Assembly (NCBI RefSeq): GCF_000328525.1
Contig: NC_019964.1
Location: 1,426,001 to 1,490,000, forward strand
Direction: 5' to 3'
Length of the DNA: 64,000 nucleotides
Source of the DNA: Halovivax ruber XH-70
Lineage (GTDB): Archaea; Halobacteriota; Halobacteria; Halobacteriales; Natrialbaceae
The notes beneath the pieces are model-generated. The model did no database searches. It was given only the letters and a program-made list of their open reading frames with translations, and was not told the origin of the DNA. Positions 1-64,000 of the stretch are shown here, in pieces (positions within the stretch are counted from its first letter, which is position 1; each line of letters opens with the position of its first letter). A program made the position numbers and the translations under genes.

Positions 1-1
1 G

Positions 2-694
2 ACCCGCGGGGCGAACGAGGACGGTACGACGCGCTACCTCCGTCCCCTCCCCGGTGCCGCGCGGATGTACCCCGAGACGGACGTCCCGCCGGTCGAACCC
101 GATCCGAGCGACGTTCCGGTCCCGGAACTGCTCACGGCGAAGGTCGAACGCTACCAGGCCGAACACGAGCTCGACGCTGGTCTGGCCGAACAGGTCGCCT
201 ACGGCACGCACATGCCGCTATTCGAATCAGTCGTCGAGGACGGCGTCGAGACGGACGACGGCTCAGTGACGACGGATGGCGTCGACCCCACGCTCGCGGC
301 GAGCACCCTCGAGTCGACGCTGACCGAACTGCGCCGTGACGACGTCGCCGTCGAAGCCCTCACCGACGACCATCTCGCTGACACGCTCGCACTGGCGGAT
401 GAGGGGGAGATCCCCAACGAGGCGGTCCCGGAACTGCTCACTGCGCTCGCCGCCGACCCGGACCGGACGGCGGTCGCGGCTGTCGACGCCGAGGAACTGG
501 GCGGTGCCGACGAGGACGCGGTCAGAGAGGCTGTCGTCGAGGTCGTCGAGCGAAACGCCGAGCAGGTCGACGCGGAGGGGATGCAGGCGTTCTCCGGCCT
601 CATGGGCGAGTGCATGGGTGCCCTTCGCGGGCAGGCCGACGGCGATCAGGTGAGCGAGATTCTGCGAGAAGAGATCGGCAAGCGCTCGTCGTAA
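2..694 (+). CDS. gatE: Glu-tRNA(Gln) amidotransferase subunit E, C-terminal part
   Basis: The reading frame is open from base 2, so the gene is cut by the window edge; about 230 residues remain. GatE, with GatD, converts misacylated Glu-tRNA(Gln) to Gln-tRNA(Gln) in archaea. The first visible residues (RYLRPLPGAARMYPETD) match the end of the GatB/GatE catalytic core. The rest is the helical tRNA-binding tail related to GatB/YqeY, ending EILREEIGKRSS. The internal ATG at 65 lies inside this conserved block and is not the true start. Stop is TAA at 692-694. Identification rests on recalled family motifs. Confidence 0.9.
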   Translation, partial: TRGANEDGTTRYLRPLPGAARMYPETDVPPVEPDPSDVPVPELLTAKVERYQAEHELDAGLAEQVAYGTHMPLFESVVEDGVETDDGSVTTDGVDPTLAASTLESTLTELRRDDVAVEALTDDHLADTLALADEGEIPNEAVPELLTALAADPDRTAVAAVDAEELGGADEDAVREAVVEVVERNAEQVDAEGMQAFSGLMGECMGALRGQADGDQVSEILREEIGKRSS

Positions 695-751
695 GTTCGG
701 CCGGGAGCAGTTCCCGCTGCGGGCCGAGTGTAAGTTCCCGTCGTTGGTCGC

Positions 752-1519
752 TCAGTTCGTCTCGTCCGTCCGATCCGGTCTGTCTCTGGCCCGTTTGAGG
801 ATGCCCAGAAGCGTGTTCGCTTCACCTTCGGTCGGATCCGCACGACCGACGAGCCGGCGGAACATTCGGTCGGCTTTCGCCCGCTTCGGTTCCGGATGGT
901 TGATCTCACGCAGGAGGCCTGTCCACGCGTCGAAACACCGTTCGAGTAATGGTTCGGGGGCACGAGTTCGCTCGACGTCGGGAAGCTGCGTCTCCTCCAG
1001 CGTCAGGTTCTGGAGTTCGTAGAGGGTGATGGTGGCGGCCTGGCCGAGATTGAGGACCGGATACTCGGGGTTCGCAGGGATGGCGCAGATCTCGTCCATC
1101 CGGGCGAGTTCGTCGTTCGTGAGCCCGACGCCTTCGCGGCCGAAGACGACGACGGTCGGCGCGGCCACCGACGAGAGGCGGTCGGCCAGCGCTGCCGGCG
1201 TCGTGAACGGGTACCGGACGTGTCCGCGATCGTCCTCGTTGGTGACCGCCGTACAGCCGACGGTGTGGTAGGTCTCGACGAGTTCGTCGAACGTGATCTC
1301 AGTCGCGTTCGGGAGGACGTCTTCGCGGGCGTGTCCGGCGAAGCCGTACGCCTCTCCGTCCGGGTCGAGTTCGGGCGGGTCGACGAGGAGGAGGTCGCTG
1401 AAGCCGAAGTTCTTCATGCCGCGGGCGATCGTCCCGACGTTTCCGGGCGTCTGTGCGTCGACGACGGCGACGGCTGGTGGGCCAGCGGGGTCGACGTGAG
1501 TGGGCGTTTCCGTGGTCAT
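752..1519 (-). CDS. trmJ: SPOUT-class tRNA 2'-O-methyltransferase, TrmJ type
   Basis: A 255-residue SpoU/TrmH-superfamily methyltransferase. The three SPOUT motifs are visible: NVGTIARGMKNFGF near residue 25, FGREGVGLTNDEL near 130 and PVLNLGQAATITLYEL near 155, which form the trefoil-knot SAM site. The C-terminal helical extension (LLERCFDAWTGLL, later ADRMFRRLVGRADPTEGEANTLLGI) is typical of archaeal TrmJ, which methylates position 32 of tRNA. I placed the start at the ATG at 1519 because the longer open frame upstream adds 53 residues with no family character and overlaps the facing gene at 1673. The exact substrate is inferred from the family. Confidence 0.85.
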   Translation of the reverse strand: MTTETPTHVDPAGPPAVAVVDAQTPGNVGTIARGMKNFGFSDLLLVDPPELDPDGEAYGFAGHAREDVLPNATEITFDELVETYHTVGCTAVTNEDDRGHVRYPFTTPAALADRLSSVAAPTVVVFGREGVGLTNDELARMDEICAIPANPEYPVLNLGQAATITLYELQNLTLEETQLPDVERTRAPEPLLERCFDAWTGLLREINHPEPKRAKADRMFRRLVGRADPTEGEANTLLGILKRARDRPDRTDETN

Positions 1520-1672
1520 CGTCCCGCAGGAGAGGCCGTTCGTTCGAATCCACAATTCGGGTGCATACCGGATGAAAACGGCCACGGTGGCAAAAGTGAC
1601 GCGTCTGCGCCCCGTTTCCGAGTAAATCGCCGAAACCGCGACCCCTAACTGGCTCGCTTGCACAGAACAGGT

Positions 1673-2542
1673 ATGCACAGCGTGGATGCGGCGGGCCTCG
1701 GGATCGGCGACGGGTACCCGCCTCGGATCATGGGCGTGTTGAACGTCAGCGAAGAGTCGCCGTACGATCCGAGCGTCTACGACGACCCTGCCGAGGCTGC
1801 CAGGTACGTCGACGAGGAGCTGATCGGCGAGGGGGCAGATATCGTCGACATCGGCCTCGAATCGGCGAACAAGCGCTTCGATGTCCTCACCGCCGAGGAG
1901 GAACTCGAACGCTTAGACGTCGCGATCGAGACGATCGACCGCGTCTCCGGCGACGCCGTCTTCTCGATCGAGACCCGGTACGGGGCAGTCGCGGCGGAGG
2001 CACTCGATCGTGGATTCGACATGGTCAACGGCATCTGTGGATTCGCCGACGAAGCCATGCCCTCGGTCTGTGCGGCCCGGGACGCGGCGGTCGTCAAGAT
2101 GGCGAGCCCACCAGATCTGGAACGACCGGGGGCCGTATCGGCGATCGACTGGGCCGACAGGAAGTCACCCGAGTGGGCCGCCGAGGCGACCTACGTCGAC
2201 AAACTCCTGGCCGCCCTCGAAGCGACGCCGCTCACCGACAAGACGATCGTCGATCCCGCGTTCGGTGGCTGGAGCGAGCAAAAGACGATCGCCGACGATC
2301 AGGCGACGTTCGACCGCCTCGGTGAGTTCCGGGCGCTCGATCGTCCCGTTCTCGTCTCGATCAATCGCAAGAACTTCCTCGGTGACGTCGTCGACCGGGA
2401 GACCGACGAGCGATTACCGGTGAGCCTCGGTGCGACGGCGCTCGCTGTCGATCGTGGTGCGGACGTCATCCGTACGCACGACGTCGCCGCCACCCGGGAC
2501 GCGGCGTTGATCGGCGACCGATTCGGTCGGGTTCGCCGATGA
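1673..2542 (+). CDS. folP: dihydropteroate synthase family protein
   Basis: A 289-residue TIM-barrel protein of the pterin-binding family, which condenses hydroxymethyl-dihydropterin diphosphate with p-aminobenzoate in folate synthesis. Visible family features are IMGVLNVSEESPYDPSVY at the N-terminus (compare GILNVTPDSF in FolP), GADIVDIGLES (pterin-site strand), FDMVNGICG, and the final GADVIRTHDVAATRDA, which holds the terminal R-x-H. The ATG at 1673 is preferred over the one at 1658. The next rightward gene, mptE, makes this enzyme's substrate, which supports the call. In some haloarchaea FolP is fused to FolC; here it stands alone. Confidence 0.85.
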   Translation: MHSVDAAGLGIGDGYPPRIMGVLNVSEESPYDPSVYDDPAEAARYVDEELIGEGADIVDIGLESANKRFDVLTAEEELERLDVAIETIDRVSGDAVFSIETRYGAVAAEALDRGFDMVNGICGFADEAMPSVCAARDAAVVKMASPPDLERPGAVSAIDWADRKSPEWAAEATYVDKLLAALEATPLTDKTIVDPAFGGWSEQKTIADDQATFDRLGEFRALDRPVLVSINRKNFLGDVVDRETDERLPVSLGATALAVDRGADVIRTHDVAATRDAALIGDRFGRVRR

Positions 2543-2756
2543 ACTCGGGTTGCTGGACCTGCTCGAGGCGACGCGACGTCCCCTGTCTACCATGTGTGTT
2601 TTTCACACACACGAGTGCCGTAGCTAAGAGAAAGCTTATACCGGAGGCATTTGAAAGACCGGATGGAAGCCGGGAACCCTCTCGGGTAGGGGTACTTGGA
2701 GGCGTACCCGGCTCAACGCGTTCATTTATTGCGCAGCTACCTGGTGAGCGCCAGCC

Positions 2757-3461
2757 ATGACCGTCGAGTTCGACGAGTGGGAGCCAGTCTACGAGGCCAT
2801 TCGAAGCGACTTCGGGTACGATCGTCGCGCCGACGAACGGGCGCGTGACCGACTCCTCGATCGATCGAGCCCGTTCCAGGATCGCCGCAACGGCATCGAT
2901 CCTGGCACGACGGTCGCGGTCGCCGGCGCCGCCCCCTCGCTGGCAACGGAGGTGGCCATCGAGCGCGCGAGTTCGGCTGATTCCGTCGTCGCGGCGTCGA
3001 CAGCCGTCGACGTCCTCGAGGAAAACGGTGTCACCGTCGACTGGATGGTGACGGATCTCGACAAGAATCCGGACACTGTGATCGAACTCGCCACCCGCTC
3101 GACGCCGGTCGCCGTCCACGCACACGGCGACAACGTCGACGCGATCGACGACGTCGTGCCAGCGTGCCCGCAAGGATCGATCCTCCCGACGACGCAGGTC
3201 CGTCCACGTGGTCACGTCGTCAACGTGGGCGGCTTCACGGACGGGGACCGAGCGGCGTTTCTGGCGGATTCGTTCGGTGCCGACGAACTCGTCTTCGTCG
3301 GCTGGGCGTTCGACGATCCGAGCGTCGATTCGGTGAAAGCCAGGAAGCTCGCGTGGGCCGAGCGGCTCCTGTACTGGCTCGAGCGGCGGCGGGGCGACCA
3401 TTTCGACGTCCTCGACGGCCGCCGCGAGACGATCGACACCGACGCCCTTCCGATCGAGTAA
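2757..3461 (+). CDS. mptE: 6-hydroxymethyl-7,8-dihydropterin pyrophosphokinase, MptE type
   Basis: A 234-residue protein of the archaeal DUF115/MptE family, the non-orthologous replacement for bacterial FolK. It transfers diphosphate from ATP to hydroxymethyl-dihydropterin. Recognisable blocks are VAVAGAAPSL, DWMVTDLDKNPD (acidic metal/pterin site), VHAHGDN, the GGFTDGDRAAFLA segment and LVFVGWAFD. It lies 214 bases after dihydropteroate synthase, the next enzyme in the pathway. A TATA-like CATTTATT about 30 bases before the ATG suggests its own near-leaderless promoter rather than strict co-transcription. Confidence 0.88.
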   Translation: MTVEFDEWEPVYEAIRSDFGYDRRADERARDRLLDRSSPFQDRRNGIDPGTTVAVAGAAPSLATEVAIERASSADSVVAASTAVDVLEENGVTVDWMVTDLDKNPDTVIELATRSTPVAVHAHGDNVDAIDDVVPACPQGSILPTTQVRPRGHVVNVGGFTDGDRAAFLADSFGADELVFVGWAFDDPSVDSVKARKLAWAERLLYWLERRRGDHFDVLDGRRETIDTDALPIE

Positions 3462-3633
3462 GCGAAAGGCTCTCCCCGCAGAACTCTTCGCCACCCACAC
3501 GTTCGCTGGCAAGATCCGCTCGACCGGCGCAGGCCGAAGTGACCAGTTTCGTCGCGTCACGAACCCCCGTGCCCGGCCACGCTCCCGTGAATCTGGCAGC
3601 AACAGTTAAGATGGAAAAGCAGAGACGACCACC

Positions 3634-4068
3634 GTGGACAATCGACTCGTCGTCACGGCCTCGTTCGTCGCGTACCTGGTCGCCGGCAGCCTCGTTGCGA
3701 TCGGCGCGTACGCCGGGGGTGTCTCCGTTTCGACCGATCAGACCGCCTTTCTCGCCGGAGTCGGTGTCGGTGGGCCACTCCTCGGACTGGTGTTGCTCTG
3801 GGTACGCAACGACGGGTTCGGGGCGGCACTGTACGTCGTCTCCGTGATCGCGACGCTCTGGTATGCAGGGGCTGTCTTCGTACTCGGCGACGATCCCGCG
3901 TCGATCGCCGCCGCGAGCGGTGATGGCGCGACCGCGTACACGATCGGGCTCGTCGTCTTTCTCGGGATCGGGCTCGTCTCAGTTCTCGTCGGCTCGTGGC
4001 GCTGGTATCGAACGAGCCCAGGATTCAGGACGGTCGTCGACGCCGTCGCCGGCCGGCGGTCGTCCTGA
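3634..4068 (+). CDS. four-helix membrane protein, unknown function
   Basis: A 144-residue protein starting at GTG. Four hydrophobic segments are visible at roughly residues 6-27, 40-57, 62-83 and 105-125, with a short acidic loop (GDDPASIAAASGD) before the last helix and a basic C-terminus (VVDAVAGRRSS). I recognise no catalytic motif. It follows mptE on the same strand but 172 bases away. The GTG is the only start that keeps the first helix intact. Function cannot be assigned from sequence. Confidence 0.6.
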   Translation: MDNRLVVTASFVAYLVAGSLVAIGAYAGGVSVSTDQTAFLAGVGVGGPLLGLVLLWVRNDGFGAALYVVSVIATLWYAGAVFVLGDDPASIAAASGDGATAYTIGLVVFLGIGLVSVLVGSWRWYRTSPGFRTVVDAVAGRRSS

Positions 4069-4129
4069 TCGCACTGGCGGTACTCGCTGTTCGGACTCGC
4101 GGGACTGGCAGAATCGAATCGCTAGAAAA

Positions 4130-5134
4130 TCAGGCCTCTGGACCGAGTGCGTCGATCGTCGTGAGTACTTCCTCGTGGGTCGCCCCACGCGGGAAACTGA
4201 TCGCGAGTTCGTCGAGGCCATCGATCGCCTCCCACGTTGCCAGTTGTTCGTGCGCCTCTTCGGGGGTTCCTGCAATCGCGAGGTCGGCGAGCATCTCGTC
4301 GTCGACGATCTCGTGGACCCGTTCGTGTTCGTCGTTCGCGACTGCGGCGGCGATCTCCATCGCCTCGTCTTCGTATCCCTGTCGCGCGAGAGACTCGCGG
4401 TAGTACGTTCCCATCGCCCCGACGTAGAACGCCAGGTGATTCCGACAGCGCTGCCGGGCGAGATCGCCGTCGTCGTGGACGGCCGCCGTGAGTGAGAGCG
4501 TCGCCGTCACGTCGTCGCGTGACCGGTCGCCGAGGTCGATCCCACGTTCGAGATCCTCGAGCCGGTCACGAAATCCGTGCGGCGTGAACACGGTTGCGTG
4601 CCAGCCATCGGCGAATCGACCAGCGAGTTCGACCGATTTTGGTCCCATTCCGGCTGCTTCGATCGGGACGGTCGCCTCGGGTGGGTCACAGCGGAGTCGA
4701 AAGCCGCCGAGTGAGAAGATATCGCCGGCGTAGTTGACGACCTCGCCCGAGAGAACCGCCCTGACCACGTCCATGAACTCACGGGTTCGCCGGAGCGGTC
4801 GATCGAACGACTCGCCGTGCCAGCCCTCGATCACCGCCTGCCCGCTCGGGCCAACCGCGACGCGCAGTCGACCGTCCGAGAGTTCCTGGAGACTCGCTGC
4901 CGTCTGGCCAACCAGTGCGGGTGAACGCGAGTAGACGTTCAGGACGCTCGGCCCGAACCCGATGTCGCTGGTCTCGGTCGCGATCCGTGTGAGGACGGAG
5001 ACGGCGTCGCGACCCCAGGTTTCGGGGAGCCACACGTGTTCGTAGCCGACCGACTCTCCGAGCGTCGCGTACTCGACGAACGATTCGACGCGGTCCGGTG
5101 CCGAGACCGGGAGGTGTAACGTTCTCGTCGTCAT
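4130..5134 (-). CDS. LLM-class F420-dependent oxidoreductase (Mer-like)
   Basis: A 334-residue luciferase-like TIM-barrel protein. Family signatures include EYATLGESVGYEHVWLPETWGRD at the N-terminus, IGFGPSVLNVYSRSP, the substrate/cofactor strand RLRVAVGPSGQAV, PIEAAGMGPKSVELAGRFADGW and a C-terminal GTPEEAHEQL. Archaeal members use coenzyme F420, as in methylene-tetrahydromethanopterin reductase. The methionine synthase genes upstream on the same strand make a methylene-tetrahydrofolate reductase role attractive, but this is inference from context. The start at 5134 was chosen over an in-frame ATG 108 bases upstream because the protein family begins at MTTRTLHLP. A TTTTAAGA-like TATA box lies about 80 bases upstream. 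Confidence 0.82.
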   Translation of the reverse strand: MTTRTLHLPVSAPDRVESFVEYATLGESVGYEHVWLPETWGRDAVSVLTRIATETSDIGFGPSVLNVYSRSPALVGQTAASLQELSDGRLRVAVGPSGQAVIEGWHGESFDRPLRRTREFMDVVRAVLSGEVVNYAGDIFSLGGFRLRCDPPEATVPIEAAGMGPKSVELAGRFADGWHATVFTPHGFRDRLEDLERGIDLGDRSRDDVTATLSLTAAVHDDGDLARQRCRNHLAFYVGAMGTYYRESLARQGYEDEAMEIAAAVANDEHERVHEIVDDEMLADLAIAGTPEEAHEQLATWEAIDGLDELAISFPRGATHEEVLTTIDALGPEA

Positions 5135-5332
5135 GTGTTGTGGTGGCCGCCTGTGTCGGTGAGAGTACCTGCGCCGTCCACAGCCGGTCGCTGTCGGGAA
5201 GACACTTTCAACTCTCTTAAAATTGTGTGATAGACGGACCAACGGATAGGCGTGGGTTTCTCGCGTTAGCTGTCAGATTCCGTGATTATTCGGGCCACCA
5301 AACTTATGCAATCGTCTGGAATGGATTCTGGT

Positions 5333-5602
5333 ATGGGACTTTCCCAGCGTCGTTCGGACGCATCCGACGGTTCGGTGAGCCACGCCGTCGTCGAAGCCGT
5401 CGCCGACCGCGAAGGAGTCGACGTAACGGATCTCGAACCGCCAGCGTTCGAACCGCTGTACACCGTCGTCGATCCCGACGCCCTCGATGCAGTCTTCGCC
5501 CCTACGCACGACGGGAAGCGACGAACGTCAGGCTCGGTGACGTTCGAGTACGAAGGCTACACTGTTACCGTCAATAGTGACGGAACCGTCGACCTGGAGT
5601 AA
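5333..5602 (+). CDS. HalOD1 output-domain protein
   Basis: An 89-residue single-domain protein of the haloarchaeal HalOD1 type, which is often found as an output domain in signalling proteins. The pattern fits: a helix VSHAVVEAVADREGVDVTDL, a PPAFEPLYTVVDPDALDAVF segment, then two terminal strands (GSVTFEYEGYTVTVNSDGTVDL). No receiver or sensor domain is attached. ATGs at 5321 and 5333 are both possible; the second gives the compact domain. It lies between divergent and convergent neighbours with no obvious operon partner. The biochemical role of HalOD1 is not established. Confidence 0.75.
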   Translation: MGLSQRRSDASDGSVSHAVVEAVADREGVDVTDLEPPAFEPLYTVVDPDALDAVFAPTHDGKRRTSGSVTFEYEGYTVTVNSDGTVDLE

Positions 5603-5678
5603 TCGTATTTTCCGCCGAGTGCCGTTTCTCAGCACGTTCGTCGGTGCCACGTGACCGATCGAGAACCGAGTTGCCGTG

Positions 5679-6749
5679 TCAGTCGTCCGCTGGTGATGCC
5701 TGCTCGACCACAGCGTCGAGCTCGCCGTCGTCGAGTTTCTCCTCGACGTTTCGGGCTGCGGTCACCATGTTCTCGAGCTTCCCGTATGCGACATCTCGAG
5801 GGAGTAGCTTCACGCCGCAGTCGGGCGAGACGACGAGTTGTTCGGGGGGGACGACCTCGAGTCCGTTCTCGATGTTACGTTCGATCTGAGCGACGGATTC
5901 GACGTCGGCGACGTGTGCGTCGGTCACGCCGAGGGCGAGGTCTGCGGTAAATGCCGGATCTTTGAACACGTCGAGCTGTTCGTAGTCGCCGTTGGCGAGT
6001 TCGAGGTCGAACTCGTCGACGGGGAACTCGAGTATCTCGGGGTAGATGCGCGAGTAGTCGCCGTAGCAGACGTGGAGACCGATACGGACATCGTCAGGGA
6101 CGTTGGCGACGATCCGTTCGAGCGCTTGGCCGACGATCGCGTGATCGTCGGGCGTGGTCGCCAGTGCGGGTTCGTCGATCTGGATGTACCGTGCGCCGGC
6201 GTCGACGAGCTTCTCGATCTCCTCGTTGACGAGGTCCGCGAGGTCGTAGGTCAACGCTTCGTCGTCTTCGTAGGCCTCGTTGAACGACCAGTTCGCCAGC
6301 GTGTACGGACCGGTGATCGGCACTTTGACCGGTCGCTCGGCGATCGACGCGGTGAACTCGTACTCCTCGACGAGCCACTGCTCGTCGTACTCGACTTCGT
6401 CGACGACCGAGGGCTTGTCGAAGTAGTTGTGGCCCCAGACTTTGACGGGCCCGTTGAACTCGTAGCCCTCGATCCGGTGGGCGAAGTACTCGACCATCTC
6501 GTTGCGCCGCATCTCCCCGTCGACGACGACGTCGAGGCCGGCCCGTTCGTGTTCTCGGGTGATCAGGCGGGCGGCGTCGTCCTCCGCTTCCTGCAGGTAC
6601 GCCTCGTCGAAGGCGGCCTCGTCGTCCGCGGCGAGTTCCCTGGCCCGGTTGAGCCACTTCGGCTTGGGATAGCTCCCGACGACGGTCGTCATGATGAAGT
6701 GCTCGGCGTCGTGGTCCTCGGGTCGGAACTGCGCTTTGGTGTCGCTCAT
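5679..6749 (-). CDS. metE: methionine synthase, MetE C-terminal type (catalytic half)
   Basis: A 356-residue cobalamin-independent methionine synthase barrel. The zinc-site elements of the MetE C-terminal barrel are present: LHVCYGDYS (His and Cys) and SPDCGVKLLPRD (second Cys), with IQIDEPALAT and ITGPYTLANWSF as substrate-site strands and TTVVGSYPKPKWL at the N-terminus. It methylates homocysteine from a folate or related donor. Its start overlaps the stop of the preceding gene by 4 bases (6746-6749), so the two halves are translationally coupled. Length fits archaeal core MetE, not the ~750-residue bacterial fusion. Confidence 0.88.
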   Translation of the reverse strand: MSDTKAQFRPEDHDAEHFIMTTVVGSYPKPKWLNRARELAADDEAAFDEAYLQEAEDDAARLITREHERAGLDVVVDGEMRRNEMVEYFAHRIEGYEFNGPVKVWGHNYFDKPSVVDEVEYDEQWLVEEYEFTASIAERPVKVPITGPYTLANWSFNEAYEDDEALTYDLADLVNEEIEKLVDAGARYIQIDEPALATTPDDHAIVGQALERIVANVPDDVRIGLHVCYGDYSRIYPEILEFPVDEFDLELANGDYEQLDVFKDPAFTADLALGVTDAHVADVESVAQIERNIENGLEVVPPEQLVVSPDCGVKLLPRDVAYGKLENMVTAARNVEEKLDDGELDAVVEQASPADD

Positions 6750-7750
6750 GCGGCACGCACCTCCGCGAGGGTCGCCGCCTCGGCAAGTGTCTCGAGTTTC
6801 GCCTCGTACGTACTGTAGGGCAGGTAGAACGTCTCCGTGTTCGGTGCGAGGTACGCAGTTTCGAAGTCGGCGACGGGGAGCCGATCGAACACCCAGTCGA
6901 CTCGCTCGCGAATGGCGTCCGGTTCCTCGACGAGCGTATTCTGGCCGTCGATCAGTCCCAGGAAGATGTCGTCGGTACAGCCGTACTCCTGCAAGTTGTA
7001 GAGGTTCTGGTCCTGTTCGGTGACGAAGTCGAAGCCCACTGCGTCGATGTCGGCGTCGAGCAGGTGCGCGTAGGTCTTCTCCTCCAGTGGGCTCCAGTAA
7101 CTGTGGACGATGACGTCGGCGTCGGTCGCGCCGGCGAGTCGATCGATCGCCTGACTCACGCGTTCGTCGTGGCCGTCACCCGGTGGGTCCGTGGCCAGCG
7201 AGGGGTCGAGCAGGAGGAGCGTTTCGAACGCGTCGAGCGAGTCGAGTTCGTCGACGAGCAGATCAGTTACGCCGGCGAGCAATGAAGCGTCGTCCCCGTA
7301 GTATTCGTCCGTCGCGAGTTCGGCGAGCGTGTGGGGACCCGGAAGGACGACCTGTCGCCGTTCGGCGTCGACCGCGTCGGCGAACGGTTCGAACTCGGTC
7401 GCGAGGTCACCGGACGCCTCCAGTCCGTCCGTGATGACCGGTTCCCGGTAGAAATTGTTGTTGTCGAAGTACCGAACGATGCCCCTCGTCTCGACCGCGT
7501 CGGCCAGGGGGAGGGGGTGGGCGAGCATGTCGTCCCACCGGAGCTGGCCCTCGACGATCCGATCGAGTCCGACCGACTGCTGGTGGTCGATCACCTCGGT
7601 ACGGGCCTCGTCGTACCGGCTTCGTATCTCCGATCCCTCCGTCCCGTCGATCAGGTCGTGTTTCTGGTGGCCCTTGAGTTCAGAGAGTTCGTCTTTCGCC
7701 CAGTCGGGCAACGGGGCGAGACCGGTCACGGTCGAGACGTAGTCTGTCAT
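6746..7750 (-). CDS. MetE N-terminal-like methionine synthase subunit
   Basis: A 334-residue MetE-family barrel and first gene of the pair with the catalytic MetE half. Family features include VTGLAPLPDWAKDEL, RIVEGQLRWDDMLAHPLPL, VVLPGPHTLAELA and a C-terminal LAPNTETFYLPYSTYEAKLETL. A His is present in VIVHSYW, but there is no Cys where the zinc-binding H-x-C lies and no PDCG block, so this copy probably does not hold the catalytic zinc. By analogy with full-length MetE it may supply donor-binding surface to the downstream subunit. An AT-rich TATA element sits about 35 bases before its ATG. Confidence 0.78.
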   Translation of the reverse strand: MTDYVSTVTGLAPLPDWAKDELSELKGHQKHDLIDGTEGSEIRSRYDEARTEVIDHQQSVGLDRIVEGQLRWDDMLAHPLPLADAVETRGIVRYFDNNNFYREPVITDGLEASGDLATEFEPFADAVDAERRQVVLPGPHTLAELATDEYYGDDASLLAGVTDLLVDELDSLDAFETLLLLDPSLATDPPGDGHDERVSQAIDRLAGATDADVIVHSYWSPLEEKTYAHLLDADIDAVGFDFVTEQDQNLYNLQEYGCTDDIFLGLIDGQNTLVEEPDAIRERVDWVFDRLPVADFETAYLAPNTETFYLPYSTYEAKLETLAEAATLAEVRAA

Positions 7751-7780
7751 GTGTACCGGGCACTACGCTATGCCGCTGTT

Positions 7781-7788
7781 TAATATTT
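7781..7788 (-). promoter_or_regulatory. TATA box for the metE pair
   Basis: On the minus strand AAATATTA lies 31-38 bases before the ATG at 7750, within an AT-rich patch (7779-7800). This fits an archaeal BRE/TATA promoter with a very short leader. Assignment is by position and composition only. Confidence 0.5.
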
Positions 7789-7965
7789 ACCATATGTTTG
7801 CATGCTCTGCAGTAATTCTCCTGTCCTGCTGGGCCGAGCGACTGGGTGTTCAGACCGCTCCGAGGACCGACTGATATTGTATTCGTTGGAACTGGCTATT
7901 GGGCCGCTGACGGGTGAGTCACACCAGCTCCGCTGGTCTCACGAGATCGTGAACGACGGCACACC

Positions 7966-8544
7966 TCACTGAATGAGTTCGAGAACGGTCAGCGATTCGT
8001 AGGGGAACGACTCGGTGGTGACGGCGATCGCACTGAATCCCGCGTCACCTGCCAGTTCCGTGACGTCCGACATTCCCGTGAGACTGCTGACGAGGAGTAA
8101 CACGACACCGTCCGGCCTCAGCACGCGGCGGACCGTTTCGAGGAACGGCTCGACGACTGCCCGTCCGGAGGGGCCACCGGAGAGCGCGACCTCCATCCAG
8201 TCGTCACGTTCGACCGACGGATCCGTCGGTAGGTACGGCGGATTGAACACGACGGCGTCGAACCGCTCGGCGCCGAACGGCTCGACGAGGTCTCCACGCA
8301 CGACGTCGAGGCCACGGTCGCGTGCCTCCAGGCAGGCGTTTGGATTCAGATCGGAGGCGACCACGTCCCACTCCAGTGCCGATCGTACCTGTCCTGCGAC
8401 GTACCCGGAGCCCGTCCCAACCTCGAGCACGCGACCGGTTGGTCGATCCGAGAGCCGATCGATGGCGGCCTCGGCCAGAAGACGTGAGTCCGTCGCTGGC
8501 TGGTAGACGTCGGTCTCCATTCCTCGTCGTTCGGCCAGGTCCAT
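7966..8544 (-). CDS. HemK2/Mtq2-type class I methyltransferase (release-factor glutamine methylation)
   Basis: A 192-residue protein with a SAM-binding VLEVGTGSGYVAGQV motif near residue 40 and the glutamine/asparagine N-methyltransferase signature NPPYLP near residue 100. The N-terminal DVYQPATDSRLLAEAA is typical of the short archaeal/eukaryal HemK2 family, which methylates the GGQ glutamine of class I release factor. Its start codon overlaps the stop of the upstream mechanosensitive-channel gene by one base (TGATG at 8542-8546), showing co-transcription. HemK2 commonly ends the L21e/rpoF/DUF655/rsmA cluster in haloarchaea. Confidence 0.87.
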   Translation of the reverse strand: MDLAERRGMETDVYQPATDSRLLAEAAIDRLSDRPTGRVLEVGTGSGYVAGQVRSALEWDVVASDLNPNACLEARDRGLDVVRGDLVEPFGAERFDAVVFNPPYLPTDPSVERDDWMEVALSGGPSGRAVVEPFLETVRRVLRPDGVVLLLVSSLTGMSDVTELAGDAGFSAIAVTTESFPYESLTVLELIQ

Positions 8545-9743
8545 CAGCGATCACCGGCGTCGTCGCTCGTGGCTGGATCTGCTTCCTCCGTCGCTGTGGA
8601 TTGCTGATCGGCGTCACCCGCTGGCTCGTCGTACCCGACCATCGCTTCGTCGTCGACCGCACCGCCACCGGCCGGTGGTTCGACCGCGCCGGAGAGTTCG
8701 CGTTGCGGGAAGGGAATCTTGATGCCGGCGTCGTCGAACCCGGCCTTGATCGCGTTCGTCACGCCGGTCTGGGCCTCCATCGCTCGCCGGGCGCGCGGCC
8801 GGTCGATCCAGAACCGGACGCCGAGGACGACCGAGGAATCGCCCAGTTCCTTGGTCGCGACGCGCGGTCTGGGGGCGTCGAGAACGATGTCGACCGATTC
8901 GGTGATCTCCCGTGCCAGTTCGGCCGCTCGTTCGACGTCCGAGCCGTAATCGACGCCGACTTCGACTTCGAGCCGAAGGCGCCCGGCGTGAGATCGATTC
9001 GTGACCGCGGCCGAGCCGACGACGTCGTTGGGGAGGACGATGTACTCGCCGTCGACGGTTCTGAGACGGGTATCGAAGATCGAGATGTCGGTGACGACGC
9101 CATCGTGTCGCTCGTCGACTACCACCCAGTCGCCGATTTCGAAGGGGCGAGAGAACATCAGCACGAAGCCTGCGAGGAGCGCTCCCAGAGTTTGCTGGGC
9201 GGCCATACCGAGCACGATACCCAGGAAGCCCGCTCCGACCAGAATCGCGCCGAGATCTTCGACCCAGATTCCGAGGACGGTAATGCCAGCCAGCGAGTAG
9301 ATGATCACCTGGGTCAGTCGGTAGGTGACTTCCTTCTGGTGTTCCGAGACCGAGGAGGCCGACCCGAGGATGTTGCGAATAAGCCGCCTGAGAAATCGGG
9401 TCCCGATCACGGCCGTCATGATCAGGACCACCGACACGATCAGCTGTGCGATCGTGTCGGTACCCAGGTCGAAGCTCTTTACGAGCGTCACGAACTGCTG
9501 GGTCGATTGCCAGGTGCCGATCAGGATGCCCCCTGCGAGGCCAGCACCGAGCAAGAAGACCACCGTGCCGACGAGGTCGCGGTACACCGGCCGGACGTAG
9601 TCGTCGAGCCGGGTGAGTGCCCGCTTTCCGACACGCAACCCGTACGCAAAGACCAGCGAGACGACGACGGTAACCACCAGCCGCTGTGGCGTCGTCTCGA
9701 AGATCGTCCCCAGCTGATCGAACGTGGTGATCGAAGCCTCCAT
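8544..9743 (-). CDS. MscS-family mechanosensitive channel
   Basis: A 399-residue membrane protein. Four hydrophobic segments lie at about residues 15-40, 60-85, 95-115 and 150-175. The last leads into the MscS pore-helix and beta domain: LGAILVGAGFLGIVLGMAAQQTLG, then LLAGFVLMFSRPFEIGDWVVV and the DISIFDTRLRTVDGEYIVLPN block. The C-terminal 70 residues are acidic and low-complexity (PPAGGGAVDDEAMVGYDEPAG onward). A TATA-like CTTATCA lies about 30 bases upstream. The gene sits between rsmA and hemK2, an unusual place for a turgor channel. Confidence 0.9.
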   Translation of the reverse strand: MEASITTFDQLGTIFETTPQRLVVTVVVSLVFAYGLRVGKRALTRLDDYVRPVYRDLVGTVVFLLGAGLAGGILIGTWQSTQQFVTLVKSFDLGTDTIAQLIVSVVLIMTAVIGTRFLRRLIRNILGSASSVSEHQKEVTYRLTQVIIYSLAGITVLGIWVEDLGAILVGAGFLGIVLGMAAQQTLGALLAGFVLMFSRPFEIGDWVVVDERHDGVVTDISIFDTRLRTVDGEYIVLPNDVVGSAAVTNRSHAGRLRLEVEVGVDYGSDVERAAELAREITESVDIVLDAPRPRVATKELGDSSVVLGVRFWIDRPRARRAMEAQTGVTNAIKAGFDDAGIKIPFPQRELSGAVEPPAGGGAVDDEAMVGYDEPAGDADQQSTATEEADPATSDDAGDR

Positions 9744-9828
9744 CGTGTTCGAGTGATGTATGCAGGTACCCCCTGATAAGTCGTCGGTAGTCGACCGAGT
9801 GGTGGGTAGAGACTGCCACCCAGCGACG

Positions 9829-10698
9829 TCAGTCGTCGTTTACTGACTCGGCGATCGTTGCCAGCTCGGCGAACTCCGTCGGCGTCACGGCGTCTGGGCG
9901 TTTCGCCAGCAACTCCTCCGGTGTCGCGTCGACGACGGCCGCTGGGTCGTCCAGTCCGGAGATGTGGGCGGTGTTTCGAATGCCGTTTCGGACGGTCTTG
10001 CGTCGCTGCGTGAACAGCGCCTTCACGAACCTGAGGAAGAACGTCTCGTCGGCTACCTCGTACGGCGGTGCCCGCGGCTCCGTTCGAACGATCGCACTCT
10101 CGACGGCCGGTGGTGGCGAGAACGCCTCGGGAGGGACCGTCTCGACGATCTCGACGGCTGCGTAGTGCTGGGTAGAGACGGAGAGTCGCCCATAGTCGGA
10201 CGTTCCTGGCTCGGCGATCATGCGCTCTGCAAACTCTCGCTGGAACATCAATACCAGTTCGATCCCTCGTGGGAGGAGCCGAAAGGTGAGGTCGCTCGAC
10301 GCGCTATAGGGAAGGTTCGAGACGGACGCGGTCACGTCGGGGAGCGCCACGTCGAGCGCGTCGCCTTCGATCACCGTCAGCCGTCCCGCTTCGATCGCCT
10401 CGTCGAACTCCCGGCGCAGAAAGCCGGCGAGTTTCCGATCGCGCTCGATCGCGGTGACGGTCGCGCCGGTCGCCAACAATCGGTCCGTCAGCGCGCCCGT
10501 TCCCGGTCCGATTTCGAGGAGGTGAGCATCGGCGAGCGGGCCCCCTTCGGTCGGACCGTCGTCACCATCGATCGAATCGACCGCGTCGAGATACGTCGGT
10601 AGTCGGTCGAGGACGCGGTCGTCGACGAGGAAGTGCTGGTCACGATCGGGATTACCACGGACCCCGGCTCTGGCCAGCAAGTCGTCCGGATCTCTCAT
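9829..10698 (-). CDS. rsmA: 16S rRNA dimethyladenosine transferase RsmA/KsgA
   Basis: A 289-residue KsgA/Dim1 enzyme that dimethylates two adjacent adenosines near the 3' end of 16S rRNA. It has the N-terminal QHFLVDDRVLDRL, the SAM motif LLEIGPGTGALTDRLL, the acidic AIERD, and the NLPYSASS catalytic motif that binds the target adenine, followed by LMFQREFAERM. The start at 10698 (MRDPDDLLARAGV) is chosen over an ATG 36 bases upstream because the family begins at this helix. It is part of the leftward L21e/rpoF/DUF655 cluster. Confidence 0.93.
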   Translation of the reverse strand: MRDPDDLLARAGVRGNPDRDQHFLVDDRVLDRLPTYLDAVDSIDGDDGPTEGGPLADAHLLEIGPGTGALTDRLLATGATVTAIERDRKLAGFLRREFDEAIEAGRLTVIEGDALDVALPDVTASVSNLPYSASSDLTFRLLPRGIELVLMFQREFAERMIAEPGTSDYGRLSVSTQHYAAVEIVETVPPEAFSPPPAVESAIVRTEPRAPPYEVADETFFLRFVKALFTQRRKTVRNGIRNTAHISGLDDPAAVVDATPEELLAKRPDAVTPTEFAELATIAESVNDD

Positions 10699-10785
10699 CG
10701 GTCGACGATACTCGGGGGACGTGGGTAAACGCACCGTTCCAGTTGGCGACTGACACCGGGTAGATCGAGTTACCCGCGAAAAACC

Positions 10786-11379
10786 TCAGTTTTTGGATTC
10801 GGCTTCGCGCCCGACGAACGTCCGGTACTTCAGATCGTCGTCTCGAAGCTCCTCCAGGATTCGCTCGACGAGGATCTCGTCGGGATCGTGCAATCCGGAG
10901 ACACGCTCCGATAGCTCGTCGAAGCTCTCGAAGGGCTTGCGTTTTCGTTCTTCGAGGATGGCGTTTCTGAGTTTCTTCCCGATCCCCGGCAGCAGATTGA
11001 GCTGGTGCAGCCTGAGGGTGATCGGCTGTGCCTCGTTGTAGAAGTCGACGAATCGCTCCTCGTTCTCGTCGATCAGGTCCTGGATCACGTACTCGAGTTC
11101 GGAGTGTGCTCCGGAGGAGAGCGCGTCGTACTCGACTGGCCAGGCGTCTTCGACCACCGTCCGTGCTTCCGGCGGCTCGATGACCACCCGCGTTCCGATA
11201 GTCAGGCGCTCGTCTTCGTCGAAAGCGACCTCGTAGAGCCCAAAATCGTCCACGTCGAGGGCGTATCCGGTTGGTGAGCGGTCGTACTGTCGCCGCCCGC
11301 CAGTGGAGTGCCCGTGGGCCAGATAGTCCAGCACCACCGCGTGCCGCTCCGTCGACTCATCACGATCGGATTCACTCAT
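10786..11379 (-). CDS. DUF655 nucleic-acid-binding protein
   Basis: A 197-residue archaeal DUF655 protein. The N-terminal half forms a beta-rich OB-like region (HAVVLDYLAHG, then EVAFDEDERLTIGTRVVI). The C-terminal half has a helix-hairpin-helix segment, LNLLPGIGKKLRNAILEERK, suggesting binding to RNA or DNA. DUF655 genes commonly lie between rpoF and ksgA in archaea, exactly as here, which points to a translation or rRNA role, but no reaction is known. The ATG at 11379 gives the MSESDRDES start; two upstream in-frame Met codons add little. Confidence 0.85.
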   Translation of the reverse strand: MSESDRDESTERHAVVLDYLAHGHSTGGRRQYDRSPTGYALDVDDFGLYEVAFDEDERLTIGTRVVIEPPEARTVVEDAWPVEYDALSSGAHSELEYVIQDLIDENEERFVDFYNEAQPITLRLHQLNLLPGIGKKLRNAILEERKRKPFESFDELSERVSGLHDPDEILVERILEELRDDDLKYRTFVGREAESKN

Positions 11380-11539
11380 CACCATGGGGATACGTCTAGC
11401 GGACACTTAAACAATCGGCCACCTCTCGTCCACTGGGTCGGTCCCGAAGAACGTGCCCGTGGCCGGATGCGGATCGATCGAGTGAGTGGCGCTCGCCTCG
11501 ACCGAGTCCGTGGATCGACGGAATCGACTGCGCGATCGA

Positions 11540-11896
11540 TCAGGCGTACTTCGCGATGATATCGAGGATCTCGTCGAGTTCGTCGCCAGAGAGCGAGTAT
11601 CGCTCCTGCGCGAAGACGGCTCTGAGTTCGCTGCGATCTCTGGGCAGCAAGTTCGTGATCTTGTACGCCGTCGGTTCGTCGATCTTCTCGAGCTCGTTGA
11701 GTTCGTCGACGAGTTCGAGCGACTCCTCGGGTTCGAGTACGGCGAACCGGTTGGCGTGCTCGATCGCACGGGCGAGTTCGTAGCGAAGCTCGCGGTCCTC
11801 GTCGAGCGCCCGTTCGGTCTCGATGTCGGCGAGGAGTTCTTTGGTCTCAGAGATCGTGAGATACTCCTCGTCGACGATCTCTTTGAAGATCGTCAT
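11540..11896 (-). CDS. rpoF: DNA-directed RNA polymerase subunit Rpo4 (RpoF/Rpb4)
   Basis: A 118-residue Rpb4-family subunit. Archaeal Rpo4 pairs with Rpo7 to form the RNA polymerase stalk. Visible features are the N-terminal [18 protein letters not shown], the helical middle [35 protein letters not shown] and the closing [17 protein letters not shown], the HRDC-like fold of the family. It starts inside the L21e stop (4-base overlap at 11893-11896), so the two are translationally coupled. Confidence 0.94.
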
Positions 11897-12186
11897 TCGT
11901 TCTGTGCGCGAAGGTGAGCGGCCGTGACGATGAGCGTCTTCGACGAGCCACCGTCGGAGACGCGTACTTTGAACGCGTCGCCCTGCGTCCCGACGACCTC
12001 ACCGGTTCGGCCGTCGAATCGTGGGTGAAAGCGTCCGTTCGTGACGCTCGGATCGATCTTCAGGTGGACCTTCTGGCCCTCGTCGTAGTCCTGAATCGCT
12101 CGCTGCGGCGGCGACGTGCCTCGCTCCCGGGGCTTGTTACGGAGTTTGTTCCGCGTTCCCTGCCGAGGTCCGTTCGATTTGGGCAT
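11893..12186 (-). CDS. rpl21e: 50S ribosomal protein L21e
   Basis: A 97-residue L21e protein of the large subunit. The basic N-terminus [21 protein letters not shown], the [28 protein letters not shown] core and [20 protein letters not shown] are diagnostic. The start at 12186 (MPKSNG) is fixed by homology; the much longer open frame reaching 12993 is non-coding read-through. A strong TATA box lies 30 bases before this ATG, so this is the promoter-proximal gene of the L21e/rpoF pair and probably of the whole cluster down to HemK2. Confidence 0.95.
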
Positions 12187-12215
12187 AGTCGTACGGACCT
12201 GTTGCCCCGTCATAG

Positions 12216-12223
12216 TTATAAAA
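12216..12223 (-). promoter_or_regulatory. TATA box of the L21e operon
   Basis: TTTTATAA on the minus strand, 30-37 bases before the L21e ATG at 12186. It is a near-perfect archaeal TATA element within GC-rich sequence. Confidence 0.7.
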
Positions 12224-12381
12224 GGCACGTTCCGCAGGCGTCGATCGGCCACCGGTCGCCACAGATGCAGTGGTGAATCGGGGGTATTCGTGTCTGTCTG
12301 GTGGCTGATACTGGTTGGCCATGCCTGTGGGTCGTTCCGGAGACGATAACAGTAAGGGGTATCGAACACGTCGTTCCGGAC

Positions 12382-13542
12382 ATGGACGACCAGTACCGAT
12401 TCGAGACCCGATCGATCCACGCCGGCCAGGAGCCAGATGCAGAGACCGGGGCGTTGATGACGCCGATTCACGCCAACTCGACGTACGAACAGGACGCGCC
12501 GGGCGACCATCGCGGCTACGAGTACTCGCGGACCGGGAACCCGACGCGCAGCGATCTCGAAGCCAATCTCGCCAGCCTCGAGAACGCCGACAACGGGCGG
12601 TGTTTTGCGAGCGGGATGGGGGCGATCAACACCGTCCTGAACACCCTCTCGGCGGGAGATCACGTCGTCACCGGCAACGACGTCTACGGCGGAACCCACC
12701 GGATCTTCACGCAGGTCTACGAGGAGTACGATATCGAGTTCACCTTCGTCGACATGACCGATCTCGAGGCCATCGAGGCTGGCTTCCGGGAGAACACGGA
12801 ACTGCTCTGGCTCGAGACGCCGACGAATCCACTCATGTCCATCGTCGACATCGAGGGTGCGTCCGCGATCGCACACGACCACGACGCGATCTGCGCGATC
12901 GACAACACGTTCGCGACCCCGTACCTCCAGCGCCCGCTCGATCTGGGCGCCGACGTCGTCTCGCACTCGCTCACCAAGTACCTCAGCGGCCACTCGGACG
13001 TCGTCGGCGGTGCGCTGTTGACGAACGATTCAGACCTGGACGAGCGCTTCGGCTTCTACCAGAATGCCGTCGGGGCCACGCCCGGTCCGTTCGAGAGCTT
13101 CCTCGTGCTCCGTGGAACGAAGACGCTCCCGGTCAGGATGGACCGCCACTGCGAGAACGCCCGTCGGATCGCGTCCTGGCTCGACGATCACGCCGACGTC
13201 GAACGCGTCCACTATCCCGGACTCGAGTCCCACCCGGGTCACGATCTCGCTGCCCAACAGATGGACGACTTCGGTGGCATGCTGAGTTTCGAACTCGATG
13301 CCACGATGGACGAGGCGGGTGCCGTCGTCTCGAACACCGAGGTGTTCACGCTCGCGGAGAGTCTCGGCGGCGTCGAGAGCCTCATCGAACAGCCGGCACC
13401 GATGACCCACGCCGCAGTCCCCCGCGACGAGCGCATCGCAGCCGGGCTGACCGATGGGTTGATTCGCGTCAGCGTCGGTATCGAACACGTCGACGATCAG
13501 CTCGCCGATCTCGAGCAGGCGATCGACGTGGCTCTGTCCTGA
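12382..13542 (+). CDS. metB: cystathionine gamma-synthase/lyase-family PLP enzyme
   Basis: A 386-residue Cys/Met-metabolism PLP enzyme. It has [14 protein letters not shown] at the N-terminus, [11 protein letters not shown], the cofactor-stacking [29 protein letters not shown] (the PLP-pyridine Asp) and the lysine site [18 protein letters not shown]. The C-terminus has [18 protein letters not shown] and [10 protein letters not shown]. The reaction is either gamma-synthase (homocysteine synthesis) or lyase; sequence alone does not decide. The ATG at 12382 was chosen because the family starts there and the preceding 27 residues are GC-rich read-through. It belongs with metE and SAM synthetase elsewhere in the window. 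Confidence 0.88.
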
Positions 13543-13578
13543 TCCGTCGCCATCGAGGCCCACCGTTCCGGTTTTCAG

Positions 13579-14250
13579 TTACCGTCGTACGTCGAGGGCA
13601 TTCGCGACGAGACGTGACTCGGCTCGTCGAATGAGATCGGAGGCGGTCGAAATCGCACAGTCGAGTTCGGCTGCGACGCGTTCGATCCCCGTCTCGCGGG
13701 GGACCTCGTAGTAGCCACAGTCCCAGGCGACGGAGACTGCTTCGCGCTGGCGTGCCGAGAGTTCGCTCGCCGGCCCACCGACGGAATCACCGACGCGAAC
13801 GATCTCTACGGTAACCTCGTCGGGAAACTCCTCGATGACGGCCTGTACTTTCGCCCCGTCACCGACGACGGTCATGCGGATCGACCCGTCCGCCCGGAGT
13901 TCGTACGGCGTGAGGACGACGATCGACTCTCTGAAGAACGCCTCGAACAGGTCCAGCGCCGATTCGGTGAGTCCTTGCTGTTGGTAGAGATAACAGCCGC
14001 CGGTAGACCGGGTAATTTCGTAGGTTTCGACCCCCGTCGACTCCCGGAGAATCTCCGCAACGGCGTCGGGATCTCCGTCCACGTAGGAGATGGTCGATTC
14101 CACACTGTCGTGGACGAATCCGCCGAGTATCAGCTGGCGATCGATCGCCGGTGCCGCGACCGCGAGGTTCGACTCGGGTGCAACCGTTTCCGGGTCGGGT
14201 TCGATCGCGATTCTGAGCGACTTCACGACGGTCGTTCGAAGGCAGGGCAC
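13579..14250 (-). CDS. bacterioopsin-activator-type HTH_10 transcription regulator
   Basis: A 223-residue haloarchaeal regulator. The last 55 residues form the HTH_10 domain: LSARQREAVSVAWDCGYY, then VAAELDCAISTASDLIRRAESRLV, which is the bat/bop-activator helix-turn-helix. The N-terminal 160 residues resemble the sensory alpha/beta region that precedes such domains (VETYEITRSTGGCYLYQQQG, then LTPYELRADGSIRMTVVG). No ligand can be inferred. It is convergent with metB and divergent from the methyltransferase at 14372, which it could regulate. Confidence 0.85.
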   Translation of the reverse strand: MPCLRTTVVKSLRIAIEPDPETVAPESNLAVAAPAIDRQLILGGFVHDSVESTISYVDGDPDAVAEILRESTGVETYEITRSTGGCYLYQQQGLTESALDLFEAFFRESIVVLTPYELRADGSIRMTVVGDGAKVQAVIEEFPDEVTVEIVRVGDSVGGPASELSARQREAVSVAWDCGYYEVPRETGIERVAAELDCAISTASDLIRRAESRLVANALDVRR

Positions 14251-14309
14251 TTAACGGTGCGACGATCTACCCATCGAAATCCAGTTGATCGCACTCCGTG
14301 ATAACTCTG

Positions 14310-14317
14310 TTTATAAA
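14310..14317 (+). promoter_or_regulatory. TATA box for the methyltransferase gene at 14372
   Basis: TTTATAAA lies 55-62 bases before the ATG at 14372, implying a leader of roughly 30 bases. It sits in the divergent interval between the HTH_10 regulator and the methyltransferase. Confidence 0.6.
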
Positions 14318-14371
14318 TGGGCGAAACAAATCGCCAGAGGGACGAGGTGACCGGAGGCGCACGGTCCGTGT

Positions 14372-15274
14372 ATGAACGCTGCGAACGCGGGCAACGATGG
14401 CGGTGCAGGCAACGTATCGACGTCAGATGAGGTGTCGGACCCAGGACGAGAGACAGGCGAGAGTGGAGTCGAGGCGTCGGCGACAGATGCCCCTCCGGAC
14501 GGTAAGTCTTCGACTACGGATGCGACCGACGATCGGACCGTCGACGCGGACGTGCTCGATCCGTTTCGGGCCGCCGGTGGTACGATCGTCACGCCCGACG
14601 CACAGCCGCGGGAACCACCGAGAGGCGACCGGGGCCGCGGTCAGGTACTGTACGATTGGTGGAGTGACCGCGAGTGGTTGTACGACGGATTCATGCGTCT
14701 TTCGGCCTCTATGCGAGACGAGACGATGGACGTTCTCGATTGCCAACGGGGCGAGACCGTCCTCGATCTCGCCTGCGGACCGGGAACGAACTTCGAGGTT
14801 CTTCGCGAGGCGGTCGGTTCGTCGGGGACCGTCGTTGGACTGGATTACAGTCCGGGGATGACCCGGTGGGCGATCGACCTCGTCGAGGAGCGTGGCTGGG
14901 AGAACGTCCACGTCGTCGAGGCCGACGCCACGAACACGTGCGGGCCCGACGGTACGTTCGACGCGATCGTCACGACGTTCGCGCTCCACACAGTTCCCGA
15001 CCCCGCGGCCGCGCTCGAGAACGTTCGTGACGCACTCGCGCCGGGCGGTCGGTTCGTCGTCTTGGATTCACGTCCGCTCACGGACGGCGCCGGGCGTGTG
15101 ATAAACCCTCTCTACGAGCGGCTCATCGCGTGGATGGTCAATCACCAACGCAGCGTCGATACACTGGCGTTACTGCGGGACGAATTCGACCGGGTTCGAC
15201 TCGTCGAAACCTATGACGGCGGCGCGGGATACCTCGCAGTCGCGGAGGCGGCCGATACGACCCAGTCCGGCTGA
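14372..15274 (+). CDS. class I SAM-dependent methyltransferase (UbiE-like)
   Basis: A 300-residue protein. The first 75 residues are acidic and low-complexity with no fold visible. The methyltransferase domain follows: TVLDLACGPGTNFEVL (motif I), VVGLDYSPGMTRWA (motif II), VVEADAT and FDAIVTTFALHTVPDPAAALENV (motifs III-IV), ending GRFVVLDSRP and a lipid-methyltransferase-like NPLYERLIAWM. It most resembles the UbiE/menaquinone or sterol group, but the substrate is not clear. It may be controlled by the divergent HTH_10 gene. Confidence 0.8.
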   Translation: MNAANAGNDGGAGNVSTSDEVSDPGRETGESGVEASATDAPPDGKSSTTDATDDRTVDADVLDPFRAAGGTIVTPDAQPREPPRGDRGRGQVLYDWWSDREWLYDGFMRLSASMRDETMDVLDCQRGETVLDLACGPGTNFEVLREAVGSSGTVVGLDYSPGMTRWAIDLVEERGWENVHVVEADATNTCGPDGTFDAIVTTFALHTVPDPAAALENVRDALAPGGRFVVLDSRPLTDGAGRVINPLYERLIAWMVNHQRSVDTLALLRDEFDRVRLVETYDGGAGYLAVAEAADTTQSG

Positions 15275-15336
15275 CAGAACCACCATGGAGCGGTGGCGTC
15301 GGAACGTTTTCGGCGACGCACGCGAAGTATCGACCG

Positions 15337-16023
15337 ATGACCGACGACACGTACGTGCACGCACTCACGATTCCGATCGAGTTCGGCGGTCGGACGGTCT
15401 CGATCACCCCCACCGCGGTGGAGACTGACGACGGCCTCCTCCTCGTCGACGCGGGTCCCGAACCGGCGACGGACCGGCTGGCGACCGCGCTCGCCGACGT
15501 CGGATTCGGCCTCGCCGACGTCGAACGGGTCATCCTCACCCACCACGACGCCGATCACGCCGGCGGGCTTGCGCCACTCCGTGAACACACGGACGTCACG
15601 ATCGGCGCCCACCCCGCGGAGATTCCGCACGTGACTGGCGACGAGATGCCCGTGAAAGGGCCAGACGACGATCGCTACCCGCCAGTCGCGGTCGACGAGG
15701 AACTGACGGACGGCGAGGAATTCTCGACCCGTGCCGGCCCGCTTCGAGTCGTGGAGACCCCGGGCCACACGGCTGGTCACATCTCGCTGTATCTCCCCGA
15801 CGAACGACTCCTCCTGGCTGGCGATGCCCTCGTCGCCGACGAGGACGAACCGCTCTCCGGACCGAAACCGGCCTACACGGTCGACGAGGATCGCGCGGCC
15901 GACTCCGTGGCGTCGCTTGCCGAACTCGACGTCGAACACGTGATCTGCCATCACGGCGGATACGCTCCGTGTGGGAGTGATCGCATTCACGCCATCGCAG
16001 CGTCGCTCCAGGACGGCGACTGA
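15337..16023 (+). CDS. metallo-beta-lactamase-fold hydrolase
   Basis: A 228-residue MBL-fold protein, glyoxalase-II-like in size. The metal site HHDADHAGG (H-x-H-x-D-H type) lies near residue 69, followed by ETPGHTAGHISLYLPDERLLLAGDALV, which carries the third His and bridging Asp, and VICHHGGYAPCG with the last His. The substrate cannot be told. The gene follows the methyltransferase on the same strand with about 60 bases between, so co-transcription is possible. Confidence 0.87.
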   Translation: MTDDTYVHALTIPIEFGGRTVSITPTAVETDDGLLLVDAGPEPATDRLATALADVGFGLADVERVILTHHDADHAGGLAPLREHTDVTIGAHPAEIPHVTGDEMPVKGPDDDRYPPVAVDEELTDGEEFSTRAGPLRVVETPGHTAGHISLYLPDERLLLAGDALVADEDEPLSGPKPAYTVDEDRAADSVASLAELDVEHVICHHGGYAPCGSDRIHAIAASLQDGD

Positions 16024-16061
16024 ACGGAATTCTCATCCGTCCAGACCGGCTACGGCCCAGT

Positions 16062-16496
16062 ATGCGACTCGAGTTGCGCGTCTGTGAACACTGTTACACC
16101 GGTGAACACGGCGAAGCGGAACGCCAGGCGATCGTCCAGGATATGGTTCGCTGTGCAGAGCGGATCCAGGAGCACAAGGACGTCCTCGACCTCGATGCCG
16201 TCCACATTCGAAAAGTCAGGGAGGACGAAACGGGCAAACCCGAGGCACTCCCTGTCGTCACGGCCTCCATCGTCGACGATCAGGTGATGATCAACGACAC
16301 CCAGCTCGCGACCGAGGGCGACGACGGAACCATGCTCGTCTATCCGAACCCGCCGGACATTTTGACCGTCCTCGCGAAGAACATCGACGAGATCAGCACG
16401 GGGCTCGATCGCGACGTCTCCGTCGAACTCTCCGAGGCAGGCTCCGAACTCCTCGCGTCCAAGCCGGCGACATGGGGCGCTTCGGACGGCGCCTGA
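16062..16496 (+). CDS. conserved haloarchaeal protein, unknown function
   Basis: A 144-residue acidic soluble protein. It starts MRLELRVCEHCYTGEHGEAE, with one C-x2-C pair followed by a His, which could bind a metal but lacks a second pair. A helical region (RQAIVQDMVRCAERIQEHKDVLDL) precedes a beta-rich half. The MBL-fold gene ends 38 bases before it on the same strand. Codon use is like its neighbours, so it is probably a real gene. I do not recognise a characterised family. Confidence 0.65.
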   Translation: MRLELRVCEHCYTGEHGEAERQAIVQDMVRCAERIQEHKDVLDLDAVHIRKVREDETGKPEALPVVTASIVDDQVMINDTQLATEGDDGTMLVYPNPPDILTVLAKNIDEISTGLDRDVSVELSEAGSELLASKPATWGASDGA

Positions 16497-16691
16497 TTCG
16501 CCACGATCGAAACGGCCGCTCGTTCGTTTGTCGTTCCTTGCCGTCTCCGACTGTCCCTCTGTGTGTTGCGCGGTTCGATTACTGTTCCACGAACTCCGCC
16601 AGTGATCAGGAGTCAGTCGAGTATCAGTGTCGAAGAGCGCTGCAGCTCACGTACCTGGTACACGCGGAAAAATCGGCGGACGCTGTCGGCG

Positions 16692-16958
16692 TTAGATCCG
16701 GCCGACGTTCTCGACGTCGACGCTCTCGACGCCGTCGACGTCCGCGAACGAGTCTTCGACGGCTTCGGTCCCGCCCGAGCCGTCGGGAACGATCACGGTC
16801 GGGATGAGTGCGATGAGCCCGAACGCGACGTCTTCGCGTTCGACGCCGTTGATCTTCGCCCCCTCTGGGAGGCTGGCTTCGAGTCGCTCCTGAAGATCGT
16901 CCAGGTCGATTTCGGGGCTGTTCGGCATGACCTTGATCGCAGCGGCTACTTTACCCAT
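16692..16958 (-). CDS. ef1b: elongation factor 1-beta (aEF-1beta)
   Basis: An 88-residue nucleotide-exchange factor for aEF-1alpha. [31 protein letters not shown], then [25 protein letters not shown] and [14 protein letters not shown] match the archaeal EF1-beta guanine-exchange domain, a single alpha/beta sandwich. It follows a 59-residue zinc protein with a 5-base gap, a gene pair also present in Haloferax volcanii, and both are presumably transcribed from the promoter upstream of the zinc protein. Confidence 0.95.
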
Positions 16959-16963
16959 TGTTG

Positions 16964-17143
16964 TCAGGGACCGGTGAATCCGCAGTCGGGACACTCGTAG
17001 AGGTTGCTTTGCTTCCGGCAGGTGGCACAGCGATTGATCGTGGTACCACAGTCCGGGCACTTGAACCGCGCTGCGTTCGTCCCGGAAACGTTGATTCCGC
17101 AGGACACGCACGCGCGCTGTCCGCGGTCGTCCGTCGTACTCAT
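16964..17143 (-). CDS. zinc-finger microprotein, HVO_2753-like
   Basis: A 59-residue protein with four C-x2-C knuckles (CVSC, CPDC, CATC, CPDC), enough for two zinc sites. It resembles HVO_2753 of Haloferax volcanii, whose structure is known and which affects swarming and biofilm formation; I cite this from memory. The start at 17143 removes a 22-residue read-through extension and is supported by a TATA element 23-30 bases upstream. Its pairing with aEF-1beta suggests a link to translation, but the mechanism is unknown. Confidence 0.85.
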
Positions 17144-17165
17144 ACCCCTGAGTTCCCGTCCGGTG

Positions 17166-17173
17166 CTTTTAAC
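17166..17173 (-). promoter_or_regulatory. TATA box for the zinc microprotein/aEF-1beta pair
   Basis: GTTAAAAG on the minus strand, 23-30 bases before the ATG at 17143. This implies a nearly leaderless transcript. Confidence 0.55.
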
Positions 17174-17287
17174 GATTGTCTTTCCGCCTGCCTCGAGCGA
17201 CGCGCTCACACGGTGAGTCCGTCGGCGTGATTTCCGTTCGGCGTAGCCGAGAAATGCGTGGGTCGACGATTGCGAGACTGTCGCGCT

Positions 17288-17473
17288 TCAGGGGCTGTCG
17301 GATGGGGGGTCCCGTCCCCAGTTCTCCCGCAGGAGGGCCAGTCCCGAGACCAGGACCGTCACGATCGCCCAGCCAAGCCACATCGAATCCGTCCCCACCA
17401 CGACAGCAGCCACCAGGAGCGCAACCGATCCGCTCACGGTACCGACGAGTGCTGTCGTCGACGGAGTCGCCAT
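17288..17473 (-). CDS. small two-helix membrane protein
   Basis: A 61-residue protein with two hydrophobic segments (about residues 7-25 and 30-47) and a polar C-terminus, RENWGRDPPSDSP. It starts 46 bases after the end of the TctA-like permease on the same strand. Small membrane partners of this kind occur beside transporters, for example TctB with TctA, but there is no detectable TctB similarity. The start at 17473 keeps the first helix; an upstream in-frame Met adds nine residues. Confidence 0.5.
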   Translation of the reverse strand: MATPSTTALVGTVSGSVALLVAAVVVGTDSMWLGWAIVTVLVSGLALLRENWGRDPPSDSP

Positions 17474-17518
17474 CGTGTGGGCTTGGATCGTGACCAGCAT
17501 GACGATTTGGGTCGGCCG

Positions 17519-18766
17519 TCACACTGAGCCGACGACGAGCGGACCGAGCAGTACGCCCATCAGATGGACGCGACGCACGCAGAGTCGAACGGGGACGAGG
17601 CCGATCAGGCTGGCGACGGCGAATATCCCCACACCCATCGGTCCGGCAAAGAGGGCGGCAAGGCCCACGAGCAACGTGAGGATGGCGATAGAGAGAACGG
17701 AGTAGTTCGCTCGACTGATGACGTCTACGTAGTACCGTCCCCCGAAGAGCACGATCACGAATCCTGCGATCCCTGCGAGTACCACGGTGGCGAGGAGAAT
17801 GGGAAAGGCGAGCGGTGCGTCCGTCCCGTCGAACGCGACCATCACGCCGGTTCGGGGGCTTCCAATGACGAGTAACGCGACGAGTGCGAACACCGTGTTC
17901 GCCGTGTCGACACCGCTCGTGGCCACGATGTAGCTTCGATCGCCGGCCGACCCGAGGCCCTCGTCTCCCGGCACGACGACGAGTACGGCGACTGCGGCGA
18001 TCGCCGCCGAAATTCCCGGGAGGAAGCCAACGATCGCCCCAGCGATGGTCCCGGCCAGCGCGGTCGAGGCGACGGTCCGCCGAGAGACACGGAGCCTCGC
18101 GTCGTCCTGTGGAGGAAGGCCGCCAGCGTGGACGGCATCTAACAGCACTGGCGCCCCGAACAACCCGGCGAATATCGGCGCGAGCACCCCACCGGCGTCG
18201 AGGGGTGCGGCCGGATCGATATCGAGGGTGACTAGCCCGAGTCCGGCGGCCAGGCAGAACGTGACCGCCCCACCTAGCATGTGCACTGGCGTCCGTTCGC
18301 TCACGACGAGGGCCAGGACAACAGCTCCGAGGACGAGTGCGAGGTGGTCGATCACGACTGGGTATAGCCTGACGACGAGCCAGGTGATCGGCACGGCGAG
18401 CGGGACGGCGACGACGACCGCCAGGAGGCTGCCGATCGCTGACAGCACCATTGCCTCGTGACCGCGCCCAGCGAGGACGAGTCGGTGTCCGGGTAACGTC
18501 GTCATCGCCATCTCCCCGTCGGGGACGCCGATCGCCATCGCCGGCACGGCGTTCACGAAGGTATGGACGACGCCCGCCGCGAGCATCGCGACACCGACGA
18601 GCACCGGCGGACCGGGAACGGCCGGAGCGATCCCTGCGAGGACGAACGCGAAATTGTTCGCGTGGAGGCCGGGAACGGCTCCGCTAACGGTGCCGAGCAC
18701 GATACCGGCGCTCGCCCAGCTACAGACCCGAATCGTCGTCGCTGGATCGACGGCAAGATCGAACAT
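17519..18766 (-). CDS. TctA-like permease (PF01970-type membrane protein)
   Basis: A 415-residue polytopic membrane protein with about ten or eleven hydrophobic segments. TctA/DUF112-type signatures are present: GTVSGAVPGLHANNFAF near the N-terminus (compare G-x2-PGL in TctA), AIGVPDGEMAMTTLPGHRL and GAIVGFLPGISAAIAA in the second half, showing the internal two-fold repeat. Bacterial TctA works with TctB and a periplasmic TctC in tricarboxylate uptake. No TctC is visible here, so the substrate is unknown. A 61-residue membrane gene follows. Confidence 0.82.
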   Translation of the reverse strand: MFDLAVDPATTIRVCSWASAGIVLGTVSGAVPGLHANNFAFVLAGIAPAVPGPPVLVGVAMLAAGVVHTFVNAVPAMAIGVPDGEMAMTTLPGHRLVLAGRGHEAMVLSAIGSLLAVVVAVPLAVPITWLVVRLYPVVIDHLALVLGAVVLALVVSERTPVHMLGGAVTFCLAAGLGLVTLDIDPAAPLDAGGVLAPIFAGLFGAPVLLDAVHAGGLPPQDDARLRVSRRTVASTALAGTIAGAIVGFLPGISAAIAAVAVLVVVPGDEGLGSAGDRSYIVATSGVDTANTVFALVALLVIGSPRTGVMVAFDGTDAPLAFPILLATVVLAGIAGFVIVLFGGRYYVDVISRANYSVLSIAILTLLVGLAALFAGPMGVGIFAVASLIGLVPVRLCVRRVHLMGVLLGPLVVGSV

Positions 18767-18921
18767 CCCTCCCGGGGCACGCTGGCCGCGTCATCGCTTA
18801 TAATGGTGCGGACGGTGGGCAGATGCAGGTAGGTCAGAAACGTACGTCCTGAACACGAGGCCGTCAGGGATACTGCTGGCGCTTTCCGGCTAAAAGAATG
18901 GAGAATTCGTGTGGTGACCGA

Positions 18922-19260
18922 TTAGCCGAAGAGTTCGCCGAGACCCTCGCCGCTGGCCTCGTCGTCCTCGTCATCGTCGTCCGTCGTGTCCGGGACGTCG
19001 CTGGTCTCTTCGACCTCGTCGTCCTCGTCGTCACCGGCTTCTTCGGCAGCGCCAGCGCCTGCTGCGCCACCGGCGGCCGGAACGGCCGCGGCGTCGGCGA
19101 CGGCTTCGTCGATGTCGACGTCCTCGAGTGCGGCGACGAGCGCCTTCACGCGGGACTCTTCGACGTCGACGCCGGCGGCGTCGAGCACGTCGGTCAGGTT
19201 GTCTTCGTTGATCTCTTCGCCCGATTCGTTCAGGATGAGTGCAGCGTATACGTATTCCAT
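18922..19260 (-). CDS. rpl12: 50S ribosomal protein P1/L12
   Basis: A 112-residue archaeal stalk protein. The N-terminal dimerisation half, [22 protein letters not shown], leads to an Ala/Gly hinge, then a highly acidic tail ending GEGLGELFG, which recruits translational GTPases. It shares the last residues with P0 (EGLGAMFG), as expected for stalk proteins. It is the last gene of L1-P0-L12, 21 bases after P0. Confidence 0.97.
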
Positions 19261-19281
19261 TGTCTGTAGTCTCCGTTGGGA

Positions 19282-20322
19282 TTAGCCGAACATTGCGCCG
19301 AGACCTTCCGCACCGGACCCGTCATCGTCGTCATCGTCGTCGGGTTCCGCCTCGGTGTCGTCGGCGTCGTCTTGGTCGTCGCTCGATTCGTCGTCGCTCT
19401 CCGCGGTGTCCTCGGTCGACGGAGCCGGCGCCTCGACGTCCTGGAGCGCTTCAGGAAGCGCTTCGGTGTCGTCGATCTGGGCTGCGAGGGCACGCAGCTG
19501 GCCGTCGGCCTTGCTCACGAGGTCGGGCATGAGCGCTTCGTCCTCGATGGCTGCCTGCAGTCCGAGGCTCTTGGCTTCGCCCGTGGCTTTGGCGACGAGC
19601 GTCGGTGCGGTCTGGCTCGTCGGGTAGACGGCGTTGACCGACAGGTTCCGGGCCTGGGCCGCGGCGGTCGCAACGTCCTGCTCGTAGGCGTCGATGTCGA
19701 TGTCGAGGTCTTCGGGATCGAAGACGACGCCATCGGCGTACGCCGCTCGCAGGTCGAGACCGACCTCCTTGGCCTCGATACCGAGCTCGTTGAGGACGTT
19801 CTCGATATCTGCCGTAACCTCCTCGCCGGCTTCGAGAACTGTCGAGTCCTCCATCACCTGGATCGAGCCGTCCTCGATCCGGGCGTTCGCGCCGATCTGC
19901 TGGAGTTCTCCGACGAACGGTCCGGGATCGACGCCGGTGTCGCCTTCCGGGATCACGATGTCGTTCGGGGCGACCTCGCCGGCGCCGATCGGTGCCGGCG
20001 TCTTCGAGGCCTCGAGTTCGCGATAGAGGCTGAACGGGTTCTCGTCGCTGAGGACGAGTCCGACCTGCCCCTCGACGAACTCGGTGAGGTCGTCGCTCCC
20101 GGTGGCTTCGAGCGCACGACGCTGCAGCGTGTTACGGCTAACACGAAGCACGGCCGTCCCGTGCAGTTCGCGGCGCATGTCCTGCAGCTGTTTCGAGGGG
20201 ATGCCGGCGATGCCAACAACACCGACGTTCTCGTGGCCCTCGATGAGGGCCTCGATCTCGTCGGTCTCTTCGCGCTTCCACTCCGGCAAGTTCTCGGTCT
20301 GGCGAGTGGCCTCAGCGCTCAT
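19282..20322 (-). CDS. rplP0: 50S ribosomal protein P0 (L10)
   Basis: A 346-residue archaeal P0. The rRNA-binding L10 domain is at the N-terminus ([34 protein letters not shown]), followed by the archaeal insertion ([38 protein letters not shown]), helical P1-binding spines, and an acidic tail ending [12 protein letters not shown]. It anchors P1/L12 dimers to 23S rRNA. It starts one base after the L1 stop, indicating tight co-translation. Confidence 0.97.
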
Positions 20323-20323
20323 C

Positions 20324-20962
20324 TCAGGCCACCTCCACGGACGGGCCCATCGTCGTCTTCACGAAGACGGAGCCGATGTTCTGTGGACCCTTCTCCAGAT
20401 CCGCGTGCAGTCGACGGAGGATCACGTCGATGTTGTCCGAAATGTCCTCCGCGCCCATGTCCTCGGCGCCCACGCGTGTGTGGAACGTCCGACGGTCACC
20501 GGAGCGCAGTTGCACGGTGTTTTTCATTCTGTTTACTGTCTCCACCACGTCGTCGTCCGGCGAGAGCGGCGTCGGCATCTTCCCGCGCGGACCGAGGACA
20601 GTACCGAGGTACCGCCCGATGTTCTGCATCATCGCCTCTTCGGCGATGAAGAAGTCGGTGTCGTCGGCCAACTCTTTGGCCGCATCGTCGTCGTCACCGA
20701 GGTCGGCGAGCTCGTCGCCGTCGAGAACGTCGTCTGCGACGTCCTCGGCTCTGAGTGCCGTCTCTCCTTCGGCGAAGACAACGATCGTCGTCTCCTGGCC
20801 GGTACCGGCCGGGAGGACGACGGACTCGTCGACGCGATTCGACGGTTCGTCAAGATCTAGGTCACGCAGGTTGATCGCGAGGTCGACCGTCTCGGTAAAG
20901 TTCCGATCGGGTGACTCGTCGAGTGCGCGCGTGACTGCTGTTTCGATATCCGAATCTGCCAT
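20324..20962 (-). CDS. rpl1: 50S ribosomal protein L1
   Basis: A 212-residue L1. Diagnostic segments are [32 protein letters not shown] at the N-terminus, [32 protein letters not shown] (the L1 signature) and [16 protein letters not shown] at the end. L1 forms the mobile ribosomal stalk near the E site. In archaea it represses its own operon by binding its mRNA. The leader here contains a matching hairpin with L1-site-like internal loops (20998-21032), so autoregulation is likely. Confidence 0.97.
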
Positions 20963-20997
20963 CGTTCACCTCCGTAGTACGCAGGGTGTGCTCCTAC

Positions 20998-21032
20998 GGG
21001 TCAGTGAAACAGGCAAAGCCTGTCTCACCCGT
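20998..21032 (-). promoter_or_regulatory. probable L1-binding autoregulatory hairpin in the rpl1 leader
   Basis: On the minus strand the leader can fold as CGGG, an unpaired TGA, then GACAGGC-TTT-GCCTGTTTC, then unpaired ACTGA and closing CCCG. Two helices separated by TGA/ACTGA internal loops resemble the L1 binding site in 23S rRNA and the known L1 mRNA sites in archaea. It starts about 36 bases before the rpl1 ATG and just downstream of the likely transcription start. Function is inferred. Confidence 0.6.
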
Positions 21033-21052
21033 GACTCAGACGGATTACGGAC

Positions 21053-21058
21053 TTAAAC
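21053..21058 (-). promoter_or_regulatory. TATA box of the L1-P0-L12 operon
   Basis: TTTAAG on the minus strand, about 91-96 bases before the L1 ATG. A start site about 25 bases downstream gives a leader of about 70 bases holding the L1-site-like hairpin. Confidence 0.55.
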
Positions 21059-21202
21059 CCGTCGAAGCCCGCTGCAAGTGACCCCGTGACGCGTCGCTGG
21101 AGTCGGCAAACGGGGTTTTCCGGCAGTCCATTCCTGGACCCGTCAGATTGGAACGTTTGCCGCCAGTCCTTGATTCGGTTACACAGGCGATTCACGACGT
21201 TT

Positions 21203-21291
21203 CCTCGACGAGTCTGTACCCGTTTCCTCGACGAATCTGTACCGCTTTCCTCGACGGGCCGGTACCGCTCCCTCGACGAGCCAGTGCGGTA
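21203..21291. repeat. four-copy 22-23-bp tandem repeat
   Basis: Copies begin at 21203, 21226, 21249 and 21271, each starting CCTCGACG and running through a CTGTACC/CGGTACC-like core. The periods are 23, 23 and 22. The copies abut without spacers and diverge by a few bases. They lie in the divergent interval between rpl1 and the membrane gene at 21397. Confidence 0.85.
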
Positions 21292-21396
21292 GAGGCGAAG
21301 AAGCCGTCTTCCCGCTGGTGTCAATTGGCCCACCGATTCGATGTGTGCCCACGCCCATCGAAATCTTCTTTGTGCCCCATCGTCCTGTGATGAACC

Positions 21397-21999
21397 ATGC
21401 TCCTCAGCGGCCGTCAGGTGGGTGGGCTCGCTGAGCTACCGGCGACACCACTGTCCGACCAGCAGACAGTCGTCGACTTCTATATGGGCGTCTCTCCCGT
21501 CGTTCGTATCGCGCTCGTGGTGGGTGCGATCCTCGTCGTGGGGATCACCGTCCTCGGATTGCTCCCTGAGTACAGCAGACGGACTATCGTGACGGCACGA
21601 CGTAGCCCCGTCATCTCGATCTTGATCGGCATTCCAACGACCCTCGTGTTCGGTGCGCTCGCCTACATCGGTCTCTTGCTCAGTCACTCAGACATCGGCG
21701 TGTTCTTCGCGATTCCCCTCGTGACCCTCTGTCTGGCGCTGTTACCCACGTGGGCGCTCATCGCGATCGTCTCCACTGGAAACGGCCTTTCGGGTCGCTT
21801 CCTGCGCGATAGCGTCGGGGTAGGGCTCGTTGTCGGCGCGCTCGTAGTCGGCATGTCGGCCGTCCACATCATTCCACTCCTCGCTGTCACTGGGTTCGTT
21901 ATCTGTTATGGAGCCGGTGCCGGCGTTCGCGTGCTCATCTCCGGCGGCGCGGCGTCGGATCCTGCCGATCGGTCGGTCCCACCCGCGAACAAGATTTAA
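21397..21999 (+). CDS. multi-pass membrane protein, unknown function
   Basis: A 200-residue protein with five hydrophobic segments (about residues 35-57, 72-93, 100-122, 136-155 and 158-180) and a polar C-terminus (SDPADRSVPPANKI). No catalytic motif is visible. It lies between rpl11 and rpl1, which are usually adjacent or close, but on the opposite strand, so it is an insertion into or ancient neighbour of the ribosomal locus. Codon use is similar to its neighbours. Confidence 0.65.
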   Translation: MLLSGRQVGGLAELPATPLSDQQTVVDFYMGVSPVVRIALVVGAILVVGITVLGLLPEYSRRTIVTARRSPVISILIGIPTTLVFGALAYIGLLLSHSDIGVFFAIPLVTLCLALLPTWALIAIVSTGNGLSGRFLRDSVGVGLVVGALVVGMSAVHIIPLLAVTGFVICYGAGAGVRVLISGGAASDPADRSVPPANKI

Positions 22000-22127
22000 C
22001 CGACGGGCGATTCGGAGCGGTCGGCTCCATGCTGTCCGACGATACGGATACCTTCGACTGCAGGTGCTACTATGCAAACTGAGCGCCACAATCGACGGTG
22101 AAAACGAGACCGAACGGTCTCAGCGGG

Positions 22128-22616
22128 TTACGCCGCCGCTTCGTCGGCGAAGACGTCGTCGTACTCGCCGTCGTCGATCTTCGCTTTGAACTCTCGCGGA
22201 TTCTCGCCTTCGATCGTCACGCCGAGTGAGGTACACGTGCCGACGACCTCTTTGGTCGCGTTCTTCAGATCGTACGCGAGGAGGTCGGGCAGTTTCTGTT
22301 CGGCGATCGTTCTGACTTGGTCGACCGAGAGGTCGGCGACGAACTCTTCTTGCGGCTCGCCGCTCCCGGTTTCGAACCCGGCTTCGTCCTTGACGAGTGC
22401 AGCCGTCGGCGGGACACCGACGTCGATGGTGAACGAGCCATCGTCTTCGTACTCGACGGTGACGGGGACTTCCGTTCCGTCGAACGCAGCTGTCTGATCG
22501 TTGATCTCCTGGACGACCGCCTGCACGTCGACGGGCGTCGGTCCGAGCTCCGGTCCGAGCGGCGGCCCTGGATTGGCCGCTCCGCCCGGAACGAGGACTT
22601 CGATGGTTCCAGCCAT
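22128..22616 (-). CDS. rpl11: 50S ribosomal protein L11
   Basis: A 162-residue L11. The N-terminal IEVLVPGGAANPGPPLGPELGPTPV and QAVVQEINDQTAAFDGTEVPVTVEY are the proline-rich linker and alpha/beta domain. The C-terminal rRNA-binding domain (LSVDQVRTIAEQKLPDLLAYDLKNATKEVVGTCTSLGVTIEG) binds the GTPase-associated centre. A TATA box 24-31 bases before the ATG indicates a separate, leaderless transcript, unlike the L1 operon. Confidence 0.97.
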   Translation of the reverse strand: MAGTIEVLVPGGAANPGPPLGPELGPTPVDVQAVVQEINDQTAAFDGTEVPVTVEYEDDGSFTIDVGVPPTAALVKDEAGFETGSGEPQEEFVADLSVDQVRTIAEQKLPDLLAYDLKNATKEVVGTCTSLGVTIEGENPREFKAKIDDGEYDDVFADEAAA

Positions 22617-22639
22617 ACGCGATCAAATCACTGCGCGAG

Positions 22640-22647
22640 TTTTAAGG
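22640..22647 (-). promoter_or_regulatory. TATA box of rpl11
   Basis: CCTTAAAA on the minus strand, 24-31 bases before the rpl11 ATG at 22616, consistent with a leaderless mRNA. Confidence 0.6.
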
Positions 22648-22847
22648 GTTGCTTTTCGACGCGAGTGTCTGCAGGCCAAAAACCAGCTCGGCCGGTGCGT
22701 GTGGGTTCGACACGTGGGTCCACTTTACGACCGATCGGTCCGTCGGTGAGCCGATCCCCCATCGGCAATTTAGCATAGGCCGTGCTTCGTCCGGACACGT
22801 CGGTCCTCGGCCACCGACGTGGTTGCGATCGATCTGTTCGTGCTCGC

Positions 22848-23057
22848 TCAACTCTGTCGATCGGCCGATTCGACGGGACAGAAGGAGCCAGTAATGTCCC
22901 ACTCGTGGATGCACCATCGGCGTGTCCGATCCCTGCGGGTCGCGTCGGCGATTGCCCACTGTTCTCGAAGTGGGTCCCAGGTTTCGACACGGCCACACTG
23001 TTCACATCGACGCCGGTCTGGCGCGCGAATTGGTCGGTCCTGACCGTTGGTCGCCAT
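22848..23057 (-). CDS. small HEWD-type zinc-binding protein
   Basis: A 69-residue protein with RRRCEQCGRVETWDP near the N-terminus and WCIHEWDITGSFCPVE near the C-terminus. The CxxC knuckle plus a terminal C-x-H-E-W-[DN]-I-x-G block is the pattern of the haloarchaeal HEWD family of small proteins, which I recall as uncharacterised. The Cys/His spacing would suit a zinc site. The start at 23057 (MATNGQD) is preferred over 23108, which adds 17 non-family residues. It sits alone between rpl11 and pckA on the same strand. Confidence 0.75.
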   Translation of the reverse strand: MATNGQDRPIRAPDRRRCEQCGRVETWDPLREQWAIADATRRDRTRRWCIHEWDITGSFCPVESADRQS

Positions 23058-23171
23058 ACAGTCACTCCGCCACTGGAAACGGATACATGCACGGGGAACC
23101 GGCGGCATTTGCCCGTGATGAAAAATTTGCCCCGAAAGCAGTCAACTCGGCGCCGCAACCGAATCCGGCGA

Positions 23172-24683
23172 TCAGTAGACGGCGTCAGCAATCTCGTCGT
23201 CGAGTTGTGGGAACGAATCGAGATACGCCGCTCGTTCCTCCCGGAGTGCGGTTCGTGCGTCGTCGTAATCCTCGACGTGGTCCGGGACGTAGAACTGCTC
23301 GATATCGAGACCGGGGACGGATTCAGGGATCGTCAGCCCCATCCGGTCGTCCGTTCGCCACTCGACAGTTCCTCGTGCGATCTCCGTCAGGAGCGTTACT
23401 GACTCCGTGACGCCGATATCGACCGTCTGCTGGCCGATGTAACCCGTGTTCATGACGTAGCAGTCGACGTCGAGCGAGCGGACGAGTTCTCTGAAGATGT
23501 TCCCCTCCGTGCCCTCCGGTCCGATGATGAACGGATTCGTCCCGACGACGCGAATCGATTCGCCCGCCCGCGACGGATCGCCGGCGCTCGTCTCGATGGA
23601 CTCGCCGAGCATGAAGGCGACTGCCGCCTGTTGGTCGTCCAGCCTGGTGACGGGCGGCATGAGGGGGTTCCGGGTGATGAAGAATATCTGGTCGACCCCG
23701 TCGAGGTCGATTTCCTCGGCTGCACTCTCGAGTTCCTCGCGCTGGACGACCGCCCGCCCGTTCGCCGTGTACTGGTCGTCCTCGAAGTCGACGGCCCCGT
23801 CTTCGTCGACGGCGACGTTTTCGAAGACGGCTGACTCTGCCGTCGCCGCGTCGTAGAGGGCCGGTTGTTCGCTCTGGGTCAACCCGTGGGTCTTGATGTA
23901 CAGGCCCTGGCCCTCGCTACCAGCGACGGATCCATCCGGCAACAGTGCACAGACGTCGTCCTGGAGCATCGCGGCGTGTTCGGGCTCGTCGAGCCAGCAC
24001 CCGTGGGACGTAAGCGTCGATTTACCCGTCGCGGAGAGTCCGAGGAACAGTTGGCCGACCGTCCGTTCCGTCGATTCGTCGTCGGTCACCGTTACCCGCT
24101 TGCTTCCGGCGTGGAGGCCGAGCCCACCGTTCTCTTTGGCCCGATACATGAACAGCCGGAGGAACGATTTCTTGGCTTCGCCGGTGTAGTCGGAGCCGAG
24201 GACGGCGGTCGTTCCCTCGTCGGGAAAGATGCGGATCGCCGTCTCCTCGGCGTCAGGAAGTTGAACGGTCTGGAAGTCCGGTTCGCGGCCGTCGGTCGGT
24301 TCGAAGAGTTTCGCCCAGGTGAGGGCAATTCGAGCGTACGCCGTCGGAACGAACAGCCGACAGCAGTACGTCGCGTCGGGGTGGCGCCCGACGAGCCGAT
24401 CGACGCAGAGGAGATCACGATCCGAGAGAGAGGTGACGGCGTCGAGAACGAGTGAGTGATCCGCCTCGGTTAGTTCGTCGTCGATCGCGTTCTTCGTTCG
24501 ATCTGCGCTGCGGGAGCGATACTTGCTGACGTACGCAGGGGAGCCGTACTCCGTCGTTCGCTCGTCGTCGCGCGCGAGCGAGCGGAGTTCGGTGAGTGTC
24601 GGATTGTACCGAATATTCGACGCACGTTCCGGGTCGGGGAGCCGGGTCGCGTACGTCGGCGGTTCTGTCCCGGTTTCGGACAT
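23172..24683 (-). CDS. pckA: phosphoenolpyruvate carboxykinase, ATP-type
   Basis: A 503-residue PEPCK, which converts oxaloacetate and ATP to phosphoenolpyruvate in gluconeogenesis. The kinase-1a P-loop GLSATGKSTLT is at about residue 230, then MLQDDVCALLPDGS (kinase-2/metal Asp), IFFITRNPLMPPVTRL (adenine site) and EGTEGNIFRELVRSLDVDCYVMNTGYIG. The N-terminal 100 residues are more divergent than in bacterial PckA. The Ser in place of the more usual second P-loop residue (SATGKS versus SGTGKT) is conservative. A TATA box lies 24-33 bases upstream of the ATG. Confidence 0.92.
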   Translation of the reverse strand: MSETGTEPPTYATRLPDPERASNIRYNPTLTELRSLARDDERTTEYGSPAYVSKYRSRSADRTKNAIDDELTEADHSLVLDAVTSLSDRDLLCVDRLVGRHPDATYCCRLFVPTAYARIALTWAKLFEPTDGREPDFQTVQLPDAEETAIRIFPDEGTTAVLGSDYTGEAKKSFLRLFMYRAKENGGLGLHAGSKRVTVTDDESTERTVGQLFLGLSATGKSTLTSHGCWLDEPEHAAMLQDDVCALLPDGSVAGSEGQGLYIKTHGLTQSEQPALYDAATAESAVFENVAVDEDGAVDFEDDQYTANGRAVVQREELESAAEEIDLDGVDQIFFITRNPLMPPVTRLDDQQAAVAFMLGESIETSAGDPSRAGESIRVVGTNPFIIGPEGTEGNIFRELVRSLDVDCYVMNTGYIGQQTVDIGVTESVTLLTEIARGTVEWRTDDRMGLTIPESVPGLDIEQFYVPDHVEDYDDARTALREERAAYLDSFPQLDDEIADAVY

Positions 24684-24706
24684 GTACGCTAGTACTCTCG
24701 TTCCCC

Positions 24707-24716
24707 TATTATAACG
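24707..24716 (-). promoter_or_regulatory. TATA box of pckA
   Basis: CGTTATAATA on the minus strand, 24-33 bases before the pckA ATG. This is a strong archaeal TATA element consistent with leaderless transcription. Confidence 0.65.
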
Positions 24717-24828
24717 CTAGAGGTTCCCGTCTCGATGTGTGGGTCACTACCGTGATTTTCGACACCGCTCGGTTTCGACGTTCGATCGCATCGCTACTGG
24801 CACAATCGGCGATCTGATTTTCACATCT

Positions 24829-24849
24829 GGTATTCGGAGCCGAAATACC
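24829..24849. promoter_or_regulatory. imperfect inverted repeat before the actin-like gene
   Basis: GGTATTCGG and CCGAAATACC form 9-bp arms with one bulged A and a 2-base centre. The repeat ends 27 bases before the ATG at 24876, overlapping where the promoter should be. It could be a dimeric operator or chance; no repeat of it was noticed elsewhere in the window. Confidence 0.35.
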
Positions 24850-24875
24850 ATTATCGATCGGATACTGTCGCCGAC

Positions 24876-27680
24876 ATGGCAACTGGTATCGCCCTTTCTA
24901 CTGAGGAACTCCGGATCGCGCGTGACGGGTCGGACAGCCCAGTCGTCGACACGATTCCGGCAATCGCCTACCCACTCGACGAGGACGACGATGCGTCGGA
25001 GACGGAGGAACTGACGGTCGAGGCTTCGGGAACGACCTACGTCGTCGGCGCCCCTGCACGGGATCGATCGACGGCAGCCGGTGAAGAGCCGCTCGCAATT
25101 TTCGAACGTGGACTGCTCTCGACGGAACCGTACGCGAACCCGGCTATCGAGGCACTCATCACGGACGCACTTCCGGACGAATCGGAGACACGCCTCTCGT
25201 ATACCGTCCCCGGGACCATCGTCGACGCCGACACACCGACAGCGCAGCATCGAGACGCGATCGGTGAGGTATTCCGTACATTCGACGTCGATGCGACCCC
25301 TATCAGTACGGGGTACGCGGTCGTCGCCGATCAACTCGCCGACGAGACGTTCACGGGTGTGGGTATCGATATCGGGGCGGAACTCACCAGCGTCGCGCTG
25401 GTGTATTACGGGGTTCCAGTGCTCGCGTTTGCCCTTCCGAGGGGCCGCGACTGGCTCGTCGAAAACGCTGCGGGCGCAACTGGCCACAACCGATCACAGA
25501 TCGCTTCCCGACTCGAAGCATTCTCACTCGATCCGGACGCGAGTGGTGACATCGACCGCGCACTCGCACAGGCGTACGACGACCTCTGTGGATCTGTCGT
25601 CTCAGCGATCCGATCCGAGGCGGCAGCCGCCGACGTCGAACCGGGTGTCTCCGTTCCAGTCGCCCTCGCGGGAACTGGCGCCGTCGACGGCGTCGAATAC
25701 CTCTTCGGTGGCCGATTCGACGCGGCCGAGTTGCCGTTTTCGATTCGCGGGGTGCGACTGGCCGACGACCCAGCGGCGAGCGCTGCTCGCGGCGCGCTGA
25801 TCTCCGCCCAGGACGACGTCGACGACTACACCGCGGTTACGTGGTCGACGCACGACTCGGCTGAAGGCGACTCCGATCGGGACGACAAACAACTCACCGA
25901 CTTCGTCGACGCGGAAGAGACCCAGGAATCGTTCGATACGGACGTCTCACAGGATGACGTTGCGAACGACGCGATCGAACGGCTCTTCGACCGTCTCGGG
26001 ACGAGAGACGACGAACTCGCGGCGCTGCAGGAAACGACGACATCGCTCAGGGACGAACTGGAAACCGTCCGAGACGACCTTCACTCGCTCGACGCCGAAA
26101 CGGCGCGGACCGGGGCTGTCGATGCCGTCGATGACCGACTCGACGAGGTGGAGACGGCCCTCACGGCTGTCGACGACGCGATCGAAACGTGTGCGGACGC
26201 CGATCGACTCGAAACCATCGCGGAGACGGTGACCGAACTGTCGATGGAGACCGATACGCTGTCCGACCAACTGGACTCGCTCCGTGACGAGTACCAACGC
26301 GACCTCGACGAACTCCAGTCGGAACTGACGACAGACGTGGCGGACCTCGACGCGGAACTACGGGCGCGCGTCGACGAACTCGACTCGGAAGTGTCCACAC
26401 GCGTCGACGAACTCGACTCGACGCTCGCGGACGAACGCGCCGCTATGGCAGAGTGGGTCGACGAAATCGAACAAGAACGTGAGGACGCCGTCGAGCAACT
26501 CGAAGCACGGATTTCCGGCGTCGACGAGACACTCTCGGATCTCGACGACGAGCTGTCTGCCAGTATCGACGACTCGTTCGACGAGCTCGAATCGGCCCAG
26601 ACCGCGTCCGAGGAACGGGTGACCAACCGGATCGACGCGCTCGATTCGACGTGCGTGACGACCCAGGAGCACGTCGATTCTCTCGACGATGCCGTAGATG
26701 CGCTGGAGTCTGAATTCGAGGCAGTAGAATCGGTACTCGACGACACCGACTCGACCGTGGATTCGATCGGTTCCGATGTCGAGTCACTGCAATCGTTCGT
26801 CGAGTCGCTGAACGAGGAGGTCGAGTCCCTGGGATCTGCTGTCGAAGGACTGGAATCGGACGTCGGCTCCGTCGACGATCGAGTGTCGTCGCTGGAATCG
26901 AGATTCGACGGCGAACTCGAAGCGATCGAATCGTCGGTCTCCGCTGCAGAGACGACCGTGGACTCGCTGGCATCCGACGTCGAATCGCTCGAATCCACTG
27001 TGGCGGCGAACGAGACCGCGATTGCAGAACACACCGGAACGATCGCCACGATCGAATCGACACTCGACGAAGTGACGTCCGCCATCGAAGCCAATGGCGA
27101 ACGACTCGAGACACTCGAGGCCGACAGCGATGCTACTGACGAGTCGATCGAGACGCTCCGGCAGGACGTCGACGGGGTCGAAGACAGGCTCGATTCGATC
27201 GACCAGTCCGTGTCCGAACTCGATACGATGGCGCCTGAGTCGGCTGATCGAGCGGCCATCGACGACGTCGAAGGGCTAGCGGAGCGAGTGAGTACGATCG
27301 CGGCGCGTCTCGATGCGGTCGAATCGTCCGATTCGGAGTCGCTCGACGAACGCGTCGACGGACTCGAATCGAGGGTCGAGACGCTCGCCGACAACCAACC
27401 CGACGACGATCCACGAGACCGAATCGCCGAACTCGACCAGGCGGTTGCAGACCTCGCGCGGGCGGTCGAATCGCAGTCGTCGCAGGCGACGGAGGGGGAC
27501 TCCGCTCCCGACCGTCGAGTCGCAGCCAGTGGGGTCGGTGTGGGGGCGTTCGTCGCCGGTGGTGCGAGCGCAGGCGTCGTTTCGGGAGCGACCCTCACCG
27601 CGACCGGCGCCATCGAAATCGGTCTCGGGGCGATCGCCCTCGGCCTCGTCGGCCTGGTGGGGCTGTTCGTTACTCGCTAG
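24876..27680 (+). CDS. actin-like ATPase-fold protein with long coiled coil and C-terminal membrane anchor
   Basis: A 934-residue protein in three parts. Residues 1-310 look like the actin/MreB/FtsA/Hsp70 fold: GIALSTEELRIARDG is a weak phosphate-1 strand, GVGIDIGAELTSVALVYYGVP a good phosphate-2 motif, and VALAGTGAVDGVEYLF the adenosine motif. After an acidic linker, residues about 360-870 are almost continuous coiled coil rich in VESLES/VDELDS heptads. The last 50 residues form two Gly/Ala-rich hydrophobic segments (GVGAFVAGGASAGVVSG and IEIGLGAIALGLVGLVGLFV) ending FVTR. The expected form is a membrane-tethered filament or scaffold protein. Haloarchaea have an actin homologue, salactin; whether this is an orthologue cannot be decided here. 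The PRC-barrel gene follows by 62 bases. Confidence 0.75.
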   Translation: MATGIALSTEELRIARDGSDSPVVDTIPAIAYPLDEDDDASETEELTVEASGTTYVVGAPARDRSTAAGEEPLAIFERGLLSTEPYANPAIEALITDALPDESETRLSYTVPGTIVDADTPTAQHRDAIGEVFRTFDVDATPISTGYAVVADQLADETFTGVGIDIGAELTSVALVYYGVPVLAFALPRGRDWLVENAAGATGHNRSQIASRLEAFSLDPDASGDIDRALAQAYDDLCGSVVSAIRSEAAAADVEPGVSVPVALAGTGAVDGVEYLFGGRFDAAELPFSIRGVRLADDPAASAARGALISAQDDVDDYTAVTWSTHDSAEGDSDRDDKQLTDFVDAEETQESFDTDVSQDDVANDAIERLFDRLGTRDDELAALQETTTSLRDELETVRDDLHSLDAETARTGAVDAVDDRLDEVETALTAVDDAIETCADADRLETIAETVTELSMETDTLSDQLDSLRDEYQRDLDELQSELTTDVADLDAELRARVDELDSEVSTRVDELDSTLADERAAMAEWVDEIEQEREDAVEQLEARISGVDETLSDLDDELSASIDDSFDELESAQTASEERVTNRIDALDSTCVTTQEHVDSLDDAVDALESEFEAVESVLDDTDSTVDSIGSDVESLQSFVESLNEEVESLGSAVEGLESDVGSVDDRVSSLESRFDGELEAIESSVSAAETTVDSLASDVESLESTVAANETAIAEHTGTIATIESTLDEVTSAIEANGERLETLEADSDATDESIETLRQDVDGVEDRLDSIDQSVSELDTMAPESADRAAIDDVEGLAERVSTIAARLDAVESSDSESLDERVDGLESRVETLADNQPDDDPRDRIAELDQAVADLARAVESQSSQATEGDSAPDRRVAASGVGVGAFVAGGASAGVVSGATLTATGAIEIGLGAIALGLVGLVGLFVTR

Positions 27681-27711
27681 GCCGAACTGACCGGTCCGGC
27701 GTCTGACCAAC

Positions 27712-27719
27712 TATTAAGA
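27712..27719 (+). promoter_or_regulatory. TATA box of the PRC-barrel gene
   Basis: TATTAAGA lies 24-31 bases before the ATG at 27743. It gives the PRC-barrel gene its own near-leaderless promoter despite the close upstream actin-like gene. Confidence 0.55.
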
Positions 27720-27742
27720 GTCCACCCCACTTTTGCCCGGAC

Positions 27743-28033
27743 ATGGACGAACGACCCCAGGAAATTACGTCACTCGTCGGCCGCGAAGTGTACACGAAAA
27801 ACGGCGTTTTCGTCGGCGAGGTCGAAGATCTCAAACTCAACCTCGACGTTCGATCGGTCACCGGTCTCGCCGTCGGCAGTCTCAATACGGAACTGTTCGA
27901 ACACGAAGCGCGCCAGGGCCAGGGCGTCGTCGTTCCCTATCGCTGGGTTCGCGCCGTTGGCGACGTCATCCTCGTCGCGGACGTCGTCGAACGCGTCCGC
28001 GATCCGGACGACGAAGAAGAGATCGTCGCCTGA
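27743..28033 (+). CDS. PRC-barrel protein, CdpB-like
   Basis: A 96-residue single PRC-barrel domain: ITSLVGREVYTKNGVFVGEVEDLKLNLD, then VTGLAVGSLN, VVVPYRWVRAVGDVILVADVVERV. Small PRC-barrel proteins CdpB1 and CdpB2 act with SepF in FtsZ-based division of Haloferax volcanii (recalled knowledge). Size and domain match that group, so a cell-division role is plausible but not proven. It ends 9 bases before the convergent DHH gene and lies just downstream of the actin-like gene. Confidence 0.82.
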   Translation: MDERPQEITSLVGREVYTKNGVFVGEVEDLKLNLDVRSVTGLAVGSLNTELFEHEARQGQGVVVPYRWVRAVGDVILVADVVERVRDPDDEEEIVA

Positions 28034-28042
28034 GGCCGGGCT

Positions 28043-29491
28043 CTAGTTTCCGTTCGATCCTTCGGATCCCTCGACGCCCATCGCGTCGAAGAGCGTCTGT
28101 TTGACGGCCTCTTCTGTCAGTTCGAGGAGTGTCTCTCTGGTCCCGTCGGTGATTTCGATCCCGGTGAAGATGCCGAGTGGAATCTCGGCACTCGACTGCG
28201 TGGAGTGGCCGGCGACCTCGCCGATTTCACCGTAGGCGTCGGTGAGGACTTTGCCGATGTTGATCCGGATGTCTTTCGATCGAGCCGAGAGGAAGATCGT
28301 CTCTTCGGCGACACCGAACACGGCCGTCGTGGTCACGCCCTCGAGATTGAGGAGGTGGTTCGCCGCCTGCGACAGCGCCTCTCTGTCGCGGACGAATCCG
28401 GCGTTCGAGACCAGATGACTCCCCTGGACATCACGATTTGCGATCGCCTCCGCGAGCACGTCCAACGTCTCGGGCGACATGGACGGTGATTCGACTTGCT
28501 CCAGGGTGTCGTGATTTGCGAACGGATAGAGGTATGCGGCGGCGGTGAGGTCGGCTGGCGTCGTGTCCCGCTTGAAGTCGAGCGTCTCGGCCCGGATACC
28601 GTACAGGAGTGCGGTGGCGACTTCCTCGGAGACGTTCAGGTCGAACTCCTGGATGTACTTCGTCATGATCGTCGACGTCGAGGTCATGCTCGGTCTGACG
28701 TCGGCGAACGTCGGGTCGGCTTCCGTGTCGGCGTCGTGGTGGTCGATCACGATGTCGATTGGGCGGTCGATGCCGGGCTGGCCGGTGTGATCGACGAGGG
28801 CGACGGTATCGTACGGCGTCTCGTCGGCGACGTCTTCCCAGAGGTGTAATTCGATTCCGAGCAGATTCACGAACGCTCGATTCTCCTGGTGGCCCAGGTC
28901 TCCGAAGTAGATGATGTCGGAGTCGACGTTCCGGTTCTCGGCGATAGCCTGCAACGCCGCTGCGCTCGCGATCGAATCCGGATCCGGATTGTTCTTCGTG
29001 ACGATGGCGAGCCGATCCGTCGTCTCGTCGATGATCGAGGCGAGCGTCTGGGCGTTGTGTTCGAGTTCGCCCGATTCGAGGGCACGAAGGGCCGAATCCG
29101 CGATCACTGCGGAGGGGTTGATCACGACGTCGGCGCCGAGTTCGGCGAGTTCGTCACCGGAGACGGGGTCGCTCGCACGGGCGATGACGAACTGTTCGGT
29201 GTTAGCGCTTCGGACGTGCTCGACGGCAGCCTCGTTCGCCTCCACGTCGGAGGCGAGGATCAGGACGACGTCGCGATCCTCGATCAGTTCCACGATCTTC
29301 GGTTCGCTGATGTCGGCGGCTCGTGCGTCCAGATCCTGATCTCTCAGCGATTCGACCCGGCTCTCGTCCTGGTCGATGATCCGGACGTCTTTCCCCTGTT
29401 CGACGAGTTCCTCCGCGACCGCGTACCCCACGCTCCCACAGCCGAGTATGGCGTAACTCGACGTCGAGGAGATGGATGCCCCCGAGTTCAT
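28043..29491 (-). CDS. TrkA-N/DHH/DHHA1 phosphoesterase-family protein
   Basis: A 482-residue haloarchaeal fusion. Residues 15-135 form a Rossmann TrkA-N domain (AILGCGSVGYAVAEEL, then VRIIDQDES and VVLILASDVEAN). Residues 165-330 form a DHH phosphoesterase domain (NPDPDSIASA, LVDHTGQ, IVIDHHDAD). The C-terminal part is DHHA1-like, ending with the substrate His block GEVAGHSTQSSAEIP. Related DHH proteins are nanoRNases or cyclic-dinucleotide phosphodiesterases; the TrkA-N part could sense NAD or a dinucleotide. Start at 29491 removes 17 read-through residues. It is convergent with the PRC-barrel gene. Confidence 0.88.
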   Translation of the reverse strand: MNSGASISSTSSYAILGCGSVGYAVAEELVEQGKDVRIIDQDESRVESLRDQDLDARAADISEPKIVELIEDRDVVLILASDVEANEAAVEHVRSANTEQFVIARASDPVSGDELAELGADVVINPSAVIADSALRALESGELEHNAQTLASIIDETTDRLAIVTKNNPDPDSIASAAALQAIAENRNVDSDIIYFGDLGHQENRAFVNLLGIELHLWEDVADETPYDTVALVDHTGQPGIDRPIDIVIDHHDADTEADPTFADVRPSMTSTSTIMTKYIQEFDLNVSEEVATALLYGIRAETLDFKRDTTPADLTAAAYLYPFANHDTLEQVESPSMSPETLDVLAEAIANRDVQGSHLVSNAGFVRDREALSQAANHLLNLEGVTTTAVFGVAEETIFLSARSKDIRINIGKVLTDAYGEIGEVAGHSTQSSAEIPLGIFTGIEITDGTRETLLELTEEAVKQTLFDAMGVEGSEGSNGN

Positions 29492-29767
29492 TGGGCGTGT
29501 GGTCGAGGTCGCTACACTTAACCCTCCCGGAGCGTCCGACACCGCCCGTCAGCACCGCATTCGGCCGATTGTGGTCGTAGAATCTATATTTCGAAACCAG
29601 CGAGTGTCGAGATCTTGTGTCAGTTCGACTGGCTGTCGAGATTTCTCGATTCCTCACTCCGCACGTCGTCGCGTCGTTGGCTCGACCTGAGACCGGTCTG
29701 GTGGCAATTCACACGCGACCGCCCAAGGGAAATGTATTTCAATACCCGGCGGAAAGTCGTTGGCGTA

Positions 29768-29841
29768 GGGCCGGTAGCTCAGTTAGGCAGAGCGTCTGAC
29801 TCTTAATCAGACGGTCGCGTGTTCAAATCGCGCCCGGCCCG
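29768..29841 (+). tRNA. tRNA-Lys (CUU)
   Basis: A full cloverleaf: acceptor GGGCCGG/CCGGCCC, D-arm GCTCAGTTAGGCAGAGC, anticodon stem TCTGA/TCAGA with loop CTCTTAA (anticodon CTT), T-arm GCGTG-TTCAAAT-CGCGC and discriminator G. CCA is not encoded. Its 3' end is repeated three times downstream, marking it as an integration hotspot. Confidence 0.96.
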
Positions 29842-29842
29842 T
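29819..29842 (+). repeat. tRNA-Lys 3'-end att-like core, copy 1
   Basis: The last 23 bases of tRNA-Lys plus one base. This 24-bp sequence is identical at 29996-30019. It is the presumed attachment core. Confidence 0.75.
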
Positions 29843-29995
29843 ACAGTGAGACGGTGAGCGATGCGTGGCACGAACGAAGTGAGAGCCACGATAGTGAGCG
29901 GTGAAACCGCGAGCGACGCGAACCGTCGAACGAACCGGCAGGCACGATTTGAATGCAGGGAGGTCGGGCGCAACGCAGTGAGCACGTCCGACCGT

Positions 29996-30019
29996 GTGTT
30001 CAAATCGCGCCCGGCCCGT
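29996..30019 (+). repeat. tRNA-Lys 3'-end att-like core, copy 2
   Basis: Identical over 24 bases to 29819-29842 (T-loop through acceptor 3' strand). No complete tRNA surrounds it. The following GTTTTC is shared with copy 4. Confidence 0.75.
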
Positions 30020-30130
30020 TTTCACGACGAACGGACGTGAGGAGTAAAACGTCCTCTAGCGATTTGAGCCCTACCAGTCGCAGCCCGCGAAGGGCGAAAG
30101 CCCGAACAGGAACGTCTGGTTTCGGTTCAC

Positions 30131-30146
30131 AATCGCGCCCGGCCCG
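30131..30146 (+). repeat. tRNA-Lys 3'-end fragment, copy 3
   Basis: AATCGCGCCCGGCCCG matches the tRNA 3' end over 16 bases, preceded by an imperfect GTTCAC in place of GTTCA. A shorter, decayed copy. Confidence 0.6.
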
Positions 30147-30374
30147 CTTTCTGAACGACCGATTACAGGCCAGACTGGTAGCGTCGGTCTATCTGTATCT
30201 ACACATTAGGGCCAGTAGACGATTCGAGGGATTCGGATGCAGAATACGAGGTAAAGTGCACCGTAACAACGTGTGAAAAGGGGAGAAAGGAACCACCGAC
30301 CGCCTTTGCTTTCAGAGACGGCTGGGTCCAGTAGTGACGAATGAATCAATTGGTTCGCCGGCGTACCTGACGAT

Positions 30375-30890
30375 ATGGAAAACGACCCACTCGACAATCT
30401 CGACAGGCGCATCCTGCACCTGTTACAGTTGGACGCCCGCGGGGCCTCCGATACGGACATCGCTGATGAAACGGACGTTACCGGAACGACCATCCACAAC
30501 CGAATCAAGCAACTGGAGGAGCAGGGCATTATCACCGGCTACAATCCGGAACTCGACTACGAGCGGGCGGGGTATCCGATGCAAGTGTTGTTCATCTGCT
30601 CGACGGACCTTTCCCGCCGGTCGGAGATGGCCGAGGAAGCCCTCGAAGTTCGGGGTGTCGTCAACGTCCGGGAAATGCTGTCCGGCGAGGAAAACCTCCA
30701 CGTCGAGGTCGTCGCCGAATCGACGTCTGAAGTCGAGGAGAGTACCGACCAGTTAGACGCGCTCGGCCTCCGAATCGTGAGTAGCAACATTCTGGCAGAA
30801 GAACACATCCAGCCATGGAATCACTTCCATCAGAAGTTTGCCGGTGAGGATCCCGATGCGGCCGAGGAAATCGGTTCGTCCGAGGAGTAG
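30375..30890 (+). CDS. Lrp/AsnC-family transcription regulator
   Basis: A 171-residue regulator. The winged HTH is LDNLDRRILHLLQLDARGASDTDIADETDVTGTTIHNRIKQLEEQGII (residues 7-54), followed by the GYNPELDYERAGYPM strand and an AsnC ligand-binding (RAM) half (VLFICSTDLSRRSEMAEEALEVRGVVNV, then NLHVEVVAES). The acidic C-terminal tail is extra. It is the first gene in the islet downstream of tRNA-Lys, and no target is evident. Confidence 0.85.
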   Translation: MENDPLDNLDRRILHLLQLDARGASDTDIADETDVTGTTIHNRIKQLEEQGIITGYNPELDYERAGYPMQVLFICSTDLSRRSEMAEEALEVRGVVNVREMLSGEENLHVEVVAESTSEVEESTDQLDALGLRIVSSNILAEEHIQPWNHFHQKFAGEDPDAAEEIGSSEE

Positions 30891-31067
30891 TTTGCGTCGG
30901 GACGGATAACAATTGTCGGAGTCCCGGACTCGTACTGAGTTTGGCATGACTGTCACCCCTATTGTGCTTGGGAAAGTCAAGTAAATGGCTCTCCTGGCTT
31001 GTGTTATCAAATATATAAACTTATCACTAAAAAGAGATTAAGAGGGTCCGGCCCAGACTATGGGGTG

Positions 31068-31424
31068 ATGGAAGCACGAACAAAATCAGAGATGAACGAG
31101 ATCTTTACCCTATTGAGGCATCCGTACCGGCGCTACGTCTTGTATCACCTGATCCGAGAGTCCGAGACCGTGGACTTCGACACGCTGACTGCTTCACTCG
31201 CCAACTGGGACGCTGATCAACCTGAGGAGAGTCAAACCATCAACAGTACTACCATCGAGGTGCAACTTCGTCATATGCACCTCCCGAAGCTCGCTGATGC
31301 TGGCCTCATCACGTTCGCTCAGGATGGCCAATCGATCCAGCTTGACGGAATCAATGGGCTCAGCCAGTTCATCGACCAGGCGGCACGTATCGACGGCCAT
31401 GCTCCGCCCGCCGCGGGCGATTGA
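31068..31424 (+). CDS. small winged-helix regulator (haloarchaeal DUF7344-like)
   Basis: A 118-residue protein beginning MEARTKSEMNEIFTLLRHPYRRYVLYHLIRES, the pattern of haloarchaeal ArsR-like winged-helix regulators, with TTIEVQLRHMHLPKLADAGLITF as the recognition and wing region. The start at 31068 is chosen because the preceding 23 residues come from an AT-rich promoter-like segment. It is the middle gene of the islet. The family number is given from memory. Confidence 0.7.
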   Translation: MEARTKSEMNEIFTLLRHPYRRYVLYHLIRESETVDFDTLTASLANWDADQPEESQTINSTTIEVQLRHMHLPKLADAGLITFAQDGQSIQLDGINGLSQFIDQAARIDGHAPPAAGD

Positions 31425-31478
31425 GCACAGCGCCCGACTACATCCATTCCACCCCCGACACCGAACTATGGAGACACC

Positions 31479-31751
31479 ATGACACAATCCCACGAAGACG
31501 AGATCGTTCACCGGAAAATGAACACTGACAGAGCGGAGCCGGCTGTTGCGATTGCGGAAGTTGTCGCTGAGCTCGAGGGGAAACAACCGGACGAATTGAC
31601 ACCGACCTACAACTGCATCGACGGGGTAATCTCGAAGCTGTATTCGAATCCGCCGTCACCAGAGGCACAGATCACCGTCGAATTCACGTACAGCGGCTAC
31701 CGTATCACCGTCGAGCAGAGTGGCGCCGCGGAGTTCGTCCAGGTCACGTAA
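31479..31751 (+). CDS. HalOD1 output-domain protein
   Basis: A 90-residue HalOD1 protein: a helix PAVAIAEVVAELEGKQPDELTPTYNCIDGVISKLY, then ITVEFTYSGYRITVEQSGAAEFVQV as the terminal strands. It follows the winged-helix gene by 54 bases on the same strand and may be co-transcribed. It is the second HalOD1 gene in the window (the other is at 5333), and both lack a sensor domain. Confidence 0.75.
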   Translation: MTQSHEDEIVHRKMNTDRAEPAVAIAEVVAELEGKQPDELTPTYNCIDGVISKLYSNPPSPEAQITVEFTYSGYRITVEQSGAAEFVQVT

Positions 31752-31840
31752 CTACCGTCGGCTAGCTCTCTGACACCGGTAGTGGCTCCATGCTCGATTG
31801 GATGAGGGCATCGGTCAACTTGCAACCCTTCCTACCGGCC

Positions 31841-31857
31841 GCGCCCGGCCCGTTTTC
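31841..31857 (+). repeat. tRNA-Lys 3'-end fragment, copy 4
   Basis: GCGCCCGGCCCGTTTTC matches 17 bases of copy 2 (30007-30023), including flank beyond the tRNA. The next 25 bases also resemble copy 2's downstream flank. It is a candidate right boundary of the islet. Confidence 0.6.
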
Positions 31858-31994
31858 CTGCGAACGATGTGAAGAGCGAATACCACCCGTAACGACGTCA
31901 GCCATAGTCGTTCGTACGAAGATTCTGACCGGTGTTGGCCCCGTGATGTGCAAGCACCACCGGCTACCCGGCGGCTGGTGTGAGTGGTGGTGTC

Positions 31995-32705
31995 ATGTGC
32001 GCAGCATTCGGAGAAGACGACGTCGGAAAGTCCGTCGTGAACGCGAGTGGCGAGGAGGTCGGGATGGTGACGGCCGTCGAGCACGGGACCGCCCACGTCA
32101 CACCCGATCCGGGAATCACGGACAGCATCAAGGCCGCACTCGGGTGGGAAGGGACCGGCGAAGACGCGTATCCACTTCAGGAGGAATCGGTCGAACGCGT
32201 CACTGGCGACGAGATACGACTCGGCGGCGATCTACACGACGAGACAATATCCGGTGGAGCGATGGGCACTGGTCGTGACGCCGGTCGCGACGCTGGACAC
32301 GACAGGGACGAGTCGAGTACAGGGATGGGATCGACGGACAGACCAGCTGACCGGTCGATGGACGACTCAGTGGGCGCCGGGCCGGAGTTTTCAGATACCG
32401 ACCGAGCTGGTCGCGGCCATGGTTCGTCCTCCGGGCCCAGCCGCGACGAAGGCGAAGCGATGGATCCTGCCGTCGGCGACGGGGATCGAACCGGCGGGAC
32501 CGGGGATGGACTGACCGACACCGATCGGCACAGGCACGACCGAGAGCAAGACACCGAGCAGGGCGACCGGGACAGTGATATGGACGCGGGGCTGGCCGAT
32601 CTCGACAGCGATTCTAACCGGGGAGATTCCGATAGTGATTCGGACTCCGACACGGATCGCGATCTCCGCGATCGTGATTCGGATACGGACACTGATCAGG
32701 ACTGA
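31995..32705 (+). CDS. PRC-barrel-like protein with Asp/Ser-rich low-complexity tail
   Basis: A 236-residue protein. Residues 1-75 (MCAAFGEDDVGKSVVNASGE, then EVGMVTAVEHGTAHVTPDPGITDSI and YPLQEESVERVTGDEIRL) form a PRC-barrel-like domain. The remaining 160 residues are low complexity and strongly acidic, ending in repeated DSD/DTD units. This tail should be disordered and salt-adapted. The start at 31995 is the family's usual MCAAF. It lies just beyond the fourth tRNA-derived repeat. The function is unknown. Confidence 0.72.
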   Translation: MCAAFGEDDVGKSVVNASGEEVGMVTAVEHGTAHVTPDPGITDSIKAALGWEGTGEDAYPLQEESVERVTGDEIRLGGDLHDETISGGAMGTGRDAGRDAGHDRDESSTGMGSTDRPADRSMDDSVGAGPEFSDTDRAGRGHGSSSGPSRDEGEAMDPAVGDGDRTGGTGDGLTDTDRHRHDREQDTEQGDRDSDMDAGLADLDSDSNRGDSDSDSDSDTDRDLRDRDSDTDTDQD

Positions 32706-32751
32706 TTACGGGCAACAGGACTGTCGAACTGGCCCTGGTGACTCTCGAGAC

Positions 32752-33585
32752 TCAGGAGTCCGGTGCACCGAACGTCTCGCCCTCCCGGTCGTCCGCTCGC
32801 ATTCGTCGGACGGTGGCGCGTCCGTTGCTGGCGTCGTACCCGAAGTAGACATCGTTCGCGTACGTCTCGGCGACCGACGCTGCGTGAGCGAGAGCGTCGA
32901 TATCGACGTCGACGGCGTAGAGCTCGATGCTGAACGGCGTTTCGAGGGCACTATCGAACCCCTTCGCGAGTGACTCGAGCCAGTAGGTGGTTCCGTAGGC
33001 CGTATCGTACAGCGGGACGACGAACTCGTCGACGTACGGTTCGATCGCTTCCAGATCCAGTCCGGATCGTTCGTAGAGGTGGCCCGGGTAGGGGTCCGGG
33101 TAGAGCGTTAGATACACCCGACCGGGGATTCGCGCCGTCGCCTCGGCGACGAACGACGTGATGACGTCCGATCGCCACCCAGTCCACTCGTCGATGTCAC
33201 TCTCCTGGAACCGTTCTCGACAGACCGAGCAGTGACAGTATTCACTCCGTGGGAACCCCACGTCGTCGAGTCGGACGTCCTCGTTCGCGTCGACGCAATC
33301 GTCGATAATTTCGAACAATCCCTCGCGATAATCTGCTCGGGAAGGACAGATTGACGCCCAGTCGAAGTACGGCTGATCGCGAGTCGCCCGATTTCCCTCG
33401 TCGTCGACCGCAACGAGCGACGGCTCGGCGTCGGCGGCGGCGTTGTCGCCGAAACAGGAAACCATGTTTACGGCACTCGCGAGCGGCTCGGCCGACCGGC
33501 CGGTCACGTCCTTGACCTCGTAAAATGCGCGATCGAATTCGTCCCACGTGACTTCGGATTCGTTTCGAGTGACGACGCCGACCAT
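32752..33585 (-). CDS. putative TIM-barrel glycoside-hydrolase-like protein
   Basis: A 277-residue soluble protein. WASICPSRADYREGLFEIIDDCVDANEDVRLDDVGFPRSEYCHCSVCRERF is typical of barrel proteins related to glycoside hydrolases and deacetylases, with an acidic site and a Cys-rich YCHCSVC loop. VYLTLYPDPYPGHL, EFVVPLYDTAYG and IELYAVDVDIDALAHA suggest further barrel strands. No signal peptide is present. I do not recognise a characterised enzyme; the assignment rests on the motif pattern only. Confidence 0.5.
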   Translation of the reverse strand: MVGVVTRNESEVTWDEFDRAFYEVKDVTGRSAEPLASAVNMVSCFGDNAAADAEPSLVAVDDEGNRATRDQPYFDWASICPSRADYREGLFEIIDDCVDANEDVRLDDVGFPRSEYCHCSVCRERFQESDIDEWTGWRSDVITSFVAEATARIPGRVYLTLYPDPYPGHLYERSGLDLEAIEPYVDEFVVPLYDTAYGTTYWLESLAKGFDSALETPFSIELYAVDVDIDALAHAASVAETYANDVYFGYDASNGRATVRRMRADDREGETFGAPDS

Positions 33586-33674
33586 GCGTCGCCCTTCGTC
33601 CGCTCCGTGTTAAGCCGTTCGTTCACCGGTTCGGTGGCTGCGTCGACCGGTCGGTTTTGGTTGACTGTGCCGGG

Positions 33675-33797
33675 TCAGGCCGTCTCCGCCTGGGGGTCTG
33701 GTTCGTACTCGACCGTGTCGGGGGTGACGCTGCTGTAGAGCTTCCAGACCACGACGATAGCGACCAGCGCGAGCGCGAACTTCATCGTTCGAGACAT
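33675..33797 (-). CDS. 40-residue single-helix membrane protein
   Basis: A short gene between pyrI and the barrel protein. The protein MSRTMKFALALVAIVVVWKL is followed by an acidic C-terminal segment, YSSVTPDTVEYEPDPQAETA. It has one hydrophobic helix at residues 6-20 with a basic N-terminus, and reading-frame base composition like its neighbours. It starts 122 bases before the barrel gene's stop-side and ends 357 bases beyond the pyrI ATG. It may be a small anchored protein or a cleaved signal peptide. Confidence 0.5.
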   Translation of the reverse strand: MSRTMKFALALVAIVVVWKLYSSVTPDTVEYEPDPQAETA

Positions 33798-33856
33798 ACA
33801 AGAAACTGGGTTGCGCTCCCTATTAACTCTTTTGGAGCAATATATTCAGTGAGAAA

Positions 33857-34318
33857 TTAGGGTTCGATAAGTGACGCGATCTCGTCGCGAACGATGCGTT
33901 CACAGTAGACGCACCTGACTCCGTCCGCGAGCACGTCGAAGCGCGAGGTGACCGGTTCGTCCGCTGCGGTGATACACCCGGCGTTCGGGCACGAGAGGAT
34001 CCCCTCGACCGTGTCCGGTCGTTCGACCCGGTGTTTCTCGACGACGTCGTACTCGCGGACGATGTTGATCGTCGCTTCGGGGGCGATCAGCGAGAGAACG
34101 TCGACTTCGTCCTGGTTCAGCTCGCGTCCTTCGACTTTCACGATGTCCTTCGTCGCGAGTCGATCCGACGGGACGTTCATCCCGACGGACACCTCCTCGC
34201 CGTCGGAGCCGTCGATTCCGAGAATTGCCAGGACGTTCAACGCCTGCCCGGCGTGGACGTGGTCGATGACGGTGCCGTTTCGGATCTTGCTCACACGGAG
34301 CTTGTGGTTCTCACTCAT
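33857..34318 (-). CDS. pyrI: aspartate carbamoyltransferase regulatory subunit
   Basis: A 153-residue PyrI. The N-terminal allosteric domain ([29 protein letters not shown]) binds nucleotide effectors, and the C-terminal zinc domain has CPNAGC and CVYC, the four Cys ligands, spaced as in the family. It starts inside the pyrB stop region (8-base overlap at 34311-34318), so PyrB and PyrI are co-translated. PyrI feeds back on pyrimidine synthesis by binding CTP/UTP or ATP. Confidence 0.96.
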
Positions 34319-35228
34319 CGTCCTCACCCAGCAAGAGGTCTAACAGCGCCATGCGAACCGGAACGCCGTTGTGAGCCTGTTCGAAGTACGTTGCGTGCTC
34401 CGTGGCGTCGACGTCCGGCGCGATTTCGTCGACTCGCGGGAGCGGGTGCATCACCGTCAGATCGTCGCTAGCATCGTCGAGCGTCTCGGCGGTGATGCAG
34501 TACTCGCCTGCGACCTTCTGGTACTCGTTCTCGTCGGGGAAGCGCTCGCGCTGGATCCTGGTGACGTAGAGCACGTCGAGTTCGGACAACACCGGGTCGA
34601 GCGACTCGTGTTCTTTCAGGGACGCGCCTTCCTGGTGGAGGTCGAAGACGACCTCTCGCGGGAGTTGCAGGCTCTCGGGACTGATGAAGTGCTGTCGAGT
34701 ATCGAAGTTCGAGAGGGCGTATGCGAGTGAGTGGACGGTCCGTCCGTACTTCAGGTCGCCCATGATCCCGATAGTCAGGTCGTCCAGCCCCGCCGTTTCT
34801 CTGATCGTGTACAGATCGAGGAGCGTCTGTGTTGGATGGTGGCCAGCGCCGTCTCCGGCGTTGATGACCGGAACGTCGACGTACTCACTCGCCAGTTTTG
34901 CCGCACCCTGTTTCGGGTGGCGCAACACGATGGCGTCGGTGTAGCCTTCGATGACGCGAACGGTATCGGCCAGGCTTTCTCCCTTCGTGATACTGGAGGA
35001 GTCGACGGCACCCATATCGACGACGTCCCCACCGAGACGCTTCATCGCCGTCTCGAAACTCATCTTCGTTCGCGTACTCGGTTCGAAGAACAGCAGGCCG
35101 AGCAGCGTATCACTGTACTCCCCCGCGAGCGCCGATCCGTCCCCATCCAGTTCGTTTGCACGGTCGAGGACGGTTTCGATATCCTCGCGGGATAGTTGTT
35201 TGCTCGTGAGAATATTGCCGTGTCGCAT
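34311..35228 (-). CDS. pyrB: aspartate carbamoyltransferase catalytic subunit
   Basis: A 305-residue PyrB. It has [21 protein letters not shown] (carbamoyl-phosphate loop), [38 protein letters not shown] (signature HPTQ) and [11 protein letters not shown], all catalytic. It carries out the first committed step of pyrimidine synthesis with PyrI as regulatory partner. The start is at 35228. Confidence 0.97.
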
Positions 35229-35416
35229 CTACTCCATCTGCGTGGGGGGTGCCCTTCAATCTCCCCATCCGAGACGCGTCGCTGCCCGCCAGTCACAGGA
35301 ACCAATCGGTTTTGCCGAGCAGTCGACCGCCTCGTATTCGCTCCGTCGCGAATCAGGGCGGATACCGGGGGAAGGCAAAGAGTTATCACCGCTGTAGCGA
35401 AATTGCCCACAGGTAC

Positions 35417-36043
35417 ATGGCTGGGCGGTTAGAAACTGGTATCGACGTTCTCGACAGGAAGCTAGACGGCGGGTTACCACCGGGGTGTATCGTCGCCTAC
35501 ACGGCCTCGCCAGCCAGCCAATCGGAACTGCTTCTCTACGAACTGACGGCCGCGCGTGGCACGCTGTACATCTCGACGGAGCGATCCGACGACGCGATTC
35601 GCCACTGCCTAGACGCCTCACAGGCACGCGTCGGGAGTCCAACGATCAGGCAGATCACTGGCGACGATCCGATCACTGATGCCCGTCGACTGGTCGGTGC
35701 GCTCCCCGACGGCGCGAACCTGATCATCGATACGATGGACGTCCTCGAAGAGACGGGAATCGACGACTACCGCGTCTTCCTGAACGAACTCAAGAGCCAG
35801 ATGCTCGAAACGGGTAGTATCGCCGTTCTCCACTGCCTGAAACGCGAGACGATTCCCGCCAACCGGTCGGCGACGCTCCACATGGCCGACGCCGTCTTCG
35901 ATCTGGAGACGAATATCGGAGCGGCGGAGTTAGAGAACTTCCTCACGATCCCGAAGTTCAGAGCCGGCGGCGCGCCGACCGAACGGATCAAACTCGAGAT
36001 GGCCGAACAGATGGCGATCGACACGAGCCGCGACATCGCCTGA
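35417..36043 (+). CDS. RecA/KaiC-superfamily protein with degenerate Walker A
   Basis: A 208-residue RecA-like core, similar in shape to KaiC/RadA-like proteins of haloarchaea. ETGIDVLDRKLDGGLPPGCIVAYTASPASQSELLLYEL occupies the place of the Walker A, but the loop reads ASPASQSE and lacks the G-x4-GK[ST]. The Walker B strand ANLIIDTMDVLEE and IAVLHCLKRE are preserved. Loss of the P-loop Lys suggests non-hydrolysing or regulatory function. The start at 35417 follows a 56-residue read-through frame. Confidence 0.7.
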   Translation: MAGRLETGIDVLDRKLDGGLPPGCIVAYTASPASQSELLLYELTAARGTLYISTERSDDAIRHCLDASQARVGSPTIRQITGDDPITDARRLVGALPDGANLIIDTMDVLEETGIDDYRVFLNELKSQMLETGSIAVLHCLKRETIPANRSATLHMADAVFDLETNIGAAELENFLTIPKFRAGGAPTERIKLEMAEQMAIDTSRDIA

Positions 36044-36227
36044 CGCGAGCCTCTTGGCCGTTTCGATCGAATCGGTACGCTGTCGCATGAGAGCCTCCTG
36101 GCCGATCGTGTGGACCTATCGTTATTGCGTCGACAGTAGCTCGAATTTCCGTATTTGACGGGGTAGTAGCGCTAACATCTGACGGATGATAAACTATTAC
36201 ACCCGTGAGGTGTAGGACAGGAACAAG

Positions 36228-36809
36228 ATGGGTACTCAAACTACTCTTTACTTCGTACGCCACGCACACTCTCCTTACGTACCGAATAGGGAGGCTGAAC
36301 GTGGGTTATCAGAGCAGGGTCGTCGAGACGCACTCCACGTCGCCAGAACCCTCACAGAATATGATATTGATGTCGTCGTATCAAGCCCCTATACTCGTGC
36401 AGTTGAAACCGTACAAGAAATTGCCGAGGCCGTAGGGACAGCTGTCATTACAGAGAGTGGGTTTAGAGAACGAACACTGGCCGAGAGCCACGTTGCGGAC
36501 TTTGAGAAAGCAATTTCGCGAGTGTGGAAGGATCCGTCCTTTTCGTGGGAAGGTGGGGAATCAAACGAGGTCGCGCAAGAACGAGGGATTGCGGCGGTCG
36601 AAAGAACTCTCGAACGGTGGACTGGGGAAGATATTGTAATCGGGACTCACGGTAACCTTCTGACCTTGATTTTGAACTACTATGACGAGACGTATGATTT
36701 CGAATTCTGGCAACAGTTGTCGATGCCGGACATCTATCAAGTGACCTTCGAGAAAGACAGGCCGTCACGGATAGAACGGATTCCTTCAGAGGGTGATGTT
36801 CAGCGTTGA
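36228..36809 (+). CDS. histidine phosphatase (phosphoglycerate-mutase superfamily)
   Basis: A 193-residue histidine-phosphatase-branch protein. The catalytic RHG-type motif is YFVRHAHSPY near residue 9, followed by LSEQGRRDALHVA, VVSSPYTRAVETVQEIA (second phosphate-binding Arg) and IVIGTHGNLLTLIL (second catalytic His). Base composition is clearly less GC-rich than both sides, with many A/T third positions, pointing to recent transfer. AT-rich ACTATTA about 30 bases upstream is the likely promoter. Substrate unknown. Confidence 0.85.
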   Translation: MGTQTTLYFVRHAHSPYVPNREAERGLSEQGRRDALHVARTLTEYDIDVVVSSPYTRAVETVQEIAEAVGTAVITESGFRERTLAESHVADFEKAISRVWKDPSFSWEGGESNEVAQERGIAAVERTLERWTGEDIVIGTHGNLLTLILNYYDETYDFEFWQQLSMPDIYQVTFEKDRPSRIERIPSEGDVQR

Positions 36810-37283
36810 TCCGAGTGGCACTAGTCCCTGTGTCGTCCTCGTAGTCCGATGATCGGTTTCCGACAGTACCCTCTCAATTTCTACCCCATCTCTCGTACCC
36901 TGCGACGGATGGCGATGGTGGGTTTGCTGACCCACCGAGGGAGACGCTCCGACCAGAGTGCTCGACTAGCGAGACTCGTCCACTTGTCAGTCCTGACGGG
37001 TACCGAGCGAGACTCGTCCACTTGTCAGTCCTGACGGGTACCGAGCGAGACTCGTCCACTTGTCAGTCCTGACGGGTACCGAGCGAGACTCGTCCATCTG
37101 TCAGCTCTGACGAGCACCGTACCGTGGCTCGTCGCTACTGGTCGTATTATCACAGACCGCGGATTTTCCCACGTTTTCGCCAGCAGGTGTACTTACGACG
37201 CATCGACAGTCATGCGCGGGTACGTCCACCCGTAGTTGGTAGTTAGCTGTTCCACAGACTCGCCTCAACCGCAGCGGTCGCGC
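36810..37283. other. gene-free interval containing a 38-bp tandem repeat
   Basis: A 474-base stretch between the phosphatase and FKBP genes (convergent). Its left part has no feature I can name. 36969-37116 holds the tandem repeat; the rest to 37283 contains no gene-like frame. It lies next to the low-GC gene and may be part of the same acquired segment. Confidence 0.7.
36969..37116. repeat. 38-bp tandem repeat, three exact copies plus one decayed copy
   Basis: Copies begin at 36969, 37007, 37045 and 37083 with a fixed 38-base period. Each begins GCGAGACTCGTCCACTTG and carries a GTCAG-TC-CTGAC inverted repeat followed by GGGTACCGA. The fourth copy diverges in its second half. There are no spacers. 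Confidence 0.9.
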
Positions 37284-38264
37284 TTACTCGTCGTCGGCTT
37301 CGAGTTCTTCGACGAGTTCGTCTGCGTCGACGTCAGCGTCTTCCAGCGCATCTTCGAGGCCGTCTTCACCGCCGCCCATGCCACCCATGCCGCCCATCAT
37401 ACCCGGCATGCCCATGCCGCCGCTGCCGTCGATGATGTCCTGCACGATGACGCGGTCGACGCCGACCTTGTCGATGACGTCCTGGGCGATCTGCTGTTTG
37501 GAGAACATCCACTGCTGGTTCATCGTCAGCTGTGGCGTGGACTCGACGTACAGCGTCTCCTTCTCGACGACTTCGGTCTCGTACTCGGGTTCGGCATCTT
37601 CGTCTTCCTCGTCTTCGTCGGTCTCGACGAGAACCTCCTCTTCGACCTCGTCGGTCTCGATGTGGACCTCGGGTTCGACGTCGATGTACATCTCGAAGAG
37701 GCCAGCCGCCTGCTGGAGGCGATCCTCGACTTCGTCGAGAACCTCGTAGTCGTACTCGACGTCCTCACCCGCGAGCGGGTGGTTGAAGTCGACGCGGGCA
37801 CGGCCACCGACGATCGTCTCGAGGAAGCCCTGGCGCCCGTCGAGTTCGATCTGCGCGCCGGGGTAGCGGTCGTCTTCGCCGATCTTCTCGGCACTGACGG
37901 TCTCGACGTCGTCCGGGTCGTACTCGCCGAAGGCCTCTTCGGCGGGGACGGTCACGGTTCCGCTGTCGCCGACTTCGCTGCCGCGAATCGCGTCCTCGAC
38001 GCTCTCGAAGATGTGACCCTCGCCGACGACGATCGTTCGCGGATTGAACTCACGACCCTGATCCGCGACGCCTTCCTCCTCGGCGACCTCCTGGTCTGTC
38101 GTGTCGACGAGCTGGTCGTCCTCGACCGTGCGGGCGGTGTAGGCGATCTCGATAAAGTCGCCGTCCTGCAGCCCACTCTCGGGCGTAGACTCGTCTGTGT
38201 CGGCCGTTTCCGTGTCTGCGTCATCTACCGGGGTCTCAGCCTCGGACTCAGCTTCATCGGTCAT
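37284..38264 (-). CDS. FKBP/SlyD-type peptidyl-prolyl isomerase with Gly-Met tail
   Basis: A 326-residue protein. Acidic residues 1-30 precede the FKBP core: GDFIEIAYTARTVEDDQLVDTT, VVGEGHIFESVEDAIRGSEVGDSGTVTVPAEEAFGEYDPDDVETV and the IF-domain FLETIVGGRARVDFNHPLAGEDVEYDYEVL. An acidic insertion (DEDEEDEDAEPEYETEVVEKETLYV) follows, then a helical part and a Gly/Met-rich run (MGMPGMMGGMGGMGGG) before an acidic end. FKBPs catalyse prolyl isomerisation and act as chaperones. The Gly-Met run resembles chaperonin tails. Confidence 0.88.
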   Translation of the reverse strand: MTDEAESEAETPVDDADTETADTDESTPESGLQDGDFIEIAYTARTVEDDQLVDTTDQEVAEEEGVADQGREFNPRTIVVGEGHIFESVEDAIRGSEVGDSGTVTVPAEEAFGEYDPDDVETVSAEKIGEDDRYPGAQIELDGRQGFLETIVGGRARVDFNHPLAGEDVEYDYEVLDEVEDRLQQAAGLFEMYIDVEPEVHIETDEVEEEVLVETDEDEEDEDAEPEYETEVVEKETLYVESTPQLTMNQQWMFSKQQIAQDVIDKVGVDRVIVQDIIDGSGGMGMPGMMGGMGGMGGGEDGLEDALEDADVDADELVEELEADDE

Positions 38265-38447
38265 ACGTTGTACGTTTCCCCGTCCACATTTAAGGACGAC
38301 GTTTTGTCGCGGGGTCGACCGCCTGGGCCCGCCTCGGGAGGCGATCGATTCGGAACCGGTGAGTTGGGTTGGACATCGGCGCCCGGCTCGGTCGGTAGTC
38401 GAGGACGAAACGACCGATTCTTCCCGGCGAGAGTCGTGCGGGCACGT

Positions 38448-38999
38448 ATGTACGAGGTCGAGGTGAAGGTACCTGCCGATCACGAGCGTGTTCGAGAGCG
38501 TCTCGAGCGGGTGGAGGCCACCCTGCGTCGATCGGTGACACAAGTTGACGTGTACTACGACGCGCCCCATCGGACGTTTGCCGAAACGGACGAGGCGCTT
38601 CGCATTCGGCGCGAACGAGACGGGGACGACGAGCAGGTGAAGGTGACTTACAAGGGACCACTCGTCGACGAAGATTCGAAGACCAGAGAGGAGTTCGAGA
38701 CGTCAGTCGGGGACGAGTCGGCGATCGAGGGGATTCTCGACCGCCTCGGGTTTACCGAAGCCGCCACCGTCCGGAAGGACCGACGTATGTACGCTCTCGA
38801 CGGGTACACCGTGACACTCGACGACGTCGAGGGTGTTGGCCAGTACGTGGAAGTGGAACAGGCGACGACCGAGGAGGACGTCGACGCCGTCCGTCGCGGG
38901 GCGTTCGAGGTTGTAGAACGACTCGATCTCGATCCCGACGAGCAGATCCGGACGTCCTATCTCGGTCTCCTTCTGGACGCGTCGAGCGACTCCGCGTGA
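38448..38999 (+). CDS. CYTH-domain protein (class IV adenylate cyclase/thiamine-triphosphatase-like)
   Basis: A 183-residue CYTH protein. The N-terminal EVEVKV is the ExExK signature, followed by DVYYDAPHRTFAETDEALRIRRE, VKVTYKGPLVDED, TVRKDRRMYALDGYTVTLDDVEGVGQYVEVE and a C-terminal RTSYLGLLLD. The family includes CyaB adenylate cyclases and triphosphatases; triphosphate hydrolysis is most likely. The start at 38448 follows non-coding sequence within the longer frame. It diverges from the FKBP gene. Confidence 0.88.
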   Translation: MYEVEVKVPADHERVRERLERVEATLRRSVTQVDVYYDAPHRTFAETDEALRIRRERDGDDEQVKVTYKGPLVDEDSKTREEFETSVGDESAIEGILDRLGFTEAATVRKDRRMYALDGYTVTLDDVEGVGQYVEVEQATTEEDVDAVRRGAFEVVERLDLDPDEQIRTSYLGLLLDASSDSA

Positions 39000-39149
39000 C
39001 GTGGACCGACTGAACTGACCTGGGGTGGATCGACTGACCCGGCGCGACGTTGCTCGATCGATTCTCGTGATAATGGTCACTAAACCATCGTGACGCCGTT
39101 CGATCGAACCCACTCGGAGTAATGCGGGGAGCGGTATTCATTTTCGCAA

Positions 39150-39157
39150 GTTATAGG
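39150..39157 (+). promoter_or_regulatory. TATA box of the SAM synthetase gene
   Basis: GTTATAGG lies 26-33 bases before the ATG at 39183, consistent with a leaderless transcript. Confidence 0.55.
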
Positions 39158-39182
39158 ACCGGGCCGGCGCAATTCGACCTCA

Positions 39183-40388
39183 ATGACCGATCGGAACATC
39201 CGCGTCGAACCGTTCGAGCGACGAGCGGTAAACGATCAGGAGATCGAAATCGTCGAACGAAAGGGCATCGGCCATCCGGACTCGATCTGTGACGGCATCG
39301 CCGAACACGTCTCGCAGGCACTCGCGCAGACGTATCTCGACCGTGTCGGAACGGTGCTTCACTTCAACACGGACGAGACACAGCTCGTCGCTGGCGAGGC
39401 GGCGCCTGCCTTCGGCGGCGGGGAAGTCGTCGACCCGATCTACTTGCTGATCGTCGGCCGGGCTACGAAACACTACGACGGCCAGACGATTCCGACTGAA
39501 GCGATCGCACTTCGTGCAGCGCGCGAGTATCTGGCCGAGACGATCCCTGAACTCACGTTCGGCGAGGACATCGTCGTCGACGTCAAATTCGGTGAGGGGA
39601 GTGGTGATCTGCAGTCTGTCTTCGGTGAGGACGACGTCAGCGTCCCGATGGCCAACGACACGAGCTACGGTGTCGGCCACGCGCCGCTCTCGGAGACCGA
39701 AGAGATCGTTCGGGAAGCTGAGCGCCGACTCAACGGCCCGTACTCTGCTGACCATCCGGAACTCGGCACCGACGTGAAGATCATGGGCAAGCGCGAGGGC
39801 GACGAGATCGACGTGACGGTTGCCGCCGCGATGATCGACGAGCACATCCCGGACATGGACGCCTACCGCGACGCCGTCGAGGACGTCCGAGAATTCGTCG
39901 CCGGCGTGGCCGCCGAATACACCGATCGAACGGTTCGCGTTCACGTCAACACGGCCGACGACTACGATGCCGGTTCGATCTACCTGACGGTGACGGGCAC
40001 CTCTGCGGAGCAGGGTGACGACGGTTCCGTCGGTCGGGGGAACCGGGCGAACGGCCTCATCACCCCGAACCGCTCGATGTCGATGGAGGCGACGAGCGGG
40101 AAGAACCCCGTCAATCACATCGGGAAGATCTACAACCTCCTCTCGACGCAGATCGCACAGGCGACGGTCGCCGAGGTCGACGGCGTCCGCGACCTCCGTG
40201 TCCGTCTACTGAGCCAGATCGGCCGGCCGATCGACCACCCTCACGTCGCCGACGTCCACGTCGTCACCGAGGACGGTGTCTCGATCGAGGCTGTCGAAGA
40301 CGAGGTCACCGCGATCGTCGACCGCGAGCTGGGCGCCGTCACCGATCTCACGCGCCGCGTGATCGAGGGCGAACTGACCACGTTCTAA
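39183..40388 (+). CDS. S-adenosylmethionine synthetase, archaeal type
   Basis: A 401-residue archaeal methionine adenosyltransferase, unrelated in detail to bacterial MetK. The N-terminal [57 protein letters not shown] and the [19 protein letters not shown] and [33 protein letters not shown] blocks are characteristic. It makes SAM from methionine and ATP, feeding the many methyltransferases in this window. A TATA box lies 26-33 bases upstream. Confidence 0.96.
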
Positions 40389-40490
40389 GGCGGATCGAAC
40401 GTTCTCAATCTGCTACCTCACCGCAGTCACGGACCCGTCGGCTGCCACTCTTTCGCCGTGGCTCGGGTCCCGGTCGCGATAACAACCCCC

Positions 40491-40498
40491 TTATATGG
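40491..40498 (+). promoter_or_regulatory. TATA box of thiI
   Basis: TTATATGG lies 21-28 bases before the ATG at 40519. It includes the upstream in-frame ATG at 40495, which argues that 40519 is the true start. Confidence 0.6.
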
Positions 40499-40518
40499 CC
40501 GAGCAGCTATCGGGAGCC

Positions 40519-41703
40519 ATGCATCCGCCGGGAGCCGACACCGTGCTCGTCCGTCACGGCGATCTCAATACCAAGAGCACGTCCGTCAAGCGCTACATGG
40601 AGGGGCTGCTCGTCGAGCACCTGGAGTCGCTCGTGGCGGATCGATCGGTTCCCGGTACCGTGGTCCGCGAGTGGAACCGGCCACGGATCGAGACGACCGA
40701 AGCGACCATCGAAGCGGCGGTTGACGCGGCGACCGACGCGTTCGGTGTCGTCTCCGCGAGTCCGTGTCTGACGGTGGAACCGGAGCTTTCGGTGATCACG
40801 GACACGCTCGCGAACATCGCACCGGCGGTCTACGACGGTGGGAGTTTCGCCGTCGACGCGCGACGCGCGGACAAGAACCTCCCGTTCACCAGTCAGACCG
40901 TCGCGGAGGCTGGCGGGACGGCGATCTGGGAGGCGGTCGAATCGTCGTTCGAACCAACCGTCGATCTGGACGATCCGGACCTCACGTTCGGCGTTGAGGT
41001 CCGCAGCGAGACGGCCTACATCTACACTGACTCCGTCGCCGGCCCTGGCGGCCTCCCGCTTGGCTCACAGGCACCCATGGTCGCGCTGGTGAGCGGCGGG
41101 ATCGATTCGCCAGTCGCGGCCTACGAACTGATGCGACGTGGCAGTCCCGTGATTCCAGTCTACGTCGATCTGGGCGAGTACGGCGGTCTGGATCACGAAG
41201 CGCGCGCGGTCGAGACCGTTCGGACGTTGGCGTCGTTCGCCCCCGACCACGACCTCTCGGTCTATCGCGTCCCCGGTGGCGAGACCGTCTCCCACCTCGC
41301 CGAGACCATGGAACAGGGACGTATGCTGTCGCTCCGACGCTTTTTCTATCGCATCGCCGAAACGATTGCCGCGGATACCGGCGCACAGGGGATCGTCACG
41401 GGCGAGGCCCTTGGCCAGAAGTCGAGCCAGACAGCCCAGAATCTGGCGGTTACCAGTCGGGCGACCGACCTCCCCATCCACAGGCCCTTGCTCACGATGG
41501 ACAAACAGGAAATCGTCGAACGCGCCCGCGAGATCGGAACCTATCACGACTCGACGATCCCGGCCGGGTGTAATCGAATCGCGCCGGACCGCGTCGAGAC
41601 CAACGGTCGAATCGATCCGCTTCTGGCGGTCGAACCCACCGATATGTTCGAACGCGCTGACGCGGCCGCGGCCGACGCGACGCTCGTCTCACTCCGCGAG
41701 TAG
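40519..41703 (+). CDS. thiI: tRNA 4-thiouridine synthase ThiI
   Basis: A 394-residue ThiI. The N-terminal part (VLVRHGDLNTKSTSVKRYMEGLLVEHL) is the ferredoxin-like/THUMP region. The PP-loop LVSGGIDSPVAAYEL (residues about 190-205) adenylates tRNA U8, with GIVTGEALGQKSSQTAQNL and PLLTMDKQEIVERAREIGTY as further synthetase motifs. No rhodanese domain is present, as usual for archaeal ThiI. The start at 40519 fits the TATA box. Confidence 0.95.
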   Translation: MHPPGADTVLVRHGDLNTKSTSVKRYMEGLLVEHLESLVADRSVPGTVVREWNRPRIETTEATIEAAVDAATDAFGVVSASPCLTVEPELSVITDTLANIAPAVYDGGSFAVDARRADKNLPFTSQTVAEAGGTAIWEAVESSFEPTVDLDDPDLTFGVEVRSETAYIYTDSVAGPGGLPLGSQAPMVALVSGGIDSPVAAYELMRRGSPVIPVYVDLGEYGGLDHEARAVETVRTLASFAPDHDLSVYRVPGGETVSHLAETMEQGRMLSLRRFFYRIAETIAADTGAQGIVTGEALGQKSSQTAQNLAVTSRATDLPIHRPLLTMDKQEIVERAREIGTYHDSTIPAGCNRIAPDRVETNGRIDPLLAVEPTDMFERADAAAADATLVSLRE

Positions 41704-41812
41704 ATCCACGATCGCACTGGGCCACGGGCGGCGGTTCTGATCGTGACAGGGCCAAGCGGGAAGTGAGCGCCAAGCCGAAACCACCAATACTGCTCCCCCG
41801 TACGCTGTGAAC

Positions 41813-42463
41813 GTGACCCGGGTCTGTTTCGTCGGCGACGAGGACGTGACGTTGCGGTACGAGCTCCTCTCACGAGAAACGTCTCGAGACGCCCTGTCGA
41901 CGTACGATCTTCACCGGCCGTTCGAGAATTCGATCGCCGTCGATACGGTAAGTCTTGGTGCGGCGATCTCGCTGTGCAACGATCTACAGTGGTACGTCGT
42001 GCGGTTCGTCGACACGGTCCTCGTCCAGGATCCGAGCGTCAGCGAGACGGAGTGGCTCTCGCGCCCGCTCGCACGCGCGCTGCGAAACGACGAGATTGCG
42101 TCGACCGAGACGGGCGAGTACCTGAAGGTCTACGGCGTCGAGTACCCCGAGGATCGACGGCAACGCGAGCGAGACGAGGGGCCGCCGGCTGGCGTCGACC
42201 CGGACCTGGTGGACGGACCGACGGCAGGCGATCCAGTGGGTACGACGACCGACCAGCCGGATGGGGCGACGGCCGACGATCCAGGCGGTGGGGCATCCGA
42301 CCCGGACGGTGCGACCGACCGCCCGGACGAACCGGCGGACCGCGGTCGCCTCGTCGAACCGCTATACGTCAGCCGCACGGACGGCGAGATTCCCGAGTAC
42401 GATCTCCGTGAGGTCTCCGAGACGGTCGTCGTTCGTCTGACCGAAGACGAGTACGCGCCCTGA
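41813..42463 (+). CDS. conserved haloarchaeal protein with a disordered acidic insertion (DUF5804-like)
   Basis: A 216-residue protein. The first 115 residues (TRVCFVGDEDVTLRYELLSRETSRDALSTYDLHRPFENSIAVDT, then WYVVRFVDTVLVQDPSVSETEWLSRPLARAL) form a compact conserved part; I associate it from memory with haloarchaeal DUF5804. A Pro/Gly/Asp-rich insertion of about 80 residues follows, then a short conserved tail ending VVRLTEDEYAP. Two GTG codons could start it; the second (41813) matches the family. Function unknown. Confidence 0.65.
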   Translation: MTRVCFVGDEDVTLRYELLSRETSRDALSTYDLHRPFENSIAVDTVSLGAAISLCNDLQWYVVRFVDTVLVQDPSVSETEWLSRPLARALRNDEIASTETGEYLKVYGVEYPEDRRQRERDEGPPAGVDPDLVDGPTAGDPVGTTTDQPDGATADDPGGGASDPDGATDRPDEPADRGRLVEPLYVSRTDGEIPEYDLREVSETVVVRLTEDEYAP

Positions 42464-42503
42464 GCGGCGGTGTCGCCGCCCCGGTCGAGACTGTCCGCGT
42501 CGG

Positions 42504-44171
42504 TCAGAAGCCGATCGCCTGTCCGTCTTTTCTGGGCTCGCTGGCGCCGGCGAGGCTGCCATTACGGTGACGAACGAGTTGTGCGCCACCGAACTGAACC
42601 GGTGGCAGGACGCGAACGTCGTGGCCTCGTCTGGCGAGCGCCGCGGCCTTCGGCAGGCGTTCTTCGACACCGAGCGTGCTATCCTCGCGGACGCGCCAGC
42701 GTGGCGCGTCGAGCGCTTCCTGCAAGCCCATGTCGTAGTCGACCACGTTCGAAACGACCTGCACGTGGCCCTGCGGTTGCATGTAGCCGCCCATGACGCC
42801 GAAGGCGGCCCAGTCGTCCTCGTCGAACTTCGCGAGCGCGGGAACGAGCGTGTGGAACGGCCGCTTGCCCGGCTCCAGGCTGTTCGGATGGTCGGGATCG
42901 AGCGAAAACGACGCGCCCCGGTTCTGGAGCGCGATGCCCGTGTCACCGGCGACGAGCCCGGAGCCGAAGCCGGCGAACCGCGAGTTGATGAACGAGACGA
43001 GGTTGCCGGCCTCGTCGCCGACGGTGAGGAGGACGGTGTCGGCGTCCTCGGCGTTTGCGTTCGGGACGCCGATGTCCGGATCCGCGATGGGAGTCTGGCC
43101 GATCGCTTCGGCCCGCGTCCGGGCATACGACTTCGAACCGAGCGGCGGGATCGATTCGTACTCGGGATCGGTGATGTAGTGGTGTCCGTCCACGAACGCG
43201 AGTTTCATCGCCTCGGCGAACGCGTGGACCCGGTCGGCCGACTCGTAGGGGTGGTCACCGGCGCCGATCTCGTCGGCGATGTTGAGCGCTTCCAGGGCGA
43301 TGAGTCCCTGATTGTTCGGGGGCAACTCGAAGATCTCCGCCCCGTTGTAGGTCGTGCTGATGGGGTCGACGAACTCGGGTTCGAACGAGGCCAGATCGTC
43401 GATGGTCAGAAAGCCGCCGGCGTCCTGGACCTCACTCGCGATCGACTCCGCGATCTCGCCCTCGTAGACGACGTCTGCACCCTCGTCGGCGATTCGTCGC
43501 ATGGAGTCGCCGAGTCGAGGCAGGGTGACCGTCTGACCCGGTTCGGGCGCCTTACCGTCGAACAGGTACGCCTCGCGGGCATGCTCGTCGGTGAAGAGCT
43601 TCTCGGCGCCCTGCCAGTAGTAGGAGATGACTTCGGAGACGGGATACCCCGCCGTCGCGTAGTGGATGGCTGGTTGCAGTGCGTCGGCCAGGGATTTGTC
43701 GCCGAACGCGTCGATCGTCGCCTCCCAGCCGCGCACCGTCCCGGGGACGGTGACGGCGTGTGGGCCGAGAAACGGCATCTCGACGTCGTCGGGATCGGAG
43801 ACGTCGTCGACGGCGTACCCACGGGCGGTCGGGTAGAACGACGATCGGTGGTCCGGGTCGGCTTCCGAGACGGCTGTCCGGACGTTTTCGATCGTCGCGT
43901 CGGCGGGTGCCCCACCGCAGGAACGCATCGCCCCGACCTCGCCGTCGGCGGTTCGATAGAGAGCGAAGACGTCACCGCCGAGTCCCGTCGATGTCGGTTC
44001 GACGACGTTGAGCGCCGCGGCGGTTGCAACGGCGGCGTCGAACGCGTTTCCCCCGTTTCGGAGGAGTTCGATCCCCGCCTGTGCAGCGAGCGGTTGACTC
44101 GTCGCGACGAGTCCCCGATTCGCGCGGACCGTCGATTGCCGAGAGGTGAATCGATCCAGATCGTAGTCCAT
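42504..44171 (-). CDS. ggt: gamma-glutamyltransferase
   Basis: A 555-residue GGT-family Ntn-hydrolase. GLVATSQPLAAQAGIELLRNGGNAFDAAVATAAALNVVEPTSTGLGGDVFALY is the conserved N-terminal half, and the cleavage region DADTVLLTVGDEAGNLVSFINSRFAGFGSG begins the small subunit with a catalytic Thr. The C-terminal GGYMQPQGHVQVVSNVVDYDMGLQEALDAPRW matches the family. No export signal is seen, so it may be cytoplasmic. The start at 44171 follows a read-through extension. It pairs functionally with GshA at 49866, which makes gamma-glutamylcysteine. Confidence 0.9.
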   Translation of the reverse strand: MDYDLDRFTSRQSTVRANRGLVATSQPLAAQAGIELLRNGGNAFDAAVATAAALNVVEPTSTGLGGDVFALYRTADGEVGAMRSCGGAPADATIENVRTAVSEADPDHRSSFYPTARGYAVDDVSDPDDVEMPFLGPHAVTVPGTVRGWEATIDAFGDKSLADALQPAIHYATAGYPVSEVISYYWQGAEKLFTDEHAREAYLFDGKAPEPGQTVTLPRLGDSMRRIADEGADVVYEGEIAESIASEVQDAGGFLTIDDLASFEPEFVDPISTTYNGAEIFELPPNNQGLIALEALNIADEIGAGDHPYESADRVHAFAEAMKLAFVDGHHYITDPEYESIPPLGSKSYARTRAEAIGQTPIADPDIGVPNANAEDADTVLLTVGDEAGNLVSFINSRFAGFGSGLVAGDTGIALQNRGASFSLDPDHPNSLEPGKRPFHTLVPALAKFDEDDWAAFGVMGGYMQPQGHVQVVSNVVDYDMGLQEALDAPRWRVREDSTLGVEERLPKAAALARRGHDVRVLPPVQFGGAQLVRHRNGSLAGASEPRKDGQAIGF

Positions 44172-44315
44172 GCGACTCACTGCCACGTGCCGGGGCAAAA
44201 AGCGCCCTTTCCCGGCAGTCGAGGGAGGGTACCATCGACTCGGGCTGGTCGAGTGGCCTGTCATCTCTGCACCCTCGTCGCAACGTTGACGGTCGTTCAC
44301 TCCTGAGTGTCGTCA

Positions 44316-45908
44316 ATGGCGGACGAGGCTCGGCTGCCGGGGGTCGAGACGGGGACCGACGAGAAGCCGATCGTTCTCCACGTCGACGCGGACTGTTTCT
44401 ACGCCGCCTGTGAACGCCTCCGTGAACCTGCCCTTCGTGGCGAACCGGTCGTCGTCGGGATGGGCTACGAGCCTGGTGAGTCCGTCGGAGCCGTCGCGAC
44501 GGCGAGTTACGAGGCCCGTGCGTTCGGCGTCGAGAGTGCGATGGCGATCAGCCAGGCTGTCGAACGTTTGCCCAGACGAGCTACGGCCGACTCGGACGAC
44601 GGCCTCGAACGGTCGGAGACGGGCTTCTATCGGCCGGTCGACATCGAGTACTACGAATCGGTGAGCGAGGACGTCCAGGCAATCCTCCACGAGAGCGCCG
44701 ACGTCGTGCGGGAGGTGAGCATCGACGAAGCCTATCTCGACGTCACCGACCGAACCGAGTGGGCGGTCGCCGAGGGCTTCGCCAGGCACGTCAAAGAACG
44801 GATCCAACGCGAGGTTGGCGTCGTCGTCAGTATCGGGGTCGCGCCGTCGATGAGCGCCGCCAAGATCGCGAGCGATCACGACAAACCGGACGGGCTCACC
44901 GTCGTCGAACCCGGCGACGTCAGCGACTTTCTCGCCCCACTCGACGTCGCCGAACTGCACGGCGTCGGCCCGGTGACCGCCCGAGAGCTGCGGTCGATGG
45001 GGCTCGAAACAGCCGGTGACGTCGCCGACGCAGATCCGGCGGAACTCGAAGATCAGTTCGGCGAACGCGGCCGGGAACTCGTCGAGTACGCACGGGGCGA
45101 AGACGACCGGCCGGTCACGCCGCGCGGGCTCCCGAAGAGTTTCTCGCGAGAGTCAGCGTTCGCCTCCCCCGTCACAGACTGGGAAGCAAAACGAGAGACG
45201 CTGGAAACCCTCGCCGCGGCCGTCGCTGACCGGGCAACGCGTGAAGGCGCCCTTTATCGCACTGTCGGTGTCAAAGCCGTCCTGCCACCGTACGACGTCA
45301 ACACGCGCGAACGGTCTCTCTCCGGGCCAATCGACGACGCCGACCTCGTCGTCGACATCGCCCGCGACCTCTTTACCGAGTTCGCCGACGACCGCGTCCG
45401 CAAACTCGGTGTCAAGGTGGCGAATCTCGAGTTCGGCGCCGCCGACCAGGCAAAACTCGACGGGTGGGAAGATGCAACCGCTTCGCCACCCGATTCTCGT
45501 TCAGCCCCATCGCGCGCTGACGCCCGCGATTCGACACCGTCCGATGCGACCGCCGGGTCGGTCTCGAGTGAAGGGCCGGTTGAGGAGCACGCTGCCGATC
45601 AACGGACGCTGGACGAACTCGACGCGTCATCTGCTGGCTCTGGCGGGCGTGCCTCCCGATCGTCCAGCGACGAGACGACCGACGACGATGGTGCCGCAAT
45701 CGGAACGGCCGTAGACACGCACTCGTCGACCACCACTGACGATGCCAGGCTCCTCACCCTGACTGACTTCGGCTCGTGGACAGACGCGGAGGGCGTCACA
45801 TCCGATGAGGGGTGGGCACATCGAAAGAACCCTGTCCGTCCACCTGCGGAACGAGTAGATCCGGCACAGACCACGATGTGGGACTTTCTCGACGAGAATC
45901 CACCATAA
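44316..45908 (+). CDS. dinB: DNA polymerase IV (Y-family, DinB) with C-terminal PCNA motif
   Basis: A 530-residue translesion polymerase. The palm has VLHVDADCFYAACE and REVSIDEAYLDVT (catalytic acidic residues), the thumb has a helix-hairpin-helix LHGVGPVTARELRSMGL, and the little finger follows (PKSFSRESAF). A 150-residue low-complexity linker (GRASRSSSDETTDD and others) leads to QTTMWDFLDENPP at the end, a good PIP box for the sliding clamp. The start is the ATG at 44316, nine bases after an in-frame GTG. Confidence 0.93.
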   Translation: MADEARLPGVETGTDEKPIVLHVDADCFYAACERLREPALRGEPVVVGMGYEPGESVGAVATASYEARAFGVESAMAISQAVERLPRRATADSDDGLERSETGFYRPVDIEYYESVSEDVQAILHESADVVREVSIDEAYLDVTDRTEWAVAEGFARHVKERIQREVGVVVSIGVAPSMSAAKIASDHDKPDGLTVVEPGDVSDFLAPLDVAELHGVGPVTARELRSMGLETAGDVADADPAELEDQFGERGRELVEYARGEDDRPVTPRGLPKSFSRESAFASPVTDWEAKRETLETLAAAVADRATREGALYRTVGVKAVLPPYDVNTRERSLSGPIDDADLVVDIARDLFTEFADDRVRKLGVKVANLEFGAADQAKLDGWEDATASPPDSRSAPSRADARDSTPSDATAGSVSSEGPVEEHAADQRTLDELDASSAGSGGRASRSSSDETTDDDGAAIGTAVDTHSSTTTDDARLLTLTDFGSWTDAEGVTSDEGWAHRKNPVRPPAERVDPAQTTMWDFLDENPP

Positions 45909-46045
45909 TCAGTATCGCTCGTGTCTGATCGATCGGCCGTAACGCTAAACCGGGTGGGCCGAGGAGAATCGACAGACGACGACCGAACAGCAGAATTATA
46001 CGGAGAGGATATGAACGTCTTACTACCGACCAGTCGAGTGACGCC

Positions 46046-47206
46046 ATGACCGAGGACTTCTACGATCTTCTCGACGTTCCGCCCGACGCCTCGCAGGATG
46101 AGATCAAAGCTGCGTTTCGCGAGCAGGTCCGAATCTACCACCCCGATCTGAACGACGACGAGCGCGCGCGAGCGCAGTTTACTGCCCTCAAGACGGCGTA
46201 CGACGTGCTCGGCGATCCCGTCGAGCGGCGCGCGTACGATCGACTCGGCCACCTCGATTACGTTGCCAAACGAACGTCCGGGTTACCGTCGCCCGACAAG
46301 TGGTCCGCCCCATCCGATGACGCGTCGGCCGACGATTCGGATGCCGACGATCGCTCGACCGTCAGGAGTGAAACGGGTTCGTGGAGTGCCCACGGGAAGA
46401 CGACGGGCGCAGCGTCGGGGGCCACGTCGACGGGCACGACGGACGGCGGCCACGCCCGAACCGAGACTGGCACGACCTGGGGGCCGGACGACGCCACTGC
46501 CAGGGGGTCCGGCCTCACTGGAACCGGCGCCGTTGGCCGCCTCCTCCGCTGGTGGCACTCGCTGAACCTCGCCGGCCCGCTGCTCTGGATCGGGACGGCA
46601 CTGTACGTCTTCGGTCTCGCCCAGTACGGACGCGAAAACGCCGCCGCAATCGATTCCCTCTGGGATGCGATCCGCGCAGCCGGGACGGACGTCGACGCCA
46701 TCTCACAAGCACTCACGAGCGGAACCCACGGTCTGGACCGAGCCCTCACGTACGTTCAGCACGTGGAACTCGTCACCCCACCGGTCGCCGGTGGACTGTG
46801 GCTCGCGCTGCTTGCCGGGGCGTTCGTGGCGGTCTGCGGGATCCTCGTCGGCTGGCGCTACCGGACACGCGGTGAACTGCTGGGACCGATCACCATCGAC
46901 GAGACCATCGTCCTCGCCGTCGCTCTCGGGACGGTGAGTGCCCTCTACGGTGGTGTGCTCCTGGCCAGTGCGCTGCTCCTGCCACTTCTCTACGGCGTCG
47001 TGCTCTATCACACGAAACGCCTTCCTGGCTGGTCACCGTCGTACGCGTACCTGCTCGCCGTCGCCGCTCCCGTGTGCGGCTTACTGGCTGGCTGGTTCGA
47101 ACTGACCACGCTCCCGATCGAGTTGCTCGCTTTCGTCGTCATCCCACTCGTCGGTGCGATCGGCCTCCCGATCAGGTTCGCCGTCCGTCGCCGGCTCGGC
47201 GTCTGA
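46046..47206 (+). CDS. J-domain protein with C-terminal membrane region
   Basis: A 386-residue protein. Residues 1-68 form a full J domain with the HPD at residues 32-34, in YHPDLND, and LGDPVERRAYDRLGHLDY. A 90-residue Ser/Thr/Gly-rich linker follows. The rest has about six hydrophobic segments. The J domain is cytosolic and would recruit DnaK/Hsp70 to a membrane platform. It is not a classical DnaJ, as the zinc and substrate-binding domains are absent. Confidence 0.88.
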   Translation: MTEDFYDLLDVPPDASQDEIKAAFREQVRIYHPDLNDDERARAQFTALKTAYDVLGDPVERRAYDRLGHLDYVAKRTSGLPSPDKWSAPSDDASADDSDADDRSTVRSETGSWSAHGKTTGAASGATSTGTTDGGHARTETGTTWGPDDATARGSGLTGTGAVGRLLRWWHSLNLAGPLLWIGTALYVFGLAQYGRENAAAIDSLWDAIRAAGTDVDAISQALTSGTHGLDRALTYVQHVELVTPPVAGGLWLALLAGAFVAVCGILVGWRYRTRGELLGPITIDETIVLAVALGTVSALYGGVLLASALLLPLLYGVVLYHTKRLPGWSPSYAYLLAVAAPVCGLLAGWFELTTLPIELLAFVVIPLVGAIGLPIRFAVRRRLGV

Positions 47207-47217
47207 ACGGAACGTTG

Positions 47218-47850
47218 TCACCCGACGAGCGTCGCCACACCTTTCGTCTGCCGATAATCCGACTCGTGAATCGACGCCAGTCGGTCGCGCGCAACGTCGA
47301 ACAACGTCTCGTCCCAGCGGCGCGGATCGGCGAGTGGAACGACGAGAAACCCACGGCCACGAAGTTCGGTCGCGTGTAGTGTCTCCATCTCGAGGTCGAC
47401 CCGCGAGCGCTGTGTCGTGTACGCTTCGAGGACGTGTGCGGTCGCCTGTTCGCCGACGGATACGAGGATGTGGGCATTGATCGCCCGTAACTCTGCGTCG
47501 AAGAAGCGCTCGAGACGGGCGTACTCTTCGTCCGTCGGCGGTCGGTCGTCCGGAAGTGTGCACATGTGGACGTAGCTCAGAAAGCAGTTGTCGAGTTCCG
47601 GAGCCGATCGATCGCCGGTGAGAAATCCGAGCGTTCGCAGAAGTGTTCGGACGCCCGACTCGTCGTCATCGGTGTCGAACGGAACGCCGGATGCGGTCCC
47701 GCCGTGGCGGCCGGGGTGATCGCCGATGACGTGAAAATCGGCGTTCGGATCGCCGTAACCGGGAACGGCAGCCAGGGCGTCGGCGTCGCTTCGATCGAAC
47801 GGCGGCCTGAGGCCGAACGGATTCGACTGACGGTCGCTCAGGTGTTTCAC
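47218..47850 (-). CDS. uracil-DNA glycosylase-superfamily protein
   Basis: A 210-residue UDG-like protein starting at GTG. SNPFGLRPPFDRSDADALAAVPGYGDPNADFHVIGDHPGRHGGTASGVPFD contains the family core, with motif-1 GDHPGRHGG (compare GxxPG in family 4-type UDG), and LSYVHMC and HILVSVGEQA are later strands. No Fe-S Cys cluster is visible, so it is not a standard family 4 enzyme. It may remove uracil or be a divergent paralogue; the catalytic residues cannot be confirmed from memory. Confidence 0.72.
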   Translation of the reverse strand: MKHLSDRQSNPFGLRPPFDRSDADALAAVPGYGDPNADFHVIGDHPGRHGGTASGVPFDTDDDESGVRTLLRTLGFLTGDRSAPELDNCFLSYVHMCTLPDDRPPTDEEYARLERFFDAELRAINAHILVSVGEQATAHVLEAYTTQRSRVDLEMETLHATELRGRGFLVVPLADPRRWDETLFDVARDRLASIHESDYRQTKGVATLVG

Positions 47851-47981
47851 GGCCGTTCGGAGGGTGGCTGTCCGGAAAACGATCGTGGTATCGATCGATC
47901 ACGCCTCGGACGCAGCGCCGATGACTGGGGAGGGCAGAGATGGCGACCGTAGGCTCTGTGTTCGACACAGCGGACAGTCGT

Positions 47982-48572
47982 TTAGGCCGTCTCGGCCATC
48001 GGTGTCCGCTCGTCTTCGAACGCCGTCCGGCACTCTCGGTCACAGAAGTGGAACAGGCTCCCCTCGAACCGGAGCGAGAGTCCGTTTTCGGTCACGGTAT
48101 CGCCGCAGGTGTGACAGGTCAGGCTGATCGAATCCTCGGTGAGAGACGGGTTCCAGTCGCGTTCCTGGACGAGGTGGACACGGTAGGACTCGATCTGGTC
48201 GGCCTCGAGTGCCGAGAGGAGACAGGGACCGACCTGTTCGCTCGCGAGCGTGCCGATGGCGAGCAATCGAGCGTCGGAGGTCATGAACACGTGTTCGATG
48301 CCGTCGACACTGGCGAGATCGGCCGTGACACACCCGTTCTGTACGGCACACAGCTGCACGTCGATCAGGAGTTCGATGCCGTCGACGAACGACGACCGGT
48401 CGATGTCGACGGTGAACCCCTGGATCACGCCGAGTTGCTGGAGGCGATCGATTCGATCCGAGACGGTTGGGGCAGAGACGTCGACCCGATCGGCGATGTC
48501 GTTGTACGGCCGTCGGGCATCTTCGAGCAGGAGGGCGACGATTTGGAGGTCGGTTTCGTCCAGGGTACGCAT
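47982..48572 (-). CDS. Lrp/AsnC regulator with C-terminal TRASH metal-binding domain
   Basis: A 196-residue regulator. The HTH is LDETDLQIVALLLEDARRPYNDIADRVDVSAPTVSDRIDRLQQLGVIQGF. A ligand-type middle domain follows, and the last 45 residues form a TRASH-type zinc/copper domain (LTCHTCGDTV, then GSLFHFCDRECRTAFEDE). AsnC-TRASH proteins sense metals and often control copper homeostasis. Here the nearest downstream gene is heme A synthase, which makes the heme of copper-containing oxidases, an attractive though unproven link. Confidence 0.87.
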   Translation of the reverse strand: MRTLDETDLQIVALLLEDARRPYNDIADRVDVSAPTVSDRIDRLQQLGVIQGFTVDIDRSSFVDGIELLIDVQLCAVQNGCVTADLASVDGIEHVFMTSDARLLAIGTLASEQVGPCLLSALEADQIESYRVHLVQERDWNPSLTEDSISLTCHTCGDTVTENGLSLRFEGSLFHFCDRECRTAFEDERTPMAETA

Positions 48573-48728
48573 GACTGAATCTTCGACATCCTACACTTTA
48601 CATTTTACGGTTGCTTTCTGTCGGGTAAATATCTAAGGGGCGCTCTCCGGCTGTTCTGTAGCAGTATTTCCGTCGGATACGGCAAATAGCCAGGACCGAT
48701 CGCTGTGGCGAACCAAATGGAGCGGTAC

Positions 48729-49580
48729 TCAATTCACAGGACTGGTCGAGCGCGTTCGAAGTCCCAGCCACCCATAAACCAGCACGGCGAGGATCGTGAC
48801 GACTGTGTAGGCAAGTACCACGACCGGATCGAATCCCATGACGGATTCACGCCCGAAGTACGCGACGAGCAGCCCGAGTACTGGCGTGGCGGTGAGGGCG
48901 GCTGGAAGCCATCCATCGAACCGACGGCGACCGACGATGGCAACGAGGAGGAGCGACCCGATGAACACGAGTGTCACTGCGTACAGCGCGGTCTGCAGTA
49001 CCTGCGTGTACGAGGAAATAACGAGTGGACTGAGAAGGGCCTGAAGGGGAACGAGAACGGTCGCCAGCCCGAGGGCTTGCGGGACCGCTCTCGTCGGAAT
49101 ACGGTGCTCCCAGACCAGGATTGCGCCGATACCGAAGCTACAGAAGATGGCGATCGCCGTCCAGAAGTGCAAGTTGAGTATCGGGATCTCGTAGAGGATG
49201 ACCGTCCCGGCCCCGAGTGCCACCTGCAGGGGGGTCAGGACCAGTCCGATCGTCAGCGCGATCGCGACGGACCGATCGGTGTCGGTTCGCCAGGCGACGA
49301 TCGCCGACCCGAGGATGAACAGGCCGGCGATACCGGCGACGACCCGGTGGATCCACTCGAAGAAACTCGGGAACGTCGCCGGAAACAGGTTCAGGACGCC
49401 GCCGTCACAGAGCGGCCAGTTCGCGTCACAGGCCAGTCCGGCACCCGCGGCTTTCGTCGCAATCCCAAGGAGAATCGTCGCACTCACGAGTGCGAGGGTC
49501 GTCACCACCAGCTCCGGCACCCCGAATCGGCCAAATCGATCGGTTCCTCCGGTTGCGCCGGTGCGTGTATTCGAGACCAC
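48729..49580 (-). CDS. ctaA: heme A synthase, CtaA/Cox15 family
   Basis: A 283-residue polytopic protein with seven to eight hydrophobic segments. The conserved block ATKAAGAGLACDANWPLCDGGVLN has the paired Cys and NWPLC of CtaA, and EWIHRVVAGIAGLF and LHFWTAIAIF hold heme-binding His residues. It converts heme O to heme A for the terminal oxidase. Start codon is uncertain: I chose GTG at 49580, giving a short soluble N-terminus; upstream frames to 49709 add about 43 poorly coding residues. Confidence 0.85.
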   Translation of the reverse strand: MVSNTRTGATGGTDRFGRFGVPELVVTTLALVSATILLGIATKAAGAGLACDANWPLCDGGVLNLFPATFPSFFEWIHRVVAGIAGLFILGSAIVAWRTDTDRSVAIALTIGLVLTPLQVALGAGTVILYEIPILNLHFWTAIAIFCSFGIGAILVWEHRIPTRAVPQALGLATVLVPLQALLSPLVISSYTQVLQTALYAVTLVFIGSLLLVAIVGRRRFDGWLPAALTATPVLGLLVAYFGRESVMGFDPVVVLAYTVVTILAVLVYGWLGLRTRSTSPVN

Positions 49581-49865
49581 GGTCGTTCGCACGTCGATTG
49601 GTGCGACGGCTATTTCAATCGTCCGAGTCGGTCCCAGCGGACAGGAATGGACCGAACGGCCGCCAGCCGAGTCCCACGATGAGTGGAAGCCATACGCCGA
49701 TTCGAACACGGACTGGAACCGCTCGAACGGATCCCGACTCTCTGCGTCGAACGGTGGCGAGTTCGGAGAGCGTGTTTCGTGTCGCGAGATCGCTCGGATG
49801 ACGTCTTACGCTGTCTTGCTCGGTACGCAGCGGTCGGTCAATATGCAGCGAAGGGGGTAACCAGC

Positions 49866-50969
49866 TCAGATGCCGCTCAGGTCGTTTTCGTCGAGCATCA
49901 ACGAGGCACACAGGGCGTCGACGCCCTCGTCTGCGAGGATATGTCGCTGCCGTTCGGCGCCACTATCGGTTTCGTAGACACGGCGGAGGCCGCCGACGTC
50001 GAGGCGCTCGCACTCCCGGTCGACGAGTTCGCCGAGGCCGATTTCGCCGCTCATGTCCCGCGTCATGAGCGTCGCGTCGTGACCGTGTCGAATAGCTCGC
50101 CACTTGTTCTCGTCTAGCAGTTCGCGTCGCTGGAGGTGTGCGTATCCACGCTCGCCATCTTCGTACGCGTCCGCGAGCTCGCAGACGAGTGCGTGACAGT
50201 ACTCGACGAACGCGCTGATGACGGTTGGGTCGACCTGGCCGTCAGGAGTCCTGATCTCGACGGTGCCGTGGCCAGTGTGTGGGCGCACGTCGTACCAGAG
50301 TTCACCGCGGTCGTCGATCGCACCTCGTTCGACCATCCGCCGCTCGAACCGATCGAACGCCTCGTAGTCCTCGAAGAACGTCGGCATGCCGGTGTTCGGG
50401 AGCCCCTCGAAAATTTTCGCCCGGGCCGACGCGAGGCCGGTGTCGAACCCGTTCCAGATCGGCGAGTTCGCCGACAGCGCGAGGATGATCGGGACGTACC
50501 AGCGTAACTCGTTCGCGATCCAGATCGCCTTGTCCGGATCGTCGACGCCGACGTGAACGTGGACGCCGGCCGTTGTGTTGCGGTGCTGGGGATACTGGAT
50601 CCGATCGAGTTGGGCCTGATATCGTGGTTTCTCGGCATGTTCGAGTTCACGCCACTTCGCGAGCGGATGCAATCCCGCCGCGGCGATGGCGAACCCGTGG
50701 TCGTTCGCGTGTTCACACAGTGCCGATCGAATCGATTCGAGCACGTCGGCCGTCCGGTCGGGGTCGTCGAAGGTCGGCGTCTGCGTTTCGATGACACACT
50801 TGAACAGTTCGTGATCGAGTCGCCCCTCTAGTACGGCTGGCGGGTCGGATTCGTACACGAGTTCGTCCGTCCCACTCGTCGGGCGTCCCTGCGCGTCGAC
50901 GACGTAACACTCCTCCTCGACGCCGAGCGTACCCATCGTGTCGAACGTCGAAGGCGACCCGCGGTCCAT
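49866..50969 (-). CDS. gshA: glutamate-cysteine ligase, haloarchaeal GshA type
   Basis: A 367-residue GCS2/YbdK-type ligase that makes gamma-glutamylcysteine, the main haloarchaeal thiol. [11 protein letters not shown] at the N-terminus, [67 protein letters not shown] (active-site strands) and YDVRP are characteristic. The start at 50969 (MDRGSPST) gives the GVEEE block near residue 15. Together with gamma-glutamyltransferase at 42504 it covers synthesis and turnover of gamma-glutamyl compounds. Confidence 0.9.
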
Positions 50970-51115
50970 CGGGCACATCTTACCGATGAGACGGTAAATA
51001 GGGTTTGGAACCAGCAGAAGAGTCAGCGCAGCGTGAACCTGGTCAACGGTCACTCGGGTGCTCGGGATTCGGTGATCGACCGTCGCTCAGTTCGGTGCGT
51101 GACTGGGAGGCGACG

Positions 51116-51754
51116 TTATCGAGGGCGTGCAATAATTCCGAGGTGGTCTGTGTGGAACTCGTCCAGCCGACGACTCTCCAGAATCTCGTACGTCTCGCTC
51201 AGCTCGTCACGGACGCGGTCGAAGACGTCCGTCGGCGCTGCGGTGACGTCTTCACTTCGTGCCTTCACGGCGAGTACGAGTCGCCCGTCGTCGGCGAGGA
51301 ACGGGCGGTTCTCGATCGCGACGCGTGCCTGTCCGCGGGTCGCGACGTCCTGGACGATCACGTCCACGTCTGCTTCGACGACGTGGGCGTACTGTTCTGG
51401 CAGTCGCGCGTCGGCGAGGAGGGGAAAGAGTCTGGTTCGGTCCTCGGCGACCGACACGAGGTCGCGGGCCGGTCGCGGCGCGAACTCGACGGCGTACGTC
51501 GGACCCGCGAAGTCGGCGACGTGGCCGACGGTCGTCCCGCTCGCCGCCCCGAGGTAGAGTACGCGTTCGTCCGGCCCGCCGTCGAATCCGGTTTCGAACC
51601 CGAGTTCGAACATCGCGCCGAGTTTGGACCGATTGGGGTCCCAGGCGCGCCACGTCCCGTCGGTCGGTTCGCCGTAGACGGGTTCACCCTCCGTCGCGAG
51701 TCGTTCACGTCCGTCGAACTCGCGGCGTTCGACGCCACTCGGGAGGTCAGTCAT
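51116..51754 (-). CDS. flpA: fibrillarin-like rRNA/tRNA 2'-O-methyltransferase
   Basis: A 212-residue archaeal fibrillarin. VLYLGAASGTTVGHVADF (SAM motif), TYAVEFAPRPARDLV and DVIVQDVATRGQARVAIEN are diagnostic. With Nop5 and L7Ae it forms the C/D-box sRNP that guides 2'-O-methylation. It starts at 51754, overlapping the Nop5 stop by 8 bases (51747-51754), so the two are translationally coupled. Confidence 0.95.
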   Translation of the reverse strand: MTDLPSGVERREFDGRERLATEGEPVYGEPTDGTWRAWDPNRSKLGAMFELGFETGFDGGPDERVLYLGAASGTTVGHVADFAGPTYAVEFAPRPARDLVSVAEDRTRLFPLLADARLPEQYAHVVEADVDVIVQDVATRGQARVAIENRPFLADDGRLVLAVKARSEDVTAAPTDVFDRVRDELSETYEILESRRLDEFHTDHLGIIARPR

Positions 51755-52613
51755 CGGTGCCCGCCTCCGTGGACTCAGTTGCACCGTCGCGAGCCTGTAT
51801 CGTCTCGATCCGCTCGGCCAGTTCGCGTTCGAGGTCGGGACGTCTGTCTCCAGCGTAGTGATCTACCCTGGCGGCGATCGCCAGCTTTCCGGCGACGGCC
51901 CGTGCCGCGGAGCCCCGGTTCGCCGGCGCCGTACCGCGGACGGCCTCGTGCGTGTAGATGACGCCGTGCTTTGGCGACGGCGCGTGGCCGCGAAGGTGTG
52001 CGAAGAGGGCGTCCTCCGCGCCGAGGACCTGGATTGTCCCACTCGGCTGTTTCGCGAGCGCCTCCAGGCTGCCGGCGAGTGAAATCAGTCGCGCGGCGAG
52101 GACCGGATCGGCGAGGGCGACGAGGTTCGGTGCGACAGTCGGAGCCACTCTGTCGAGGCGGTCTTCGAGCGCGAGTGCTTCGTCCTCGAGATCGACGACG
52201 CGTTCGGCCAGCGACGTGATCGTCTCGTCCTCGATCGCCGTTTCGCCGGCCACGATGCGACGGGCGTACGCGACACCTGTCCCCGGTTCGTCGTCGACAG
52301 TCCCGCCCCACTCGGCGAGTCGTTCGGCGAGTTCGTTCGCCGTTCGGCGACAGTCGTCCATCGCACGGACGGCGTGAACGAGTTGCCGATCGTCGGCTCG
52401 TTCGAGTTCCTGGGCGGCGTCTGCCGTGGCTGCCACGGTCGCGTCGTGGAGCCAGTCGTAGTAGTCGTCCTCGTCCGTCGCTGCCCCCGATTCGACGGCC
52501 AGTTCCGGCCAGGGGGCCGGTTCTGCGCGCGACCCCGATCGAATCGCGGTCGCACTCGCTGCCGTCTCGTGGCGCGTGACGTCCTCGAACCAGGCCCCTG
52601 TGCGGTCGCTCAT
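51747..52613 (-). CDS. nop5: NOP5/NOP56-family C/D-box sRNP core protein
   Basis: A 288-residue Nop protein. The N-terminal helical coiled-coil region ([28 protein letters not shown]) precedes the Nop domain NLVALADPVLAARLISLAGSLEALAKQPSGTIQVLGAEDALFAHLRGHAPSPKHGVIYTHEAVRGT, which binds C/D sRNA and L7Ae. The fibrillarin-binding N-terminus is shorter and more divergent than in other archaea. The start at 52613 (MSDRTGAWFE) is supported by homology. It is directly upstream of flpA. Confidence 0.94.
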   Translation of the reverse strand: MSDRTGAWFEDVTRHETAASATAIRSGSRAEPAPWPELAVESGAATDEDDYYDWLHDATVAATADAAQELERADDRQLVHAVRAMDDCRRTANELAERLAEWGGTVDDEPGTGVAYARRIVAGETAIEDETITSLAERVVDLEDEALALEDRLDRVAPTVAPNLVALADPVLAARLISLAGSLEALAKQPSGTIQVLGAEDALFAHLRGHAPSPKHGVIYTHEAVRGTAPANRGSAARAVAGKLAIAARVDHYAGDRRPDLERELAERIETIQARDGATESTEAGTDD

Positions 52614-52777
52614 ACCGCTACGTGGTCGGCCCGTTCCTAAAGACGTTCGCGATTGGACACTCGATGCTCCCGGATGGAGGCGTTCGATCACGTAGCGAGT
52701 TACGTCACGTAGTCACGCACCGGTCCGATCGGAACCGCAAGAAGCGTACAAATCGACCGCTCCGATTTCGGTACCGC

Positions 52778-53902
52778 TCAGACGCCGAACGTGGCCCTGA
52801 GCATGTCTCGGGTCCCTGGACCGAGGCCGACGGCGACGACGGTCAGCATGAGCATGATCGTAAAGCGCGGACTCTCCTCGAAGACCTCCTCGTTGAACAC
52901 CCAGATGATGAAGACGGCGGCGGCCACTTTCAGGAGGAGGAACGGCCAGACGTCGCCGATAACCGACGTGATGGATTCGGGGAGGAGCTGTCCCGTGTAT
53001 CGCTGTATCGCGGCGTTGACGGGGTGCTTCGGGACGAGATTCGACGGGAGGCCGAATGCGGTCGCCCAGTCGAGGCCGATCACGTTCGCGGTTCCGTCGA
53101 CGGCGTGCGCCCAGATGATCGGGATTCCCATGTACCCGGTCCCCTCGTTGAGTTGTGGTGCGAACTGAACGATCGTCCACCAGACGGCCCCGGTGATCAC
53201 CGTCGAAACGACGAGAACGGTTACCGCGAGCCCCGGGAAAAAGCCGTATCCGCCAGTACTCGCCCACGAAGCGAGGATAGCGAGCGAGAGGACGAGTAAC
53301 CCGGTTCCGATTCCCGCGAGCGGGTACTCGTAGCCGGAGACGTACTCGTTCCGTTCGAGCCAGACGGCGATCACGAGCGAGACGAGCGCGATGAGCGCCA
53401 CGACGACGTAGATGAAGGGGCTGATGATGAGCGCTTGCCAGGGCAGGGATAGCGCAGCGTCGCCGGTCGCTTCGTGGACGGCGACGTTCGCGTCTTCGAC
53501 GGTTCGAAGCGCCCCGCCGAAGAGCATGAACGGAAAGAGGCCCCAGAAGCCGGCCCGGTAGCGCTCGATATCGAGTCGCTCGATAGCGAAGATGAATCCC
53601 GTCAACAACAGAAGCAACGTCGGGATGTAGCCTGCGTAGGAGGTAAAGGTGTATCCCGGACTGGCAGTCGGGCCGGCGTCCGGTCCGGCGACGTCACACG
53701 ATTGCACCTCGCCGCCGGCCCAGGCGACACAGTTCCAGTTGTTCGCGTCTGCGACCACTGGCCCCCAGAAGTACTCCCAGATGAACTCGACGTACACCTG
53801 CTGTGGGAACAGTGCCGCGAGGAGGGCGAGTCCGCCGAACACGACGACGACCGTCGCCGCCCAGATCCGCTCGGCCCCGTAGCGGTCGATGTACTGCTGC
53901 AT
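52778..53902 (-). CDS. DUF63 family membrane protein
   Basis: A 374-residue protein with about eight hydrophobic segments. It matches the archaeal DUF63 family: an N-terminal [57 protein letters not shown] (a conserved R-x-E-D element), [10 protein letters not shown] and [15 protein letters not shown] at the end. The function is unknown. It lies between Nop5 and the inositol-monophosphatase gene on the same strand with about 165 and 84 base gaps. Confidence 0.85.
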
Positions 53903-53986
53903 ACTCGGAGGCCTATCGTGCGGTCGGTTATCGGTTCCGGTTCGGGTCGTGGCGAGGCCCCTCCTGAATATCGGTGTCCTGTCCAG

Positions 53987-54805
53987 TCACGCGGGCTCGG
54001 CGACGTCGTCGACAGCGTTTGCTGCCTCGAGTAGTTCGCTGTGAATCTCCCCGTTCGACGCGACGAGTCCGTCGCTGTCGTGTCGCCACTGGTTCCCGTC
54101 CAGATCGGTCACCGTCCCACCGGCCGCTCTGACGAGCGAGACGCCGGCGACGGTGTCCCACGGGTGAGCGGATACGTTGGCGAACGTGCCATCCTGGGCG
54201 CCGCTTGCGACCATCGCGAGCTCGGCCTGCGCACACCGCACCCGGCGCAAGTCGGCAAAGCGATGCACGATTTCAGAACAGGCGCTGGCGTACTCGTCCC
54301 GACGATCTCGGCCCCACCACAGCGTCGGGCTCACGGTGCACACGTGCGGGTCCGCCCGATCGCTGACCGCGAGTTCGTCGTCGTTTAGCCACGCGTCGGT
54401 TCCATCGAACACGTACTGGTCCCCGGTAACGGGAAAATCGAGTGCCGCGGCGATCGCCTCCCCGTCGTCGACGGCTGCGACCGCCGTGCAGAACGTCGGG
54501 ATCCCGGCGACGAAGTTCGCGGTCCCATCGATCGGATCGACGATCCAGGCGCGGCCGTCGTCCGGGATCGCACCCGACTGCTCGTCTTCCTCGCCGACGA
54601 TCCGCTCGTTTGGGTACGCAGTTTCGATTCGTTCGATCACCGCGCGCTGGGCGTCGCGGTCGGCCTGTGTCACGACGTCCGTCTTCGATGATTTCGTCTC
54701 GACGGCGAGATCAGACCGGAACGCGTTCTGGGCGACAGCCGCGCCAGCCGACGCAGCATCGACGGCGACGTCGACCCGCGCGTCTGGATTCCCACTGGCG
54801 TTCAA
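53987..54805 (-). CDS. inositol-monophosphatase-family phosphatase
   Basis: A 272-residue IMPase/FBPase-type protein. The metal site IVGEEDEQSG, the signature WIVDPIDGTANFVAGIP (metal and substrate Asp residues) and SAHPWDTVAGVSLVRAAGG are all present. In archaea this family often has both inositol-monophosphatase and fructose-1,6-bisphosphatase activity. The start at 54805 gives a short leader before the family's helix. It is divergent from the carboxypeptidase at 55078. Confidence 0.93.
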   Translation of the reverse strand: MNASGNPDARVDVAVDAASAGAAVAQNAFRSDLAVETKSSKTDVVTQADRDAQRAVIERIETAYPNERIVGEEDEQSGAIPDDGRAWIVDPIDGTANFVAGIPTFCTAVAAVDDGEAIAAALDFPVTGDQYVFDGTDAWLNDDELAVSDRADPHVCTVSPTLWWGRDRRDEYASACSEIVHRFADLRRVRCAQAELAMVASGAQDGTFANVSAHPWDTVAGVSLVRAAGGTVTDLDGNQWRHDSDGLVASNGEIHSELLEAANAVDDVAEPA

Positions 54806-55077
54806 GGTCGTCCCTCACTGGCTATCATGGTCGTACTCGGTTCCCGTATCGCCAAAGTGACTGCGGTCGAGCTGTCCGAGAGTCGGATACGTGGCTCACC
54901 CACCTGTTGTCCCGGTCACGTTCGACGATCTCGATGTGGACGAACCCGATCGATCGCACAATGCCCCATTCGCTATTAGTAATATCTTGTGAGTATTTTA
55001 TTTTCGTGAGAGGGTGGGGTATGTGTTTACGATTGTCTCACACTGATGGGTGTGTGGTGGGAACCACACCGAAAACC

Positions 55078-57888
55078 ATGGGCAACACTAATCACGCGGC
55101 TGGCGAGTCGAATTCGGTGTCCGAATCGGATCGATATACGCACAAAGAAGCGGCCGCCCTCGACGAAGGGACGTTCGACGGGTCGCCGATCGATCGACGC
55201 ACGTTCATGCACGTCGCCGCAGCGACAGGGGCCGCACTGGCCCTGCCAGGTGCCGTCTCGGCGACGGTCGAGGACGACGCGCTCACGGAGCTGGCTTCCT
55301 TCGCCGTCAATGCAACCCCCGATGATCACCTAACGACGCTCGTCATCGAATTCGAGAACGTCGATGCGCTCGACGCGTTTTACGACCTGTACGGCGAACC
55401 CGACTGGGACATCGGCGAGGACGACCTTCCGCCGAAGGTGGCGACGCGAACGGAGCCAACCCCGGCCGCCCACGCGTCCCTCACTGCCGACGAGCTTTCG
55501 ACGGCCCTCGCGGAGATCGACGGAATCACGTCTGTCGACTTCTCTCCAGGTGCGAATCCGTTCTGGAAGCTCGGCGACGCGTACGACGACCGGGTCTTTC
55601 CGCAGGTCGAAAACGCGCGTGATTACGTCTCTCACGGAGAACTCGCACAGGGTCTCGAATATCTGGAGTCGAATCATCCAGATCGGCTCCGCGTTCACGC
55701 GATCGGGAAGAGTCCGGGGTGGGAGAACCTGTTCACCGGTGACGAGCGTGACCCGACGGACGTCTACGTCGCCGAAGTGACGAAGAACGTCCGGGACGAC
55801 GCGTCGTTCCAGGCCAAGGAGAAGGCCGTCTTCTCCCTCGCCATCCACGGCGACGAACCGGCCGGCCGGGTTGCAGGGACGCGGCTCATCGAGGAGATCA
55901 CGAAGGGCGAAGCGGACGACTTCGAAAAACTGATCGAGGATATCGCGATCGTCTTCATCTTCACCAATCCGGATGGCTGGGTCGCTCGCAAGCCACAGTA
56001 CGAATTCGAGTCGTGGAGCGGGACCGAGCGGGTCCGGTATCACCGCGGCAACGCGGCCATCGGCGACACGAACCGCCAGTACCCGACGATGGGATGGATC
56101 AATCCGAGCTACTGGCCCGCCGAACCGGAGGACGCGCCCGACGTCCGACCCGACGACCCAGCGGGTCGCGGGTACGAAGACGTGGTCCCGGACGCGCTTT
56201 CGGTCGTCGAGCAGCTGCGGGGGTACGACAACGTCGAGTACCTGTGCGATTACCACATGATGGATCTCTCGGCATCGATGGTGCTGAACCTGGAGTCCAA
56301 CGCGCCGTACGATCACGCCGGCACGCACGACCTGGACGAGGTCAACCGCCGGATCGACGGGGCGATGACCGATCACTGGGGAAGCCCGGACGCAATCGCC
56401 GACGAGACGAGTCGGGCCGCCGACGCGATCTGGGGATACCCAGGATACGTCCCCGATCGATTGCTGGATTATGGGACCATCTACGACACGCTTTCCTACC
56501 AGGTTACCGGCGCACTGCTCGGCTGGGCTGGCCAACCCGAGGAGTTCGGGGGGCTCGGCGCCGTCACCGTGGCTCCCGAACTAATTTTGCGGGACGCCTA
56601 CGACTTCAAACCCTTCATCGAACGCCACCTCGCGACGGCCTACCGGCTCTCGATGCGCGAGTACGCTGAGCTGACAGCCGTGTCCACTGACGCGACGGTA
56701 GCCACCGGCGGGAAGGACGTTGCATACGTCAGTTCCGATTCACTCACCCGTCGATCGGCGGACCTCCCGTTCACGGACGGCCATCCCGGCAAGGGGAAGG
56801 GATCAGACGGACGGCCCAGCACCAGCGTCCATCGGCGCCACGATTCTGTCCAGCCCGGGCCGGCGGGTCGGTCGACCGTTACCGCCAGCGGGTCGACGCG
56901 TTCGCTCGCCGTCCAGTTCGATGCCCCGGATCTCGACACGGGAACCGTTCGACTGGTCGATCCCGAGGGGAAGACGGTTCGGAAGGCAGACGTCGCGGAT
57001 ATCGAGGGTCGAGACGACGGGGCGTTCTACGTTCCACAGCCCGGCACCGGCGAGTGGTCGATCGAACACGACGGCGACGATGCCCTCGCAGTGGAGTTCG
57101 TCCAGCTTGACAGCGATACCGAGTATCCAGATCCAGAGGCGGTGCTAGGATACAGCCAGCGCGAGTACGTCGTCAATCCGATGCAGTACTTCACGGATCT
57201 CGAACCCTACCTCGAGGACGGCTCCATCGACGAACTTCGCGTCCACGACGTCAGAAATGGCCGGCTGATGCGGGGCAACTCGGGGAAATTCTGGTACGAC
57301 ACCGTCGTCATCTCGACGGACGACGGCATCGACAATCCGTGGTATCTGGCCGTCCTCGAGTTGTTCGTGGCAAACGGCGGTTCCCTCGTTCTCACCGACG
57401 CGGGTGTCGCCCTCCTCGGTGAGATCGACCTGGGTGACGCGGGCGCTATCGGCCCGGACCATCTCTCCAACGAGACGGTCCGCTTCCCCAATCTCGCTGA
57501 CCGTGACTTTGACCATCCACTCTTGATGGATGTCCGACCCATCCAGCAGGAGATCTGGAAGATCTCACAGCTGGGATATACGACCGGGGAGGACTCGCCC
57601 GTCTGGACTGTCGATGCGGATGCCTTCGCCAACGCGGGTGGGTCCATCGCCGGCTCGCTCGGTAGTTCGGGAGACGTCGGTGCTGGGACGCTGTCCGTCG
57701 GAGACGGTCGAATAACCGTCCTCGGTTCGGTGCTCCCACCGGCCAACCAGCACGAGCTTCACCCCTTCGGACTGGCCGACTATACCCTCTCGTTCATGGG
57801 TCACACGCTGCTGTGTAACGCCCTCGGGTTCCAGCAGCGACGCTACGTCGACGGCGAACTCGTCGGGACGTGGGGTGAGATTCGGTAA
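55078..57888 (+). CDS. Tat-exported M14 zinc carboxypeptidase-like protein
   Basis: A 936-residue secreted protein. The twin-arginine signal DRRTFMHVAAATGAALALPG is near residue 40. The M14 domain follows: SLAIHGDEPAGRVAG (HxxE zinc ligands), IFTNPDGWVARKP, YLCDYHMMDLS (third His) and a late Glu in GAVTVAPELILRDA. After it come Gly/Ser-rich sequence, a beta-sandwich-like region (TVTASGSTRSLAVQFDA, EWSIEHDGDDALAVEF) and a GATase1-like C-terminal part (AVLELFVANGGSLVLTDAGVALLG). The start at 55078 suits the Tat signal. Function may be degradation of exogenous peptide. Confidence 0.86.
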   Translation: MGNTNHAAGESNSVSESDRYTHKEAAALDEGTFDGSPIDRRTFMHVAAATGAALALPGAVSATVEDDALTELASFAVNATPDDHLTTLVIEFENVDALDAFYDLYGEPDWDIGEDDLPPKVATRTEPTPAAHASLTADELSTALAEIDGITSVDFSPGANPFWKLGDAYDDRVFPQVENARDYVSHGELAQGLEYLESNHPDRLRVHAIGKSPGWENLFTGDERDPTDVYVAEVTKNVRDDASFQAKEKAVFSLAIHGDEPAGRVAGTRLIEEITKGEADDFEKLIEDIAIVFIFTNPDGWVARKPQYEFESWSGTERVRYHRGNAAIGDTNRQYPTMGWINPSYWPAEPEDAPDVRPDDPAGRGYEDVVPDALSVVEQLRGYDNVEYLCDYHMMDLSASMVLNLESNAPYDHAGTHDLDEVNRRIDGAMTDHWGSPDAIADETSRAADAIWGYPGYVPDRLLDYGTIYDTLSYQVTGALLGWAGQPEEFGGLGAVTVAPELILRDAYDFKPFIERHLATAYRLSMREYAELTAVSTDATVATGGKDVAYVSSDSLTRRSADLPFTDGHPGKGKGSDGRPSTSVHRRHDSVQPGPAGRSTVTASGSTRSLAVQFDAPDLDTGTVRLVDPEGKTVRKADVADIEGRDDGAFYVPQPGTGEWSIEHDGDDALAVEFVQLDSDTEYPDPEAVLGYSQREYVVNPMQYFTDLEPYLEDGSIDELRVHDVRNGRLMRGNSGKFWYDTVVISTDDGIDNPWYLAVLELFVANGGSLVLTDAGVALLGEIDLGDAGAIGPDHLSNETVRFPNLADRDFDHPLLMDVRPIQQEIWKISQLGYTTGEDSPVWTVDADAFANAGGSIAGSLGSSGDVGAGTLSVGDGRITVLGSVLPPANQHELHPFGLADYTLSFMGHTLLCNALGFQQRRYVDGELVGTWGEIR

Positions 57889-57991
57889 GTGGGACTCTCG
57901 AACCGAGTGGATCCAGAGAAGTGTTGCGAGGGAAGATCGCTCCGTGTCGATCTTCCGCATCGCGTCTCGCCGCAGCAGTGCGGCGCGCTGC

Positions 57992-58074
57992 GATGCGAGG
58001 GGAGGGGATCGAACCCACGAACGTCTACACGAGCGGATCTTGAGTCCGCCGCCGTTGGCCGCTTGGCTACCCTC
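57992..58074 (-). tRNA. tRNA-Leu (CAA)
   Basis: An 83-base type II tRNA on the minus strand: acceptor GCGAGGG/CCCTCGC with discriminator A, D-arm GCCAAGCGGCCAACGGC, anticodon stem GCGGA/TCCGC with loop CTCAAGA (anticodon CAA), a long variable arm and T-loop TTCGATC. The T stem GTGGG/CCCTC has one T-T mismatch. CCA is not encoded. It lies 103 bases after the M14 gene. Confidence 0.92.
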
Positions 58075-58178
58075 GCACGCACCTGTCGCTTCGACGGGGT
58101 CGTTTGAATACGCTACGGTTCTGCTGCCACGATTCGCGACGCCGCGTTCGTCCGCTGAGGGTGGCGCCGCTTTCGTCG

Positions 58179-58310
58179 TCACCGAACACGGTACCGATCA
58201 CTCGTCCGTCGTCGCTCCTCGTTCCCGCAGTTGTAACAGCGATACCCGCCCGTCTGTTGCGTGTACATGCGCTCCCCACAGCGGTCACACCGGCCGCGTG
58301 GATACTCCAT
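58179..58310 (-). CDS. 43-residue zinc-ribbon microprotein
   Basis: A short minus-strand gene with 44 codons including the stop. The protein runs MEYPRGRCDRCGERMYTQQT, GGYRCYNCGNEERRRTSD, RYRVR. Two C-x2-C pairs separated by 13 residues, each followed by Gly, form a classical zinc ribbon. The tail is basic, suiting nucleic-acid binding, though small haloarchaeal zinc proteins vary in role. It sits between tRNA-Leu and the DUF309 gene; no close promoter could be picked. Confidence 0.68.
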   Translation of the reverse strand: MEYPRGRCDRCGERMYTQQTGGYRCYNCGNEERRRTSDRYRVR

Positions 58311-58453
58311 CGTGGTTGTTACGGATGCCGTACGGGTAAATCAGGGGGCACGTACTCGCAGGGTGTGGGCCGTCAGGACGCCGACTGTTGGTGATGATGG
58401 TGGGTGCGGTGGTGGCGGTGAAGCCTTTCCCGCGGGGGAGTAAACGAAACCAT

Positions 58454-58903
58454 ATGGACGAACACACGCAGGATCCGAGCGTCGGGCCACCAGATGGCAA
58501 TCCGACGGGGTGGGATGCCCAGCTCGAACGTTGGGAACATCCCACTCTCAGGCGTGCCTGCGTCGATGGTTTACAGGCGTTCAACGCTGGCGACTACCAC
58601 ACTGCCCACGACGAGTTCGAGGATGAGTGGTACAACTACGCCAGCGGGTCCACGGAAAGCGCGTTTCTCCACGGGATGGTCCAGATCGCCGCCGGCGTCT
58701 ACAAGCGAGTCGATTTCGAGAACGACGACGGATTACGCAACCTCTTCGAAACTGCGTGTCAGTACCTCCAGGACGTGCCGTCAGATTACTACGGGGTGGA
58801 CGTCCACTCGGTCAGGACGGTCGCGACGCGTGCGCTAAACGATCCCTCGGTCGTCGACGACTGGAACCTCCAGCTCGATGGCAATCCTTTCCCGTCCGAG
58901 TGA
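58454..58903 (+). CDS. DUF309 domain protein
   Basis: A 149-residue helical protein of the DUF309 family. The motif [17 protein letters not shown], with a conserved His and two acidic residues, is followed by [20 protein letters not shown] and a C-terminal helix. In other organisms DUF309 proteins have conserved H-x3-E-x2-W residues that could bind a metal, but no activity is known. The start at 58454 keeps the acidic N-terminus [10 protein letters not shown] and removes a read-through stretch. Confidence 0.84.
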
Positions 58904-58984
58904 CGGTAACCCTGCACTCGACGCGGAGTGTCTCCTGCCTCGGTCCGAATCGCATAAGTTTCGCTGGGCCCCAATCAGAGATAC

Positions 58985-59779
58985 ATGCGTGTCGAGCAGC
59001 TCGGAACCGGGACGCCGTCTATCGCGATCGTGGGCGGCATTCACGGCGACGAACCCTGCGGTGTTCACGCCATCGAGCGGCTTATCTCGGAGCGGCCGTC
59101 CGTCTCGGAACCGGTCAAACTCGTCGTGGCTAACGAACGGGCGATCGAATCGGGACGTCGGTACGTCGACGAGGATCTGAACCGGGCGTTTCCCGGAGAC
59201 GAAACGGCGGCGTCCCACGAAGGTCGTCTTGCGGCCAGACTAATGGACGAACTCGCGGGCACGCTCGTCATGTCGCTACACTCGACGCGGAGCCACGCTG
59301 ATCCGTTCGCAGTCGTCGATCACGTGACCGAGACGAGTCGCCGTGTCGTTTCCCAGCTGTCGATCGGCGCACTCGTCGAAACCGGTGCGTTCGCCGATGG
59401 ACGACTGCGGACTGGGGCAGAGACAATCGAAGTGGAGTGTGGCCTCCAGGGGACACAGCGGGCCGCAGAGAACGCCGTCCGCCTCGTCCGGGAGTTTTTG
59501 ACCGCGGCTGGAGCCCTGCCGGGCGACACACTCACCCACCAACTGCCGCACTTCCGCCTCACCGACACGATTTCGAAAGATTCGGCCGACCGATACGAAG
59601 TCTTCGTCGACAATTTCGAGCGCGTCGAACCCGGCGACCAGTTCGCCGCTGCGGATGGTGAACCCCACGTCGCGTCGGATGCGTTCTACCCGGTCTTGCT
59701 CTCCGCGAACGGATACGAGGACGTCTTCGGCTACACCGCGACGAAACTCCCCGATATCGTTCCTGTCGGGTCGACGTAA
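58985..59779 (+). CDS. succinylglutamate desuccinylase/aspartoacylase-family M14 hydrolase
   Basis: A 264-residue zinc hydrolase of the AstE/AspA group. AIVGGIHGDEPCGVHA holds the HxxE zinc ligands, VDEDLNRAFPG a conserved Asn-Arg pair, MSLHSTRSHADPF the third zinc His and IEVECGLQG the catalytic Glu. Family members remove acyl groups from amino acids; this one is shorter and lacks a clear substrate. It follows DUF309 by 81 bases. Confidence 0.85.
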   Translation: MRVEQLGTGTPSIAIVGGIHGDEPCGVHAIERLISERPSVSEPVKLVVANERAIESGRRYVDEDLNRAFPGDETAASHEGRLAARLMDELAGTLVMSLHSTRSHADPFAVVDHVTETSRRVVSQLSIGALVETGAFADGRLRTGAETIEVECGLQGTQRAAENAVRLVREFLTAAGALPGDTLTHQLPHFRLTDTISKDSADRYEVFVDNFERVEPGDQFAAADGEPHVASDAFYPVLLSANGYEDVFGYTATKLPDIVPVGST

Positions 59780-59928
59780 TCACGGGTCGGTACGGCCGTC
59801 TCCGCCGTGCCCGCCATAGACGCCATCGTGAACAGCGCGTGTTTCACCCTTCCGACCCTGTCTCAACTGCGACCCACCCCGAACAGAACACTTAATTACG
59901 TGTGCGGAGATACTCAGCCGAACGACTG

Positions 59929-60744
59929 ATGGGGCCTCACACGTCGCCGTCCGACCAGGACCGGTCCACCGATTCGACGGTGGACTCGGGTTCGAATTCG
60001 GCCCACGAGACCGATCCGACTGACCACTGTCGGACGGACGGTGGCGTCTCCGATCGCACGGCGTCGTCGGTCTTCGCGGATCTCGCCGCTGACGACGAGC
60101 CGGTCGATACCGACGCGATTCTCGGAGACACCTCGCCAACTGACCTGATCGACGGGTCGGTAACGCCCGATCCGGCAATTCAGGCACCGGCGGATCTGTT
60201 CGACGAGGCAGCCTTCGACGATCTCCTGTTACCCGACCGACGGGAAGGCGACGAGTTTCTCTGGATCGAAACGCCGGATTCGACGTCCACGACCGAGCCG
60301 TCGTGGGGTCAGTCACCTGACGAGGGGACCGACCGATCGGCTGGATCGGACGCCGACGACGTTGCACGGACAGCTACTGGCTCCGACGAACCAGACTCGG
60401 TACCGGACCAACCCGGGAGTGCATTCGACGACAGTGATACCGGCTACGAAGAGATCGACCTGGGATCGATCTTCGCCGGTGCTGCGGAAGTAGGTGATGG
60501 CGGTGGTGGACGAGTACCGCCTCGAACCGATTCGCCGACGGAAAAACTGGACGACTCCAGCTCGAACGAACCAACTCCGGACGAACCGTCGGCCGAAGCG
60601 TCTCGGCTCGATTCCGAAGCATCTCAGGTCGAATCCGACGATTCGTCGTCGAACCCGACAGGCACCGAGGGGTCGTCGAACGAGTCCTCGTCACGAATAC
60701 AGTCGATCCTCGCCAGCCTGCGATCGCTCGTCCCGGGTCTGTAA
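59929..60744 (+). CDS. acidic, mostly disordered protein, unknown function
   Basis: A 271-residue protein with very low hydrophobic content and long Asp/Ser/Thr/Gly stretches. Two short ordered-looking segments exist: DLFDEAAFDDLLLPDRREGDEFLWIE in the middle and the C-terminal SSRIQSILASLRSLVPGL, an amphipathic helix with two basic residues. Codon bias is haloarchaeal. The ATG at 59929 precedes the MGPHTSPSD start. I do not recognise a family; a membrane-associated or scaffold role is only a guess. Confidence 0.55.
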   Translation: MGPHTSPSDQDRSTDSTVDSGSNSAHETDPTDHCRTDGGVSDRTASSVFADLAADDEPVDTDAILGDTSPTDLIDGSVTPDPAIQAPADLFDEAAFDDLLLPDRREGDEFLWIETPDSTSTTEPSWGQSPDEGTDRSAGSDADDVARTATGSDEPDSVPDQPGSAFDDSDTGYEEIDLGSIFAGAAEVGDGGGGRVPPRTDSPTEKLDDSSSNEPTPDEPSAEASRLDSEASQVESDDSSSNPTGTEGSSNESSSRIQSILASLRSLVPGL

Positions 60745-60857
60745 CGCGGTGTGAAAAGACGGTTGTCTGGCCCAGCGCCGATCGAGTAAATCGAGGAGAA
60801 CAGTGTAACGATTTGTGTGTGAGAGCCGCTAGTCCGTCCACTCGAGGCGGGCCCGCT

Positions 60858-61727
60858 CTAGAGGATCGACTCGACCGAATCGGCAACCTCTTCGGGCGTG
60901 TCGCCGACCGGGACGCCGGCGTCGTTGAGGGCGTCGATCTTGCTCTCTGCGGTGCCGGTGCCCGACCCGGAGACGATCGCGCCGGCGTGGCCCATTCGCT
61001 TGCCCGGCGGGGCCGTGCGGCCGGCGATGAAGCCGACGACGGGTGTGTCGACGTGATCGGCGATGTACTGGGCGGCTTCCTCTTCGTCCTCGCCGCCGAT
61101 CTCGCCGCACATGACGATCGCTTCGGTGTCCGGATCGTCTTCGAACGCCGCGAGGGCGTCGACGAAGTCCGTCCCGATGATCGGGTCGCCACCGATCCCG
61201 ATGGCCGTCGTCTGGCCGATACCACGGTTCGTGAGGCTGTCGACGACTTGGTAGGTGAGCGTGCCCGAGCGCGAGACGAGCCCGACGTCACCCGGCGCGA
61301 AGATGTTGCCGGGGAGGATACCGAGTTTCGACTCGCCGGGCGTGATGATGCCCGGACAGTTGGGACCGAGCAGTCGCGTGTCGGTTTCGGTGAGTCGCTT
61401 GTTCACGCGAGCCATGTCCTGCGTCGGGATTCCCTCCGTGATCGCGACGGCGAGGTCGAGGTCCGTGTCCAGCGCCTCGAAGATCGCGTCACCGGCGAAC
61501 GCCGGCGGGACGAAGATGACCGAAGCATCTGCGTCCTCTTCGCGCACGGCCTGGTCGACCGTATCGTAGACGGGGACGCCGTCGACCTCCTGGCCGCCCT
61601 TGCCGGGGACGGCGCCGGCGACGACGTTCGTCCCGTATCCCATCATCTGACCGGCGTGGAACTTGCCTTCCCCGCCGGTAATGCCCTGTACGACGACGCG
61701 CGTGTCTTCGTCGACGAGTACACTCAT
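60858..61727 (-). CDS. sucD: succinyl-CoA synthetase alpha subunit
   Basis: A 289-residue Suc[34 protein letters not shown] is the CoA-binding Rossmann start, [18 protein letters not shown] and [12 protein letters not shown] are central, and the phosphohistidine site [14 protein letters not shown] lies near residue 245. It starts 4 bases inside the sucC stop (61724-61727), so sucC and sucD are co-translated. It works in the citric acid cycle. Confidence 0.97.
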
Positions 61728-62872
61728 GCTTCTCCCTCCTCGGCGTATTCGACCGAGCGTTGAACCGCGTCCTCGAGCGTCTGTTCGACGGTCACGAGGT
61801 CCTCGTTCAGAATCTCCATGCCTTCCTCCCAGTTCGTTCCCGCGAGTCGGACGACGACCGGTTTGGGAATCTCGTCGAACGCCTCGAGTGCTTCGTTGAT
61901 CCCCTTGGCGACCTCGTCACCACGGGTGATGCCGCCGAAGATGTTGAAGACGACGCTGTCGACGTTGTCGTCGGAGAAGACCATATCGAGCGCGTTGGTG
62001 ATCCGTTCGGCCTTCGCGCCGCCACCGACGTCGAGGAAGTTCGCGGGTGACCCGCCGTAGTAATCCACCAGGTCGAGCGTGGTCATCACGAGTCCTGCGC
62101 CGTTTCCGATGATGCCGACAGAGCCGTCGAGACGGACGTAGTCGAAGCCGTACTCGTCGGCTTTCTGCTCCAGTTCGTCGCCGCCTGCGGCCTCCTCACC
62201 CATCTCGGCGATCTCGGGTTGGCGGAACAGGGCGTCCTCGTCGATGTTCATGACGGCGTCGGCCGCGACGACCTCGTCGTCGGCCGTGACCATCAGCGGA
62301 TTGATCTCGGCGTCGGAGCCGTCCTTGCTCGTCCAGAGATCGTACAGCGTCGACAGGACGCCCGCGACGTCGGTCGCGACGGCGCGGTCGACACCGGCGT
62401 CGAAGACGACTTTCCGAGCCTGGTACGGCTGCATGCCGAAGGACGGATCGATGTGTTCGCGAGCGATCGCGTCGGGGTCCTCCTCGGCGACCTCCTCGAT
62501 GTTGACGCCGCCTTTCGTCGAGACCATCGCGACGGGCTTGCCCTCGCCGCGGTCCATGGTCACACCGACGTACAGTTCGTTCGTGAAGTCGACAGCTTCC
62601 TCGACGAGCACGCGCTCGACGCGGATTCCCTTGAGGTCCATCCCGATGATGCGTTCGGCTGCCTCGCGGGCCTCCTCGTCGGATTCGACGAGTTCGATCC
62701 CGCCGGCCTTGCCGCGGCCGCCTACCTGTACCTGCGCCTTGATCGCCACCGGGTAGCCGATGTCGGCGGCGGCCTCGAGGACGCCGTCGACGTCCGATGC
62801 CAGCGCCGAATCCGGCGTCGGAATCCCCGCATCGGCGAACACCTGCTTCGCCTGATACTCGTGCAGCTTCAT
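61724..62872 (-). CDS. sucC: succinyl-CoA synthetase beta subunit
   Basis: A 382-residue SucC. The N-terminal [25 protein letters not shown] is the family start (chosen at 62872 over a Met 27 bases upstream). The ATP-grasp region [28 protein letters not shown]-like region and [22 protein letters not shown] are conserved, and the C-terminal [17 protein letters not shown] completes the ligase domain. It makes succinate and ATP or GTP with SucD. Confidence 0.97.
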
Positions 62873-63048
62873 TGTAAACTCGTCAGAAACTTCGGCCATC
62901 CCCGAGTTAGACCTGTCGAAAGCTCACGACTCGTCCAGACCGGTAATCGGTGGCCGTATCTGCGGATGGAGGCCCCTGCCAGTGGCGCTCGCCCGACCGC
63001 TCAGTTCCGAGCGTTCAAACGGATCGACCGTGTACGAGTCACTGGCAG

Positions 63049-63918
63049 ATGAGCGATTCCGTGATGGACGCGTCACACGGACGATCCGACGTGGTCGATG
63101 GTATGCTCACCCTCGTCCACAGTAACGTCTTCATCGCTCTCGCGGCGACGAGCTGGGTCGTGACTACCGCCGTCCTCGCGGGACTCCCACTCGACCCGCT
63201 TCCACCGTTCATCGTCTTTGCCGTGACACTGTTCGTCTACAGCCTCAACCGATTCACCGACATCGACGAGGACGAGTACAACGTCCCGGGTCGAGCGGCG
63301 TTTACGAAACGGTACGGGCGCTTTCTCCTGATCATCGGCACACTCGCCTATCTTGGCGCTGTCGGGTTCGCACTCGCGTTCGACCTCCCCCGCGCCGAAC
63401 TGTTACTCGCACCGATCGCCGTCATCACGCTCTACTCCGTGCTGGGCCTGAAGCGAATCTTCCTCGTGAAGAACCTGCTCGTCGGCATCGCCTGGGGTGG
63501 GATTCCCCTCGGCGTCGGCGTCTACTACGGCGTCCCGATGGACACCGAAATCCTCCTTCTGACCGCGTACGTGGTGGCAATGCTGACGATCGCCGCGGTT
63601 ATCTTCGACCTCAAGGACATCGTCGGCGATCGTCACGAAGGGATCGTAACCGTCCCCCGCGTCATCGGCACGCGTCGCACGCGCCTGTACTCTGCAGGGG
63701 CGACGGTCGTCGTCACCTTCGGCGTCGTCGCCGCCATCTGGGCATCGCTCGTCCCCCCACGGTACCTCGTCCTCCTCGCGTTTAGCGCGTACGTGTTTTC
63801 GTACTGCCTGTCCGCCGACCCGGACGCGAGCCCGCTCTTCTACGGGCTGGTCGTCGACGGCGAGCACCTCTTTTTCGCCCTCCTCGTCGCCATCCTCGCT
63901 GCAATCGGTGTGCTGTGA
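63049..63918 (+). CDS. UbiA-family prenyltransferase
   Basis: A 289-residue membrane protein with about eight hydrophobic segments. Two Asp-rich motifs characteristic of UbiA are visible: SLNRFTDIDEDEYNVPGR in loop 2 and FDLKDIVGDRHEGIVTVPRVIG in loop 6. Such enzymes transfer prenyl groups to aromatic or lipid acceptors, for example in quinone or archaeol lipid synthesis; the acceptor is not evident. The start at 63049 precedes a short soluble N-terminus. Confidence 0.87.
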   Translation: MSDSVMDASHGRSDVVDGMLTLVHSNVFIALAATSWVVTTAVLAGLPLDPLPPFIVFAVTLFVYSLNRFTDIDEDEYNVPGRAAFTKRYGRFLLIIGTLAYLGAVGFALAFDLPRAELLLAPIAVITLYSVLGLKRIFLVKNLLVGIAWGGIPLGVGVYYGVPMDTEILLLTAYVVAMLTIAAVIFDLKDIVGDRHEGIVTVPRVIGTRRTRLYSAGATVVVTFGVVAAIWASLVPPRYLVLLAFSAYVFSYCLSADPDASPLFYGLVVDGEHLFFALLVAILAAIGVL

Positions 63919-63964
63919 GGGCTGGGAAGGCTATAGCTCGTGGCCTGGTATGCAGCAAAATGCT

Positions 63965-64000
63965 CCGTCTGGGATTTGAACGACGCCCAGACGTGCTCGC
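63965..64000 (-). other. tRNA-3'-end-like fragment at the window edge
   Basis: On the minus strand the last bases read CGTCTGGGCGTCG then TTCAAATCCCAGACGGAGC and A, followed by TTTT. CTGGG and CCCAG could form a T stem, but five extra bases sit before the TTCAAAT loop, so it is not a proper tRNA. It may be a tRNA-derived remnant continued outside the window. Confidence 0.35.

Follow-up and report, generated by a model that had tools for sequence, protein, structure and literature searches.

What does an actin-like domain do when it is carried at the end of a long rod with hydrophobic segments at its far end? The question is raised by one gene of Halovivax ruber XH-70 (3.22 Mb in a single contig), located within the 64,000-nucleotide stretch analysed here (the window). 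A first-pass annotation made from the letters alone had described its product as a nucleotide-switch head on a membrane-tethered coiled coil, suggestive of a new cytoskeletal or septum scaffold. The 934-aa ORF, starting at an ATG, is present in the window as claimed, and it is a real conserved gene rather than a chance frame because it has a Pfam match, full-length homologues in about 30 named genomes and the dN/dS values that follow. Against the orthologue of Halovivax asiaticus, the nearest named relative (head 93% identical), dN/dS was 0.19 in the head, 0.53 in the linker and rod and 0.34 in the tail. The product consists, in this order, of an actin-fold head, an acidic linker, a coiled coil of about 510 residues and a Gly-rich hydrophobic hairpin (Table 1). 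A 510-aa open frame also runs opposite the rod (26081-27613, minus strand); it is probably no gene but a shadow cast by the repetitive, high-GC coding of the coiled coil.

Table 1. Features of the rod-type volactin gene and its upstream region (window positions).
Feature	Position	Strand	Basis
TTTTCANNTCTGGTAYT with the bases after it, a conserved upstream element and probable dedicated regulatory site	24817..24855	+	alignment, exact-match search
Rod-type volactin gene, 934 aa	24876..27680	+	ORF, Pfam match, homologues
Actin-fold (volactin) head, residues 1-313	24876..25814	+	PF25216, 339 bits; AF2 pLDDT 91.8; MreB/MamK matches
Phosphate-1 position, degenerate GIALSTEE (GLDIG in most relatives)	24885..24908	+	alignment of heads
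Connect-1 site: Thr145, where MreB, MamK and single-domain volactin have the catalytic Glu	25308..25310	+	alignment of heads
Phosphate-2 position GVGIDIGAELTSV, with Glu169 where the second glycine would be	25356..25394	+	alignment of heads
Adenosine motif PVALAGTGAVDGVE, shorter by one residue than that of single-domain volactin	25656..25697	+	alignment of heads
Acidic linker, residues 314-358	25815..25949	+	sequence; low pLDDT, without secondary structure
Coiled-coil rod, residues 359-868	25950..27479	+	periodicity; helix almost without breaks in a model of low confidence
Hydrophobic C-terminal hairpin rich in Gly (residues 886-934), predicted membrane anchor	27531..27677	+	hydropathy; alignment with invariant glycines

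The head belongs to a known family. The Pfam profile Volactin (PF25216) matched residues 1-311 along profile positions 1-321 with 339 bits (cut-off 35, E = 3e-101). The score is that of a family member but the size is not, the single-domain proteins having about 326-375 aa and this one 934, with its rod and hairpin. The same genome also encodes, at a distance of about 46 kb and beyond the window, an ordinary volactin of 344 aa that is 34% identical to the head. Judged by sequence, the protein (hereafter rod-type) is a volactin paralogue within PF25216, neither a volactin orthologue nor a member of a new actin family. The AlphaFold2 model of the head, built with 28 rod-type heads, had a pLDDT of 91.8, and its top Foldseek matches were MreB and MamK, with E values from 4e-13; FtsA (7q6i) ranked below these two (TM 0.56). 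VIA-align placed the MamK filament 5ljv first (Z 26.6 with an rmsd of 3.4 Å over 288 residues), and BeeR, actins and MreB came next, with Z of 24-25. The modelled head thus has the actin-superfamily fold with domains I and II, as had been proposed for the N-terminal 310 or so residues. The MreB profile PF06723 did not match the rod-type gene, its only match in the genome being a DnaK-sized frame of 673 aa elsewhere. Since a PDB sequence search with the rod-type head profile found no actin, motif positions were placed by structure comparison and with the single-domain volactin profile.

The motifs were compared in an alignment of 98 heads, 42 from single-domain volactins and 56 rod-type. The connect-1 glutamate was found in all 42 of the former and in none of the latter. 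In profile alignment this residue falls on E140 of Caulobacter MreB, which is the Glu of its IDEP motif, and on the equivalent glutamate of MamK. MreB E140 positions the attacking water (PMC4051119), and changes of MamK E143 or D161 abolished ATPase activity and filament dynamics (PMC5059902). The 42 single-domain members also share the SxGAGxT phosphate-2 and the GG adenosine motifs, both missing in this form from the rod-type protein; SxGAGxT is actually eroded in nearly all rod-type heads. Phosphate-2, which the first-pass annotation had considered good, reads D165-I-G167-A-E169-L-T171 in the window protein, and the adenosine motif is one residue short against single-domain volactin. The phosphate-1 motif is lost in H. 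ruber, where GIALST replaces GLDxGT. Its Asp is kept by most rod-type heads; it is lost in H. ruber, H. asiaticus and one more Halovivax, and two other Halovivax keep it. Rules derived from MreB may not be fully transferable to volactins, because the phosphate-2 Asp position is a Ser in single-domain volactin itself. Of what characterizes an actin-superfamily ATPase, the fold is there and the intact nucleotide motifs and catalytic residue are not, so that the head has kept the fold and lost residues needed for ATP hydrolysis. Nucleotide binding may persist in most rod-type heads, since most retain the phosphate-1 Asp. On this census we rejected the head as a good ATPase, and the nucleotide switch proposed earlier is not supported, given the absence of the connect-1 Glu from 56 of 56 heads and of the phosphate-1 Asp from the window species.

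From about residue 351 to 875, hydrophobic residues recur with best periods of 3.24-3.76 residues, a periodicity that neither head nor tail shows; it is heptad-like at 596-770 and hendecad-like at 456-595. It exceeded that of shuffled sequences in every 70-residue segment (p = 0.005, except one with p = 0.02), and by this measure the coiled coil of some 500 residues noticed at first sight is real. The full-length AF2 model was poor (pLDDT 57, pTM 0.29), with a near-continuous helix at 359-868 and an unreliable tail. If it forms one continuous coiled coil the rod would measure about 75 nm, and across the family rods would range from roughly 20 to 130 nm as estimated by length. Matches of the rod to SMC, Rad50, EzrA and other Pfam/NCBIfam entries were rejected as homology and attributed to generic coiled-coil similarity, and a match to DUF7310 fell below its cut-off. 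The two hydrophobic segments at the C-terminus were located by hydropathy at 887-905 and 915-933. Every rod-type protein whose gene is complete at the 3' end keeps them, and the alignment showed invariant glycines in the pattern AGGGGAGVVAGG. Because of this hydropathy and conservation we interpret the tail as a putative membrane hairpin, in line with the anchor predicted before. A search of 21 genomes with a profile of the hairpin gave no other convincing carrier.

Volactin was found over the cut-off in 86 of 145 sampled haloarchaeal genomes and the rod-type copy in 25, 22 of them among the 36 Natrialbaceae, with frames of 767-1344 aa. Every one of these 25 genomes, and all of nine further rod-type genomes, also had a single-domain volactin. 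The named carriers are nearly all Natrialbaceae, Halorubellus salinus being the outlier. Single-domain volactins, on the other hand, reach other classes of the phylum, always with 326-375 aa, fragments aside. About 14 of the 36 Natrialbaceae and Haloferax are without the rod-type gene, so that its product is not a general volactin anchor. In an unrooted tree of 31 rows the rod-type heads were on one side of a branch with support 100/97, and divergent copies from two other families fell inside the rod-type group, held together weakly (89/74). One duplication with fusion, and rapid divergence afterwards, would be the simplest reading of this tree, which as an unrooted one gives no date for the event.

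Fast evolution of the heads is evident from the same 18 genomes, in which mean identity was 96% for single-domain volactin and 54% for rod-type heads, the latter being lower in 153 of 153 pairs. Subdomain IB has a fixed length of 51 residues in single-domain volactin and varies from 11 to 62 in rod-type heads. Within the latter, domain II is better kept than IB, and IIA is the best kept, a contrast to be taken as approximate since the boundaries were drawn by us from predicted secondary structure. This fast evolution with a variable IB fits a head freed from building symmetric filaments. Single-domain volactin presented irregularities of its own. One Natrialbaceae genome has it split by an insertion of about 9 kb (locus L165, genome G364, contig C54, 57721-67544); no rod-type copy was found there, though volactin has been reported as apparently essential in Haloferax. 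Another genome (G105) has two equally scoring single-domain volactins on different contigs and volactin fragments on a third (C3, C4 and C5).

In the window the gene is flanked on one side by a divergent ATP-type PEPCK and by ribosomal proteins L11, L1 and L10; its other neighbour is a TrkA_N-DHH protein in convergent orientation. The gene is probably transcribed alone. It adjoins PEPCK and L11 in many Natrialbaceae, and in the rod-less Natrialbaceae checked no remnant was found within about 1.5 kb at the PEPCK locus. PEPCK was discarded as a functional partner; its orientation is divergent and the vicinity was taken as old synteny. Ahead of the gene, in most of the Natrialbaceae members, TTTTCANNTCTGGTAYT stands about 57 bp from the start codon and is part of an element in which 20 columns are invariant over 24 genomes. 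Searched without mismatches, it gave exactly one copy per genome in eight of eight, always before the rod-type gene, while a reversed-pattern control had no match. Nor was it found upstream of six single-domain volactin genes checked. The element is probably a dedicated regulatory site, either promoter or operator. An RNA hairpin was rejected, as the pairing read from the alignment does not hold across genera.

Volactin itself (HVO_2015, VolA) is a dynamic filament protein of Haloferax volcanii needed for the timely rod-to-disk transition; the tips of its filaments touch the membrane through unknown factors, and they assemble independently of the division site (PMC10869688), which leaves the septum role advanced in the first-pass annotation unsupported. 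From the fold, family, architecture, conservation, motif loss and co-occurrence computed here we infer dimerisation, membrane insertion, volactin binding and tethering. The rod-type protein would be a membrane-tethered pseudo-actin with a degenerate volactin paralogue as head, joined to the Gly-rich membrane hairpin by a rod that is probably dimeric. The head might bind volactin at the end of a filament, or enter the filament as a subunit that does not hydrolyse, and rod and hairpin would keep it near the membrane, to anchor, cap or nucleate filaments of the single-domain protein. We give this reading a probability of about one half. In its favour are the volactin family and actin fold of the head, the periodicity of the rod with the conserved hairpin, the loss of the connect-1 Glu at a site that is catalytic in MreB and MamK, and the constant company of single-domain volactin. 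This last is weak evidence for a partnership because single-domain volactin is near universal in Natrialbaceae, and against the tether speaks the lack of any conserved neighbour linking both genes. The more specific version, a membrane-anchored, catalytically dead actin acting as volactin tether or nucleating cap, with an anchor that evolved by duplicating the filament subunit, is put forward more tentatively. In Natrialbaceae the rod-type paralogue is a direct genetic candidate for the attachment of archaeal actin filaments to the membrane. In all 31 canonical loci examined (L002, 2575-3690, minus strand, and L004-L033), the gene immediately upstream of single-domain volactin codes for a multi-span membrane protein, about 300 aa long and with a charged cytoplasmic tail, which is a second candidate membrane partner of volactin.

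The strongest rival to the tether is a membrane scaffold independent of volactin, in which the head binds some other partner and the rod is a long spacer or part of a coiled-coil lattice under the membrane. The limited identity of the head to single-domain volactin (34%), its fast evolution, its own promoter element and a locus separate from that of single-domain volactin all speak for such a scaffold, but single-domain volactin is always present in the samples and the head retains the whole actin fold with a well conserved domain II, and we consider the scaffold less likely than the tether. Less probable still is an active, ATP-driven actin polymerising alone or copolymerising at the membrane, with the rod spacing a membrane-attached filament bundle. 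The fold is indeed intact and most members beyond the close relatives of the window species keep the phosphate-1 Asp, which is lost in that species itself, but the catalytic Glu is missing throughout, the phosphate-2 and adenosine motifs are eroded and IB varies in length. A decaying, functionless duplicate or a chance ORF, to which the divergence between genera and the absence of the gene without remnant at some PEPCK loci could point, is already disfavoured by selection (head dN/dS 0.19) and by the conservation of the frame, architecture, hairpin, upstream element and often the locus across many genera, and hardly deserves consideration.

Our literature search, which left most subscription journals and supplementary notes out of reach, found no publication on this architecture, apparently an undescribed variant of the known volactin family, though an earlier mention may exist. 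The suspicion that it differs from the known haloarchaeal actins was right. Volactin, with its orthologue in the H. ruber genome, has the same family and fold but consists of one domain (about 345 aa) that carries the connect-1 Glu, whereas the paralogue adds rod and membrane segment and lost that residue. Salactin of Halobacterium salinarum, also a haloarchaeal actin-fold protein, is reported as a separate system with dynamically unstable filaments from the poles; its published description gives it a canonical actin fold, plus an N-terminal tail that is charged and disordered, and mentions no coiled coil (PMC10746226). MreB and MamK are the closest solved folds, and in sequence profile MamK comes nearest to single-domain volactin, but both are active ATPases with the catalytic Glu and have neither fused rod nor C-terminal hairpin. 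As an analogy, with no homology claimed, RodZ is a membrane protein that links the MreB filament to the membrane; it binds MreB by a non-actin domain, whereas the binding end of the rod-type protein would be a degenerate actin. The eukaryotic actin-related proteins (Arps) are paralogues derived from actin whose part is to regulate filaments, not to build them. They are without coiled-coil rod or membrane hairpin and of independent origin, so again only an analogy, and if the tether reading is true actin-derived regulators would have arisen separately in archaea.
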